Origin: an uncultured Clostridia bacterium
Lineage (GTDB): Bacteria > Bacillota > Clostridia > Oscillospirales > Ruminococcaceae
Direction: 5' to 3'
DNA length: 44,518 nt
Assembly: GCA_947628655.1 (NCBI GenBank)
Contig: CANRAS010000017.1
Location: 1 to 44,518 of the forward strand
Part shown: piece after piece, positions 1 to 44,518 of the stretch
Layout: every line of letters begins with the position of its first letter
How positions within the stretch are numbered: the stretch's first letter is position 1
Position numbers and translations under genes: made by a program
The notes under the pieces: model-generated
What the model was told of the DNA's origin: nothing
Databases searched by the model: none
The model's input: only the letters and a program-made list of their open reading frames with translations

Positions 1-9
1 GCCGCTACC

Positions 10-55
10 GTTTCGCCCAAAGTCGGCGCACGATGCGCCGACAGCAAAGCGAAAC
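10..55. repeat. Module F nested hairpin, copy 1
   Basis: An outer stem GTTTCGC/GCGAAAC encloses an inner stem GTCGGCGCA/TGCGCCGAC with a 3-nt loop. The same module recurs at 13904-13949 (inverted) and 21830-21875, and in variant form at 8742-8787. It always lies inside larger intergenic repeat elements, so it is one interchangeable part of that family. Confidence 0.8.
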
Positions 56-113
56 AGGGCGCAACTCTATTCATACTGTACACTCAGCACTCTTAACTGT
101 AAACTGTTACAAA

Positions 114-283
114 GCCCGCGTTTTGCGCAAAGCGCAAAACAACGGCGCGTAAGCGCCGTTAATTCGCCGTCAGGCGAATTGCGGGCGGTCGGGCAAAGGC
201 GCGGTACGGGCGGTGCAGGCGCGTTTGACGCGGGACGGCTACGGCACGCGGGATAAGGGGAAAGGACGCTTGAATTGAGCCAC
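114..283 (+). repeat. Cloverleaf intergenic repeat, copy 1
   Basis: GCCCGC (114-119) can pair with GCGGGC (181-186). Between them are three perfect hairpins: GTTTTGCGC-AAA-GCGCAAAAC, AACGGCGC-GTAA-GCGCCGTT and AATTCGCC-GTCA-GGCGAATT. A GC-rich tail runs to GAGCCAC. Flanking modules reach position 1 on the left and GACAATCT plus a TCCGCC/GGCGGA hairpin on the right. The 1-400 stretch holds no credible gene. Confidence 0.85.
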
Positions 284-485
284 CCAAACCTCACCGCGTT
301 GCAGGAGCGCAATGACCCGCAGACAATCTTTCCGTCCGCCGTAGGCGGACACATTTACTAGCTACTAGCCTCTATTCTCTAACCAACTTGCTCCCCGCGC
401 ACTGTCTATTTAACCAAAAACCCGCACCTTCCCTGTCACTTACTTGTACAAATCCCCCTAAAAGGTTACAAAACCGTAACATTTC

Positions 486-514
486 TTGACAATTCGCGGA
501 TTTTGGTGTATATT
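486..514 (+). promoter_or_regulatory. Promoter of pseudokinase-pheA operon
   Basis: TTGACA at 486-491, a 17-nt spacer, then TATATT at 509-514. The transcript would have an untranslated leader of about 110 nt before the pseudokinase start. I could not assign that leader to a known riboswitch. Confidence 0.75.
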
Positions 515-629
515 AATTAAGGTAACTTATTTTATTATGGCAAACCCTTGGGGTCTGCGATGAAAATATTGGCGGGATTTTGCCGTCATTCAGCTTTTAC
601 GGCTTTTAGGATAGAACAAGGAGAATTAT

Positions 630-2300
630 ATGTTGACCGAAACGACACTTTGTATGGGGTGTATGAACGAAAAAAGTTCCGACGGACCTTGCAAGTTTTG
701 CGGGTACAGCGACGACGACCCGTATATCCCCACATACTTAGCGCCCAAAACATTGCTCTGCGAGCGGTATATCGTCGGCAGACTGCTTTCGTATAACGGC
801 GAGGGCGCTGTTTATATCGGCTATGATACCGCCGCGGGTATGAAGATTACGATAAAAGAGTTTATGCCCGATACGCTCTGTACGCGCAGAAAGGGCGAAA
901 CCGCAATAAGCGTCAATCCGCAGAACAGTCCGCTTTACAAAACGTATATGTCCGAATTTGAGGACTTAAACCGTTCGCTTATGAAACTGCGCGGTATGAC
1001 GCATACGCAGGCTGTGCTTGACGTGTTCAGCGAGAACAACACCTGCTATGCGGTTTTGGAGTTTGTAAACGGCATTTCGCTTAAAACGTTCCTCGCAAAT
1101 TCTTCGGGCGGTATGACGTGGGATCAGGTAAAGGAACTTTTCCCGCCCGTGTTTACTACGCTTTCTATGGCTCACCGCGCGGGAATAATCCACCGCGGGC
1201 TTTCTCCGCAGACGATATTCGTCACGGATAAAATGGAACTGAAACTTACGGGTTTCAGCATTTCCGCCGCGAGAACTACCAACACGGAGATCGCGTGCGA
1301 GATTTTCAACGGCTATGCCGCGCCCGAACAGTACGCCGACGACCAGATGAACGGCACTTGGACGGACGTTTACGGCATATCTGCGGTGCTTTACCGCGTA
1401 CTCACGGGAACATCGCCGATAGAATCCGCGTCGGCGGAGCATTTGAGCAGTCCCGAACCCATTCTTGTAAACAGAAACATTCCCGCGAACGTTTCTAAAG
1501 TAATAATGCACGGTATGGCGTACTCCCCCGAAAAGAGAATACGCAACATCAGCGACCTTGTGAGCAGGCTGTTCGCCCCGCCGAGGTTTGAGGAAACAAA
1601 GGGCGGGAACGCGCCCGCGCCCACTCCGTCGCAAAAGCGTCTTAAAAAACAGCAGAAAGAGCGCAGAAAAATGCTTATCGCGCTTATCTGCTCAGGGGCG
1701 GTGCTGATAGCGTTCGCAATAGTGCTTGTTATCGCGCTGAACGGCGGGTTTGCGCCTAAGCCGAAAGTTGACACGAGTTCAAGCGTTTCTTCAAGCGTTT
1801 CGGGCGGTACGGATTGGAACAATCCCAATTCCGACAGCAGTGCCGGCGGGGAAAGTTCAGATGTCACGAGTTCCGAACCAAATGTTTCGATTGTCGAAGA
1901 TACGATACAAGTCCCCGATTTCACGGACAGGCGTTATGACAGAATGGTGACGCAGTACGAGGGTATATTCACGTTCGTTCCCGAATATGACTACACGGAA
2001 ACTCACGCCGTCGGCACGATGTTTGAACAGTCCGTCGAGGCGGGTACTATGGTTCCCGCAGGCACGGAGATCAAAGTCAAGGTAAGCAAGGGAATAAGCG
2101 AGGTTCAACTGCCCAGCTACTATTATATGACGCGCGATGAATACGTCGCGAAACTCAACAAGCTGAATATCAAATACGAGGTCGAAACCGTCAAGACCGA
2201 CAGCGTAAAGCCCGGCTATGTCGCGTATTGCTCGCGTACAGTCGGCGATATGATAAAAGTCGGCGAGGGCGAAATCGTTACTATTTATGTTGCGGAGTGA
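630..2300 (+). CDS. PASTA-domain membrane pseudokinase
   Basis: 556 residues. The N terminus carries two CxxC pairs (C8/C11, C21/C24), a zinc-ribbon-like knuckle. A Ser/Thr kinase-like domain follows at about 45-315. The ATP-anchoring Lys is present (K76 in ITIKEF), as is the APE motif (231-233). The HRD catalytic Asp is replaced by Gly (H188-R189-G190), and the DFG position reads G208-F209-S210. With catalytic and metal-binding Asp both lost, phosphotransfer is unlikely, so I call it a pseudokinase. A transmembrane helix at about 348-370 is followed by a Ser-rich linker (380-420) and two PASTA-like domains (about 427-490 and 491-556), predicted outside the cell. PASTA domains in the PknB/PrkC family bind peptidoglycan or lipid II. 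AAGGAG lies 8 nt before the ATG. pheA starts 5 bp downstream, so the two are probably cotranscribed. Confidence 0.85.
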   Translation: MLTETTLCMGCMNEKSSDGPCKFCGYSDDDPYIPTYLAPKTLLCERYIVGRLLSYNGEGAVYIGYDTAAGMKITIKEFMPDTLCTRRKGETAISVNPQNSPLYKTYMSEFEDLNRSLMKLRGMTHTQAVLDVFSENNTCYAVLEFVNGISLKTFLANSSGGMTWDQVKELFPPVFTTLSMAHRAGIIHRGLSPQTIFVTDKMELKLTGFSISAARTTNTEIACEIFNGYAAPEQYADDQMNGTWTDVYGISAVLYRVLTGTSPIESASAEHLSSPEPILVNRNIPANVSKVIMHGMAYSPEKRIRNISDLVSRLFAPPRFEETKGGNAPAPTPSQKRLKKQQKERRKMLIALICSGAVLIAFAIVLVIALNGGFAPKPKVDTSSSVSSSVSGGTDWNNPNSDSSAGGESSDVTSSEPNVSIVEDTIQVPDFTDRRYDRMVTQYEGIFTFVPEYDYTETHAVGTMFEQSVEAGTMVPAGTEIKVKVSKGISEVQLPSYYYMTRDEYVAKLNKLNIKYEVETVKTDSVKPGYVAYCSRTVGDMIKVGEGEIVTIYVAE

Positions 2301-2305
2301 TAAAT

Positions 2306-3430
2306 ATGAACCTCGGTGAAATAAGGCAGAATATTGACAAAATAGACGAGCAGATACTCGACCTGTTTTTGGAGCGTATGCAATTGGCAACAGACGTTGC
2401 GCGCTATAAAGCGGAAAACAATATGGTAGTTTTCCAAAGCGACCGCGAGAAATTCATCATAGACAACGTAAAGGAGAACTCCCCCGAAGAACTCCGCAAG
2501 AGCGCGGCGTTCCTGTTTATGAATATAATGGACATCTCGAAAGTGTCGCAGATAAACGCGATAACGCCCGACGAGGCAATTCCGCATATTTCCGAGATGA
2601 AAAAACGTCCGTCCGTCGCGGTTCAGGGAATAGAGGGCGCTTACGGTCACACGGCGGCAAAGCAGTTATTCCAAAGCGGGAATATAAGCTATTACGCGTC
2701 GTTTCGCGAGGTATTTGAGGCGGTTGAAAACGGCGACGTAGATTACGGAATAATCCCCGTGGAAAATTCGACGGCGGGCGAAGTCGCCGCGAATATGGCG
2801 CTTTTGGAACAGCACGGCGTATATATCTGCCGAACGACGCGGGTTGAATGTGCGCACGTCCTTGCCGCGAAACACGGCGTTTCGGAAAGCGACATCAAAA
2901 TACTTTTCGGACACGAGCAGGCTATCCGTCAATGCGAGGGGTATATTTCAAATCACAGCGGTTTGACGGTCATTCCGTATCACAACAACGCGTCCGCGGC
3001 GAAAATGGTCGCGGAAAATCCCTCGGACAGCTTGGGGTGCATATGCTCCGCCGAATGTGCGGAAATGCACGGACTTTCCGTAGTGCGCCCGCAAATCGCG
3101 ACCGACCCCGACAACTCCACGAGATTTATTTGTATCTCCAAAGAAGTCGAAGTATTCGACAGCGCCGACACGGTTGCGGTGTCCTTATCAATTCCGAATA
3201 TTTCGGGGGCGCTTTACCGTCTGCTTACGAAATTCGCGGTGAACGGGCTTTCGATGTCCAAGATACAGTCAAAGCCCCTGCCGATTGAAGTAAAGAAGAA
3301 GTTCCCCGACGATTATATGTTCTACATTGAATTTAACGGCAGTATCAACGAGCCTAAGATTAGAAAACTGTTGAAGAACCTGCACGATGAATTGAACTAC
3401 TTTAAGTTCCACGGCAACTTTAACGGGTAG
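2306..3430 (+). CDS. pheA: Bifunctional chorismate mutase/prephenate dehydratase
   Basis: 374 residues. It converts chorismate to prephenate and then phenylpyruvate for phenylalanine synthesis in the cytosol. Residues 1-90 are an AroQ-type chorismate mutase (IRQNIDKIDEQILDLFLERM). A prephenate dehydratase domain starts at about 108 (VAVQGIEGAYGHTAA) and has the NSTRF signature. A C-terminal ACT domain (ISGALYRLL, then SKIQSKPLP) is the expected site of Phe feedback. I chose the ATG at 2306 because GGAG at the end of the upstream gene is well spaced from it and the mutase domain starts there. An upstream in-frame extension would overlap the pseudokinase and adds no domain sequence. Length matches fused P-proteins. 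Confidence 0.95.
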   Translation: MNLGEIRQNIDKIDEQILDLFLERMQLATDVARYKAENNMVVFQSDREKFIIDNVKENSPEELRKSAAFLFMNIMDISKVSQINAITPDEAIPHISEMKKRPSVAVQGIEGAYGHTAAKQLFQSGNISYYASFREVFEAVENGDVDYGIIPVENSTAGEVAANMALLEQHGVYICRTTRVECAHVLAAKHGVSESDIKILFGHEQAIRQCEGYISNHSGLTVIPYHNNASAAKMVAENPSDSLGCICSAECAEMHGLSVVRPQIATDPDNSTRFICISKEVEVFDSADTVAVSLSIPNISGALYRLLTKFAVNGLSMSKIQSKPLPIEVKKKFPDDYMFYIEFNGSINEPKIRKLLKNLHDELNYFKFHGNFNG

Positions 3431-3507
3431 AGGTAAGAGGGCGCGTTCCCGCTTGCGCGGGAACGACGCAAGAGATGTAAGAGGTAAGATTTTAAAGTGC
3501 AGCCTCT

Positions 3508-3569
3508 AAAGTTGCGCCCCCTATCATAGGAAATGCCACTATCCGCACTTTATTATGGGGCGCAACTTT
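3508..3569. repeat. 62-bp mini inverted-repeat element, copy 1
   Basis: Perfect 11-bp terminal inverted repeats AAAGTTGCGCC (3508-3518) and GGCGCAACTTT (3559-3569) flank a 40-bp core. A second copy of exactly the same length lies at 30569-30630 in the metK leader, with identical ends and a core about 65 percent identical. Confidence 0.8.
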
Positions 3570-3587
3570 CGGCGCGTTTAGATTGTC
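3559..3587 (+). repeat. Left arm of 29-bp inverted repeat around ispD
   Basis: These 29 bases are the exact reverse complement of 4312-4340. The arms lie 724 bp apart with ispD as the only gene between them. The inner end is the AGATTGTC motif found throughout the intergenic elements. Confidence 0.85.
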
Positions 3588-3621
3588 TTTGGGTCATTAC
3601 GTTTACACACTTGGAGATTAA

Positions 3622-4305
3622 ATGGTTTCAGCAATAATTGTCGCGGCGGGGAGTTCGTCGCGAATGAACGGAATAGACAAGCAGTTAGCGCGGATTGGGA
3701 ATATTCCCGTGTTTGTGCTTAGTGCGCTGAAGTTTGAGCGTTCGGCGAAAGTCGGGGAAATTATAATCGCCGCGCCTGCCGAACGTGTTTCGGAATACGA
3801 GAAATTGGCGCGGGAATTTGGCGTTTCAAAGCTGTCGGCGGTGACAGCGGGCGGAAGTTCGCGTATGCTGTCAGTTAAAAACGCGCTGACGGCGGTTTCG
3901 GAAAACGCCGATTTTGTCGCAATACACGACGGCGCGCGCCCGCTTATCGAAACAAGCGAGATAGACCGCGTTATCGCCGACGCGGAGCAATACGGCGCGG
4001 CAATTGCCGCCGCGCCCGCCGTGGACACGATGAAACTTGCAAAGGACGGTTTTGTCGAGAGTACGCCCCCGCGCGGACAGTTATTCAGCGCACAAACTCC
4101 GCAGGTGTTTAAAAAAGACGTTTACTTGAATTGCCTTGAAAAGTTAGGCGCGTCCGCTGATGACCTCACCGACGACAGCGGAGCGGTCGCGCTGTGCGGT
4201 GTGCGCGTTAAGATAACGGAGATTAAAGGCGTTAATTTCAAGATAACGCGCCCCGAAGATTTGGAACTCGCTAAAACGCTTGTCGAAAGCGTTTCAACGC
4301 GATAA
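3622..4305 (+). CDS. ispD: 2-C-methyl-D-erythritol 4-phosphate cytidylyltransferase
   Basis: 227 residues, the usual length. IspD transfers CMP from CTP to MEP in the non-mevalonate isoprenoid pathway. The N-terminal nucleotide-binding loop AAGSSSRM is present with Lys in GIDKQL, followed by HDGARPL and a C-terminal KITRPEDL, all typical of IspD. GGAG precedes the ATG. ispF, a later step of the same pathway, follows after 94 bp. The gene is bracketed by a perfect 29-bp inverted repeat (3559-3587 and 4312-4340), so it may sit within or between repeat elements. Confidence 0.95.
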   Translation: MVSAIIVAAGSSSRMNGIDKQLARIGNIPVFVLSALKFERSAKVGEIIIAAPAERVSEYEKLAREFGVSKLSAVTAGGSSRMLSVKNALTAVSENADFVAIHDGARPLIETSEIDRVIADAEQYGAAIAAAPAVDTMKLAKDGFVESTPPRGQLFSAQTPQVFKKDVYLNCLEKLGASADDLTDDSGAVALCGVRVKITEIKGVNFKITRPEDLELAKTLVESVSTR

Positions 4306-4311
4306 TTCAAG

Positions 4312-4340
4312 GACAATCTAAACGCGCCGAAAGTTGCGCC
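4312..4340 (-). repeat. Right arm of 29-bp inverted repeat around ispD
   Basis: Exact reverse complement of 3559-3587, beginning 7 bp after the ispD stop codon. CTTAC-type arm sequences follow (4345-4375), matching GTAAG-type arms on the left side. Confidence 0.85.
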
Positions 4341-4399
4341 TTGTCTTACTTCTTACATCTTACTTCTCTTCCGCTTTTCTCTAACAGGGGGTTACAGCA

Positions 4400-4867
4400 A
4401 TGAAAATAGGTTACGGATACGACGTACATCGTCTTACGGCTAATCGCCGTCTGGTTTTGTGCGGTGTGGAAATCCCTCACGAACTCGGCTTGCTCGGTCA
4501 CTCGGACGCCGATGTGGCGGTTCACGCGCTTATGGACGCGATACTCGGCGCGCTGGCACTTGGGGATATTGGGAAATTATTCCCCGACAGCGACGCGAAA
4601 TATCTCGGCGCGGACAGTATGGAACTGCTCCGCACGGTTATTCTGACAATGGACAAGGCGGGGTATGCGCTCGGAAATCTTGATATTACTATCATAGCGG
4701 AACAGCCGAAACTCGCGCCGTATATCACAAGAATGCGCGAAAATCTCGCGGGGGCTTTTAACTGTGCCGTTGATAACGTTTCCGTAAAAGCGACGACAGA
4801 GGAGGGGTTAAACCTCGCGGGCGCGGGAATAGGCGCACACGCGGTCGTTTTGCTTTGCGAAAAATAA
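4400..4867 (+). CDS. ispF: 2-C-methyl-D-erythritol 2,4-cyclodiphosphate synthase
   Basis: 155 residues, the normal length. IspF cyclises CDP-ME 2-phosphate to MEcPP with release of CMP, and acts as a zinc-dependent trimer. The metal-binding DVH motif (GYGYDVHRL) and [20 protein letters not shown] are clear, with FPDSD and a C-terminal KATTEEGLN. It follows ispD. ispE is absent from the window. The fusion gene starts 35 bp downstream with its own ribosome binding site, so cotranscription is likely. Confidence 0.95.
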
Positions 4868-4902
4868 TATTAATATTTAATTCACAAAAAAGGAGAAATA
4901 AT

Positions 4903-6705
4903 ATGCAGGCTATCATCTTGGCGGCGGGTATGGGCAAACGCCTACAGTTTTTGACAAGGCATAATACTAAATGTATGGTAGAAGTAAACGGCGTTAAACT
5001 TATCGACCGTATGCTCCGCCAGCTTGAAAAATACTCGCTCGACAGAATTGTTATCGTAGTAGGGTACGAGGGGCAGAAACTTATTGACTTTATCGAAACG
5101 CTTGATATTAAAACGCCTATCGAATACATAAACAATCCGATTTACGACAAGACGAACAATATCTACTCGCTAAGCCTTGCAAAGCACCGTCTTTGCGAGG
5201 ACGATACGCTGTTGTTTGAATCCGATATTATCTTTGAGGACAGCGTTATAGACGCGCTTTTAGACGACCCGCGCGATACGCTCGCGCTCGTAGATAAATA
5301 CGAACCGTGGATGGACGGCACTTGCGTAAAGATAAATGAAAATGACGAGATAAAGGCGTTCGTACCGGGAAAGCATTTTGATTTCAGCGAGATAGACAGC
5401 TATTACAAAACCGTAAACATCTACAAGTTCAGCCGTCATTTCTCGGAAGTGTATTATGTGCCTTTTCTTGACGCATATCAAACCGCGCTCGGCGAAAACG
5501 AATACTATGAACAGGTGCTCAGAGTAATAACAATGCTTGACGAGCCTGCGATAAAGGCGAAGTGTTTAAGCGGACAAGCGTGGTATGAAATAGACGATAT
5601 ACAGGATTTGGATATTGCAAGTTCGATGTTCTCCAAAAGCGACGAGGAGAAAACCGCGCGTCTGCAAAGCCGTTACGGCGGTTACTGGCGTTATCCGAAA
5701 CTCGTCGACTTCTGCTATCTTGTGAACCCGTATTTCCCGCCGAAGAAAATGCTCGATGAAATTCGCACGAACCTTGAAAAGCTGATAACGCAATATCCGT
5801 CGGGTATGGGAGTAAACTCGCTCCTCGCGGCGAAAAATTTTAACGTAATGCAGGAGAATATTATAGTAGGAAACGGCGCGGCGGAGTTGATAAAGTCGCT
5901 GATGTCAATGCAAAGCGGTAAAACGGGATTTGTGCGCCCGACGTTTGAGGAATATCCTAACAGATACACCGAGGAAAATTCCGTGTGCTTTATTCCGCAG
6001 AACAAAGATTTTTCCTACACCGCCGATGATTTAACGGAGTTTTTCGCCGACAAAAACATCAGTACTCTTGTTTTAATCAACCCCGACAATCCGAGCGGGA
6101 ATTACCTGAAAAAAGCGGACGTTATGCGCCTTTGCGAATGGTGCGGTGCGCGGGGGATAAAGCTGATTTTGGACGAATCGTTCGCGGACTTTTCCGATGA
6201 ACGTGACAATACGTTTATAAAGCAGGATTTCCTCTCAGCGAATACGCACGTTTATGTTATGAAGAGCATATCGAAAAGCTACGGCGTGCCGGGTCTGCGG
6301 CTGGGCGTTCTCGCGTCGGGCGATACGGACGCGATAGCGCGTATGAAAAAGGACGTTGCGATTTGGAACATAAATTCAATAGCGGAATTTTATATGCAGA
6401 TAGAAGAAAAGTACCGCAAGGACTACAGCGCGTCGCTTGAAAAACTGCGTATAGAGCGCGGACGGCTGTTTGACGCGCTGAACGCGATACCGTATCTGCG
6501 CCCTATCCCGTCGCAGGCGAACTACATTATGGCGGAACTCACCGACGGCACGACCGCAAGGGAACTCACAAAAAAACTCCTCGCAGAGCATTTGCTGATT
6601 AAGGATTTGAGCAAGAAAACGGGCGGGGAATATATTCGTATCGCGGTAAGGGACGCTAAAGATAATCAGAAATTGATTAATGCGCTGACGGCGATAAAAA
6701 AGTAA
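4903..6705 (+). CDS. Nucleotidyltransferase-aminotransferase fusion protein
   Basis: 600 residues. Residues 1 to about 240 resemble LicC-type nucleotidyltransferases: ILAAGMGKRL, then KCMVEVNG, VVGYEGQKL and the metal-site ESDIIFEDS. This family includes CTP:phosphocholine cytidylyltransferases. From about 255 the protein is a fold-type I PLP enzyme of the HisC/CobD group: VGNGAAELI, NPDNPSG, DESFADF, and SISKSYG with the PLP Lys at about 458. One polypeptide could therefore both make or modify an amino compound and activate it as a nucleotide diphosphate. Fusions of this kind are known in phosphonate head-group synthesis (PntC of Treponema), but no pepM or ppd homologue is seen here. The substrate is unknown. 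I chose the ATG at 4903, preceded by AGGAG, over an upstream in-frame start inside ispF. Confidence 0.8.
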   Translation: MQAIILAAGMGKRLQFLTRHNTKCMVEVNGVKLIDRMLRQLEKYSLDRIVIVVGYEGQKLIDFIETLDIKTPIEYINNPIYDKTNNIYSLSLAKHRLCEDDTLLFESDIIFEDSVIDALLDDPRDTLALVDKYEPWMDGTCVKINENDEIKAFVPGKHFDFSEIDSYYKTVNIYKFSRHFSEVYYVPFLDAYQTALGENEYYEQVLRVITMLDEPAIKAKCLSGQAWYEIDDIQDLDIASSMFSKSDEEKTARLQSRYGGYWRYPKLVDFCYLVNPYFPPKKMLDEIRTNLEKLITQYPSGMGVNSLLAAKNFNVMQENIIVGNGAAELIKSLMSMQSGKTGFVRPTFEEYPNRYTEENSVCFIPQNKDFSYTADDLTEFFADKNISTLVLINPDNPSGNYLKKADVMRLCEWCGARGIKLILDESFADFSDERDNTFIKQDFLSANTHVYVMKSISKSYGVPGLRLGVLASGDTDAIARMKKDVAIWNINSIAEFYMQIEEKYRKDYSASLEKLRIERGRLFDALNAIPYLRPIPSQANYIMAELTDGTTARELTKKLLAEHLLIKDLSKKTGGEYIRIAVRDAKDNQKLINALTAIKK

Positions 6706-7021
6706 TGTAGCAGCCGTAACCGACCCTGCCGTAGGCTGTGAAAGTTTCGCCTACTAGAGGCTAGAAGTCAGAAGCTAGAAATTAAGAGAAGATGAGGTTT
6801 AAACGTTAATCCCACACTCTAGCAACTAGCATCTAATCTCTAGACTCTAACAGCTCATTCCGCGCGCCAAAAGGCACGCGATGAACCATAAGTCTAAAGC
6901 CACCTAACCGCTTTAAAGGCGCATTAGGCGTGGCTCAATTCAAGCGCCCCCGCCGTTATCAGTTTATAGTGTACGCATTATCCGCTTCGCGGAAAACGCT
7001 GTGCAAAGTGAATAGTAGATT
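6706..7021. repeat. Intergenic repeat fragments
   Basis: No gene is visible. The stretch holds CTAGAGGCTAG/CTAGACTCTAAC-type arms (6756-6852), a fragment of the cloverleaf tail (GTGGCTCAATTCAAGCGC, about 6933-6950) and a CAGTTTATAGTGTACGCATT-type arm (6960-7015). Confidence 0.6.
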
Positions 7022-7145
7022 GCGCCCTCTCCCGCCTACGGCGGGAGAGGGCGCATAAACAATTCAAAACGATTTCCCCGCCGACGGCGGGGAAACGCTT
7101 ACTTTAATTCACAAGTGCTTTCCCCCGCCGTCGGCGGGGGAGTTT
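7022..7145. repeat. Tandem hairpin array, three units of 46-47 bp
   Basis: Three GC-rich hairpins in tandem. The first has a 15-bp stem and 3-nt loop (7022-7054), the second is TTTCCCCGCC/GGCGGGGAAA (7073-7095), and the third is CCCCCGCC/GGCGGGGG (7122-7140). Apexes are 46-47 bp apart with AT-rich linkers, matching the array at 44186-44518. They lie downstream of glyQS on the minus strand but no T-run follows, so a terminator role is unproven. Confidence 0.75.
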
Positions 7146-7159
7146 ATGCTGTTTAAATT

Positions 7160-8536
7160 TTAAAACGCAATTCTCTCCTCAATGTACGCTTTCACGTCGG
7201 AAATCGGTATCCGCACCTGCTCCATTGTGTCGCGTTCGCGGACGGTCACGCAGTTGTCGGTTTCGCTGTCGAAATCATAGGTTACACAAAACGGCGTGCC
7301 AATTTCGTCTTGACGGCGGTAGCGCTTGCCGATCGCACCCGCGTCGTCGTAATCAACACAGAAATATTTGGAAAGTTCCTCGCAGAGCGCCCCCGCCTTT
7401 TCAGAGAGTTTCTTTGACAGCGGAAGTATAGCCGTTTTCACGGGCGCAAGCGCGGGGTGCAGGCGCATAACCGTGCGGGTCGTGCCGTCCTCCAGAGTTT
7501 CCTCGTCGTAAGCGTCGCACACTACCGCTAAGAACAGACGTTCCACGCCAAGCGACGGCTCGATAACGTACGGGATATATTTCTCGTTCGTTTCGGGGTC
7601 AAAGTATTCAAGCGATTTTCCGCTTGTTTTCATATGCTGTGTAAGGTCATAGTCCGTGCGGTCGGCAACGCCCCAAAGTTCTCCCCAGCCGAACGGGAAC
7701 AGGAACTCAAAGTCCGTTGTCGCTTTGGAGTAGAAACAAAGTTCTTCGGGCGAATGGTCGCGCAGTCTGACGCTCTCCTCTTTAAGACCCAGCGACAGCA
7801 AAAAGTTCTTGCAATACGTTCTCCAATAATCGAACCATTCAAGGTCGGTGCCGGGCTTGCAGAAAAATTCAAGTTCCATTTGCTCAAACTCTCGTACACG
7901 GAATATGAACTGCCCAGGCGTTATCTCGTTTCTGAACGACTTGCCTATCTGCCCTACGCCGAACGGTACTTTTTTACGGCTTGTGCGCTGAATATTCGCG
8001 AAGTTCACGAATATGCCCTGTGCGGTTTCGGGACGAAGATAGAGTTCGCTCTTGCTGTCCTCTACAGTACCCTGTGCGGTCTTGAACATTAAGTTGAACT
8101 GCCGAATATCCGTAAAGTTAGTACTCCCGCAGTCGGGGCATTTAATGCCTTTTTCGCGGATATACGTCATCATCTGTTCATTCGACCAGCCGTCGGCGGT
8201 AGTTTCGCCGAAGTCCTCTATCAGCTTGTCGGCGCGGTGACGCGTCTTGCAGTCCTTGCAGTCCATAAGCGGGTCGGAAAAACCTCCGACGTGTCCAGAC
8301 GCTACCCACGTCTGCGGGTTCATCAAAATCGCGCTGTCAAGCCCTACGTTGTATTTGTTCTCCTGAATGAACTTCTTGCGCCACGCCTTTTTGATGTTCT
8401 CCTTGAGTTCCACCCCAAGCGGACCGTAATCCCAAGTATTAGCCAACCCGCCGTAAATTTCACTTCCGGGGTAGACGTAACCTCTATGGATACATAGATT
8501 TTTAATTGTTTCTAAAGTCTTTTCGGTGTTCTTCAT
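7160..8536 (-). CDS. glyQS: Glycyl-tRNA synthetase, homodimeric class II type
   Basis: 458 residues, typical of the alpha2-type GlyRS. It charges tRNA-Gly with glycine. N-terminal motif 1 region [13 protein letters not shown] is present, with a zinc-binding pair set (CKDCKTRHR, then CPDCGSTNF), motif 2 with [25 protein letters not shown], and motif 3 [10 protein letters not shown]. The anticodon-binding domain follows ([11 protein letters not shown]). A GAAAGG ribosome binding site precedes the ATG. No T-box leader is visible upstream; that space is an intergenic repeat element. Confidence 0.96.
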
Positions 8537-8565
8537 TATCGTTCCCTTTCTTAAGGTTAAGTTAT

Positions 8566-8827
8566 TAGAGAATAGTTGCTAGAGATTAGTTAATTGTGCG
8601 CACTTCGTGCGCGGAAAGATTGTCTTTGAATGATTAGGTTGACACACTCGGTCAAAGCCACACTTGCACGGACGGTGCAGGTGCGTATTGACTTAAAGAC
8701 AATCTTTCTGTCCGCCGTAGGCTGTGGCAGGATGCCACATCGTTTCGCCTAAAGCGTCGGCACGATGCCGACGCAAAAAAGCGAAACAGCGGACACACTA
8801 AAACTAATCTCTAATCTCTATTCTCTA
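8566..8827. repeat. Inverted-repeat element upstream of glyQS
   Basis: Outer arms TAGAGAATAG (8566-8575) and CTATTCTCTA (8818-8827) are exact inverted repeats. Inside are a GTGCGCACTTCGTGCGC hairpin, AGATTGTC and GACAATCT inner motifs around a short core (about 8625-8705), and a variant of module F (8742-8787). No gene is visible. Confidence 0.8.
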
Positions 8828-8836
8828 GCTACTATT

Positions 8837-9367
8837 TTACAGCCATATCAGCCCTCCGCGCCTATGGTTCAGGCGTTCAACCTCCCGCATAAACTCCTGT
8901 TCATACAGAATAAAGTCCTCAATGCTGTCGGCGGTACTGCTCATTTCACTTACAAAGGCTTTGAACTCCGTTTCAAGCATTACTTCGTGGAACATATTCT
9001 CGTAACGGTCTAAGAAGTTCCGCATAGCGGGCGCGGCTGAAACTACTTTGTCCCGCTTGTCTTTCAAAACCGTAGGCACTTTGACGTTCTCGAAATAATC
9101 GCATACGCCGCGAAGTGCATTGACGGCTGTTTCGGCTCGCTTTTTGTTTTCGCGGACAAGGTTAAGCACGGCGGGCATACCGTTTGCGCGGTACTCCGCG
9201 GTAATTTCGTTCGTAATAACCGCGAGTTCCGTGAAATTTTCATCGAAAATATCGTTCTGCTTTTTGGCTTTATTGATATTTCCGTTTGATATTAAAACCA
9301 AACAAAGCGGGATAATCACCGCCGTAACAAGCGGGAGTACAACCGCGAGGACTCTGTTCTTTTTCAT
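8837..9367 (-). CDS. Membrane-anchored protein of unknown function
   Basis: 176 residues, not recognised. One N-terminal hydrophobic helix (about 8-27, VLAVVLPLVTAVIIPLCLVL) after MKKNR suggests an anchored or signal-peptide-bearing protein. The rest is charged and predicted largely helical (NINKAKKQNDIF, ENKKRAETAVNAL, EFMREVERLNHRR), compatible with a four-helix or coiled-coil extracytoplasmic domain. There are no catalytic motifs. It ends 10 bp after the glyQS-side repeat element and starts 32 bp downstream of ilvE, so it may be transcribed with ilvE. Confidence 0.6.
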   Translation of the reverse strand: MKKNRVLAVVLPLVTAVIIPLCLVLISNGNINKAKKQNDIFDENFTELAVITNEITAEYRANGMPAVLNLVRENKKRAETAVNALRGVCDYFENVKVPTVLKDKRDKVVSAAPAMRNFLDRYENMFHEVMLETEFKAFVSEMSSTADSIEDFILYEQEFMREVERLNHRRGGLIWL

Positions 9368-9399
9368 AAAAATTTACGGTTTAAATCAGATTTTAAATC

Positions 9400-10464
9400 T
9401 TAGATTTTAACAATCCAGCCCATATCGTCGGGAATTTTTCCGTACTGTATACCCGTCATCGTGTCGTACAGTTTCTGCGAGATAGGACCTATCTTGTTAT
9501 CGTTTATCGTCATTATCTTGTCGCCCCATTTAAGGTGACCTACGGGCGAGATAACCGCCGCCGTACCCGTGCCGAACACCTCGTCCAGCTTGCCGCTGTC
9601 GTAAGCCTCGGCTACTTCCTGAATGGTTATCCTGCGCTCCGATACTTTCATACCCCACTTTTGGCAGAGTTCAATAGATGATTTTCTAGTAATTCCGGGA
9701 AGTACAGAACCCGTAAGTTTCGGCGTTATTACTTCACCGTCGATAACGAAGAAAATATTCATTGAGCCTACTTCTTCGATATACTTCTGTTCCACGCCGT
9801 CAAGCCAGAGAACCTGTTCATAATCCTGATTATGCGCTTCGTCCTGACCTTTAAGGGAAATAGCGTAGTTCGCGGCGGTCTTTGCGAAACCCGTACCGCC
9901 TCTTACGGCTCTTACATATTTCTCCTCGACATAGATTTTCACGGGGTTCAAGCCCGTTGAATAGTACGCGCCCGACGGCGAGAGGATAATCATAAACAGA
10001 TAGTGGTCTGCGGGTCTTACGCCGACATACGGGTCTGTCGCGAAGATGAACGGGCGAATGTAAAGCGACGCGCCGTCCGTATGCGGTATCCAGTCCTTTT
10101 CGAGTTCAATAAGCTGTTTCAGCGCGCTTAGTACGAACTCCTCGTCTATCTTAGGAATGACCATTCTTTCAGCGGAAACGTTCATGCGCTTGAAGTTTTC
10201 ATCGGGTCTGAAAAGCTGAATAGAGCCGTCCGCCGTGCGGTATGCTTTCAGTCCCTCGAAAATTTCCTGTCCGTAGTGCAGGCACATAGCGGCGGGCGAC
10301 AGCGAAATTTCGCCGTAAGGCACGATACGCGCGTTATGCCAGCCCTCGCCCGTGTCGTAGTTCATCACGAACATATGGTCCGTAAAGATATGCCCGAACC
10401 CTAATTTGGTTTCATCAGCGGGCTTTTCCTTTGGCGCTGTTGTCTTTTGAACTTTGATTTCCAT
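9400..10464 (-). CDS. ilvE: Branched-chain amino acid aminotransferase
   Basis: 354 residues, fold-type IV PLP enzyme. It transfers amino groups between glutamate and the 2-oxo acids of Val, Leu and Ile. The long BCAT subtype is indicated by HYGQEIFEGLKAYR, the PLP-Lys segment GGTGFAKTAANYA, EVGSMNIFFV and GSVLPGITRKS. The start at 10464 is preceded by AAGGAAGG at good spacing. An in-frame ATG 24 codons upstream would start between the promoter and this ribosome binding site and adds no family sequence. It has its own promoter at 10527-10555. Confidence 0.95.
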   Translation of the reverse strand: MEIKVQKTTAPKEKPADETKLGFGHIFTDHMFVMNYDTGEGWHNARIVPYGEISLSPAAMCLHYGQEIFEGLKAYRTADGSIQLFRPDENFKRMNVSAERMVIPKIDEEFVLSALKQLIELEKDWIPHTDGASLYIRPFIFATDPYVGVRPADHYLFMIILSPSGAYYSTGLNPVKIYVEEKYVRAVRGGTGFAKTAANYAISLKGQDEAHNQDYEQVLWLDGVEQKYIEEVGSMNIFFVIDGEVITPKLTGSVLPGITRKSSIELCQKWGMKVSERRITIQEVAEAYDSGKLDEVFGTGTAAVISPVGHLKWGDKIMTINDNKIGPISQKLYDTMTGIQYGKIPDDMGWIVKI

Positions 10465-10526
10465 GTCAAATACCTTCCTTTTTGCTTTAGGGGAGTTTTG
10501 CTCTCCGTATTTATTTATACATAGAT

Positions 10527-10555
10527 ATTGTAGCACTTTTTGTTTAAATTGTCAA
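10527..10555 (-). promoter_or_regulatory. ilvE promoter
   Basis: Read on the minus strand: TTGACA (10550-10555), 17 nt, TACAAT (10527-10532). The leader of about 60 nt contains a small GGAG/CTCC stem-loop but no recognisable attenuator. Confidence 0.75.
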
Positions 10556-10564
10556 GTAGTTTGA

Positions 10565-10984
10565 TAGAGAATAGCCGAGTAGTTGCTAGAGAATAGTAGT
10601 TAGTAGTTAGTAATAGAGTTGCCCGCCGTAGGCGGGCAATTTTAGATTGTCCTTTAATTAATATGCCCCTGCACCGCGGTGCAGGGGCGTATTGCTTTTA
10701 AGACAACCTAGCCCGCGTTTTGCGCAAAGCGCAAAACAACGGCGCGACAGCGCCGTTAATTCGCCGTCAGGCGAATTGCGGGCGGTCGGGCAGCGGCGCG
10801 GTACGGGCGGTAAGGGCGCGTTTGACGCGGGACGGTAAACTAATGCGGGATAAGGGAATGGGGCGCTTGAGTTGAGCCACCCAAACCTCACGGACGTTGC
10901 AGGGGCGTATTGATTTAAAGACAATCTAAAATTGCCCGCCTACGGCGGGCAACTCTATTACTAATTACTAACAACTATTCTCTA
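10565..10984. repeat. Full-length modular inverted-repeat element (ilvE-serA spacer)
   Basis: The clearest complete element. TAGAGAATAG arms occur at 10565-10574 and 10587-10596, and the opposing CTATTCTCTA at 10975-10984. Next inward are TTGCCCGCC/GGCGGGCAA hairpins (about 10619-10639 and 10931-10951), then AGATTGTC and GACAATCT, a perfect 24-bp palindrome (10665-10688), and the cloverleaf core. Bases 10642-10984 form an inverted repeat with 19579-19921. Confidence 0.85.
10711..10880 (+). repeat. Cloverleaf intergenic repeat, copy 2
   Basis: GCCCGC (10711-10716) and GCGGGC (10778-10783) close three hairpins with loops AAA, GACA and GTCA. The tail runs to GAGCCAC. An 88-codon open frame crosses it on the minus strand, but I regard that as a by-product of the repeat. 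Confidence 0.85.
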
Positions 10985-10988
10985 AAAA

Positions 10989-12152
10989 CTACTTAACCAC
11001 TCGCACTCCAACAACATTTTCAACCGCTTCCAGCTTATCTTCAATGCCGTTTGTGTTGCCTTTAACGTCAAGGCAGGTGTACGCGTAGTCTTTCTTGGAC
11101 TTGCTTTCCATATTCTCAATGTTAAGCCCCGCCGCCGATACGGGCGCGGTTATGCTGTTGATTACGCCCTCGACGTTCTTGTGGATAACGCATATTTTCG
11201 CGTCGCCCGTGACGGGCATTGCCATATTCGGCAGGTTTACGGAGTTTTTGATGTTGCCGTGTTCGATATAATCAATAAGTTCGTTTACCGCCATAACAGC
11301 GCAGTTGTCCTCGCTTTCGGGAGTGGACGCGCCGAGGTGCGGGAGTACTATAACATTCTCGTGTCCGATAAGCGTATCAGAGCCGAAGTCCGTTACATAG
11401 CAAGCCATTCCGCCGTTGTCAAGAGCCGCGAGAACGTCGCTTTCTGCTACGAGCGAATCGCGCGAGAAATTAAGCAGACGTACGCTCTTCTTCATGAGCG
11501 CTATAGCGTCGGCGTTTATCATACCCTTTGTATCGGGAGTTGCGGGAACGTGCAGGGTAATGTAATCGCACGTTTCGTAAATCTCTTTAACGTCCTTTAC
11601 ATACTTCACCTTGCCCGAAAGTTTCAGCGCGTGTTCTACGTTGAGGAACGGGTCGTAGCCTATTACGTCCATTCCGAGAGCCGCCGCTGCGTTCGCAACG
11701 AGTACGCCGATTGCTCCCAAACCGACAACGCCGAGTTTCTTGCCCATTATTTCGGGACCTACAAACTGGCTCTTGCCTTTTTCAACTAGTTTTGAAACCT
11801 CGTCGCCCTTGCCTTTGAGGGTCTTTACCCATTCCATAGACGCGGGAATTTTGCGCGACGAGAGCAAAAGCGCGCAAATCACGAGTTCTTTAACCGCGTT
11901 CGCGTTCGCGCCGGGAGTATTGAATACCACAACGCCGTTTTCACTGCACTTGTCTATCGGGATATTGTTTACACCCGCGCCCGCTCTTGCAATCGCAAGA
12001 AGATTAGAGCCGAGTTCCATATCGTGCATAGCCGCGCTGCGCACGAGTATCGCGTCGGGATTTGCCGCGCCGTCGCTTACGGTGTATTTGCTCTTGTCGA
12101 ACAAGTCCGTACCGCAGGACGCGATTTTGTTTAATGTTTGAATGTTGTACAT
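10989..12152 (-). CDS. serA: D-3-phosphoglycerate dehydrogenase
   Basis: 387 residues. It oxidises 3-phosphoglycerate with NAD, the first step of serine synthesis. The substrate-binding segment has RAGAGVNNIP and NTPGANANAV. The Rossmann motif GLGAIGVLVANAA is clear, followed by DPF, HVPATPDTKGMI, NFSRDSLV and the catalytic His in LPHLGASTPES. A C-terminal ACT domain (about 315-387, IHKNVEGVINSITAPV) is present without the long intervening domain of larger SerA proteins. It lies downstream of serC and a DUF6440 gene in the same direction, but a 99-bp repeat element (12180-12278) separates it from them. Confidence 0.95.
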   Translation of the reverse strand: MYNIQTLNKIASCGTDLFDKSKYTVSDGAANPDAILVRSAAMHDMELGSNLLAIARAGAGVNNIPIDKCSENGVVVFNTPGANANAVKELVICALLLSSRKIPASMEWVKTLKGKGDEVSKLVEKGKSQFVGPEIMGKKLGVVGLGAIGVLVANAAAALGMDVIGYDPFLNVEHALKLSGKVKYVKDVKEIYETCDYITLHVPATPDTKGMINADAIALMKKSVRLLNFSRDSLVAESDVLAALDNGGMACYVTDFGSDTLIGHENVIVLPHLGASTPESEDNCAVMAVNELIDYIEHGNIKNSVNLPNMAMPVTGDAKICVIHKNVEGVINSITAPVSAAGLNIENMESKSKKDYAYTCLDVKGNTNGIEDKLEAVENVVGVRVVK

Positions 12153-12179
12153 TTCAATTACCTGCTTTCCGTTTAGTAG

Positions 12180-12278
12180 TTAGAGAATAGAAAAATAGAG
12201 ATTAGTTTTTGCCCAGCGGGGGCAAAAACTAACGACCGGAGAATTATCCGCACAGCGGATAACTCGGCTATTCTCTAA
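12180..12278. repeat. Compact inverted-repeat element inside the ser cluster
   Basis: TTAGAGAATAG (12180-12190) and CTATTCTCTAA (12268-12278) are exact inverted repeats. They enclose a 13-bp perfect stem with a 5-nt loop (12202-12232) and TTATCCGC/GCGGATAA with a 3-nt loop (12244-12262). It lacks the cloverleaf core, so it resembles a minimal form of the family. Confidence 0.8.
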
Positions 12279-12282
12279 TCAC

Positions 12283-12618
12283 TTAATTATTATCAAGTTT
12301 CGGGGTTGATGTTTCCCCGTGCATTTCAAGCTGTTCATCGGCTATCACGTCAACGCTGACAGGCGAAACTATCGGCTTGCCGTTTTTGTCATAGAGAACG
12401 CTAAGCGAGGAGTATTCCCCCGATTGCCTTATGGCAACATAATTCACGCCCGTCATTCGGTCAACTACAACCATATAGTCAAAATTCGCGTCATCGCTGT
12501 CTTTGCGGGCGTGCGCCCGTATGTCGTAGCTGAACTTTTCCTTTATCCTAAATCTGGACAGGTTTAGCGTTTCCTTTTCGCCGTTTGGGTTTTCGCCTTT
12601 GGTATTGCTAACGTTCAT
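12283..12618 (-). CDS. DUF6440-like small protein
   Basis: 111 residues. The central part (NFDYMVVVDRMTGVNYVAIRQ, then a SVLYDKNGKPIV-like end) matches my memory of DUF6440 proteins, small cytosolic beta-rich proteins of unknown function in Firmicutes. There is no signal peptide or membrane segment. It starts 3 bp after the serC stop and precedes serA, so it is probably cotranscribed with serine genes. A role in that pathway is only suggested by position. The ribosome binding site is weak (AAGG very close to the ATG), which may mean translational coupling to serC. Confidence 0.6.
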   Translation of the reverse strand: MNVSNTKGENPNGEKETLNLSRFRIKEKFSYDIRAHARKDSDDANFDYMVVVDRMTGVNYVAIRQSGEYSSLSVLYDKNGKPIVSPVSVDVIADEQLEMHGETSTPKLDNN

Positions 12619-12621
12619 ACC

Positions 12622-13701
12622 TTAGCCGTTCTCAGCCTCGAACTTCTTCATAAACTCTACTAACTTTTCAACGCCCTCGATAGGCATTGCGTTGTAGATT
12701 GACGCGCGCATACCGCCGACGGTTCTGTGACCTTTGAGGTTCTCAAAGCCTGCGGCTTTGCTCTCCTTTACGAACTTCGCGTCAAGTTCTTCATTGCCCG
12801 TAACGAACGGAACGTTCATCAGCGAACGGTCCTCGGGGCGTACAGTTCCTTTAAACAGCTTGCTCTGGTCTAGGAAGTCATAGAGTATCTTCGCTTTCTT
12901 TTCGTTCAGTTCTTTCATAGCCGAAAGACCGCCCATTTTCTTTATCCACTTGAACACTTTTCCGCAGATATAGATAGCGTAGCAGTTCGGTGTGTTGTAA
13001 AGCGAACCGTTGTCCGCTTGTGTTTTCCACTTCAGCATTGTCGGAGTACCCGGCAGAACATCATCGGTGATAAGGTCCTCACGGATTATCGAGATAACAA
13101 GCCCCGCAGGTCCTACATTCTTCTGAACGCCGCCGTAGATAACGCCGTACTTCGTCACATCTACGGGTTCGCTTAAAAAGCAGGAGGAAACGTCCGCCAC
13201 AAGGATTTTGCCCTTTGTATTCGGCAGAGTTTTGAACTTCGTGCCGTAAATCGTGTTATTCTCGCAGATATAAACATAGTCCGCGTCGTCGGGAATAGGC
13301 AGGTCGGAGCAGTCGGGAATATACGAGAACGTTTTGTCCGCAGAGGACGCGACCTCGACAGCCTCGCCGAACAATTTCGCCTCCTGATACGCTTTCTTCG
13401 CCCATTGACCCGTGATTATGTACGCGGCTTTTTTGTTCTTCATAAGGTTCATCGGAACAGCCGCGAACTGCTGTGACGCGCCGCCCTGCAAAAACAGCAC
13501 CTTATAATTGTCGGGGATATTCATAAGTTCGCGAATATCCTTTTCGGCGGTCTTGATTATATCGTCGTAAGCCTTTGAACGGTGCGACATCTCCATTACC
13601 GACATACCCGTGCCGTTATAGTCGAGCATTTCGTCCGCCGCCTCTTTAAGTACCTCTTCGGGCAGTACAGCGGGACCCGCGCTGAAATTGTAAACTCTCA
13701 T
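12622..13701 (-). CDS. serC: Phosphoserine aminotransferase
   Basis: 359 residues, fold-type I class V PLP enzyme. It converts 3-phosphohydroxypyruvate to phosphoserine using glutamate. Evidence: N-terminal NFSAGPAVLPEEVL, GTGMSVMEMSHRS, the cofactor loop FLQGGASQQFA, DVSSCFLSEP, PLP Lys in YGGVQKNVGPAG, and C-terminal GHRTVGGMRASIYNAM. AGGAGG precedes the ATG. It is first in the serC-DUF6440-serA cluster, with a consensus promoter at 13762-13790. serB is not in the window. Confidence 0.96.
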   Translation of the reverse strand: MRVYNFSAGPAVLPEEVLKEAADEMLDYNGTGMSVMEMSHRSKAYDDIIKTAEKDIRELMNIPDNYKVLFLQGGASQQFAAVPMNLMKNKKAAYIITGQWAKKAYQEAKLFGEAVEVASSADKTFSYIPDCSDLPIPDDADYVYICENNTIYGTKFKTLPNTKGKILVADVSSCFLSEPVDVTKYGVIYGGVQKNVGPAGLVISIIREDLITDDVLPGTPTMLKWKTQADNGSLYNTPNCYAIYICGKVFKWIKKMGGLSAMKELNEKKAKILYDFLDQSKLFKGTVRPEDRSLMNVPFVTGNEELDAKFVKESKAAGFENLKGHRTVGGMRASIYNAMPIEGVEKLVEFMKKFEAENG

Positions 13702-13761
13702 TGGATTTCCTCCTGTTATATTTTACCAATTTATTTTAGGGTAATTTACCCCACTATTCCC

Positions 13762-13790
13762 ATTATATTACTTTTTGGGGAATATGTCAA
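13762..13790 (-). promoter_or_regulatory. serC promoter
   Basis: Minus strand TTGACA (13785-13790), 17 nt, TATAAT (13762-13767): a perfect consensus. A GGGTAA/TTACCC palindrome (about 13739-13751) lies just downstream, near the expected transcription start, and could be an operator or a small hairpin. Confidence 0.85.
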
Positions 13791-13903
13791 GGGGGTAAAT
13801 GGGGGTTTTGGGGAAAATTCATTTGGATTTCGTGGAGAGGGGGCGCAGTTAACAGTTAACAGTGCATAGTGCTGAGTGCATAGTATGAATAGAGTTGCGC
13901 CCT

Positions 13904-13949
13904 GTTTCGCTTTGCTGTCGGCGCATCGTGCGCCGACTTTGGGCGAAAC
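13904..13949. repeat. Module F nested hairpin, copy 2
   Basis: Inverted copy of 10-55 with the same GTTTCGC/GCGAAAC outer stem and GTCGGCGCA/TGCGCCGAC inner stem. An AACAGTTAACAGTGCATAG-type arm (13850-13890) precedes it. The 13850-14265 spacer holds only repeat modules. Confidence 0.8.
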
Positions 13950-14034
13950 GGTAGCGGCGTCCTGCCGCTACCTTGCGGGCGCGGATTAGATTGTCTTTGG
14001 GTCAATACGTTGTTCGCATTATCGCGCGTTCGGC

Positions 14035-14206
14035 GTGGCTCAATTCAAGCGCCCCTTGCCCTTATCCCGCATTAGTTTACCGTCCAGCGTATTAACGCGC
14101 CTGCACCGTCCGTACCGCGCCTTTGCGCGGCCGCCCGCAATTCGCCTGACGGCGAATTAACGGCGCTTACGCGCCGTTGTTTTGCGCTTTGCGCAAAACG
14201 CGGGCT
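14035..14206 (-). repeat. Cloverleaf intergenic repeat, copy 3
   Basis: Inverted orientation relative to copy 1. GCCCGC (14133-14138) and GCGGGC (14200-14205) enclose the three hairpins, with loops AAA, GTAA and GTCA when read on the minus strand. Confidence 0.85.
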
Positions 14207-14292
14207 AGGTGATACAGGCGCACTACGACCCGCAGGTCTTACTTCTTACTTCTAACTTCTCTAAAATCCACCCATAATTTAAAATAAACCCC

Positions 14293-14321
14293 TTGACAAT
14301 TAATAATCCCCGTGCTATAAT
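14293..14321 (+). promoter_or_regulatory. Promoter of the HExxH/CxxC protein gene
   Basis: TTGACA (14293-14298), 17 nt, TATAAT (14316-14321). This shows that an in-frame start at 14293 lies inside the promoter and cannot be used; translation should start at 14356. Confidence 0.85.
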
Positions 14322-14355
14322 AAACGTAAGAATATCTAAAAGGTGGTGTACGGTT

Positions 14356-14985
14356 ATGCAAATAGGAAATGCTGTCGGCGGAGCGGGGCTTTACGGTTCG
14401 GAAAACGCGCCTGCAACCAAGGAAAACATCACGGGTACTATTCAAAAACTTCAGCGTCAGCTTGACGAGTTCAGGCGCGGGAACGGCGTATCGGGTTCGG
14501 AAAAGCTGAACAGCCGTGCGCTTAACCTCGAACAGCGCATTGATAACCTTAAAAAGCGTTTGGATAAGCTGGAAGAAAAGCAGGACGGCGAGTGCCAGAC
14601 CTGCAAGAACCGCAAGTATCAGGACGAGAGCGACGACCCCGGCGTTTCGTTCCAGTCCGCGCAGACGATAGCGAAAGGCGCGGTTGCGGCGGCGGTGCGC
14701 GGTCACGAGCAGGAACACGTCGTGCGCGAACGTGCCAAAGCCGAGCGCGAGGGGCGCGAAGTCGTATCGCAGAGCGTGGTTATCAAGACCGCAGTCTGCC
14801 CCGAATGCGGTGACACATACGTCGCAGGCGGTGAAACGACGACCGTTACGAGAACGATAGTTGACAATTCCTCGAAAAACGATTTCGCCGGCAAGGGCAA
14901 GGAAAACCCGCTGGAGTGGAAGTTCAGCGCCGGCGATTATAAACAGGAAATCGAAAAAGGGCAGTTCTTAAATGTGCTGGTGTAA
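14356..14985 (+). CDS. Putative HExxH metallopeptidase-like protein with CxxC pairs
   Basis: 209 residues. A charged helical region (25-77, IQKLQRQLDEF, LEQRIDNLKKRLDKLEEK) looks like a coiled coil. C80xxC83 and C148xxC151 (CPECG) could bind a metal together. Between them is HEQEH (117-121), a match to the HExxH zinc-protease signature inside VRGHEQEHVVRERAKAE. SprA-related putative metalloproteases carry a similar VRxHEQxH segment, so that family is my best guess. There is no signal peptide or membrane segment, so it is predicted cytosolic. AGGTGG lies 10 nt before the ATG. It stands alone behind its own strong promoter. Protease activity is not shown. Confidence 0.6.
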   Translation: MQIGNAVGGAGLYGSENAPATKENITGTIQKLQRQLDEFRRGNGVSGSEKLNSRALNLEQRIDNLKKRLDKLEEKQDGECQTCKNRKYQDESDDPGVSFQSAQTIAKGAVAAAVRGHEQEHVVRERAKAEREGREVVSQSVVIKTAVCPECGDTYVAGGETTTVTRTIVDNSSKNDFAGKGKENPLEWKFSAGDYKQEIEKGQFLNVLV

Positions 14986-15023
14986 GTTTAAATTGTTTAA
15001 ATTAAAGATTATTTACGAGTTCT

Positions 15024-15202
15024 CCCCCGCCTACGGCGGGGGAGAACTGCGGATAAATTATGGTTAGTGTTCTCCCCGCCGACGGCGGGGAGAACGCTTG
15101 TGTTATAACAGCCCACGGCGGGAAAGCATTTGCGTTATAATAGTTTACGGCGGGGAATGTTTGTGTTATTATACATACGGCAGGTGAAACGCTATGTTAT
15201 AA
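15024..15202. repeat. Degenerate tandem hairpin array
   Basis: Five units centred on ACGGCGGG-like cores at 15033, 15082, 15115, 15147 and 15177 (spacing 49, 33, 32 and 30 bp). The first two keep full CCCCGCC/GGCGGGG hairpins. In the later ones the left arm decays (AGCCC, AGTTT, TACAT) while TGTTATAAT-like linkers persist. The rest of 14986-15440 holds the kinase promoter and a GACAATCT/TCCGC arm fragment (15325-15350). Confidence 0.65.
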
Positions 15203-15234
15203 TTGCCAAAAATCAAAAAATTCCTAAAAAATAC

Positions 15235-15263
15235 TTGAATATAGTAAACATTTGTGGTATAAT
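15235..15263 (+). promoter_or_regulatory. Promoter of the phosphorelay cluster
   Basis: TTGAAT (15235-15240), 17 nt, TATAAT (15258-15263), about 170 nt upstream of the hybrid kinase. It lies just after the degenerate hairpin array. The leader contains repeat fragments but no gene. Confidence 0.7.
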
Positions 15264-15440
15264 GGTATTTGGAAATTTAGTTTTATCGTTGGGACTAAAG
15301 AGGACGCGCAGCAACGCTGCAACCAAAAGACAATCTAAATCGTCCGCGAAGCGGACACATTTGCTATACACTGTGCATTATACACTATGCACTATAAACT
15401 GCGCCCTCTCTTACTTCTTACTCCTTAAAGGTAACCTAAA

Positions 15441-18290
15441 ATGTTAAATCTGATTATAATTCTGGAATGGCTCGCCATAGCGCTGATCTGCGTCGGGATT
15501 GTCTTACTTCTGAACGGTGAGGGCGCTCACGAGCAGAAATTGCTGATTTTCATTCTGTGCGGTTCGCTCGTGCAGAATTTCGGGTACTTGCTCGAAATCC
15601 TCGCGCCCGACGTGCAGTCCGCAGTGACGGCGGCGAAGATTGAGAACGTAGGCTCGGCGTTTATGCCGCTGTGCTTTTGCTGGTTTATCTATGAGCATTG
15701 CGATGTTCAAAGACCGACAAAACTTCTCGTCGCGCTCGGCGGGATAAGCTGTCTGGTACTGCCCGCCGTGTTCTTCAATTGGAACGGCTTGTTCTACAGC
15801 GGTTATGAATGGGTTCCGAGCGACTTGGGGTTCAATTACCTGTCGCTGTCATACGGTCCGTTGTATTATGTGTTCTTGACGACCCGCATTATTATCCCGT
15901 ATTTGCTGTGTATGATAACCCTTCTGCGGGCTATCTTTACACATTCGGACAAGGCGGTCAGACGGCAGTATCGGATATTCTTTATCGTGTCGTCCTTGCC
16001 GTTTGTGATGATGATTGTGTTCGTGTTCAAGCTGTCGAATGTGTTCGACCTTACTCCGCTTACAATGGCTATCGCAATAGCAAGCGTAGTGATTGTCGTG
16101 TGGAGCAAGCGCAATTATGATTTCAGACACCTAGCCGCGGAAAAGGTTCTTGAGGGCTTGGGCGACGGCGTTGTCGCGCTGGACGACCACGACAGACTGA
16201 TAAGCTACAATCAAGCCGCGACGTATATTTTCCCCGACCTGCCAAGTCACAAGATAGGAGAGAATATCCGCGTTGTAGAGGGTTTCCAGGAAGAAATGCT
16301 CGACGAGAATATCCCGCGCAGTTTTTCGATAAACGGACAGCACTATGAATGTCACAGCAAGTACATAACCGACGAGAGCGGGCGAAAACTCGGCTGCGTT
16401 ATGCTGATGCTCGATATGACGGATATTAAGGCGTACATAAACGAGATAAAGCGCGTGCGCCAGCAGGCTGAAAAGGCGAACGTCGCAAAGAGCGAGTTCT
16501 TGGCGAATATGTCGCACGAGATACGCACTCCGATGAACGCGATAATCGGGCTTAACGATATTATTATGGAGGAATGTGAGGACCCGCAGATTTATTCGCA
16601 CGCAAAGGACGTTCAGTCCGCCGCGCGAAATCTGCTTGCGATAATAAACGACATTCTCGACTTGTCTAAGGTCGAAGCGGGCAAAATGGAACTTGTCTGC
16701 ACGGATTATCACTTGAAAACCATCATTGATGAAACCGTAGGTATGATGGATATGGCGGCGTCAAAGCGCGGATTGGTTCTGAAATACGACTGCGACACGT
16801 CTATCCCGTGCTGTTATTACGGCGACGAGGGGCGCATAAAGCAGATACTGATAAATATTCTGAACAACGCGATAAAGTTCACGACCGAGGGGTTTGTACA
16901 CGTGCAGGTAAAGGGCGAACCCGTCGGCGACGAGGAACTGATTACCGTGCGCGTTGAGGACACGGGCTGCGGTATAAAGGAAAGCGATTTAGGCAAGATT
17001 TTCGACGACTTCCGTCAGGTTGACTCCAAACGAAACCGCTCTGTTGAGGGTACGGGTCTGGGTCTTGCTATAGTAAAGCACTTGGTGGAACTTATGAAAG
17101 GCACTATCAAGGTGGAAAGCGTTTACGGCAAGGGAACTGTAGTGACGTTTACTATCCTGCAGAAAATCGTCGATCACCGCAGTATAGCGGAAGTACCCGA
17201 ACTTCAGCAGGCAGACGCCGAGGGTACGGAGGCGTTCACCGCACCCGACGTGAAAGTACTCGTCGTGGACGACAACGCCGTCAACCGCAAGGTGGCGCGC
17301 GGTTTCCTCAAAAGCTACGCGCTTGACCTCACCGAGGCGGGCAGCGGGCAGGAGGCTATAGATTTAGTCCGCGCGAACAAATACGATATTATCTTTATGG
17401 ACCATATGATGCCCGTAATGGACGGCATAGAGGCGGCGGAGATAATACGCCGCGACTGCGGAGAAAACGGCACCGCGCCCGCTATAATCGCGCTTACGGC
17501 GAACGCTATGGAGGGTACGCGCGAACGCTTTCTTGACAGCGGATTTCAGGATTTCGTCCCGAAACCGCTCGACCGCAAGGAACTCGGCAGGGTGCTTATG
17601 CGGTGGATACCCGAAGAACGCAGGCGCGCCGCCGACAGCGAACAGTCCGACGAGCGCTTAGACCCGAACTTCTTCAGAATAGAGGGCATTGACATCGGCG
17701 CGGCGTCGCGGTATTTTGTCGGCACGAACGAAAGTTTCGAGGAACTTCTCGAACTTTACTGCATAGACGGACAGCGCAAAAAAGACCTGCTGTGCGAATT
17801 GTCGGGGACGGATCTGGAGAGTTACTGCGTTGAAGTCCACGGGCTGAAAAGCGCGTCGGCGAATATCGGCGCTATGAAAGTTTCAAATATGGCGCGGGAA
17901 CACGAAAACGCCGCCCAGCGCGGCGACGCGGATTTCATCGCGATGAACTTTCCCCGCCTTTTGGAAACATACGAAACGCTGTTATTAAACATAAGGCTGT
18001 TTTTAGACAGCCACAGCACGCAGGATAACTCAGAGAAACTTCCCGCGCTCTCTCACGCGGATTTGCGAAAGCAGACGGACGCCGCGCTAAGACAGCTTGA
18101 GTGTTTCAAGTCAAAAGAGTGTATGGGGATAGTCGAAGAACTGTTAAAGCACGAACTTCCAAAATACGCCGAGGAAAGTCTAAAGGGTATTCACGAACAG
18201 TTAAAGCTGTTTGAGGACGACAACGCGGAGGCGCTTTTGAAAAAACTTTTGTGTATAATAGACGAGGAGGAAACTTTGAATGATAACTAG
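15441..18290 (+). CDS. Hybrid sensor histidine kinase with 7TM sensor, receiver and HPt
   Basis: 949 residues. The first 220 or so residues are a run of hydrophobic helices like the 7TM N-terminal module of some Firmicute kinases. A PAS-like segment follows (LDDHDRLISYNQAATYIF). HisKA has the phospho-acceptor His at about 359 in NMSHEIRTPMNA, and the HATPase has N, D-x-G and GTGLGLAI boxes. A receiver domain has Asp at about 654 (FMDHMMPVMDG). The C terminus is an HPt domain with His at about 800 (VHGLKSASANIGA), then a helical tail. The chain can therefore run a full His-Asp-His relay internally and pass phosphate to a separate receiver. The next gene overlaps by 11 bp and encodes one. Confidence 0.92.
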   Translation: MLNLIIILEWLAIALICVGIVLLLNGEGAHEQKLLIFILCGSLVQNFGYLLEILAPDVQSAVTAAKIENVGSAFMPLCFCWFIYEHCDVQRPTKLLVALGGISCLVLPAVFFNWNGLFYSGYEWVPSDLGFNYLSLSYGPLYYVFLTTRIIIPYLLCMITLLRAIFTHSDKAVRRQYRIFFIVSSLPFVMMIVFVFKLSNVFDLTPLTMAIAIASVVIVVWSKRNYDFRHLAAEKVLEGLGDGVVALDDHDRLISYNQAATYIFPDLPSHKIGENIRVVEGFQEEMLDENIPRSFSINGQHYECHSKYITDESGRKLGCVMLMLDMTDIKAYINEIKRVRQQAEKANVAKSEFLANMSHEIRTPMNAIIGLNDIIMEECEDPQIYSHAKDVQSAARNLLAIINDILDLSKVEAGKMELVCTDYHLKTIIDETVGMMDMAASKRGLVLKYDCDTSIPCCYYGDEGRIKQILINILNNAIKFTTEGFVHVQVKGEPVGDEELITVRVEDTGCGIKESDLGKIFDDFRQVDSKRNRSVEGTGLGLAIVKHLVELMKGTIKVESVYGKGTVVTFTILQKIVDHRSIAEVPELQQADAEGTEAFTAPDVKVLVVDDNAVNRKVARGFLKSYALDLTEAGSGQEAIDLVRANKYDIIFMDHMMPVMDGIEAAEIIRRDCGENGTAPAIIALTANAMEGTRERFLDSGFQDFVPKPLDRKELGRVLMRWIPEERRRAADSEQSDERLDPNFFRIEGIDIGAASRYFVGTNESFEELLELYCIDGQRKKDLLCELSGTDLESYCVEVHGLKSASANIGAMKVSNMAREHENAAQRGDADFIAMNFPRLLETYETLLLNIRLFLDSHSTQDNSEKLPALSHADLRKQTDAALRQLECFKSKECMGIVEELLKHELPKYAEESLKGIHEQLKLFEDDNAEALLKKLLCIIDEEETLNDN

Positions 18291-18699
18291 AAGAGGTGTG
18301 AAGAAAAAGAAAATTCTTGCCGTTGACGACGCGGCTATCATTCTTCAAAGAATAAGCGATATTCTAAGCAAGGATTACGAGGTTATCACGGTAAATTCGG
18401 GTTCGAGGGCTTTGCGTTATCTTGAAACCGATAAACCCGACCTTATTCTGATGGACATTCGTATGACCCCGAAAGACGGCTTTGAAACCCTGCGCGAAAT
18501 ACGCGAAATGGACGACCGCGCCGATATTCCCGTGATAATGCTGACGGGCGTTGAGGATAAGCGTTTCGTCGTCGAGGGGATAAATCTCGGCATATGCGAT
18601 TATGTGCTGAAACCGTTCGCGTCGGGCGATTTGCTCGAACGCATTGAACGGGTATTCAAGGGAGAAAAGGACGCGCAAAAGCTGAAAAACGGAGGATAA
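18280..18699 (+). CDS. Single-domain response regulator
   Basis: 139 residues, one CheY-like receiver domain. Acidic pair DD (16-17), phospho-acceptor D59 (LILMDIRMTPKDG), Thr in MLTGVED and Lys in YVLKPFASG are all present. There is no output domain. A basic MITRRGVKKKK leader precedes the domain. The start overlaps the kinase gene by 11 bp, with GAGGAGG upstream, so translation is probably coupled. It is the natural partner for the HPt of the upstream kinase. Confidence 0.9.
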   Translation: MITRRGVKKKKILAVDDAAIILQRISDILSKDYEVITVNSGSRALRYLETDKPDLILMDIRMTPKDGFETLREIREMDDRADIPVIMLTGVEDKRFVVEGINLGICDYVLKPFASGDLLERIERVFKGEKDAQKLKNGG

Positions 18700-18702
18700 T
18701 CA

Positions 18703-19173
18703 ATGGAAAAGGCTCTTACCAAAGATACGCTCGAAAAAATTCTCGACGGGGCTATACGCGATGTGACGGAGCAGACGGCAGGCGTACAGCTTGTCAAGGA
18801 ACAGCAAAATCCTTTGGGCGACAACATCTGCACGGTTCATATCACGTTCGACAAGGGATTTGACAAGGGGCTTATTCTCTACGCCGACACAAGCCTGCTT
18901 ATGCGAATGGCGCAGAATACGTTCCACGATGAAAACATTTCGCGCGAGGATTTAGAGGAATTTGGCAAGGAATATTTCAACGTGCTTTGCGGGAAAGTTG
19001 CGGGCGCGCTGTTTCGTGAAACTCAGACCGCCGCGCATTTCAGCCCGCCGACGTTTTACAGCGGGCGGTTTTTCCCCGAAAGCCGCGAGGCGGTGTTTGC
19101 GCTGACTTACTCCGACGGCAACAGCGACGGCGCGGCGATAGTACACTACAGAAAAGGCAGCGCGGAAGAATAA
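18703..19173 (+). CDS. CheX-like CheY-P phosphatase domain protein
   Basis: 156 residues. The middle region (EDLEEFGKEYFNVLCGKVAG) matches the CheC/CheX/FliY helix, where E90 and N93 form the E-x-x-N dephosphorylation motif. CheX-family proteins dephosphorylate CheY-type receivers. The ATG follows GGAGG, which overlaps the end of the upstream regulator gene. It sits between two receiver genes, either of which could be its substrate. No flagellar or other che genes are in the window. Confidence 0.75.
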   Translation: MEKALTKDTLEKILDGAIRDVTEQTAGVQLVKEQQNPLGDNICTVHITFDKGFDKGLILYADTSLLMRMAQNTFHDENISREDLEEFGKEYFNVLCGKVAGALFRETQTAAHFSPPTFYSGRFFPESREAVFALTYSDGNSDGAAIVHYRKGSAEE

Positions 19174-19208
19174 CATACGATTAATTCCTGAAAGGAGAAA
19201 ATATAAAA

Positions 19209-19571
19209 ATGAGCAAGAGAATTATGATGGTTGATGATTCAAGGCTTGTGAAAGTTCAGCTTGAAGAGGCGTTAAAAGGCACGGAATACGAGATAGTGTA
19301 CCACTCCAAAAGCGGCGAGGAGGCTGTCGAGCAATACCCGAATATAAACCCCGATTTGGTGACAATGGACATAATTATGGGCGGTATGGACGGACTTGAC
19401 GCGGCGGAGATAATCCTAAAATCCGACCCGAACGCGCGTATCGTTATGGTAACGTCCCTAGCCTACGAGGACACGATAGAACGCGCCAAGGCGATTGGAG
19501 TTCGCGGGTTCGTGGATAAGCCGTTTAATAGGGAACAGCTTTTAAAGGCGTTCGCGGAGGCGTTAGCCTGA
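19209..19571 (+). CDS. CheY-like single-domain response regulator
   Basis: 120 residues, a minimal receiver. DD (9-10), D54 in VTMDIIMGGMDG, Thr/Ser in MVTSLAYED and Lys in VDKPFNRE are in place. It resembles CheY proteins of Firmicutes and has no DNA-binding domain. GGAG precedes the ATG. It is the last gene of the kinase-receiver-CheX-receiver cluster. A TTGCCCGCC/GGCGGGCAA hairpin followed by TTTT begins 40 bp downstream and could terminate the operon. Confidence 0.9.
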   Translation: MSKRIMMVDDSRLVKVQLEEALKGTEYEIVYHSKSGEEAVEQYPNINPDLVTMDIIMGGMDGLDAAEIILKSDPNARIVMVTSLAYEDTIERAKAIGVRGFVDKPFNREQLLKAFAEALA

Positions 19572-19610
19572 TAGTTGATAGAGAATAGTTGTTAGTAATT
19601 AGTAATAGAG

Positions 19611-19635
19611 TTGCCCGCCGTAGGCGGGCAATTTT
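19611..19635 (+). terminator. Possible intrinsic terminator within a repeat arm
   Basis: Perfect stem TTGCCCGCC (19611-19619) / GGCGGGCAA (19623-19631) with a 3-nt loop followed by TTTT. The same hairpin occurs in the element near ilvE, so the repeat arms may double as terminators. Confidence 0.5.
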
Positions 19636-19682
19636 AGATTGTCTTTAAGTCAATACGCCCCTGCAACGTCCGTGAGGTTTGG

Positions 19683-19852
19683 GTGGCTCAACTCAAGCGC
19701 CCCATTCCCTTATCCCGCATTAGTTTACCGTCCCGCGTCAAACGCGCCCTTACCGCCCGTACCGCGCCGCTGCCCGACCGCCCGCAATTCGCCTGACGGC
19801 GAATTAACGGCGCTGTCGCGCCGTTGTTTTGCGCTTTGCGCAAAACGCGGGC
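19683..19852 (-). repeat. Cloverleaf intergenic repeat, copy 4
   Basis: GCCCGC (19780-19785) and GCGGGC (19847-19852) close three hairpins. It is nearly identical to copy 2 in opposite orientation. Confidence 0.85.
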
Positions 19853-19979
19853 TAGGTTGTCTTAAAATCAATACGCCCCTGCACCGCGGTGCAGGGGCAT
19901 ATTAATTAAAGGACAATCTAATCGTCCGCGAGAGCGGACACATTATACTATTCACTGTGCATTCTTAACTATAAACTGT

Positions 19980-21368
19980 TTACAGCGGAACGAACACAAT
20001 ATCTCCGCCTTGAACAGTCGCGCGAACTCTGTTCTCCATAGAATTAACTTTAAGTATCGACGAGTTTATTCGGAGCGTTACTCCGGGGTAAATTATCCGC
20101 TTTACCGAAACATACAGGTTCTGCATAAGTTTCAGCGCCTCGTCTATTTCCTCTATACGGCGCTTGTTCGTGCGGAGTTGATTTAGCAGGCGCAGACGGT
20201 TGCGGCGCGCCTCGGTCTGCATTTGCTCGCGTTCGGGCGAGAGTTTGCCTTTCTTTGCGTAATCCGCCAGAGTAACCAAAATCTTGCCAAGCTGGTCTGT
20301 CTGCTCGTTCATCTGCGCGTCCTCTTTTTCAAGGCGTTCGCGCTCCTCGGATAATACCGCGTTGTTGCCCAGCGTTACTATCGTCTTTGTGTAGTTCTCC
20401 GAACCGATAACGGACGCTTCAACGCCGTTCAGCGCGGTGAACTTACCGCCTACCATAACGCCCTTTCCCGACGCTATTATCCTGTCGGACGCGAAAATCT
20501 CACCGCCTACGAACGACTGACTTTCAACATTGCCCTTAGCCGTAATATCGCTGTTCTCGCAAAATCCGACCTTGACGTTCGCCTTGCTTTCTATTTTTGA
20601 ATTGATAACGCCGACTTTTACGGAAATATCGCCGTCCGCAATTATCTCCGCGCCCGTCACAAGTCCCATAATCGTTATGCTCCGCTTTGACGCAACGCGA
20701 AATCCCTCGAAAACACCGCCCTTTATCGTGATGTCGCCGATGAAGTCGATGTTTCCGCTTGACACGTCCACGTCGCCGTTTATGACGATTTTCTCCTCAA
20801 CGACAAACGCGCCGTTTTTGAACACGAGGTTGCCGTTTATCGAGGCGACGATTTGAGTATCGTCGTTTATAAGTTCCGTACCCGCGCCTACGGTGTAATT
20901 CGCGGGAGAGCCTACTTTCTGCGCAACGGGCATACCCGTAATATCCATACCCGGTTCGCCCTCGGTCGGGAACGTAATCTCCGCTATCGGAGTTCCCGCC
21001 GTGATGTTGTTTATAAGCCCCAAGTCCTTGAAATTCACAACGCCGTGTTCGTCCTCAACGGGAGCGACGTGTTTATCCTTTGCGAAGTAATATTGTATAG
21101 TACCGTCGATACCGTCCTGCGGGGGTTCCCACCTTGCGGCGCAGATATTTTCGTTATACCTCTGCTGTTCGACCGCCATTTTGATATTATCGTCGAGTAT
21201 TCCGAACGTGACAAAGTTCTCCTCCAGCGCCTGATAGACCTTATCGAGCGTTATCCCCATACCGCCGTTTTCGGGGTGAGTGAACGAAACGAACGCCGCC
21301 GTACGGTTCGGGTCTATAGAAATTTCCACCACGGAGCTTTTCGGTATTTTATTCTCAAAATTTGACAT
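19980..21368 (-). CDS. FapA/DUF342 family protein
   Basis: 462 residues. The central part (about 95-330) shows the right-handed beta-helix pattern of DUF342: GEPGMDITGMPV, NGNLVFKNGAFVVEEKIVINGDVD, GNIDFIGDITIKGGVFEGF, then repeating short strands ending in GGEIFASDRI. The C-terminal third is a charged coiled coil (EERERLEKEDAQMNEQTDQLG, NKRRIEEIDEAL) ending in a beta segment. FapA proteins are cytosolic and are linked in some bacteria to polar flagellar assembly or signalling, but the molecular role is unclear. It converges on the phosphorelay cluster. A promoter is present at 21438-21466. Confidence 0.85.
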   Translation of the reverse strand: MSNFENKIPKSSVVEISIDPNRTAAFVSFTHPENGGMGITLDKVYQALEENFVTFGILDDNIKMAVEQQRYNENICAARWEPPQDGIDGTIQYYFAKDKHVAPVEDEHGVVNFKDLGLINNITAGTPIAEITFPTEGEPGMDITGMPVAQKVGSPANYTVGAGTELINDDTQIVASINGNLVFKNGAFVVEEKIVINGDVDVSSGNIDFIGDITIKGGVFEGFRVASKRSITIMGLVTGAEIIADGDISVKVGVINSKIESKANVKVGFCENSDITAKGNVESQSFVGGEIFASDRIIASGKGVMVGGKFTALNGVEASVIGSENYTKTIVTLGNNAVLSEERERLEKEDAQMNEQTDQLGKILVTLADYAKKGKLSPEREQMQTEARRNRLRLLNQLRTNKRRIEEIDEALKLMQNLYVSVKRIIYPGVTLRINSSILKVNSMENRVRATVQGGDIVFVPL

Positions 21369-21437
21369 ACGCGCCTCTCTTTCTGTACAAGAACGGAAAA
21401 CTTACGTTTCCGCGAGAGTACAATAATCCTTATACAA

Positions 21438-21466
21438 ATTATATCATATCCGAATACGTTTTGCAA
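21438..21466 (-). promoter_or_regulatory. Promoter of FapA/DUF342 gene
   Basis: Minus strand TTGCAA (21461-21466), 17 nt, TATAAT (21438-21443). The transcription start would be about 60 nt before the ATG. Confidence 0.65.
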
Positions 21467-21573
21467 CACCGCGCGGAAAATTTAGGCATTTCCTACAAAA
21501 TACACGCGCGTTATTCTACAAATCGGATAGATTTTACCAAAGATGATACGGCGTTACGCTCCCGCGTAACCTA

Positions 21574-21744
21574 GCCCGCGTTTTGCGCGGAGCGCAAAAC
21601 AACGGCGCGACAGCGCCGTTAATTCGCCGTCAGGCGAATTGCGGGCGGTCGGGCAACGCGCGTACACGGGCGGTGCAGGCGCGTTAATACGCGGGACGGT
21701 AAACTAATGCGGGATAAGGGAAAGGGGCGCTTGAATTGAGCCAC
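21574..21744 (+). repeat. Cloverleaf intergenic repeat, copy 5
   Basis: GCCCGC (21574-21579) and GCGGGC (21641-21646) close three hairpins. The first loop is GGA instead of AAA, while its 9-bp stem is unchanged. Confidence 0.85.
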
Positions 21745-22081
21745 GCCGAACGCGCGGTAAAGCGAACAACGTTTTGACCCGCAGACAATCTAATCCGCGC
21801 CCGCAAGGTAGCGGCAGGACGCCGCTGCCGTTTCGCCCAAAGTCGGCGCACGATGCGCCGACAGCAAAGCGAAACAGGGCGCACCTTATACTATGCACTC
21901 AGCACTCTTAACTTTAAACTGTTACAGGGCGCTTGAATTGAGCCACGCCGAACGCGCGATAATGCGAACGACGCGCTTACCTAAAAACAATCTAAAATTG
22001 CCCGCCAACGGCGGGCAACATCGAGCAATCCGCGACAGCGGATTGCGAACTAATCTCTAATAACTATTCTCCAGCTACTTA
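21745..22081. repeat. Repeat modules downstream of metAA
   Basis: Holds GACAATCT (about 21783), module F copy 3 (21830-21875), a TGCACTCAGCACTCTTAACT-type arm (21893-21920), a second partial cloverleaf tail (21926-21960), a TTGCCCGCC/GGCGGGCAA hairpin (about 21999-22019), an AATCCGC/GCGGATT hairpin and a CTAATAACTATTCTC arm. No gene is visible. Confidence 0.75.
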
Positions 22082-22101
22082 ATCTTCCGTCTGCCCCGCC
22101 C

Positions 22102-23043
22102 TCAAAAATTCTCCGCAACGTGCTTGTTCACGTCCTTGCTCAAATCGAACGGCGTTGTCTGGTAGACGTAGTAGTTCAGCCAATTTGTATAAATCAGCGC
22201 GGAGTGCGCGCGCCATTTCAGTACGGGCGGTTTTGACGGGTCGTCGTCGGGGTAGTAGTGGCGCGGTATCTGCGGGTTAAGTCCCTTTACCAAATCGCGG
22301 CGGTATTCGGTGTCGAGCGTTTCCGCGTCATATTCCGAATGTCCCATAATGAAAAACCTGCTCCCGTCCTCACTTCCGACGGCGTAAACTCCCGCCTCGT
22401 CCGAAATCGCCATAAGCCGTAAATCGGGGACTTTCAGAATATCCTCCGCGCGGATTTCCGTGTGCCGTGAATGGGGCGCGAAAAACACACTGTCGAACCC
22501 GTGGAACAGCCGCGCTTTCGGGGTCAGCAGTCTATGCTCGAATACTCCCGAAATCTTCTGCGGCACGGGGTATTTTTTTATTCCGTAGTGATAATAAAGC
22601 GCCGCCTGCGCTCCCCAGCAAATATGAAACGTCGAATGAACGTGGTCGGTCGTCCAGTCCATAATACGGCAGAGTTCTTCCCAATAGTCCACTTCCTCGA
22701 ACTCCATTTGTTCTATCGGCGCACCCGTGATTATAAAGCCGTCGTACTTTACGTCCTTTATATCGTCAAACGTTTTATAGAACGCTATCAAATGTTCCTG
22801 CGGGGTGTTCTTCCCTTGGTGCGTTGACGCTTGTATAAAGTCAACCTCGACTTGCAGAGGGCTGTTTGACAAACTCCTCAAAATCTGCGTTTCGGTGACT
22901 ATTTTAGTCGGCATTAAATTCAGTATTCCTATTTTCAGCGGTCTAATATCCTGGTGCAAGGCGCGGTATTCGGTCATTACGAAGATATGTTCTTTTTCGA
23001 GTACACTCTGCGCAGGCAGACCGTCGGGGATTTTTATAGGCAT
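22102..23043 (-). CDS. metAA: Homoserine O-acetyltransferase (MetA family)
   Basis: 313 residues, normal for MetA-type homoserine acyltransferases. The enzyme acylates homoserine in methionine synthesis. The catalytic Cys is C142 (FHICWGAQ), and His/Glu of the triad are H235 and E237 (MGHSEYD). Residue 111 is Glu (GAPIEQMEF). In this family Glu at 111 has been linked to acetyl-CoA and Gly to succinyl-CoA, so an acetyltransferase is predicted. AAGGAAG precedes the ATG and a promoter lies at 23077-23105. No SAM riboswitch is visible here, unlike at metK. Other methionine/SAM genes lie 8-12 kb away (metK, metF). Confidence 0.93.
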
Positions 23044-23076
23044 TTGTACATCTTCCTTTCCGTGGCGGGTATCTCT

Positions 23077-23105
23077 ATTATACTACATTTGGTTGGAAAA
23101 TGCAA
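23077..23105 (-). promoter_or_regulatory. metAA promoter
   Basis: Minus strand TTGCAT (23100-23105), 17 nt, TATAAT (23077-23082). The leader is short, about 30 nt, leaving no room for a riboswitch. Confidence 0.7.
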
Positions 23106-23123
23106 GTGCTGATTTAAGTTGTT

Positions 23124-23400
23124 TAGAGAATAGTTATTAGAGATTAGTTCGCAATCCGCTTTGCGGATTGCTCTAGGTGTCCGCCTACGGCGGACTGATT
23201 AGATTGTCTGCGGGTCAATGCGTTGTTCGCATTATCCCGCATTAGTTTACCGTCCCGCGTATTAACGCGCCTGCGCCGCCGTGTACGCGCCGTTGCCCGA
23301 CCGCCCGCAATTCGCCTAGCGGCGAATTAACGGCGCTGTCGCGCCGTTGTTTTGCGCGTTGCGCAAAACGCGGGCTAGGTTGTCTGCGGGTCAATGCGTT
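23124..23400. repeat. Repeat element with cloverleaf copy 6
   Basis: Starts with a TAGAGAATAG arm (23124-23133), then GCAATCCGC/GCGGATTGC and TCCGCC/GGCGGA hairpins, then AGATTGTC. The cloverleaf core is inverted at 23229-23376 (GCCCGC 23303-23308, GCGGGC 23370-23375) and lacks the usual GTGGCTCAATTCAAG end. On the minus strand its third loop is GCTA, with stem unchanged. Confidence 0.8.
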
Positions 23401-23429
23401 TCTGCGCCGACGGCACGGGTTGGGTGGCT

Positions 23430-23618
23430 TTAACCTGATGTGTCAGCTTTTCGGCTCAAAGACCCTTTTTCCGCGCGCCGAAGTTTCGACAGCTGTTCCG
23501 CGGTAAGTTCGGGGCTGTCATCATCAAACACAATCGGGCGTTCTTCCATAGCTTTAAGCATTTTCAGCTGTTTCTCGGAGGGCGGTTGCTTTAAATCTAT
23601 TTCCTTTCTAACAATCAT
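23430..23618 (-). CDS. Small protein of unknown function
   Basis: 62 residues starting MIVRKEIDLKQPPSEKQLK, with an acidic middle (FDDDSPELTAEQLSKL). The ATG at 23618 follows AAGGAG at good spacing, which supports real translation. A longer upstream in-frame start lacks such a site. Its N-terminal pattern recalls short antitoxin-like proteins (BrnA-type) of Firmicutes, but no toxin gene lies beside it, so this is weak. The last residues run close to the neighbouring repeat element, and the C terminus may have been altered by it. It may be cotranscribed with the two membrane proteins upstream. Confidence 0.5.
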   Translation of the reverse strand: MIVRKEIDLKQPPSEKQLKMLKAMEERPIVFDDDSPELTAEQLSKLRRAEKGSLSRKADTSG

Positions 23619-23691
23619 AATACATTCTCCTTCGGCTTGATAGTGATTAGTATGTATATCTCCCCGCCGACGGCGGGGAGAACACTGTTTA

Positions 23692-24540
23692 TTACCCATT
23701 AATCCGCAATTTTTTCACCGCCGCAAAGTTCCCCAAGAGCAATGCGACTATCAGCGCTCCAAAATAAACGTAGGAAATCCACATAGGAAACACGGGTTCG
23801 CTCAGCGCGGGGTTGAAGTGCAGCCACGTTATCGTGTTCGCCATCGGGAACGCCCACATCGCTTTGACGTCAAGCGTGCAGGTAAGTACACCGAGAGATA
23901 CGAGCGCGAACGCGCCCGCTATCCCCGCCACTTTCATTCCCAGCAAGCGAAACAGCATTATTATCAGCGACAACAGCCACAAGTACAGTATAAGCAAAAT
24001 CGCCGTGTGAATAAGCGCGTAGGTAAAATTCATCTGGTTGTACAAGTTCGGCGGGAGGTATTCGTTCATCAGCGTGTGCGTTTCGTCGGGGAACATCGAC
24101 GCGTATTTCGTCACGGTGTCGCTCCAGCGAAACCCCCAAAAGCCTTTCGGCGCGGTCATAAGACAGCACGAGATAAGCATAAAAAACACATAGATAACGC
24201 TTATAAAAAGCGAAGAGATAATTTCTCCAAACAGCCATCTCTTTCTGCCCGCGCGCTGAATGGTGAACAGGAAGTTCCCGTCCATATTCGGGAAATCGGA
24301 TATTAAAATCAAAAACACCGACGGCAAAAACAACAGCAGTACCCCCGAATTTCCGACAGCGACAAACGCCTCGCCTGCGTTTACGGGAAGTCCCGTTTTG
24401 TCGGCGCGGGTGAACAGTTCTGTTATTACAAGATTGTAAATAATTATCATCAGCATACCGACGGTCATTATCCTAGGGTTCACAAATATTCGCCGAGCCT
24501 CCTGCACGGCTACGGAGATAAATATATTATTACGTCCCAT
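23692..24540 (-). CDS. ABC-2-like membrane protein B
   Basis: 282 residues with about six hydrophobic segments (IMTVGMLMIIIYNLVI, LLLFLPSVFLILI, IISSLFISVIYVFFMLI, LILYLWLLSLIIMLF, AGAFALVSLGVLTC, YVYFGALIVALLLG). The layout, with an extracytoplasmic loop at about 145-175, is that of ABC-2 type permeases. It overlaps the upstream membrane protein gene by 11 bp, so the two are probably translated together as a heterodimer. No ATP-binding subunit is encoded nearby. Substrate unknown. Confidence 0.7.
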   Translation of the reverse strand: MGRNNIFISVAVQEARRIFVNPRIMTVGMLMIIIYNLVITELFTRADKTGLPVNAGEAFVAVGNSGVLLLFLPSVFLILISDFPNMDGNFLFTIQRAGRKRWLFGEIISSLFISVIYVFFMLISCCLMTAPKGFWGFRWSDTVTKYASMFPDETHTLMNEYLPPNLYNQMNFTYALIHTAILLILYLWLLSLIIMLFRLLGMKVAGIAGAFALVSLGVLTCTLDVKAMWAFPMANTITWLHFNPALSEPVFPMWISYVYFGALIVALLLGNFAAVKKLRING

Positions 24541-25423
24541 TTTTCAGCCTCCGTATCCGCAGTATGCAAAACAGCGCCGCCGTTATCAAGAGAAACGCGC
24601 CGTTTATTATAATTATAGCAGTTACGTTTTGCGAGTAATTCAGAATTGAATTAATGCCGTCGGGGTGGATCGTATTCGCAAAAGCTAAGAGTTTTTCGTT
24701 TACCGTGAACGGGTCCTGCGTTGCTTTTACGCCGAGCATCATCGAAAACTGCCCCAGCGCGTACTTTAGGAAAAACGGCGTGCAGATTGTCACATACTTG
24801 TTTTGCGAGAAAACGCAAAGCACCATTGCTCCCGCAGAACATACCATTCCGTAAACGAACGTTTCGATAAGCCCCGCAATAATACAAAGCCCTGTCCCGC
24901 CAACGCCGAATATTTTCGACATCGCCGTGCCTTGCCAAAACGTATACTCTATAAACTGCGCCGACATTTCCGCGGGATACGCCGACAGCGGCGGGAACAT
25001 AACCGCGCACAAAAGCGCGAACAGAGCGAACCCCAACATCAGCGTAAGCCCGCCCGCAAGCAGGAAAAACGCGCACGCGCCTATAGTACACTTCACAATT
25101 CCCGCGCGGGGGAGCGTAAACAGGCTCACTCGGCTTTTTTGTTCATCGACAAATATCGTAACGCTTGCAAGCGTCGTGACGACAGGCACGAACATACTTA
25201 TCCAGTTGCCGAAACCCGCTTTGAACACGGCGTATGAATTAAGCGAAACATCGCCGAGCATTGCCGCTTTCGAGTATTGCGCGAACATTTCGATTATCGT
25301 TTTAGTACCCGTTTCGCGGTCGTTATAAACTCCAGAGAACATACATATAACCGCGGTCGCGAGGATAGAACACCAGAATGTTGGCGAGGTGAAAAGTTTT
25401 TTGAAACAGTTGACAAAGTACAA
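24530..25423 (-). CDS. ABC-2-like membrane protein A
   Basis: 297 residues with about six transmembrane segments (SILATAVICMFSGV, SMFVPVVTTLASVTIF, CAFFLLAGGLTLMLGFALFAL, GLCIIAGLIETFVYGMV, AIIIINGAFLLITAALFCIL) and an EQKSRVSLFTLPRAGI loop, as seen in ABC-2 permeases. The start codon is TTG at 25423, chosen because GGAGGG sits 8 nt upstream. The next gene overlaps by 11 bp and encodes a similar membrane protein. No ATPase gene is adjacent; either it lies elsewhere or the pair works with a shared one. Confidence 0.7.
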   Translation of the reverse strand: MYFVNCFKKLFTSPTFWCSILATAVICMFSGVYNDRETGTKTIIEMFAQYSKAAMLGDVSLNSYAVFKAGFGNWISMFVPVVTTLASVTIFVDEQKSRVSLFTLPRAGIVKCTIGACAFFLLAGGLTLMLGFALFALLCAVMFPPLSAYPAEMSAQFIEYTFWQGTAMSKIFGVGGTGLCIIAGLIETFVYGMVCSAGAMVLCVFSQNKYVTICTPFFLKYALGQFSMMLGVKATQDPFTVNEKLLAFANTIHPDGINSILNYSQNVTAIIIINGAFLLITAALFCILRIRRLKNGT

Positions 25424-25529
25424 TTGTATTGCCCTCCTAGTTGTTAGAGAATAGTTGTTAGTAGTTAGTTTTAAAGCGCGCGCTGTTTCCCCGCCGCAGG
25501 CGGGGAGGACGCTTTTGTATTTGCCCGCT

Positions 25530-26924
25530 TTATTGCGTATCGTAAACCGTTTCCCAGTCGGTTTTATAATAAAACATCACCTTGCCCGTGACGGCGTTTA
25601 CATATACTACATATTTATAATTATCCGTTGTGTTGTGACATCTGAATTTCCATACGGGAGTTGCTCCGTATTTTCTGTTGCTGTTGCTGTCGCTGTCCTC
25701 TAACGGATACATTCCCGAATAGAGCAGTTCCACTCTTGAAAGCTGTAAATCCATTCCCGCGCCGAAAGACTGCGAGAACACGTTTATAACCTCGTCCAGA
25801 GGAATTACGCTGTCTATTTCGTAGTTTTCTTCTGCGGTATATTCCCCCATGCCCCCAGCCAGCGATTCCAGTTTGTCGCTTTGTAACATTACCGCATTTG
25901 TGGGGAAAACTTTGTAGTCATAGTCGTAGGTTTGCTTTTCGTAATAACTCATACCGAAATCGTCGGGACTTTCATAAGTGTCAAAAATAACGCCCTCATA
26001 TGACGGCGCCATCGTATAGGAAAAACAATATTTTCCGTTGTTTGTATCAAGAACCTTGACTTGATAAACGTCGGGCTGTAAAGAACCGCCCCAACTGTAC
26101 TCGTTTTCGGAAACAATTTTCTTTACAGCGTCGCACCCCTCTTTTATTGACATTTCCTTGTCGGCAAGCTGATAGGAGTCGGAAGAATTGACATCGAGGT
26201 AATTCCTTGTTATTTCAAAAAACTGCGGGGCGAATGTAAGCGCGACGTAATTTTTCGGAAAGTCGGGCGAAAGGCTTCTCATTGCATCATGATTTAATCC
26301 GTTAACGCCTGGACTCCACGAAAGCATATCAAGATAAGCTCTGTCGGTAAGTACCATGAGGTCGCTTATGCCCTGTTCGCCGCTTTTCAGTTGGTCAATA
26401 TAGTCGCAAACGGGGCGTTTTTCATGGTCATCAAGGTCATCTGAATAAAAATAATACAACTCGTCCTTGTCCTCTTCGGAATAAATATCCGAAAATTCTT
26501 TGTTAAAAACTTTGTCGAATTTTTCGTACAGGGTGTTAAAGTCATATTTCGCGGGGGGCGTAAGCGTGAGATTATAAAGCACGTCGGCATCGGGAATTTT
26601 CACCGTGAAATCATCGGTTGTGTGAACGTTTTTGTATTCCGTTGATTTGACGGTGTTAATTTGGTTGTCCAAATCTCCGCGCATTTCGGAAATCTTCTGA
26701 ATTTTTTCATACGGCGTCGGAGGTTCGGCGGGGTCTGTATCGCTTGTTGCGGAGGTTTGTTCGCTTGTCGTTGAGTTGTCGGACGAAACAGCGGAAACCG
26801 CCGAACTCTCGCCCGAAGAACCGTCGCTTGTCAAAGAACTTTCTCCGTCCAAAGAATTGCTCTTTTGACAGCCCGAAAGTATTATAACGGATAAAAGACA
26901 AATAGTTGCAAGTGTTTTTTTCAT
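25530..26924 (-). CDS. Ser/Thr-rich lipoprotein, copy 1
   Basis: 464 residues. A lipoprotein signal (MKKTLATICLLSVIILSGC) places the lipidated Cys at residue 19. A Ser/Thr/Asp-rich linker (about 23-70) leads to a globular extracytoplasmic domain that I do not recognise. It ends with WKFRCHNTTDNYKYVVYVN and TGKVMFYYKTDWETVYDTQ, which recall PepSY/YpeB-like beta-strand segments, but the match is weak. It is a close paralogue of 27678-29048; sequence is near-identical at both ends and more diverged in the middle. It lies 87 bp downstream of a small secreted protein gene, with a strong hairpin (26951-26988) between. Confidence 0.75.
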   Translation of the reverse strand: MKKTLATICLLSVIILSGCQKSNSLDGESSLTSDGSSGESSAVSAVSSDNSTTSEQTSATSDTDPAEPPTPYEKIQKISEMRGDLDNQINTVKSTEYKNVHTTDDFTVKIPDADVLYNLTLTPPAKYDFNTLYEKFDKVFNKEFSDIYSEEDKDELYYFYSDDLDDHEKRPVCDYIDQLKSGEQGISDLMVLTDRAYLDMLSWSPGVNGLNHDAMRSLSPDFPKNYVALTFAPQFFEITRNYLDVNSSDSYQLADKEMSIKEGCDAVKKIVSENEYSWGGSLQPDVYQVKVLDTNNGKYCFSYTMAPSYEGVIFDTYESPDDFGMSYYEKQTYDYDYKVFPTNAVMLQSDKLESLAGGMGEYTAEENYEIDSVIPLDEVINVFSQSFGAGMDLQLSRVELLYSGMYPLEDSDSNSNRKYGATPVWKFRCHNTTDNYKYVVYVNAVTGKVMFYYKTDWETVYDTQ

Positions 26925-26950
26925 AATGATTGTTCTCCTTTTCTAAATTG

Positions 26951-26988
26951 CCGACAGTTACGCGCAGTTAAGCGCGCGTAACTGTCGG
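26951..26988. promoter_or_regulatory. Intercistronic hairpin, copy 1
   Basis: A 14-bp perfect stem (26951-26964 with 26975-26988) and 10-nt loop lie between the secreted-protein gene and the lipoprotein gene. No T-run follows on the minus strand. It may protect the upstream message end or attenuate the lipoprotein. Confidence 0.6.
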
Positions 26989-27011
26989 TATATTGTGTTG
27001 TTTTTTATGGA

Positions 27012-27425
27012 TTATGGGTTGATATTAAATCCAACCGTTCCACTTGCTTGGCAGGAAGTCTCACTTCTGCCAATAAAATGAAATACAACCAGTTTTTCAT
27101 CGTCTATCGGTTCTGGATATTTAACTGACGAGTAACCTGTTGAGGTTATATTATAATCTGTCATTCCGTTAGCGGTCACCATAACTCTTCTGTCATTGCC
27201 GCCTTGAATAGTTGAGCAATAAGTCATATAACCGCCGCTATAATAATTAAGGTCGCGAGTAACGCTAGGTTCAAGTCCGGGTGTTCCGCTTGGTGCGCCG
27301 TTCACGGAGTAGACGTGCCATGACTTATCGGCAATATATGCGCTTGCAGTACCGCATAAAGCCCCAAAAGAAACCACGGCAGCCATTGCCAATGCAGAAA
27401 TCCTTTTGAATGTTTTCTTTACCAT
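27012..27425 (-). CDS. Small secreted protein, copy 1
   Basis: 137 residues. A classical signal peptide (MVKKTFKRISALAMAAVV, cleavage likely after TASA) releases a mature protein of about 108 residues with two Cys (YCSTIQGG and SETSCQASG) that could form one disulfide. Conserved blocks SWHVYSVNGAPSGTPGLEPS and IQGGNDRRVMVTA are shared with the paralogue at 29136-29543, while the segments after GLEPS and after SSVK differ. I do not recognise the family. AGGAGGT lies 8 nt before the ATG. The promoter, leader and 99 bp of ppa sequence upstream are identical to those of copy 2. Confidence 0.75.
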   Translation of the reverse strand: MVKKTFKRISALAMAAVVSFGALCGTASAYIADKSWHVYSVNGAPSGTPGLEPSVTRDLNYYSGGYMTYCSTIQGGNDRRVMVTANGMTDYNITSTGYSSVKYPEPIDDEKLVVFHFIGRSETSCQASGTVGFNINP

Positions 27426-27526
27426 AATAACCTACCTCCTAATAGTTTTTCTGGGAATTACCCCATAATTGTACCGGCAAAAGGAAGATTTAAATAATAT
27501 GTAAAATTCCATTTACCATTATAAAG

Positions 27527-27555
27527 ATTATATCACACTTTCTGTAAATTGTCAA
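27527..27555 (-). promoter_or_regulatory. Promoter of secreted protein copy 1
   Basis: Minus strand TTGACA (27550-27555), 17 nt, TATAAT (27527-27532). It is identical to the promoter of copy 2 and lies partly inside the ppa 3' fossil. Confidence 0.85.
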
Positions 27556-27631
27556 TAGAATTTCCATAAATTTCTATGTAATTCGCGATACATTGTTTGA
27601 TAACTTTTATCGCGTTGTCCCGCCCTTGAAT
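27533..27631 (-). pseudogene. Fossil of the ppa 3' end
   Basis: These 99 bases are identical to 29651-29749, the last 33 codons and stop of ppa, at a constant offset of 2118. Homology stops abruptly at 27631. The fragment marks the right end of a tandem duplication and persists as the upstream region of secreted-protein copy 1. Confidence 0.9.
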
Positions 27632-27677
27632 ATTGTATTTGAGTTAAGGCGCTGACGCACTCAGTATATTGCGACCA

Positions 27678-29048
27678 TTACTGCGTATCGTAAACCGTTT
27701 CCCAGTCGGTTTTATAATAAAATACCACCTTGCCCGTGACGGCGTTTACATATACTACATATTTGAAATTATCCGTTGTGTTGTAACATCTGAATTTCCA
27801 TACGGGAGTTGCGCCGTAATTCGTTCTGCTGTCGTCCAGAGGATACATTCCCGAATAGAGCAGTTCCACTCTTGAAAGCTGTAAATCCATTCCCGCGCCG
27901 AAAGACTGCGAGAACACGTTTACAACCTCGTCCAGAGGAATTACGCTGTCTATTTCGTAGTTTTTTGTTGCGGTATATTCCTTTTTGCCCACAGTCAGCG
28001 ATTCCAGCTTGTCGCTTTGCAGCATAAATGCAATTGTCGGAAAAACATCGTAGTCATAGTCGTAGGTTTTCATTTCGGAATAACTCATACCGAAGTCGTC
28101 GGGGCTTTCATAAGTGTCAAAAATAACGCCCTCATATGACGGCGCCATCGTATAAGAAAAACCGTAATTTCCGTTGTTCAAATCAAGCACCTTGACTTGA
28201 TAAACATCGGGCTGTAAAGAACCGCCCCAACTGTACTCGTTTTCGGAAATGATTTTCTTTACAGCGTCGCACCCCTCTTTTATCGACATTTCTTTGTTAG
28301 AAAGAAAATATTTATCATCTGAATTAACATCGAGGTAATTCTTTGTTACTTCAAAATATTCTGGGGCGAATGTAAGCGAAACGTAATTTTTCGGAAAGTC
28401 GGGGGAAAGACTTCGCATTGTATCATGATTTATTCCGTAAACACCTGTATAATCATAGTGAATATCAAGATAAGCTCTGTCGGTTTCTACCACAAGTTCG
28501 CTGAAACTCTGCTCACCGCTTTTCAGCTTGTCAATATAGTCTTTAACGGGATATTTTACGCTATTATAATAAAAATAATACAGTTCGTCCTTGTCCTCCT
28601 CAGAATATATATCCGAAAATTCCTTGTCAAAAACCCTGTCGAATTTTTCGTACAGGGTGTTAAAGTCATATTCAGCGGGGGTCGTAAGCGTAAGGTTATA
28701 AAGCACATCGGTGTCGGGAATTTTAACCGTGAAATCATCGGTTGTGTGAACGTTTTTGTATTCCGTTGATTTGACGGTGTTTATTTGGTTGTCCAAATCT
28801 CCGCGCAGTTCGGAAATCTTCTGAATTTTTTCATACGGCGCAGGAGGTTCGGCGGGGTCTGTATCGCTTGTTGCGGAGGTTTGTTCGCTTGTCGCGGAGT
28901 TGTCGGACGAAACGGAGGAAACCGCCGAACTCTCGCCCGAAGAACCGTCGCTTGTCAAAGAACTTTCTCCGTCCAAAGAATTGCTCTTTTGACAGCCCGA
29001 AAGTATTATAACGGATAAAAGACAAATAATTGCAAGTGTTTTTTTCAT
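27678..29048 (-). CDS. Ser/Thr-rich lipoprotein, copy 2
   Basis: 456 residues, paralogue of 25530-26924. The same lipobox (LSGC) and Ser/Thr linker are present, then the same unrecognised domain. The N-terminal 120 residues and the last 150 or so are very similar, while the region around residues 160-230 and a short stretch near the C terminus differ, with small indels accounting for the 8-residue length difference. It lies 87 bp downstream of its own secreted-protein partner. Duplicated, co-ordered pairs suggest the two products act together at the cell surface. Confidence 0.75.
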   Translation of the reverse strand: MKKTLAIICLLSVIILSGCQKSNSLDGESSLTSDGSSGESSAVSSVSSDNSATSEQTSATSDTDPAEPPAPYEKIQKISELRGDLDNQINTVKSTEYKNVHTTDDFTVKIPDTDVLYNLTLTTPAEYDFNTLYEKFDRVFDKEFSDIYSEEDKDELYYFYYNSVKYPVKDYIDKLKSGEQSFSELVVETDRAYLDIHYDYTGVYGINHDTMRSLSPDFPKNYVSLTFAPEYFEVTKNYLDVNSDDKYFLSNKEMSIKEGCDAVKKIISENEYSWGGSLQPDVYQVKVLDLNNGNYGFSYTMAPSYEGVIFDTYESPDDFGMSYSEMKTYDYDYDVFPTIAFMLQSDKLESLTVGKKEYTATKNYEIDSVIPLDEVVNVFSQSFGAGMDLQLSRVELLYSGMYPLDDSRTNYGATPVWKFRCYNTTDNFKYVVYVNAVTGKVVFYYKTDWETVYDTQ

Positions 29049-29075
29049 AATGATTGTTCTCCTTTTCTAAATTGC

Positions 29076-29109
29076 CGACGGTTACGCGCAGTTAAGCGCG
29101 TAACTATCG
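29076..29109. promoter_or_regulatory. Intercistronic hairpin, copy 2
   Basis: Counterpart of 26951-26988. CGACGGTTACGCG (29076-29088) pairs with CGCGTAACTATCG (29097-29109) except for one wobble and one mismatch. It is less perfect than copy 1, so the hairpin is kept but not strictly. Confidence 0.5.
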
Positions 29110-29135
29110 ACGTATTGAGTTAATTACTTAATGGA

Positions 29136-29543
29136 TTAAGGGTTTCTGTTGTACCCAATCGTTCCGCTTGCTTGGCAGGAGGTTTCGCTTCTACCAATAA
29201 AATGGAATATAACATCATAGCCTGTTGGATTTGCTTGCTTAACGGACGAATAACCTGTTGTAGATATATAATAATCCGTCATTCCGTCAGCGGTCACCAT
29301 AACTCTTCTGTCATTGCCGCCTTGAATTGATGAGCAATAGGTAATATAACCGCCGCCATAACTAGGGAATGTGCAAGTGTGGCTAGGTTCAAGTCCAGGC
29401 GTTCCGCTTGGCGCGCCATTCACGGAATAGACGTGCCATGAGTCTGCAACAAGATATGCGCTTGCAGAACTGCATAAAGCCCCAAAAGAAACCACGGCAG
29501 CCATTGCCAATGCAGAAATCCTTTTGATTGTTTTCTTTACCAT
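29136..29543 (-). CDS. Small secreted protein, copy 2
   Basis: 135 residues, paralogue of 27012-27425, with the same signal peptide and the same conserved blocks. It has a third Cys in the mature part (HTCTF) that copy 1 lacks. Variable segments are residues 55-65 and the part after SSVK. Function unknown. The promoter overlaps the end of ppa, with the -35 box inside the ppa coding region, so this gene is independently transcribed just behind ppa. AGGAGGT precedes the ATG. Confidence 0.75.
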   Translation of the reverse strand: MVKKTIKRISALAMAAVVSFGALCSSASAYLVADSWHVYSVNGAPSGTPGLEPSHTCTFPSYGGGYITYCSSIQGGNDRRVMVTADGMTDYYISTTGYSSVKQANPTGYDVIFHFIGRSETSCQASGTIGYNRNP

Positions 29544-29644
29544 AATAACCTACCTCCTAATAGTTTTTCTGGGAATTACCCCATAATTGTACCGGCAAAA
29601 GGAAGATTTAAATAATATGTAAAATTCCATTTACCATTATAAAG

Positions 29645-29673
29645 ATTATATCACACTTTCTGTAAATTGTCAA
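29645..29673 (-). promoter_or_regulatory. Promoter of secreted protein copy 2, inside ppa
   Basis: Minus strand TTGACA (29668-29673), 17 nt, TATAAT (29645-29650). The ppa stop codon is at 29651-29653, so the -35 box and spacer are coding sequence of ppa. Confidence 0.85.
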
Positions 29674-30205
29674 TAGAATTTCCATAAATTTCTATGTAAT
29701 TCGCGATACATTGTTTGATAACTTTTATCGCGTTGTCCCGCCCTTGAATTTCGTCAACGGCGGTTTCTTTGCCCTCCAACTGCTTGTACACGGAAAAGAA
29801 GTGCCGCATTTCCTCGAAAATATGCGACGGCAAAGCCTCAATCCCGCGGTAAGCGTTGTAGTTCGGGTCCTCAAACGGAATGGCGATTATTTTCTCGTCG
29901 TTCTTGCCGTTATCAAGCATTGTGATTACGCCTATAGGATAACAGCGCACTTCAACAAGCGGGTCTATAGGCTCGTTGCAGAGAATAAGCACGTCGAGCG
30001 GGTCGCCGTCGTCCGCGAGAGTGCGCGGTATAAAGCCGTAATTCGCGGGGTAGTGCGTCGAGGTGTAGAGTATCCTGTCAAGGATAATAAATCCCGTCTG
30101 CTTGTCGAGTTCGTACTTTTTCTTACTTCCGCGCTCTATCTCCACCACGGCGATAAAGTCCTCGGGCGTAATCCTTTCGGGCGCAATATCGTGCAAAATG
30201 TTCAT
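29651..30205 (-). CDS. ppa: Inorganic pyrophosphatase, family I
   Basis: 184 residues. It hydrolyses pyrophosphate to phosphate in the cytosol. Family I signatures: EIERGSKKKYELDK, YPANYGFIPRT, and the metal-binding DDGDPLDVLIL with its three Asp, then the D-x-K-region GKNDEKI. The C-terminal helix (HFFSVYKQLEGKE, then a basic end) is complete. GGAGGAGG lies upstream of the ATG, and a promoter is present at 30237-30265. The last 33 codons double as promoter DNA for the next gene and were copied in the downstream duplication. Confidence 0.95.
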   Translation of the reverse strand: MNILHDIAPERITPEDFIAVVEIERGSKKKYELDKQTGFIILDRILYTSTHYPANYGFIPRTLADDGDPLDVLILCNEPIDPLVEVRCYPIGVITMLDNGKNDEKIIAIPFEDPNYNAYRGIEALPSHIFEEMRHFFSVYKQLEGKETAVDEIQGRDNAIKVIKQCIANYIEIYGNSIDNLQKV

Positions 30206-30236
30206 TGTAATTCCTCCTCCGTGAGTTTATAGTTTT

Positions 30237-30265
30237 ATTATACTACATTTATTTGAAAATTGCAA
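30237..30265 (-). promoter_or_regulatory. ppa promoter
   Basis: Minus strand TTGCAA (30260-30265), 17 nt, TATAAT (30237-30242). Confidence 0.75.
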
Positions 30266-30275
30266 GAGGGGATTG

Positions 30276-30420
30276 AGTTATTAGAGAATAGTTGTTAGTT
30301 ATTAGTTTTGGTGCGCACTTCGTGCGCGGATTAGATTGTCTTTAAGTCAATGCGTTGACGCGCGGAGGAAAAGAGTTAAAACGCGTTCGCCTGCCGTTTT
30401 TTAAGAAACTTCGACTTTTT
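30276..30420. repeat. Partial intergenic repeat between ppa and metK promoters
   Basis: TTAGAGAATAGTTGTTAG arm, a GTGCGCACTTCGTGCGC hairpin and AGATTGTCTTTAAGTCAATG. There is no closing GACAATCT arm, so this looks like a half element. No gene is seen. Confidence 0.65.
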
Positions 30421-30432
30421 TTACAAAACCCC

Positions 30433-30461
30433 TTGACAAATAAGTCATAATATGCTATACT
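30433..30461 (+). promoter_or_regulatory. metK promoter
   Basis: TTGACA (30433-30438), 17 nt, TATACT (30456-30461). The metK ATG is about 510 nt downstream, so the transcript has a long leader holding the riboswitch. Confidence 0.85.
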
Positions 30462-30550
30462 TTATCCGTACCCGCGAACAGGGGATTATCCCGTCTGTTT
30501 GCGGACAATAACCCAAAAATGTAAAATGCCTTATCAAGAGTGACATTGGC

Positions 30551-30770
30551 GGGTAGTAACTAGAAATTAAAGTTGCGCCACCCATTATAAGAAATGAAAC
30601 TATCCACACGCGCCTATGTGGCGCAACTTTCGTTATTAGTTATTAGTTATTAGTTTTTGTGCGCGCTGCGCGCGCAGATTAGATTGTCTTTGAACCGATA
30701 AGTTTACACACTAGGCAAAAGCCACGTTCAATACTAACTACTAACAACTATTCTCTAGCCACTATCCGCC
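30551..30770. mobile_element. MITE-like element inserted in the riboswitch P2 region
   Basis: Interrupts the S-box between GACATTGG and CGGGACTG. The ends are complementary: GGCGGGTAGT/ACTATCCGCC plus CTAG/CTAG, nearly continuous over 16 positions (two mismatches, one wobble). Inside are the 62-bp mini-element (30569-30630), a GTGCGCGC/GCGCGCGC hairpin, AGATTGTC, and a CTAACTACTAACAACTATTC arm, all shared with other intergenic elements. CGGG occurs on both sides and could be a short target duplication. No transposase is encoded. Confidence 0.75.
30569..30630. repeat. 62-bp mini inverted-repeat element, copy 2
   Basis: The same 11-bp ends as copy 1 at 3508-3569 and the same 62-bp length. It is nested within the riboswitch insertion. 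Confidence 0.8.
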
Positions 30771-30915
30771 CGGGACTGCGCCCTATGATGTCCGGCAACC
30801 TATCGGCGTTCGGTAATGTATTACCTGCTATTCGCCGAAAAGGTGCTACTTCCTGCGGGGAATTTTGTATTGCAAAATTCCGCCGAGAGATAAGGAGTGA
30901 ACGGAAAACATTGCC

Positions 30916-30945
30916 TGCTCGCTCCTTACAGAGCGAGCATTTTGC
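30916..30945 (+). terminator. Riboswitch-controlled terminator before metK
   Basis: TGCTCGCTC (30916-30924) pairs with GAGCGAGCA (30931-30939), loop of 6, followed by TTTT. The T-run is short. Its 5' arm can instead pair with 30891-30900. Confidence 0.7.
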
Positions 30946-30977
30946 GTTAGAAAACCATTTGTGAAAGGAAATGTAAA

Positions 30978-32156
30978 ATGGAAACGAAAAAACTGTTTAC
31001 CTCCGAGAGCGTAACCGAGGGTCACCCCGACAAAATCTGCGACAACGTGTCCGACGCGATATTGGACGCAATTCTCGCACAAGACCCTATGGGGAGAGTT
31101 GCGTGTGAAACTACGACAACTACGGGTATGATAACGGTTATGGGAGAAATCTCCACGACCGCAAATATTGACATTCCCGCGATAGTAAGGAAAACCGTGC
31201 GCGATATTGGCTATACGTCAAGCGAGTTCGGCTTTGACGCGGACACCTGCGCTGTCTATACTATCATCGACAAGCAGTCGCCCGATATTGCAATGGGAGT
31301 TAATAACGCGCTTGAGGGTCGCGAGCAGAACGAGGGCGATACGGGCGCGGGCGACCAAGGAATGATGTTCGGATTTGCCTGTTCGGAAACCCCCGAACTT
31401 ATGCCTATGCCGATAAGCCTTGCGCATAAACTCGCAAAGAAACTTACCGAAGTCCGCAAAAACGGCACTCTGCCTTATCTTCTCCCCGACGGCAAGACGC
31501 AGGTTACTGTTGAATACGACGGTGTAAAGCCCGTGCGCGTTGACACGGTAGTTGTTTCTTCTCAGCACTTAGCGTCGGCAACTCTTGAACAGATACGCGC
31601 GGACGTTATCGAAAAGGTAATCAAAACGACTATCCCCGCCGAACTTTTGGACGAGAACACGAAATATTTCGTAAACCCGACGGGGCGTTTTGTTGTAGGC
31701 GGACCTATGGGCGACAGCGGACTTACGGGGCGCAAGATAATCGTTGATACATACGGCGGATATTCCCGCCACGGCGGCGGAGCGTTTTCGGGAAAAGACC
31801 CGACAAAGGTAGACCGTTCCGCGGCGTATATGGCGCGTTACGTCGCGAAGAATATAGTAGCGGCGGGTCTTGCGGAACGTGCGGAGATACAGCTTGCATA
31901 TGCAATCGGCGTAGCAAATCCCGTATCTGTAATGGTTGACACGTTCGGCACGGGGAAAATTGCCGATAAAAAAATTGCCGAGGCGGTCACAAAGGAATTT
32001 GACCTCCGCCCGTCCGCTATCATCAAAACGCTTGACCTCCGCAAACCGCAGTACAAGCAAGTCGCGGCTTACGGACATATGGGACGTGAGGATTTGAACG
32101 TCGCGTGGGAAAAGACCGACAGAGCGGGGGATTTGAAAAAATATTTGGGAGTCTAG
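30978..32156 (+). CDS. metK: S-adenosylmethionine synthetase
   Basis: 392 residues, full length. It makes SAM from methionine and ATP in the cytosol. Signatures: [19 protein letters not shown] near the N terminus, [15 protein letters not shown], the P-loop-like [19 protein letters not shown], and the C-terminal YGHMGR. A GAAAGGAAATGTAAAATG context gives a good ribosome binding site. It is controlled by the S-box leader just upstream. It is followed by a long repeat-filled spacer, so it is probably monocistronic. Confidence 0.97.
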
Positions 32157-32573
32157 TAGCTAGAGAATAGTAGTTAGTTTTTAGTTTTTAGTGTGCGCGC
32201 TACGCGCGCGGAAAGATTGTCTGCGGGTCAGCGCGTTGTTCGCTTTACCGCACGTCTGGCGTGGTTCAATTCAAGCGCCCTTTTCCCTTATCCCGCATTA
32301 GCTTACCGTCCCGCGTATTAACGCGCCTGCGCCGACCGTGTACGCGCCTTTGCCCGTACGCCCGCAATTCGCCTACGGCGAATTAACGGCGCTGTCGCGC
32401 CGTTGTTTTGCGCTCCGCGTAAAACGCGGGCTGCATAACACAACACCCCCGCCGTTCGGCGGGGGATTATTGTATTCCGAGGGGTTCAACGCAAAGACCC
32501 GCAGGTCTTACCTCTTACAGGACAATCCGCAAAGCGGATAACTCAATTACTCGCTAACAACTATTCCTAACTA
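32157..32573. repeat. Repeat element with cloverleaf copy 7
   Basis: Arms GCTAGAGAATAGTAGTTAG (from 32159) and CTAACAACTATTCCTAACT (about 32554-32572). Inside are a TGCGCGC/GCGCGCG hairpin, AGATTGTC, and the inverted cloverleaf at 32261-32432 (GCCCGC 32360-32365, GCGGGC 32426-32431). This copy has one stem mismatch (TTTTACGC in place of TTTTGCGC, minus strand) and a 3-nt third loop. A CCCCCGCC/GGCGGGGG hairpin lies at about 32446-32466. No gene is seen. Confidence 0.8.
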
Positions 32574-33500
32574 CTAACCGAACAAGGGCGTTGACAGGTA
32601 TCTATCTCCCGTATCGGGCAATAGTACTACTATCACTTTGCCCTTGTTTTCGGGGCGTTTCGCAAGTTCCGTCGCCGCGAAAACCGCCGCGCCCGATGAA
32701 ATTCCCACAAGAAATCCCTCGGTGTGGGCAATCGCTTTGCCCGCCGCATACGCGTCCTCGTCGGCAACCGTGATTATTTCATCGTAAACCTCGGTATTCA
32801 GCGTGTCGGGAACAAATCCCGCGCCTATGCCCTGAATACCGTGCTTGCCCGCCTGACCCGTCGAAAGAACGGGCGAACCCGTAGGCTCAACGGCAACGAT
32901 TTTCACGTTCGGATTTTTCGACTTCAGAAATTCGCCGACGCCCGTTATCGTACCGCCCGTGCCAACGCCCGCGACGAAAATATCGACCTTTCCGTCGGTA
33001 TCTTCCCAAATTTCAACGCCCGTTGTCGCACGGTGAACCGCGGGGTTCGCGGGGTTCGTGAACTGGCTCGGAATAAAGCTGTTCGGCGTTTGTTCGGCAA
33101 GTTCCTCAGCCTTTGCGATAGCGCCTTTCATTCCCTTTGCGCCCTCCGTCAGGACGAGTTCAGCGCCGTATGCTTTCAGCAGATTTCTGCGTTCGACCGA
33201 CATCGTTTCGGGCATTGTCAGGATTATTTTGTAACCCCGCGCCGCCGCGACAGACGCAAGCCCAATTCCCGTGTTTCCGCTTGTCGGCTCGATGATTACA
33301 GAGCCTTTTTTCAGAACTCCGCGCTGTTCCGCGTCATCTAACATCGCCTTTGCAATGCGGTCTTTAACGCTCCCCGCAGGGTTGAAGTATTCGAGTTTCG
33401 CCAAAATCTCCGCGCCCAAATTCTTGTCGGCGGTGTAATTATTCAGCTTTAAAAGCGGCGTTCCGCCTATCAAATCGGTTATTTTTTCGTAAACTTTCAT
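32574..33500 (-). CDS. cysK: Cysteine synthase A (O-acetylserine sulfhydrylase)
   Basis: 308 residues. This fold-type II PLP enzyme makes cysteine from O-acetylserine and sulfide. The PLP Lys is in [11 protein letters not shown], the substrate loop is [10 protein letters not shown], and the phosphate-binding loop [10 protein letters not shown] and [10 protein letters not shown] are present. The C terminus ends in [18 protein letters not shown] precedes the ATG. Transcription starts from a consensus promoter (33655-33683) and crosses a short leader ORF (33554-33586). serA and serC upstream in the window supply the serine backbone. Confidence 0.96.
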
Positions 33501-33553
33501 AACAGTTCTCCTTTATGTAATTTTATTGTGTTTGCAAATCCTCAGGAAACGCC

Positions 33554-33586
33554 TCAACATCGGCGCGGTTCATACAGCACGTTCAT
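33554..33586 (-). CDS. Ten-codon leader ORF upstream of cysK
   Basis: The ORF encodes MNVLYEPRRC and then TGA. It begins 5 nt after a perfect AGGAGG, in the cysK leader, and its last sense codon is Cys (TGT), preceded by two Arg codons. It stops 53 bp before cysK. This layout suggests a leader peptide that senses Cys-tRNA or ribosome stalling and affects cysK expression. I did not find a clear terminator/antiterminator pair between it and cysK, so the mechanism is open; translational control is possible. Confidence 0.6.
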   Translation of the reverse strand: MNVLYEPRRC

Positions 33587-33654
33587 AACTGCCTCCTAAC
33601 GTTTCGTCACGTTTTATCGGGGTTCGTCGGGGTAAACCTATCGAACCTATAGGT

Positions 33655-33683
33655 ATTATAGCACATATGCCTGAATTTGTCAA
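33655..33683 (-). promoter_or_regulatory. cysK promoter
   Basis: Minus strand TTGACA (33678-33683), 17 nt, TATAAT (33655-33660): exact consensus. The transcript starts about 60 nt before the leader ORF. A CGAACCTATAGGT-like dyad lies right at the start region and could bind a regulator. Confidence 0.85.
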
Positions 33684-33724
33684 TACCCTATTGAAAAAAT
33701 TTTTTCGCCGGGAACAGTCCGCAT

Positions 33725-33755
33725 AAAAAGCGCTCCCGTCCGATGTGGGGAGCGC
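33725..33755 (-). terminator. Intrinsic terminator after metF
   Basis: On the minus strand, GCGCTCCC (748-755 side) pairs with GGGAGCGC (730-737 side) across a 10-nt loop, followed by TTTTT (33725-33729). It lies 40 bp beyond the metF stop and upstream of the cysK promoter, insulating the two transcripts. Confidence 0.9.
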
Positions 33756-33793
33756 CTGCCGACTGTTCGTTCCAAATTCCGCGTTTAAGTAAT

Positions 33794-34660
33794 TCAAATC
33801 CGTATAACGCTCTGCACCGCCTCGCTGATTTTCCTTGCGACATACGGGTTGTTCATCGTGTACAGATGTATGCCGTCAACGCCGTTCGATACCAAATCTA
33901 TTATCTGCTCGTTCGCGTAGGCAATGCCCGCGTCGCGCATTGCGTCGGGGTTATCCCCGAACCGCGCGATTATTTTTGTGAACTTGGGCGGGAGCGACGC
34001 TCCGCACAATCCTACCATTCGCTGAATGGATTTCGCGTTTACGCACGGCATTATTCCCGCCTCTATCGGCACGTCAATGCCCGCCGAGCGCGCCTTTTCG
34101 AGAAATCTGTAGAACTGCGAGTTGTCGAAAAACAATTGTGACATCAAGTGTTCCGCGCCAGCGTCTACCTTGCGTTTCAAGTTTTCGATGTCCTTGTCAA
34201 ACGACGGACTTTCGGGATAGCCTTCGGGGTAGCAAGCCCCCGAAAAGCAGAACGAGGCGCGCTGTTTCATATACTCGATAAGGTCGGACGCGTATCTGAA
34301 ATCGTGTTTCGGCGGAACATCGGGGTTTATATCCCCGCGCAGAGCAAGCACGTTTTCTATGCCGTACTGCTGAAATTCGGCGATGATACTGTCTATGTCG
34401 GCTGTCGTGGAGTTTACGCAAGTCAAGTGCGCCATAGATTCCGTGTGATATTTCTCCTTGATAACCGATACGATTTCCCGCGTCGAACAGCCCGCGGCAG
34501 TCCCGCCCGCGCCGTAAGTAACGCTGATGAAATCGGGGTGTAAATCCGTTAGTTCGTCAAGCGTTTTGTAAATCGTTTCAATAGAGCCGTCCTTTTTCGG
34601 CGGGAAAATCTCAAACGAAAAAACCGTCTTTCCGCTCCCGAACAATTCGCGAGTTTTCAT
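33794..34660 (-). CDS. metF: Methylenetetrahydrofolate reductase
   Basis: 288 residues, normal for bacterial MetF. It reduces 5,10-methylene-THF to 5-methyl-THF for methionine synthesis, as an FAD-bound TIM barrel. Signatures: FSFEIFPPKKDGSIE, SVTYGAGGTA, HLTCVNSTTADI, ENVLALRGDIN, QLFFDNSQFYRF and AGIMPCVNAKSIQRM. It overlaps the upstream TSCPD gene by 4 bp (ATGA), so translation is coupled. A strong terminator follows. No metH is seen in the window. Confidence 0.96.
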   Translation of the reverse strand: MKTRELFGSGKTVFSFEIFPPKKDGSIETIYKTLDELTDLHPDFISVTYGAGGTAAGCSTREIVSVIKEKYHTESMAHLTCVNSTTADIDSIIAEFQQYGIENVLALRGDINPDVPPKHDFRYASDLIEYMKQRASFCFSGACYPEGYPESPSFDKDIENLKRKVDAGAEHLMSQLFFDNSQFYRFLEKARSAGIDVPIEAGIMPCVNAKSIQRMVGLCGASLPPKFTKIIARFGDNPDAMRDAGIAYANEQIIDLVSNGVDGIHLYTMNNPYVARKISEAVQSVIRI

Positions 34661-34902
34661 TTGCCTATCTCCTTTAACGCCTGCGCAAGCTGGTCGGGGC
34701 AGGACGTGGATTTCATTCCGCAGTGAATACCGTCAAGACGCTCTATAACGTCCTCTATCTTCATTCCTTTGACAAGCGCGGAAATTCCTTGAAGATTGCC
34801 GTTGCACCCGCCGAGTACGCGCAGTTCGCGCACAACGCCGTTTTCAACGTCAATAAGCATTTTCTGCGAGCAAACCCCGCGCGGAGTAAATTCGTAAGTC
34901 AT
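34657..34902 (-). CDS. TSCPD domain protein
   Basis: 81 residues, with the TSCPD motif (KSTSCPDQLAQAL) at the C terminus and GVCSQKM and GGCNGNLQG earlier. This is the small stand-alone TSCPD family of Firmicutes. The domain also occurs at the end of some ribonucleotide reductases, where conserved Cys may bind metal. The stand-alone role is unknown. GAAAGGA precedes the ATG. The 4-bp overlap with metF suggests a tie to one-carbon or sulfur metabolism. Confidence 0.85.
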   Translation of the reverse strand: MTYEFTPRGVCSQKMLIDVENGVVRELRVLGGCNGNLQGISALVKGMKIEDVIERLDGIHCGMKSTSCPDQLAQALKEIGK

Positions 34903-35027
34903 AATTTATCGTCCTTTCATTTTTGATGTCATATTTTCAAGCGAAATCCGCCGAAAATTCCCGCCGTACGTTTCACGCACGACTTCGTTTTTTCAAGCGC
35001 GGTCAACGCCTTTTGCGCGTTGAATTT

Positions 35028-36215
35028 TCAAGTGAAATTCTCCGAAGATTTTCTGCACACGCTCTTGTTCCACTCGTCCGCCACCGCGTTTGCTACCGCC
35101 TGCGCTACGCTTTTGTCGAGCGTTGACGGGATAATATAATCGGGGGAGAGTTTATCATCGGGGATAAGCCCCGCTATCGCGAACGCCGCCGCGAGTTTCA
35201 TTTCCTCGGTTATCGCTTTGGCTTTGCACGCGAGCGCGCCTTTGAAAATTCCGGGGAACACAAGCACGTTGTTTATCTGGTTCGGGTAGTCGCTCCGCCC
35301 CGTGCCGACAATGTACGCGCCGCTTTCTTTGGCGAGGTCGTAGGTTATTTCGGGGTCGGGGTTTGCCATTGGGAACAGAATGGGCTTTTCTGCCATTGAT
35401 TTCACCATATCGGGAGTTACAAGATTAGGTTTAGACACCCCGACAAACACGTCCGCGCCGCGCATTGCGTCGGATAGCGTACCCGTTTTGCAATTCTTGT
35501 TCGTGAGTTTCGACATCTCGGAATGTGCGGGGTTTGAGTAATCCTCGCTCCTGCACAAAATCCCGCCTATATCCACCATAATAACGTCGCCGACGCCTAG
35601 TTTCAGCAGGAATTTGCCGATAGCTATTCCCGCCGAACCCGCGCCGTTTATAACGACAGTCACATCTCCGAGTTTCTTTCCCGCGCATTTCACCGCGTTA
35701 ATCATCGCCGCGCCCACTACGATAGCCGTGCCGTGCTGGTCGTCGTGGAACACGGGAATATCAAGGCGTTCTTTCAGCTTTTCTTCTATTTCAAAACAGC
35801 GGGGCGCGGATATATCTTCGAGATTAATCCCGCCGAAACTGTCGGATATAAGTTCAATAGTGCGGACTATTTCATCGGGGTCTTTGCTTTTTATGCAAAG
35901 CGGGACAGCGTCCACATCGCCGAACGCCTTAAACAGACAGCATTTTCCCTCCATTACGGGCATACCCGCAAGCCCGCCTATGTCGCCTAAACCCAGCACC
36001 GCCGTGCCGTCGGTTATGACCGCGACAAGATTTCCCCGGCGTGTTAATTTATACGAAAGTTCGGGGTCTTTCGCTATTTCACGGCACGGCTGAGCAACTC
36101 CGGGAGTATACGCCAGTGACAAGTCCTCGCGCGTTTCGATAGGCGCGCGGGAAACCACTTCCAGCTTGCCTGCCCATTCATAATGCTTTTGTAACGCCTT
36201 TTCGTTTATGTCCAT
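35028..36215 (-). CDS. Malic enzyme (NAD(P)-dependent, decarboxylating)
   Basis: 395 residues, the short bacterial type. It converts malate to pyruvate and CO2. Conserved parts: AYTPGVAQPCREI, GDIGGLAGMPVMEGK with the catalytic Lys, the metal site ending in PVFHDDQHGTAI, the Rossmann loop NGAGSAGIAIGKFL, and PMANPDPEI. There is no phosphotransacetylase extension. It starts 31 bp after the PHP gene stop in the same direction, so the two may form an operon running on toward the TSCPD gene and metF. Cofactor preference cannot be told by eye. Confidence 0.93.
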   Translation of the reverse strand: MDINEKALQKHYEWAGKLEVVSRAPIETREDLSLAYTPGVAQPCREIAKDPELSYKLTRRGNLVAVITDGTAVLGLGDIGGLAGMPVMEGKCCLFKAFGDVDAVPLCIKSKDPDEIVRTIELISDSFGGINLEDISAPRCFEIEEKLKERLDIPVFHDDQHGTAIVVGAAMINAVKCAGKKLGDVTVVINGAGSAGIAIGKFLLKLGVGDVIMVDIGGILCRSEDYSNPAHSEMSKLTNKNCKTGTLSDAMRGADVFVGVSKPNLVTPDMVKSMAEKPILFPMANPDPEITYDLAKESGAYIVGTGRSDYPNQINNVLVFPGIFKGALACKAKAITEEMKLAAAFAIAGLIPDDKLSPDYIIPSTLDKSVAQAVANAVADEWNKSVCRKSSENFT

Positions 36216-36246
36216 TGCCTTACCTCGTTATCCTATTGTCAATCTG

Positions 36247-37098
36247 TCAATCCGCTTTTACCTTGTGTTCAAGAATACGGCGCAGTTGTTCTTCGTCGGT
36301 GAATACAGAGCCTATTTGTATTGCGTAGTGATTGTAAAACCCGTGGAAATCCGAACCGCCCGTGGTTATCAGATTGTAATGTTCCGCTAATTGCAAAATC
36401 TGATTTGAGAAACCCTTGTTCGCTCCGGGGTGGTAAGCCTCCGCGCCGTCTATCGCGCCCTCCTCGGCGAGTTCCTCAAGCAAATCCGCGCTGTCATACA
36501 CTTTCGGGTGCGCCATTATCGAGATACCGCCCGACGCTTTGATAAGCGCGGTAACAAAACGCACATCGGGGTAGAAGTCCGCCTCCTGGCGCACCTGCTC
36601 CGCGCAAATTCCGTCCTCCGCGTCGAATATCTCGTCATATACGCTCCCGTACAGTTCGGTCGTGTAGCCGTAGTCCATCAGCGCGTGCATAATATGGCAC
36701 TTGTAAATCGCCTTGCTCCCCGCGGAATAGCGCAGGATACTTTCAAGCGTTATCGGATAATGCTCAAGTACTTTCATCGCAAGGCTTTTTCCGAGTTTCA
36801 TACGCCCCTCGGAATTGCGCTGACACAAGCCCTCCAGCCTGTCGGGCTTCTGCGGGTTGTAGCATATAATATGTACTTTTCTCCCGCGCTCGGTATCAAA
36901 AGCGGAAAACTCCACGGCGGGAATGACATTCACGCCAAACCTTTTCCCAAGTACTGCCGAACGCGATAACGACGCCAAGCTGTCGTGATCCGTTATGGCA
37001 AGATAACGCACATCGTTTCTGTCCGCTTGACGTATTATGTCGGAAATTCCCAGCGAACCGTCTGATATTGTCGTATGGCAATGCAAATCGGCTTTCAT
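36247..37098 (-). CDS. PHP-domain phosphoesterase
   Basis: 283 residues. The PHP metal-site motifs are intact: DLHCHTTISDGS at the N terminus, ITDHDS, PAVEFSA, the long insert region, IMAHPKV and GGSDFHG at the C terminus. This resembles YciV/TrpH-like enzymes, some of which are 5'-3' exonucleases (RNase AM) or 3',5'-nucleotide bisphosphatases. Choice between these activities is not possible here. GAGGTG precedes the ATG. A promoter at 37177-37205 makes this the first gene of the group. Confidence 0.85.
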   Translation of the reverse strand: MKADLHCHTTISDGSLGISDIIRQADRNDVRYLAITDHDSLASLSRSAVLGKRFGVNVIPAVEFSAFDTERGRKVHIICYNPQKPDRLEGLCQRNSEGRMKLGKSLAMKVLEHYPITLESILRYSAGSKAIYKCHIMHALMDYGYTTELYGSVYDEIFDAEDGICAEQVRQEADFYPDVRFVTALIKASGGISIMAHPKVYDSADLLEELAEEGAIDGAEAYHPGANKGFSNQILQLAEHYNLITTGGSDFHGFYNHYAIQIGSVFTDEEQLRRILEHKVKAD

Positions 37099-37176
37099 AG
37101 TTCACCTCTTAAAATTACTGCTTATCCCCAAATGCCCAAAAATACGCGGTTCAAATATTAATCCGCATATATTTTT

Positions 37177-37205
37177 ATTATACCACAAACCCCTAAGCAT
37201 TTCAA
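37177..37205 (-). promoter_or_regulatory. Promoter of the PHP-malic enzyme group
   Basis: Minus strand TTGAAA (37200-37205), 17 nt, TATAAT (37177-37182). The leader is about 70 nt. Confidence 0.75.
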
Positions 37206-37249
37206 GTAGTTTTTAAAAAATGTGGATTAAAAATAAACGGTTGCTTTCA

Positions 37250-37381
37250 CCGCCTATTGTCTTTGAATTATTACGCCCCGCCGACGGCGGGGCGTACTGT
37301 ATTCCCTAGTGTGTCAACGCAAAGACCCGCAGGTCTTACCTCTTACATCTTATAGGGCAATCCGCAAAGCGGATTGACCGC
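37250..37381. repeat. Partial intergenic repeat
   Basis: ATTGTCTTTGAATTATTACG, a CGCCCCGCC/GGCGGGGCG hairpin (about 37274-37295), CTTACCTCTTACATCTTA arm and a CAATCCGC/GCGGATTG hairpin before the hybrid kinase stop. No gene is seen. Confidence 0.65.
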
Positions 37382-40300
37382 TTACTTCTTAACCTCCTGC
37401 TTTTCCATCAATTTGTCCAGCGTTTTTAGCATTTCATCAACGTTAATCGGTTTCGCGAGGTGTCCGTTCATTCCGCACGCCAGCGCTTCGCGCTTGTCCT
37501 CCTCGAACGCGTTGGCGGTCATCGCGAGGATCGGGATTTTCGCGCGGTCGCCTTCGAGCGCGCGTATCGCGCGCGTAGCCTCGTAGCCGTTCATAACGGG
37601 CATTTGCACGTCCATAAGGATTATATCAAAATGCTCCGCGGGGGCTGTCTTAATCATCTCTACAGCCTGCTCGCCGTTTTCGGCGGTTTCCACGTCAAAG
37701 CCCGCCTCGGATAAAAGCGTGTACGCGATTTCACGGTTCAGGTCGTTGTCCTCGGCGAGTAAAATACGCCCGCTGCGCAGTACGCCGTCCTGCGCGGGTT
37801 CGGCGAAAAGCGTTTCAAGGCAGGTTTTCAGTTCCGACATAAACAGAGGTTTGGAGCAGAATGTCGAAATGCCCTCCTCGCGAGCCTCCGCCTCAAAGTC
37901 CGCATAGTCGTATGCCGTGATGATTATAACGGGAACGTTGCGTTCCGCCTCGCGGCGCAGTCTGCGCACGAGTTCAATGCCGTTTAAATCGGGCAGAAAG
38001 CAGTCTATGACAAACAAATCGTAGCTGTCGCCGCGCGTTACGGCTTGACGTGAACGCAGTTCCGCCTCCTTGCCCGAAAGCGTCCATTCCGCGCGCATAC
38101 CAAGTTCCGAAAGCATATCGGTTACGCAGTCGCAGGTGTTGAAATCATCGTCCACAACGAGCGCGCGCAAGCCGTGATACTTGGAAATATCGCCGTCGGT
38201 TACTTCTTTCGGGATAATTTCAAACTCAAACCGCACGGTAACGGTCGTGCCTTTATTGGGCTTGCTGTCAATCGTGATGTTTCCGTTCATCATATCGACG
38301 ATATTTTTTGTAATCGCCATACCAAGACCCGTGCCTTGTATTCCGCTGGCGGTCGTGTTGTGTTCGCGCTCGAACGGCTCGAAGATGTGCTTTACAAACT
38401 CCTCGCTCATTCCCATTCCCGTATCGGAAATGACGAACTCATATGCCGCCTTGTTTTCTTCTTCATTCGCGGACGGCTCGGAGGCTTTTACCGATATTTT
38501 CCCGCCTGCGGGAGTGTACTTCACGGCGTTGGACAGCAGGTTCAGCAGAACTTGATTTAAGCGGAGTTTATCGCAGACAATACTCTCGTGGCGAATATTT
38601 GAAATGTCCGTTTTCAGTTCCATCTGCTTTTTCTGAACATCGGGGCGTATCATATTGAACACGCCGTGCAGAATTTCGGGGAGCGTACAGGAACTTTCTT
38701 CAAGGTGTATTTTCCCGCTTTCAATTCGGCTCATATCGAGAACGTCGTTTATCAGCGACAGCAGATGTCTGCCCGAAATCATTATCTTTTCGAGATAATC
38801 TTCAACGAGTTCTCTGCGGTCGAGGTGCGACAGCGCAAGGGTCGTAAACCCGACTATTGCGTTCATCGGCGTGCGTATGTCGTGGGACATATTCGATAAG
38901 AACACGCTCTTCGCCTTGCTTGCGCGGTTCGCCTGCGCGAGGGCGTTTTCGAGCAATGCCTTGTTTTCCATTTCCGCGCGGATTTCCTCGTCTACGTTGC
39001 GTATTCCGACAACTATCCCGTGGGAAATCACATCAGAGCCGACGCGCACAGCCTTTAGCTGAAAATACTTTTCTTCCAAATCACAGCATACGCGGTAATT
39101 CACGATATAAGTACTCTTTTCGGCAAGTTCCCGCTGAACGCGTTCGCGCGAGGTCGAGCGCAGGAAACGCTCCTTGTCCTCGTCTACAACACAGCTGTCG
39201 CAGTAGGTTGTCAGCGTCTTGTCATAGTCGAGATATTCCTCGTCAAACACGGAACTTAACTTTTTCTTTGGGCAGTCGTTTATGTGCTGAACCGTGCCTT
39301 TTCCCGTGTTTATATCGAAATAGCACACGACGCTGTAGCTTGACGCTAATACCTGTACAAGCGCGGTCTGGAGTTTGGATTTCTTCTTTTGTTCGGTAAT
39401 ATCCAGAAGATACCGCTGAATTATCGGTTTGCCCTGGACGAGCGACAGTCTTATGTTTCCTAAAACGTGCGTTACTTCTCCGTTCGGGCGATTTACGCGG
39501 TATTCCACGTTTGTCGTATCTCCGGGTCTTTGAAGCGAACGGATTTTCTCGCGGAGTATCGGCTTGTCCTCGTCCGCTACGGTCTGCGCTATAAGGTCAA
39601 AGCCGTCCGCCATAAGCGCGTCGCACGTTTCATAGCCCAAAATCTGCAGGGCGGTCTTGTTGATAAAGAACACTTCCTTGCCGTCCAGCGAGTGCCACAT
39701 CAGTCCGCAGTCGATTGTCGCGAAAATGCTCTCGAACATCTTGTTTTTCGAGAGTATTTCCTCCTCGAACTTCCGTTCTTTAGTAATGTCGAGCGCCACG
39801 CCGACCGTTCCCATAACAGAGCCGTCGAAGTCGTACAGAGGGCTTTTGTAGGACGTGAGTATTCTCACACCGTCCTTGCTGTCGATATGCTCCTCGGTTA
39901 TTACTGTTTTTCCGCTTTCCATTGCCCTGTTATCCGACGCCACGCAGGCGGGGTCGTCGGTCGGCACGCCCCATATGTACGAATGGGGTTTCCCGAAAAT
40001 ATCCTCTTTTGTCTTGCCGACGGTTTCGCAAAAAGCGTTGTTCACTTTTTCGTGAAGTCCGTTCTTGTCCTTGAACCAGACAAGACTGGGTGTACTGTCT
40101 ATCAGCACGTCGAGATACATCTCCGTCCTGCGCTGTTCCATAAATTCAATACGGCGCTTTATAAGACTGCTCACCAAGAACTTCAAATATCTGTCGCTCA
40201 AGGGCAGTTCCCAAATATCGTAAACATCGCCGTAAACGTCGGCGAGCGTTTCGGGGCGGTCGGTCACGACAACCAAAAACGCGTCCGAGCGTTTCTTTTC

Positions 40301-40483
40301 GCAGACCGCGCGGATTTCCCCGCAGACGTCCTCTTTATTTTCATCGCGGAACAAGATAATATCCGCGTCGGGAACGCCCTCCACGACGCGCACGCTAAAC
40401 CCGTCCGCTCTCGCGACTTCCTCGATTAAAGGCAAACACTTGCCGGGGCAGAGCATACATATATTGATAATGCGCTGATACAT
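37382..40483 (-). CDS. PAS-rich hybrid histidine kinase with two receivers
   Basis: 1033 residues, no transmembrane segment. The first 120 or so residues look like a weak receiver-like or sensor domain (DADIILFRDEN). PAS-like domains follow at about 120-240 (STPSLVWFKDKNG), 245-370 (FATIDCGLMWHSLDGKE) and 370-505 (VVCYFDINTGKG). HisKA His is at about 534 (NMSHDIRTPMNA) and the HATPase has NAVKYTP, D-T-G-M-G and GTGLGMAI. Two receivers have Asp at about 827 (FVIDCFLPDLNG) and 958 (ILMDVQMPVMNG). There is no HPt, so an external one is needed for a relay. I prefer the ATG at 40483, with AGAGGTG 6 nt upstream, over a GTG three codons earlier that overlaps that site. Confidence 0.9.
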   Translation of the reverse strand: MYQRIINICMLCPGKCLPLIEEVARADGFSVRVVEGVPDADIILFRDENKEDVCGEIRAVCEKKRSDAFLVVVTDRPETLADVYGDVYDIWELPLSDRYLKFLVSSLIKRRIEFMEQRRTEMYLDVLIDSTPSLVWFKDKNGLHEKVNNAFCETVGKTKEDIFGKPHSYIWGVPTDDPACVASDNRAMESGKTVITEEHIDSKDGVRILTSYKSPLYDFDGSVMGTVGVALDITKERKFEEEILSKNKMFESIFATIDCGLMWHSLDGKEVFFINKTALQILGYETCDALMADGFDLIAQTVADEDKPILREKIRSLQRPGDTTNVEYRVNRPNGEVTHVLGNIRLSLVQGKPIIQRYLLDITEQKKKSKLQTALVQVLASSYSVVCYFDINTGKGTVQHINDCPKKKLSSVFDEEYLDYDKTLTTYCDSCVVDEDKERFLRSTSRERVQRELAEKSTYIVNYRVCCDLEEKYFQLKAVRVGSDVISHGIVVGIRNVDEEIRAEMENKALLENALAQANRASKAKSVFLSNMSHDIRTPMNAIVGFTTLALSHLDRRELVEDYLEKIMISGRHLLSLINDVLDMSRIESGKIHLEESSCTLPEILHGVFNMIRPDVQKKQMELKTDISNIRHESIVCDKLRLNQVLLNLLSNAVKYTPAGGKISVKASEPSANEEENKAAYEFVISDTGMGMSEEFVKHIFEPFEREHNTTASGIQGTGLGMAITKNIVDMMNGNITIDSKPNKGTTVTVRFEFEIIPKEVTDGDISKYHGLRALVVDDDFNTCDCVTDMLSELGMRAEWTLSGKEAELRSRQAVTRGDSYDLFVIDCFLPDLNGIELVRRLRREAERNVPVIIITAYDYADFEAEAREEGISTFCSKPLFMSELKTCLETLFAEPAQDGVLRSGRILLAEDNDLNREIAYTLLSEAGFDVETAENGEQAVEMIKTAPAEHFDIILMDVQMPVMNGYEATRAIRALEGDRAKIPILAMTANAFEEDKREALACGMNGHLAKPINVDEMLKTLDKLMEKQEVKK

Positions 40484-40503
40484 AGTTATCACCTCTTACG
40501 GGT

Positions 40504-40532
40504 ATTATAACACAAAAGCGGCTCGTTGTCAA
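40504..40532 (-). promoter_or_regulatory. Promoter of the PAS hybrid kinase
   Basis: Minus strand TTGACA (40527-40532), 17 nt, TATAAT (40504-40509). The leader is very short, about 20 nt to the ATG. Confidence 0.85.
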
Positions 40533-40555
40533 CTAGGTAACGAGAGCGGGAAGTT

Positions 40556-41054
40556 GATAGAGAATAGTTGTTAGTAACTAGTTATTTAGGTCATCGCATT
40601 GACCGACTAGAGGTAAGAGGTAAGAGGTAAGAGGTAAGCGGGTAATCCGCTCCGCGGATTACCCTAAGGTGCGCCCTATCGGGCGCTTATTAGATTGTCT
40701 GCGGGTCAGAACGCCCCTGCGCCGTCCGTGCGGTTTGGGTGGCTCAATTCAAGCGTCCCTTTCCCTTATCCCGCGTTAGCTTACCGTCCCGCGTATTAAC
40801 GCGCCTGCACCGACCGTGTACGCGCCTTTGCCCGTACGCCCGCAATTCGCCTGCGGCGAATTAACGGCGCTGTCGCGCCGTTGTTTTGCGCTCCGCGCAA
40901 AACGCGGGCTACATAACAGTTTATAATTAAGAGTGCATAGTGAATAGTATAATGTGCGCCCTATCGGGCGCGATTAGATTGTCTTTGAATTAAAACGCCC
41001 CGCCGACGGCGGGGCGCTCTTACTTCTTATCTCTAACTTCTTACCTCTTACAGC
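40556..41054. repeat. Repeat element with cloverleaf copy 8
   Basis: TAGAGAATAGTTGTTAGTAA arm, GAGGTAAGAGGTAAGAGGTAAG (three short direct repeats, about 40612-40637), a GTAATCCGC/GCGGATTAC hairpin, GCGCCC/GGGCGC, AGATTGTC, and the inverted cloverleaf at 40739-40910 (GCCCGC 40838-40843, GCGGGC 40904-40909). A second AGATTGTC, a CGCCCCGCC/GGCGGGGCG hairpin (about 40997-41017) and CTTACTTCTTATCTC arms follow. No gene is seen. Confidence 0.8.
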
Positions 41055-42086
41055 CTATCTCAAAAACGCAACTTCCTCACCGTTATAACCGCTCTCCTCT
41101 ATTTTAATCTTCCCGCTGGAAACGTGCGCCAAAATCTGTTGCCCGCCGTTTCCTAAAACCACTGTTTCTTCGTCGCGAAGTTTTTTGTTTATACCCTGAC
41201 AGTCCACCGAAATGTAACCCGAACTTACTTCCGCATTTATAACGGCGTTCGTATCGGTCGGCAGGGTGACGGACAGCGTACCGCTCCTTACCGTGTATGC
41301 GGTGCCGTCGATTTGCGACGCGTCGCGGTATTTCGCCGAACATTCACCGCTCGATACGTCGATTGTCCCTTGTCCCGAAAGCCCGTTCAGAGCGAGTTCG
41401 CCCGAACCGATATGCACGTCGTAGTCAAATATATTTGAAGTGTTAAGTTTCACATCTCCCGAACCCATAGAGAGGTTCAGATGTTCTGCCGAAGTGTTGA
41501 TTTCAGCCTCTCCCGAACCGACGTCGATTTCCATACTATCCGCCGTGAAACCGCTCGTCCCGAAGAATTTCAGGTCGCCCGAACCCAAAGTCAGAACGTT
41601 GCTGTCAGCGTTTATATCGCTGATTTCAACCTCGCCCGAGCCGATGTTCACGCATAACCTGTCATAGACCTTTGTCGGCAGAGTTATCTCAGCCTCAGCC
41701 TCAGCGTTTAAGCTGAACACGCGGAATGCGGGCGAGAGCGCAAGACCGATTGAAATTGTATCCCCGCTTTCGCCGACGTTCACGCTGACGCCGTGAGCGC
41801 CCGATGATTTTACCGAAACGCCGATTTTCTCGCCGAACCCCGATTTGACGGCAGCCTTTACGCCGTGCAAATCAAGGTTTACTCGGTTATAGCGGTCGCG
41901 CCCGTCAAACTCCCACGACTCGTTTCCGCTTATCGCCGTTTCGAGCAAGATGTTCTCGCTTTTGAATTTCGTGAAATTAAACATAGATTTATATTCGCCG
42001 TCTTTTATGCCGAGGATGTATGTGGACAATCCCCCAAGAACAAAAAACACAATTGCCGCCGAAAAGAAACTTAAAAAACCTTTCAT
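41055..42086 (-). CDS. DUF4097-family surface protein
   Basis: 343 residues. An N-terminal hydrophobic helix (FLSFFSAAIVFFVLGGLSTYIL) anchors or exports it. The body is a beta-solenoid-like series with a recurring GSGE/GSGD step (NIGSGEVEISDINADS, TLGSGDLKFFG, DVGSGEAEINTS, SMGSGDVKLNTS, HIGSGELALNG), typical of DUF4097 putative adhesins. AAGGAG lies 8 nt before the ATG at 42086; an upstream in-frame start lacks such spacing. Genes of this family often sit beside a PadR regulator and a DUF1700 gene. A DUF1700-like gene is upstream, 670 bp away across repeat DNA. No padR gene is seen in the window. Confidence 0.8.
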   Translation of the reverse strand: MKGFLSFFSAAIVFFVLGGLSTYILGIKDGEYKSMFNFTKFKSENILLETAISGNESWEFDGRDRYNRVNLDLHGVKAAVKSGFGEKIGVSVKSSGAHGVSVNVGESGDTISIGLALSPAFRVFSLNAEAEAEITLPTKVYDRLCVNIGSGEVEISDINADSNVLTLGSGDLKFFGTSGFTADSMEIDVGSGEAEINTSAEHLNLSMGSGDVKLNTSNIFDYDVHIGSGELALNGLSGQGTIDVSSGECSAKYRDASQIDGTAYTVRSGTLSVTLPTDTNAVINAEVSSGYISVDCQGINKKLRDEETVVLGNGGQQILAHVSSGKIKIEESGYNGEEVAFLR

Positions 42087-42104
42087 TGTAATACTCCTTA
42101 TCAT

Positions 42105-42756
42105 CAGTTTACAGTTAAGACTGCACGCATTATCCGCTTCGCGGAAAACGCTGGCACAGTATGAATAGTGTTGCGCCCTGCGGGCGCTTATTGGATTGTC
42201 TTTACGTCAATGCGCCCCTGCGCCGTCCGTGGGGTTTGGCGCGGTAAAGCGAACAACGTATTGACCCGCAGACAATCTAATCCGCGCGCGGAGCGCGCAC
42301 CCAAAACAAACAGCAGGCAAAGCCTGCTGTTTGAGGGTAATCCGCCAACGGCGGATTACTCGCTAGCTACTAGCCTCTATTCTCTATTCTCTAGTAGCCT
42401 AGCCCGCGTTTTGCGCAACGCGCAAAACAACGGCGCGACAGCGCCGTTAATTCGCCGACAGGCGAATTGCGGGCGGTCGGGCAAACGCGCGGTACGGGCG
42501 GTAAGGGCGCGTTAATACGCGGGGCGGTTACGGCACGCGGGATAAGTGCAAAGGTCGCTTGAATTGAGCCGCGCCGAACCTTACCGAGTTACAGGTGCGT
42601 ATTAACCCTAATACAATCTTTCCGCGCCCGCAAGGGCGCACCTTGTCTAGCTTCTAGCTTCTGCGTGTTCCGCGTAAGCGGAACACGCACTTCTAGCCTC
42701 TTCTAGGCTAACGCTTTGCCCCAAATAACTAACTACTAACAACTATTCTCTAGCTA
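42105..42756. repeat. Repeat block with cloverleaf copy 9
   Basis: Contains a CAGTTTACAGTTAAGACTGCA arm, a TATCCGC/GCGGA hairpin, ATTGTCTTTACGTCAATGCGC, a GACAATCT arm (about 42268-42275), AGCAGGC/GCCTGCT and GTAATCCGCC/GGCGGATTAC hairpins, CTATTCTCTATTCTCTA arms (about 42378-42392), and the cloverleaf at 42402-42571 (GCCCGC 42402-42407, GCGGGC 42469-42474; loops AAC, GACA, GACA). A GTTCCGCG/CGCGGAAC-type hairpin (42667-42687) and a CTAACTACTAACAACTATTC arm end it. No gene is seen. Confidence 0.8.
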
Positions 42757-44109
42757 CTACTTAATATTGTAAACCGCCTTTAAATGCCGACCGAAAACGC
42801 GCTTGACAAGCGCAACCGCCCCTTTGAAAATCAGCATTCCGAGGAATATCAGGCACACGGTCAGGCACAGGAAACCAAGCGAAAATAACAGCCTTGTGAT
42901 GAAATGATACGGTGCGAAATCAAACATTCCGAGCAGGCACGTTATGCCGATACAGAACACTCCGATAGCCGCACAGAACGCCGCAAGCGAAAGCGCGAAT
43001 ACCACGGGAATAAGCCACGACCACAGCAGAATATCGAGAAATATTTCCCCCAAAAGCCGTGCAAAGTTGACATTCGGCTGAAGTCCCGAAGTGTCAACAA
43101 ACCCGCCGCCGCTTTTCGGTTTCGCTTTCGTGAATTGCGGGGGTATCTCGCCGTGACTGTCGCGGTTCACGTTTTTGCGGTAACTGTCGCTCGGTCGGAA
43201 ATTCTGCTCGTCAGCCTTTTTTCGGAGCGTTTCCTCGACCTTGTTCCAAGCCTTGCCGACTGCCGCTCCCGCCGCGCCGCAAGCCGCGTCAACAGTTCGC
43301 CCTATTCGCTCAAACGTTCCGTTCCCGCCCGCGCCGTTTTGCGAATTGTCCGCGCTGTTGTTGAAACCGTCAGCACCGTTCGCCGAACCGCCCGTTGTAC
43401 CGTCCGCTCCGTTGCTTGTGAAATTTCCCGCGCTGTTTGGGAAACTGCCCGCGTTGTTTGCAAAACCGCCTGCGCCGTTTGCCGAACCGTCCGCGCTGTT
43501 GTTCGCTAAATTTTCCGCACCGCCAACGCCGTTGGCGTTCGGGTAAATCTCCTCCGAAAGATGTACGGGTGTGTACTCACGCACGGTATCGCTGTTCGCG
43601 AAATCCCCCGCGCTGTTTGGGAAACTGCCCGCGTTGTTTGTAAAACCGCCTGCGCCGTTTGCCGAACCGTCCGTGCTGTTGTTTGTTAAATTCTCCGCAC
43701 CGCCAACGCCGTTGGCGTTCGGGTAAATCTCCTCCGAAAGATGTACGGGTGTGTACTCCCGCACGGTATCGCTGTTCGCGAAATCCCCCGCGCCGTTCTC
43801 CGACCCGTCCGCAAGCGACGGGTCAGCGGGTACGGAACGCCCCGGCTTTCGCAGGCTGACTTTTTTGTGCATAACGTCCCGCGCGACGATACTGTTTATA
43901 GCCTCGCTTTTTAAGTCAAGGCAACTGCGCGCTATTTCCGAAATACTGCCGAGTTCGCGGCAGGTTTCGCTTTCGGGAACTCCTCGGCGTTCGCTCTCCG
44001 CGAAATGCTCCTCAAGGTCGGCGAGGAGTTCCTCGCTGTCCTCAATTCCCAATCTTTCAAGCTCCACATTGAGCTGAGTGAAAAATTCCTGTTTGTTTTC
44101 AGCTATCAT
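42757..44109 (-). CDS. DUF1700-like membrane protein with a 60-residue tandem repeat
   Basis: 450 residues. The N-terminal 75 or so residues (NKQEFFTQLNVELERLG, DLEEHFAESERRGVPE) match DUF1700 proteins. A long low-complexity Asn/Gly/Ala/Ser region (about 100-275) contains two nearly identical 60-residue units sharing FANSDTVREYTPVHLSEEI. At about 345-435 are hydrophobic helices (ILLWSWLIPVVFALSLAAF, IGVFCIGITCLLGMF, LLFSLGFLCLTVCLIFLGML). DUF1700 proteins are often paired with DUF4097 proteins; here that partner is the next gene downstream. AAGGTG lies 6 nt before the ATG at 44109, which I prefer to a GTG three codons upstream. Confidence 0.75.
   Translation of the reverse strand: MIAENKQEFFTQLNVELERLGIEDSEELLADLEEHFAESERRGVPESETCRELGSISEIARSCLDLKSEAINSIVARDVMHKKVSLRKPGRSVPADPSLADGSENGAGDFANSDTVREYTPVHLSEEIYPNANGVGGAENLTNNSTDGSANGAGGFTNNAGSFPNSAGDFANSDTVREYTPVHLSEEIYPNANGVGGAENLANNSADGSANGAGGFANNAGSFPNSAGNFTSNGADGTTGGSANGADGFNNSADNSQNGAGGNGTFERIGRTVDAACGAAGAAVGKAWNKVEETLRKKADEQNFRPSDSYRKNVNRDSHGEIPPQFTKAKPKSGGGFVDTSGLQPNVNFARLLGEIFLDILLWSWLIPVVFALSLAAFCAAIGVFCIGITCLLGMFDFAPYHFITRLLFSLGFLCLTVCLIFLGMLIFKGAVALVKRVFGRHLKAVYNIK
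43431..43790 (-). repeat. 180-bp coding tandem repeat, two units
   Basis: Units 43431-43610 and 43611-43790 differ at only a few positions and keep the frame (60 codons). Both encode the Asn/Gly-rich segment plus the HLSEEIYPNANG block. Copy-number change would lengthen or shorten the linker without a frameshift. Confidence 0.85.
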
Positions 44110-44185
44110 AAAAATCACCTTTTAGTTTAATAGTTTTTAGTAGTTAGCGTTAGTTTCCTGCGAACCGCTAACTTGCTTTTTTCAT

Positions 44186-44518
44186 TTTTCCCGCCTACGG
44201 CAGGGGTAACGCGGTTAAACTTGTTTTTGCACTTCCCGCCCACGGCGGGAAATCGCGGGTAAACTTGTTTTTTGCATTTCCCCGCCCACGGCGGGGGAAC
44301 GCGGGTAAATTTGCTTTTGCCTTTCCTCGTCCACGGCGGGGGGAACGCGGTTAAACTTGCTTTTGCATTTCCCCGCCCACGGCGGGAAAACGCGGATAAA
44401 CTTGCTTTTGCCTTTCCCCGCCCACGGCGGGGGAACGCAGGTAAACTTGCTTTTGCATTTCCCCGCCCACGGCGGGAAAACGCGGATAAACTTGCTTTTG
44501 CCTTTCCCCGCCCACGGC
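44186..44518. repeat. 45-bp tandem hairpin array, at least eight units, runs off the window
   Basis: CCCGCCCACGGCGGG-like hairpins with TAAACTTGCTTTTGC linkers recur at 45-46 bp; ACGG cores are at 44197, 44242, 44288, 44333, 44379, 44424, 44469 and 44514. The last units form a 90-bp higher-order repeat: 44371-44428 equals 44461-44518 exactly. The array lies upstream of the DUF1700 gene and continues past the end of the window. 44110-44185 holds only a TTTAGTAGTTAGCG arm. Confidence 0.9.

Follow-up and report, generated by a model that had tools for sequence, protein, structure and literature searches.

The metK locus and its leader

The window, i.e., the whole stretch of 44,518 nucleotides that was analyzed, is one entire contig (G000:C17) of a draft genome of 2.09 Mb in 34 contigs, derived from an uncultured Clostridia bacterium. 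Positions 30978-32156 of its forward strand encode a protein of 392 amino acids, which we take to be the SAM synthetase MetK on the basis of the original prediction and of general knowledge of the family; the main copies of this gene in the genus are 84-96% identical. A sigma-70-type promoter-like site (TTGACA, 17 nt, TATACT; 11 of 12 consensus positions) precedes the leader on the same strand (30433-30461). One such site per region is the level expected by chance, with shuffled sequences giving 1.1, and promoter-like sequence is visible at the same leader position in relatives.

Between this site and metK, all of the S-box landmarks named in the original prediction could be read directly on the forward strand, i.e., P1, P2, GGCAACC, P3, J3/4, P4, terminator and antiterminator. 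The P1 5' strand CTTATC (30530-30535) and the J1/2 sequence AAGAGT extend to position 30541 and are followed by the P2 5' strand GACATT (30542-30547), which was assigned by direct reading, folding and comparison with the genus. Next come the GGCGG 5' side of an additional P2 arm and the first base of its loop (30548-30553), at the position occupied by an arm hairpin in relatives, and, beyond the insert described below, the last loop base and the 3' side of the arm, CCGCC (30765-30770), identified from the sequence and the fold. P2a (GGG/CCC) with its loop L2 (30772-30783) and the P2 3' strand GATGTC (30787-30792, assigned by comparison with the genus) then lead into J2/3, P3 and J3/4 (30793-30849). 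This last stretch runs from CGGCAACC to AGGTGCTAC, with GGCAACC from 30794 and GGTGCTAC at 30842-30849, after which TTCC is found. P4 (30855-30885) was placed by folding and by a match of the 3' half of the aptamer to the Rfam SAM-I model RF00162. The P1 3' strand GATAAG (30889-30894) overlaps the antiterminator 5' strand AAGGAGTGA (30892-30900), whose partner TCGCTCCTT (30919-30927) is contained in the intrinsic terminator stem (30916-30939) detected by a terminator scan. The antiterminator thus comprises 9 bp and overlaps P1; antiterminators of at least 6 bp were obtained for all 40 readable leaders of the genus, as the best pairing in a scan run without a control. The conserved SAM-I core (P1, J1/2, GGCAACC, J3/4, P4 and J4/1) is present, and this genome departs from the genus at four of the 66 core columns compared.

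A second, divergent metK-like gene (48% identity) is located on another contig (G000:C2:19215-20357), and the genome scan found no SAM-I aptamer near it or elsewhere. Within the window, a stretch of approximately 2.1 kb upstream of the metK leader occurs twice in direct order (25521-29672; spacing 2118-2148 nt, ungapped pieces 84-94% identical), and the open reading frames in it look secreted by eye. Positions 44203-44518, up to the contig end, hold an array with a 45-nt period, adjoining a 180-nt direct repeat pair at 43410-43769.

A dispersed repeat separates the P2 strands of the aptamer

The metK SAM-I aptamer is split between its P2 strands by approximately 211 nt of a dispersed intergenic repeat (30554-30764, forward strand), the total between the strands being approximately 220 nt. 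These limits were derived from a repeat search and a comparison of the ends, and they refine an original prediction that was correct in its central point: a dispersed repeat breaks up P2 of the sole SAM-I aptamer identified in the genome. Searching the genome with positions 30540-30790 yielded at least 66 matches, the query's own place included, with 40 of 272 candidates scored. The other matches listed were partial (77-100% identical over 24-121 nt), and the insert proved to be modular, its 5' hairpin, central and end modules matching different places in the genome. No second full copy was found among the 40 of 272 candidates scored, the best other match being 82% identical over approximately 114 nt.

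The two ends of the insert, TAGTAACTAG... and ...CTAGCCACTA, match a common end like TAGTAGCTAGAGAATAG as imperfect inverted repeats, with TAGTAACTAGAAA.. at one terminus corresponding to TAGTGGCTAGAGA.. on the other strand. Allowing up to two mismatches, 69 end-like matches were counted in the window and 28 loci, a figure that has no chance estimate and counts overlapping loci twice. The element is short and apparently non-coding, with no open reading frame of 80 aa or more inside it according to the open reading frame list, and many dispersed copies exist, all of those listed being partial apart from the one in the metK leader. It can safely be described as a dispersed element with inverted-repeat ends. 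The original term "MITE-like" agrees with its dispersal and with its ends, but no consistent target-site duplication was seen among 18 listed end pairs, some of them nested, TA being present at both ends of this copy; on these sequence features, the insert is likely to be a MITE. Using the element as query, five of eight related genomes gave matches at E 0.001, mostly to the end module (23 matches in G041). A partial copy of the same repeat family, with an end sequence, is also located at 30275-30343, just upstream of the metK promoter-like site.

The window comes from a repeat-rich draft in 34 contigs, the one genome of its species available for comparison, so that misassembly of a repeat into the metK leader has to be considered. 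Such an error is unlikely because the two halves of the aptamer supply matching strands for P1, P2 and the arm, and because no second full copy of the insert was present among the scored candidates. The same kind of insertion was moreover found at the same place in other genomes, as described below, and we regard an artefact as very improbable.

A three-way junction as the probable replacement of the P2 kink-turn in the genus

Among tertiary motifs, the kink-turn (k-turn) of SAM-I is a textbook example. The original prediction raised the concern that the usual GA pair near it reads GC once the insert is precisely removed. We compared the leader with those of the genus sample of 43 genomes, this one included, of which 41 had a metK match at E 0.001, one of these (G023) only weakly; readable metK leaders were obtained from 40, with none from G023, G047 and G055. 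The canonical k-turn tandem, i.e., GA on both strands beside a four-pair P2, was found in none of the 40 leaders. Watson-Crick or G·U pairs occupy both tandem positions in 28, and eight have GA on the 5' strand only. The lack of k-turn G·A pairs is thus a clade variant and not a defect of this copy alone, and the argument from the GC reading fails. In P2 itself, pairs 1-4 are formed in 40/40 leaders, pair 5 in 31 and pair 6 in 32. Compensatory alternatives were GC or AT at pair 2 (31 and 9 leaders), CG or TA at pair 3 (39 and 1) and TA or AT at pair 4 (39 and 1). The single A-T at pair 4 is that of the present genome, and this compensated change indicates that P2 was kept paired in its lineage, before or after the insertion.

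In all 40 readable leaders, additional sequence lies at the same place, after the P2 5' strand and before P2a (e.g., GGCTTC-A-GGCG-GAAA-CGCC in G021). When folded alone, 37 of the 40 arms were enclosed by an outer helix of their own, in a comparison without shuffles; the exceptions were G053, G054 and G056. In the window, the arm stem is formed by GGCGG (30548-30552) and CCGCC (30766-30770), both host sequence. The complementary segments had been attributed to the element and held to extend P2, a view that we revise: since this stem belongs to an arm that is present in 40/40 leaders, the element sits in the arm loop. Removal of 30554-30762 leaves the hairpin GGCGG-GTAT-CCGCC and a block of 43 nt between CTTATCAAGAG and CGGCAACC, compared with a genus mode of 42 nt (15 of 40 leaders); congeners and the joined flanks together suggest how the empty site would have looked. 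Judged by sequence, a three-way junction composed of P2, P2a with L2 and, on the 5' strand, the side arm appears to take the place of the P2 k-turn in all readable genus members. By the same comparison the arm predates the element: it is a clade-specific feature of P2 that had replaced the k-turn pairs, and the element inserted into its loop.

The three-way junction presumably takes over the bend of the k-turn. Passages on TPP riboswitches describe k-junctions in which a third helix is placed at the same point of a k-turn and the tandem G·A pairs are kept (PMC4005666, PMC10573300). The genus differs from these, since Watson-Crick or G·U pairs take both places of the tandem in 28 of 40 leaders. 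A k-junction combines a third helix on the non-bulged strand with tandem G·A pairs; in the genus, the arm is present in 40/40 leaders and GA/GA in 0/40. A SAM-I riboswitch whose k-turn was replaced by a pk-turn is described, in the available part of another report, as still binding SAM (PMC4316175), which suggests that a different bend can be tolerated.

An exact pattern for the small-arm P2 returned 19 stretches from the genome collection, all of them on contigs that match genomes already in the genus sample, so that this form was not found elsewhere by exact pattern. We also inspected 87 SAM-I loci outside the genus, comprising the best-scoring loci together with chosen long, low-scoring or same-family ones, and hence not a random sample. 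The P2 block was of standard size (33 nt or less) in 63 of these and longer in 15, and nine that could not be parsed look standard by eye. All 15 long loci come from a single further genus of this family; 44 of its 71 genomes gave a match. A similar arm is present in 15 of the 44 SAM-I aptamers of this second genus (L152, L155, L157, L160, L161 and L196-L205), whose P2 forms a three-way junction, with 6-7 P2 pairs showing compensatory changes and P2a following directly with no bulge; the aptamers of the 29 congeners look standard.

Family models, profiles and conserved columns

With the gathering score of 44.4 bits as threshold, RF00162 did not match anywhere in the window; it gave no match in the whole genome at E 0.001 and none in 30450-31000 up to E = 10. 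The contiguous, high-scoring SAM-I match that had been named as evidence against an insertion was thus not found. At a loose threshold, the only Rfam matches in 30450-31000 were four chance ones of microRNA type. The 3' half of the aptamer alone matched RF00162 with 23.9 bits (E 0.0021). Across the genus, 27 of 43 genomes exceeded the gathering cut-off and 37 matched at E 0.001; this survey and those of the outside loci and the second genus were run with stricter filters, at which weak matches are lost.

A covariance model built from 28 small-arm leaders of the genus (R1) does not align across this insert, its best match (52.4 bits) combining the 3' half with a spurious P1 that lies within the repeat. 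Applied to ten relatives with long or moderate arms, R1 spanned six, with blocks of 59-146 nt; the other four (L036, L038, L039 and L041; 167-403 nt) were aligned in part only. A sequence profile of the same 28 small-arm leaders matched the leader over its whole length with 73.4 bits once the element was removed, a score below those of 34 of the 39 other leaders, and with 61.6 + 4.0 bits when it was left unjoined. For leaders outside the training set, the same profile gave 102.5 bits for G046, which has a small arm, 74.7-77.4 bits over the whole of G053, G007 and G058, and 63.5-77.6 bits for the main piece of leaders split by a long arm.

Comparison of the 66 core columns in the 40 leaders showed that this genome departs at four columns common to at least 95% of the others. 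Two of these together make up the compensated P2 pair, and the other two lie in loop L2, where the usual ACTGGT of the genus reads ACTGCG, at columns common to 39/39 and 38/39 of the other leaders. Elsewhere, 37 leaders show 0-2 departures; G012 and G015 have eight each, caused by mis-cuts at J3/4, and the present genome otherwise has the most. In SAM-I, L2 contacts J3/4 in a pseudoknot, so that the altered loop may weaken SAM binding.

The insertion might accordingly have weakened or broken the aptamer, leaving it to decay and metK to be more or less constitutive, or damped by hairpins of the element itself. Consistent with this are the two L2 changes at conserved columns and the low profile score even with the element removed, as well as a weak terminator-like hairpin inside the insert (30610-30624); 30380-31000 contains two terminator-like sites, this one and the metK terminator, compared with 0.7 in shuffled sequences. 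On the other side, the remaining departures in the 66 columns are accounted for by one compensated P2 pair, both the antiterminator and the terminator are intact, and columns common to 95% of the others are unchanged in relatives whose arms reach 377 nt. We consider a decaying switch unlikely, albeit the most serious of the alternatives. The aptamer may be partially decayed, given the L2 changes, the low profile score and a fold that is uncertain; kept function is the better guess from sequence and modelling.

Predicted folding around the insert

The minimum-energy fold of 30530-30900 retains P1, P2, the arm, P2a, P3 and P4. Mean pairing probabilities with the insert were 0.99 for P1, 0.93 for P2, 0.93 for P2a and 0.99 for P3; with the element removed, they were 0.99, 0.94, 0.70 and 0.99, respectively. 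The earlier suggestion that the RNA folds the element away as an extra arm is therefore matched by the predicted fold, which puts the element out as an arm, except that the stem of this arm is not the element's own. When the insert was replaced by dinucleotide-preserving shuffles, 10 of 60 allowed P2 to pair as well or better (mean 0.59), and the self-containment of the insert is for this reason suggestive only.

In relatives with long arms, the contrast with shuffled inserts was mostly stronger: shuffles as high as the real sequence for P2 numbered 0/24 in G002, G054 and G057, 0/8 in G005, 1/24 in G010 and G056, and 3/24 in G058. The real P2 pairing was low in G002 (0.22) and in G009 (0.03), where 5/12 shuffles were as high. 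G053 and G007, for which no shuffles were run, folded poorly (P2 0.33 and 0.22, P3 0.09 and 0.08, respectively).

The arm is a recurrent site of expansion

P2 blocks in the genus range from 40 to 403 nt, with 11 of the 40 longer than 58 nt. On a metK tree of the 40 sequences and three outgroup rows, the long and short labels change four times (3-4 in bootstrap replicates), the well supported branches forcing only two changes. The long-arm groups are the present genome alone; G054 and G056; G053, G007, G005, G002 and G010; and G058, G009 and G057. In G005, G002 and G010, the arm contains a palindromic dispersed repeat of approximately 109 nt that is unrelated to the element in the window. Including arm copies and opposite-strand matches, it gave 18, 9 and 10 matches in these genomes, respectively; it also occurs in G007 (22 matches) and in G053 (at least 43, with 40 of 79 candidates scored). 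G007, a sister of G005, G002 and G010, has this repeat elsewhere, yet its own block is 65 nt. The presence of unrelated dispersed repeats in the arms of this genome and of the G005 group indicates that two lineages took in repeats at this site. The arms of G009 and G057 and of G054 and G056 were likewise considered as dispersed repeats, which found no support: except for four 25-nt matches elsewhere in G057, these sequences match only within the arms.

By sequence comparison, then, the arm appears to be a site enlarged about four times by different sequences. The original prediction had spoken of a rare case; within the genus this is not supported, as the same arm was enlarged about four times, and a dispersed repeat was responsible in one further lineage as well. 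The underlying observation was right, and it is more general than claimed.

Recurrent enlargement could also mean that a long arm is kept for a function of its own, e.g., to slow transcription so that the RNA can fold, as a protein-binding site, or as a second sensor. The number of expansions, with long arms in 11/40 leaders, would fit this, as would the real P2 pairing above nearly all shuffles in G002, G005, G010, G054, G056 and G057 (0-1 of 8-24). The repeats that occupy the arm in this genome and in the G005 group are unrelated to each other, however, and 29 of 40 leaders have no long arm. Self-folding inserts are also explained by plain tolerance, G009 shows no contrast with its shuffles (5/12) and G058 a weaker one (3/24). 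We thus hold a selected function of the long arm to be improbable.

A broader proposal, which we advance tentatively, is that SAM-I in one Clostridia family gave up the kink-turn for a three-way junction whose arm is a docking site where mobile repeats land harmlessly, independently at least twice. If true, the docking arm would be a natural insertion experiment across species.

Proposed mechanism and comparison with known systems

We favor, as the probable explanation of the locus, an S-box attenuator of metK that has a three-way junction instead of the k-turn, a repeat of approximately 211 nt in the permissive loop of the arm, and retained switching. The element is most likely held out of the way as an arm, with SAM sensing preserved. 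The loop of the side arm would have been a permissive site in which the dispersed repeat landed in this genome. The transcript of the insert would fold largely on itself, allowing P2, P2a, P3, P4 and P1 still to form around it. With SAM bound, P1 would keep part of the AAGGAGUGA strand, the terminator would form and metK would be off; without SAM, the 9-bp antiterminator would form and metK would be on. The arm is presumably tolerated because it leaves the SAM pocket alone; SAM is the expected ligand, and switching should survive the insert.

The leader shares with SAM-I (RF00162) P1, J1/2, P2, GGCAACC, P3, GGTGCTA-TTCCTGC, P4, GATAAG and an antiterminator/terminator upstream of metK. It differs in the side arm that the genus has instead of the canonical k-turn G·A tandem (absent in 40/40) and, in this genome, in the 211-nt repeat, with which RF00162 misses it. 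The passages of a comparative study that bear on this describe long nonconserved insertions at set sites of riboswitches, typically stem-loops sparing the core, and low-scoring matches where insertions occupy unusual places (PMC2258182). Here, the insertions of two lineages are dispersed repeats, and those passages show no case in SAM-I P2.

The closest precedents concern other RNAs. Rickettsia palindromic elements occur inside tmRNA and RNase P RNA genes, perhaps neutrally, according to the portion of that work available (PMC2229807). The present case is similar in that a dispersed palindromic repeat lies inside a structured RNA; it involves other bacteria and another element, the host is a ligand-sensing switch, and the receiving arm is already present in relatives. 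A pneumococcal BOX element is reported, in an extract, between two T-box riboswitches, with regulation apparently kept by RNA-seq (PMC3049150). It too is a MITE-like repeat within a riboswitch leader, but it lies between two aptamers and not inside one. The relevant section of a review on MITEs goes as far as raising the possibility that they have riboswitch-like effects (PMC10969869). The spermidine variant class of SAM-I also includes a metK example, and its description makes no mention of the k-turn (PMC10853860). Among the papers listed from the open-licence literature searched, we found neither a repeat inside a SAM-I aptamer nor a natural three-way-junction P2 in SAM-I.

A riboswitch may accordingly survive the insertion of a repeat and be hidden by it, the standard Rfam search finding no SAM-I in this genome. 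The SAM-I aptamers of two genera appear to do without the k-turn G·A pairs, which makes a direct test of the bend requirements possible, and the series of P2 blocks from 40 to 403 nt at one site amounts to a length scan for aptamer folding during transcription.

Two further features were observed near metK leaders of relatives. In G021, a T-box leader (102.7 bits) is located on the opposite strand close to the metK leader (L032:3025-3279). In the leaders of G013 and G006 (L035 and L037), the interval from the terminator to the metK start contains a run of TAGTTGTTAG-type repeat.
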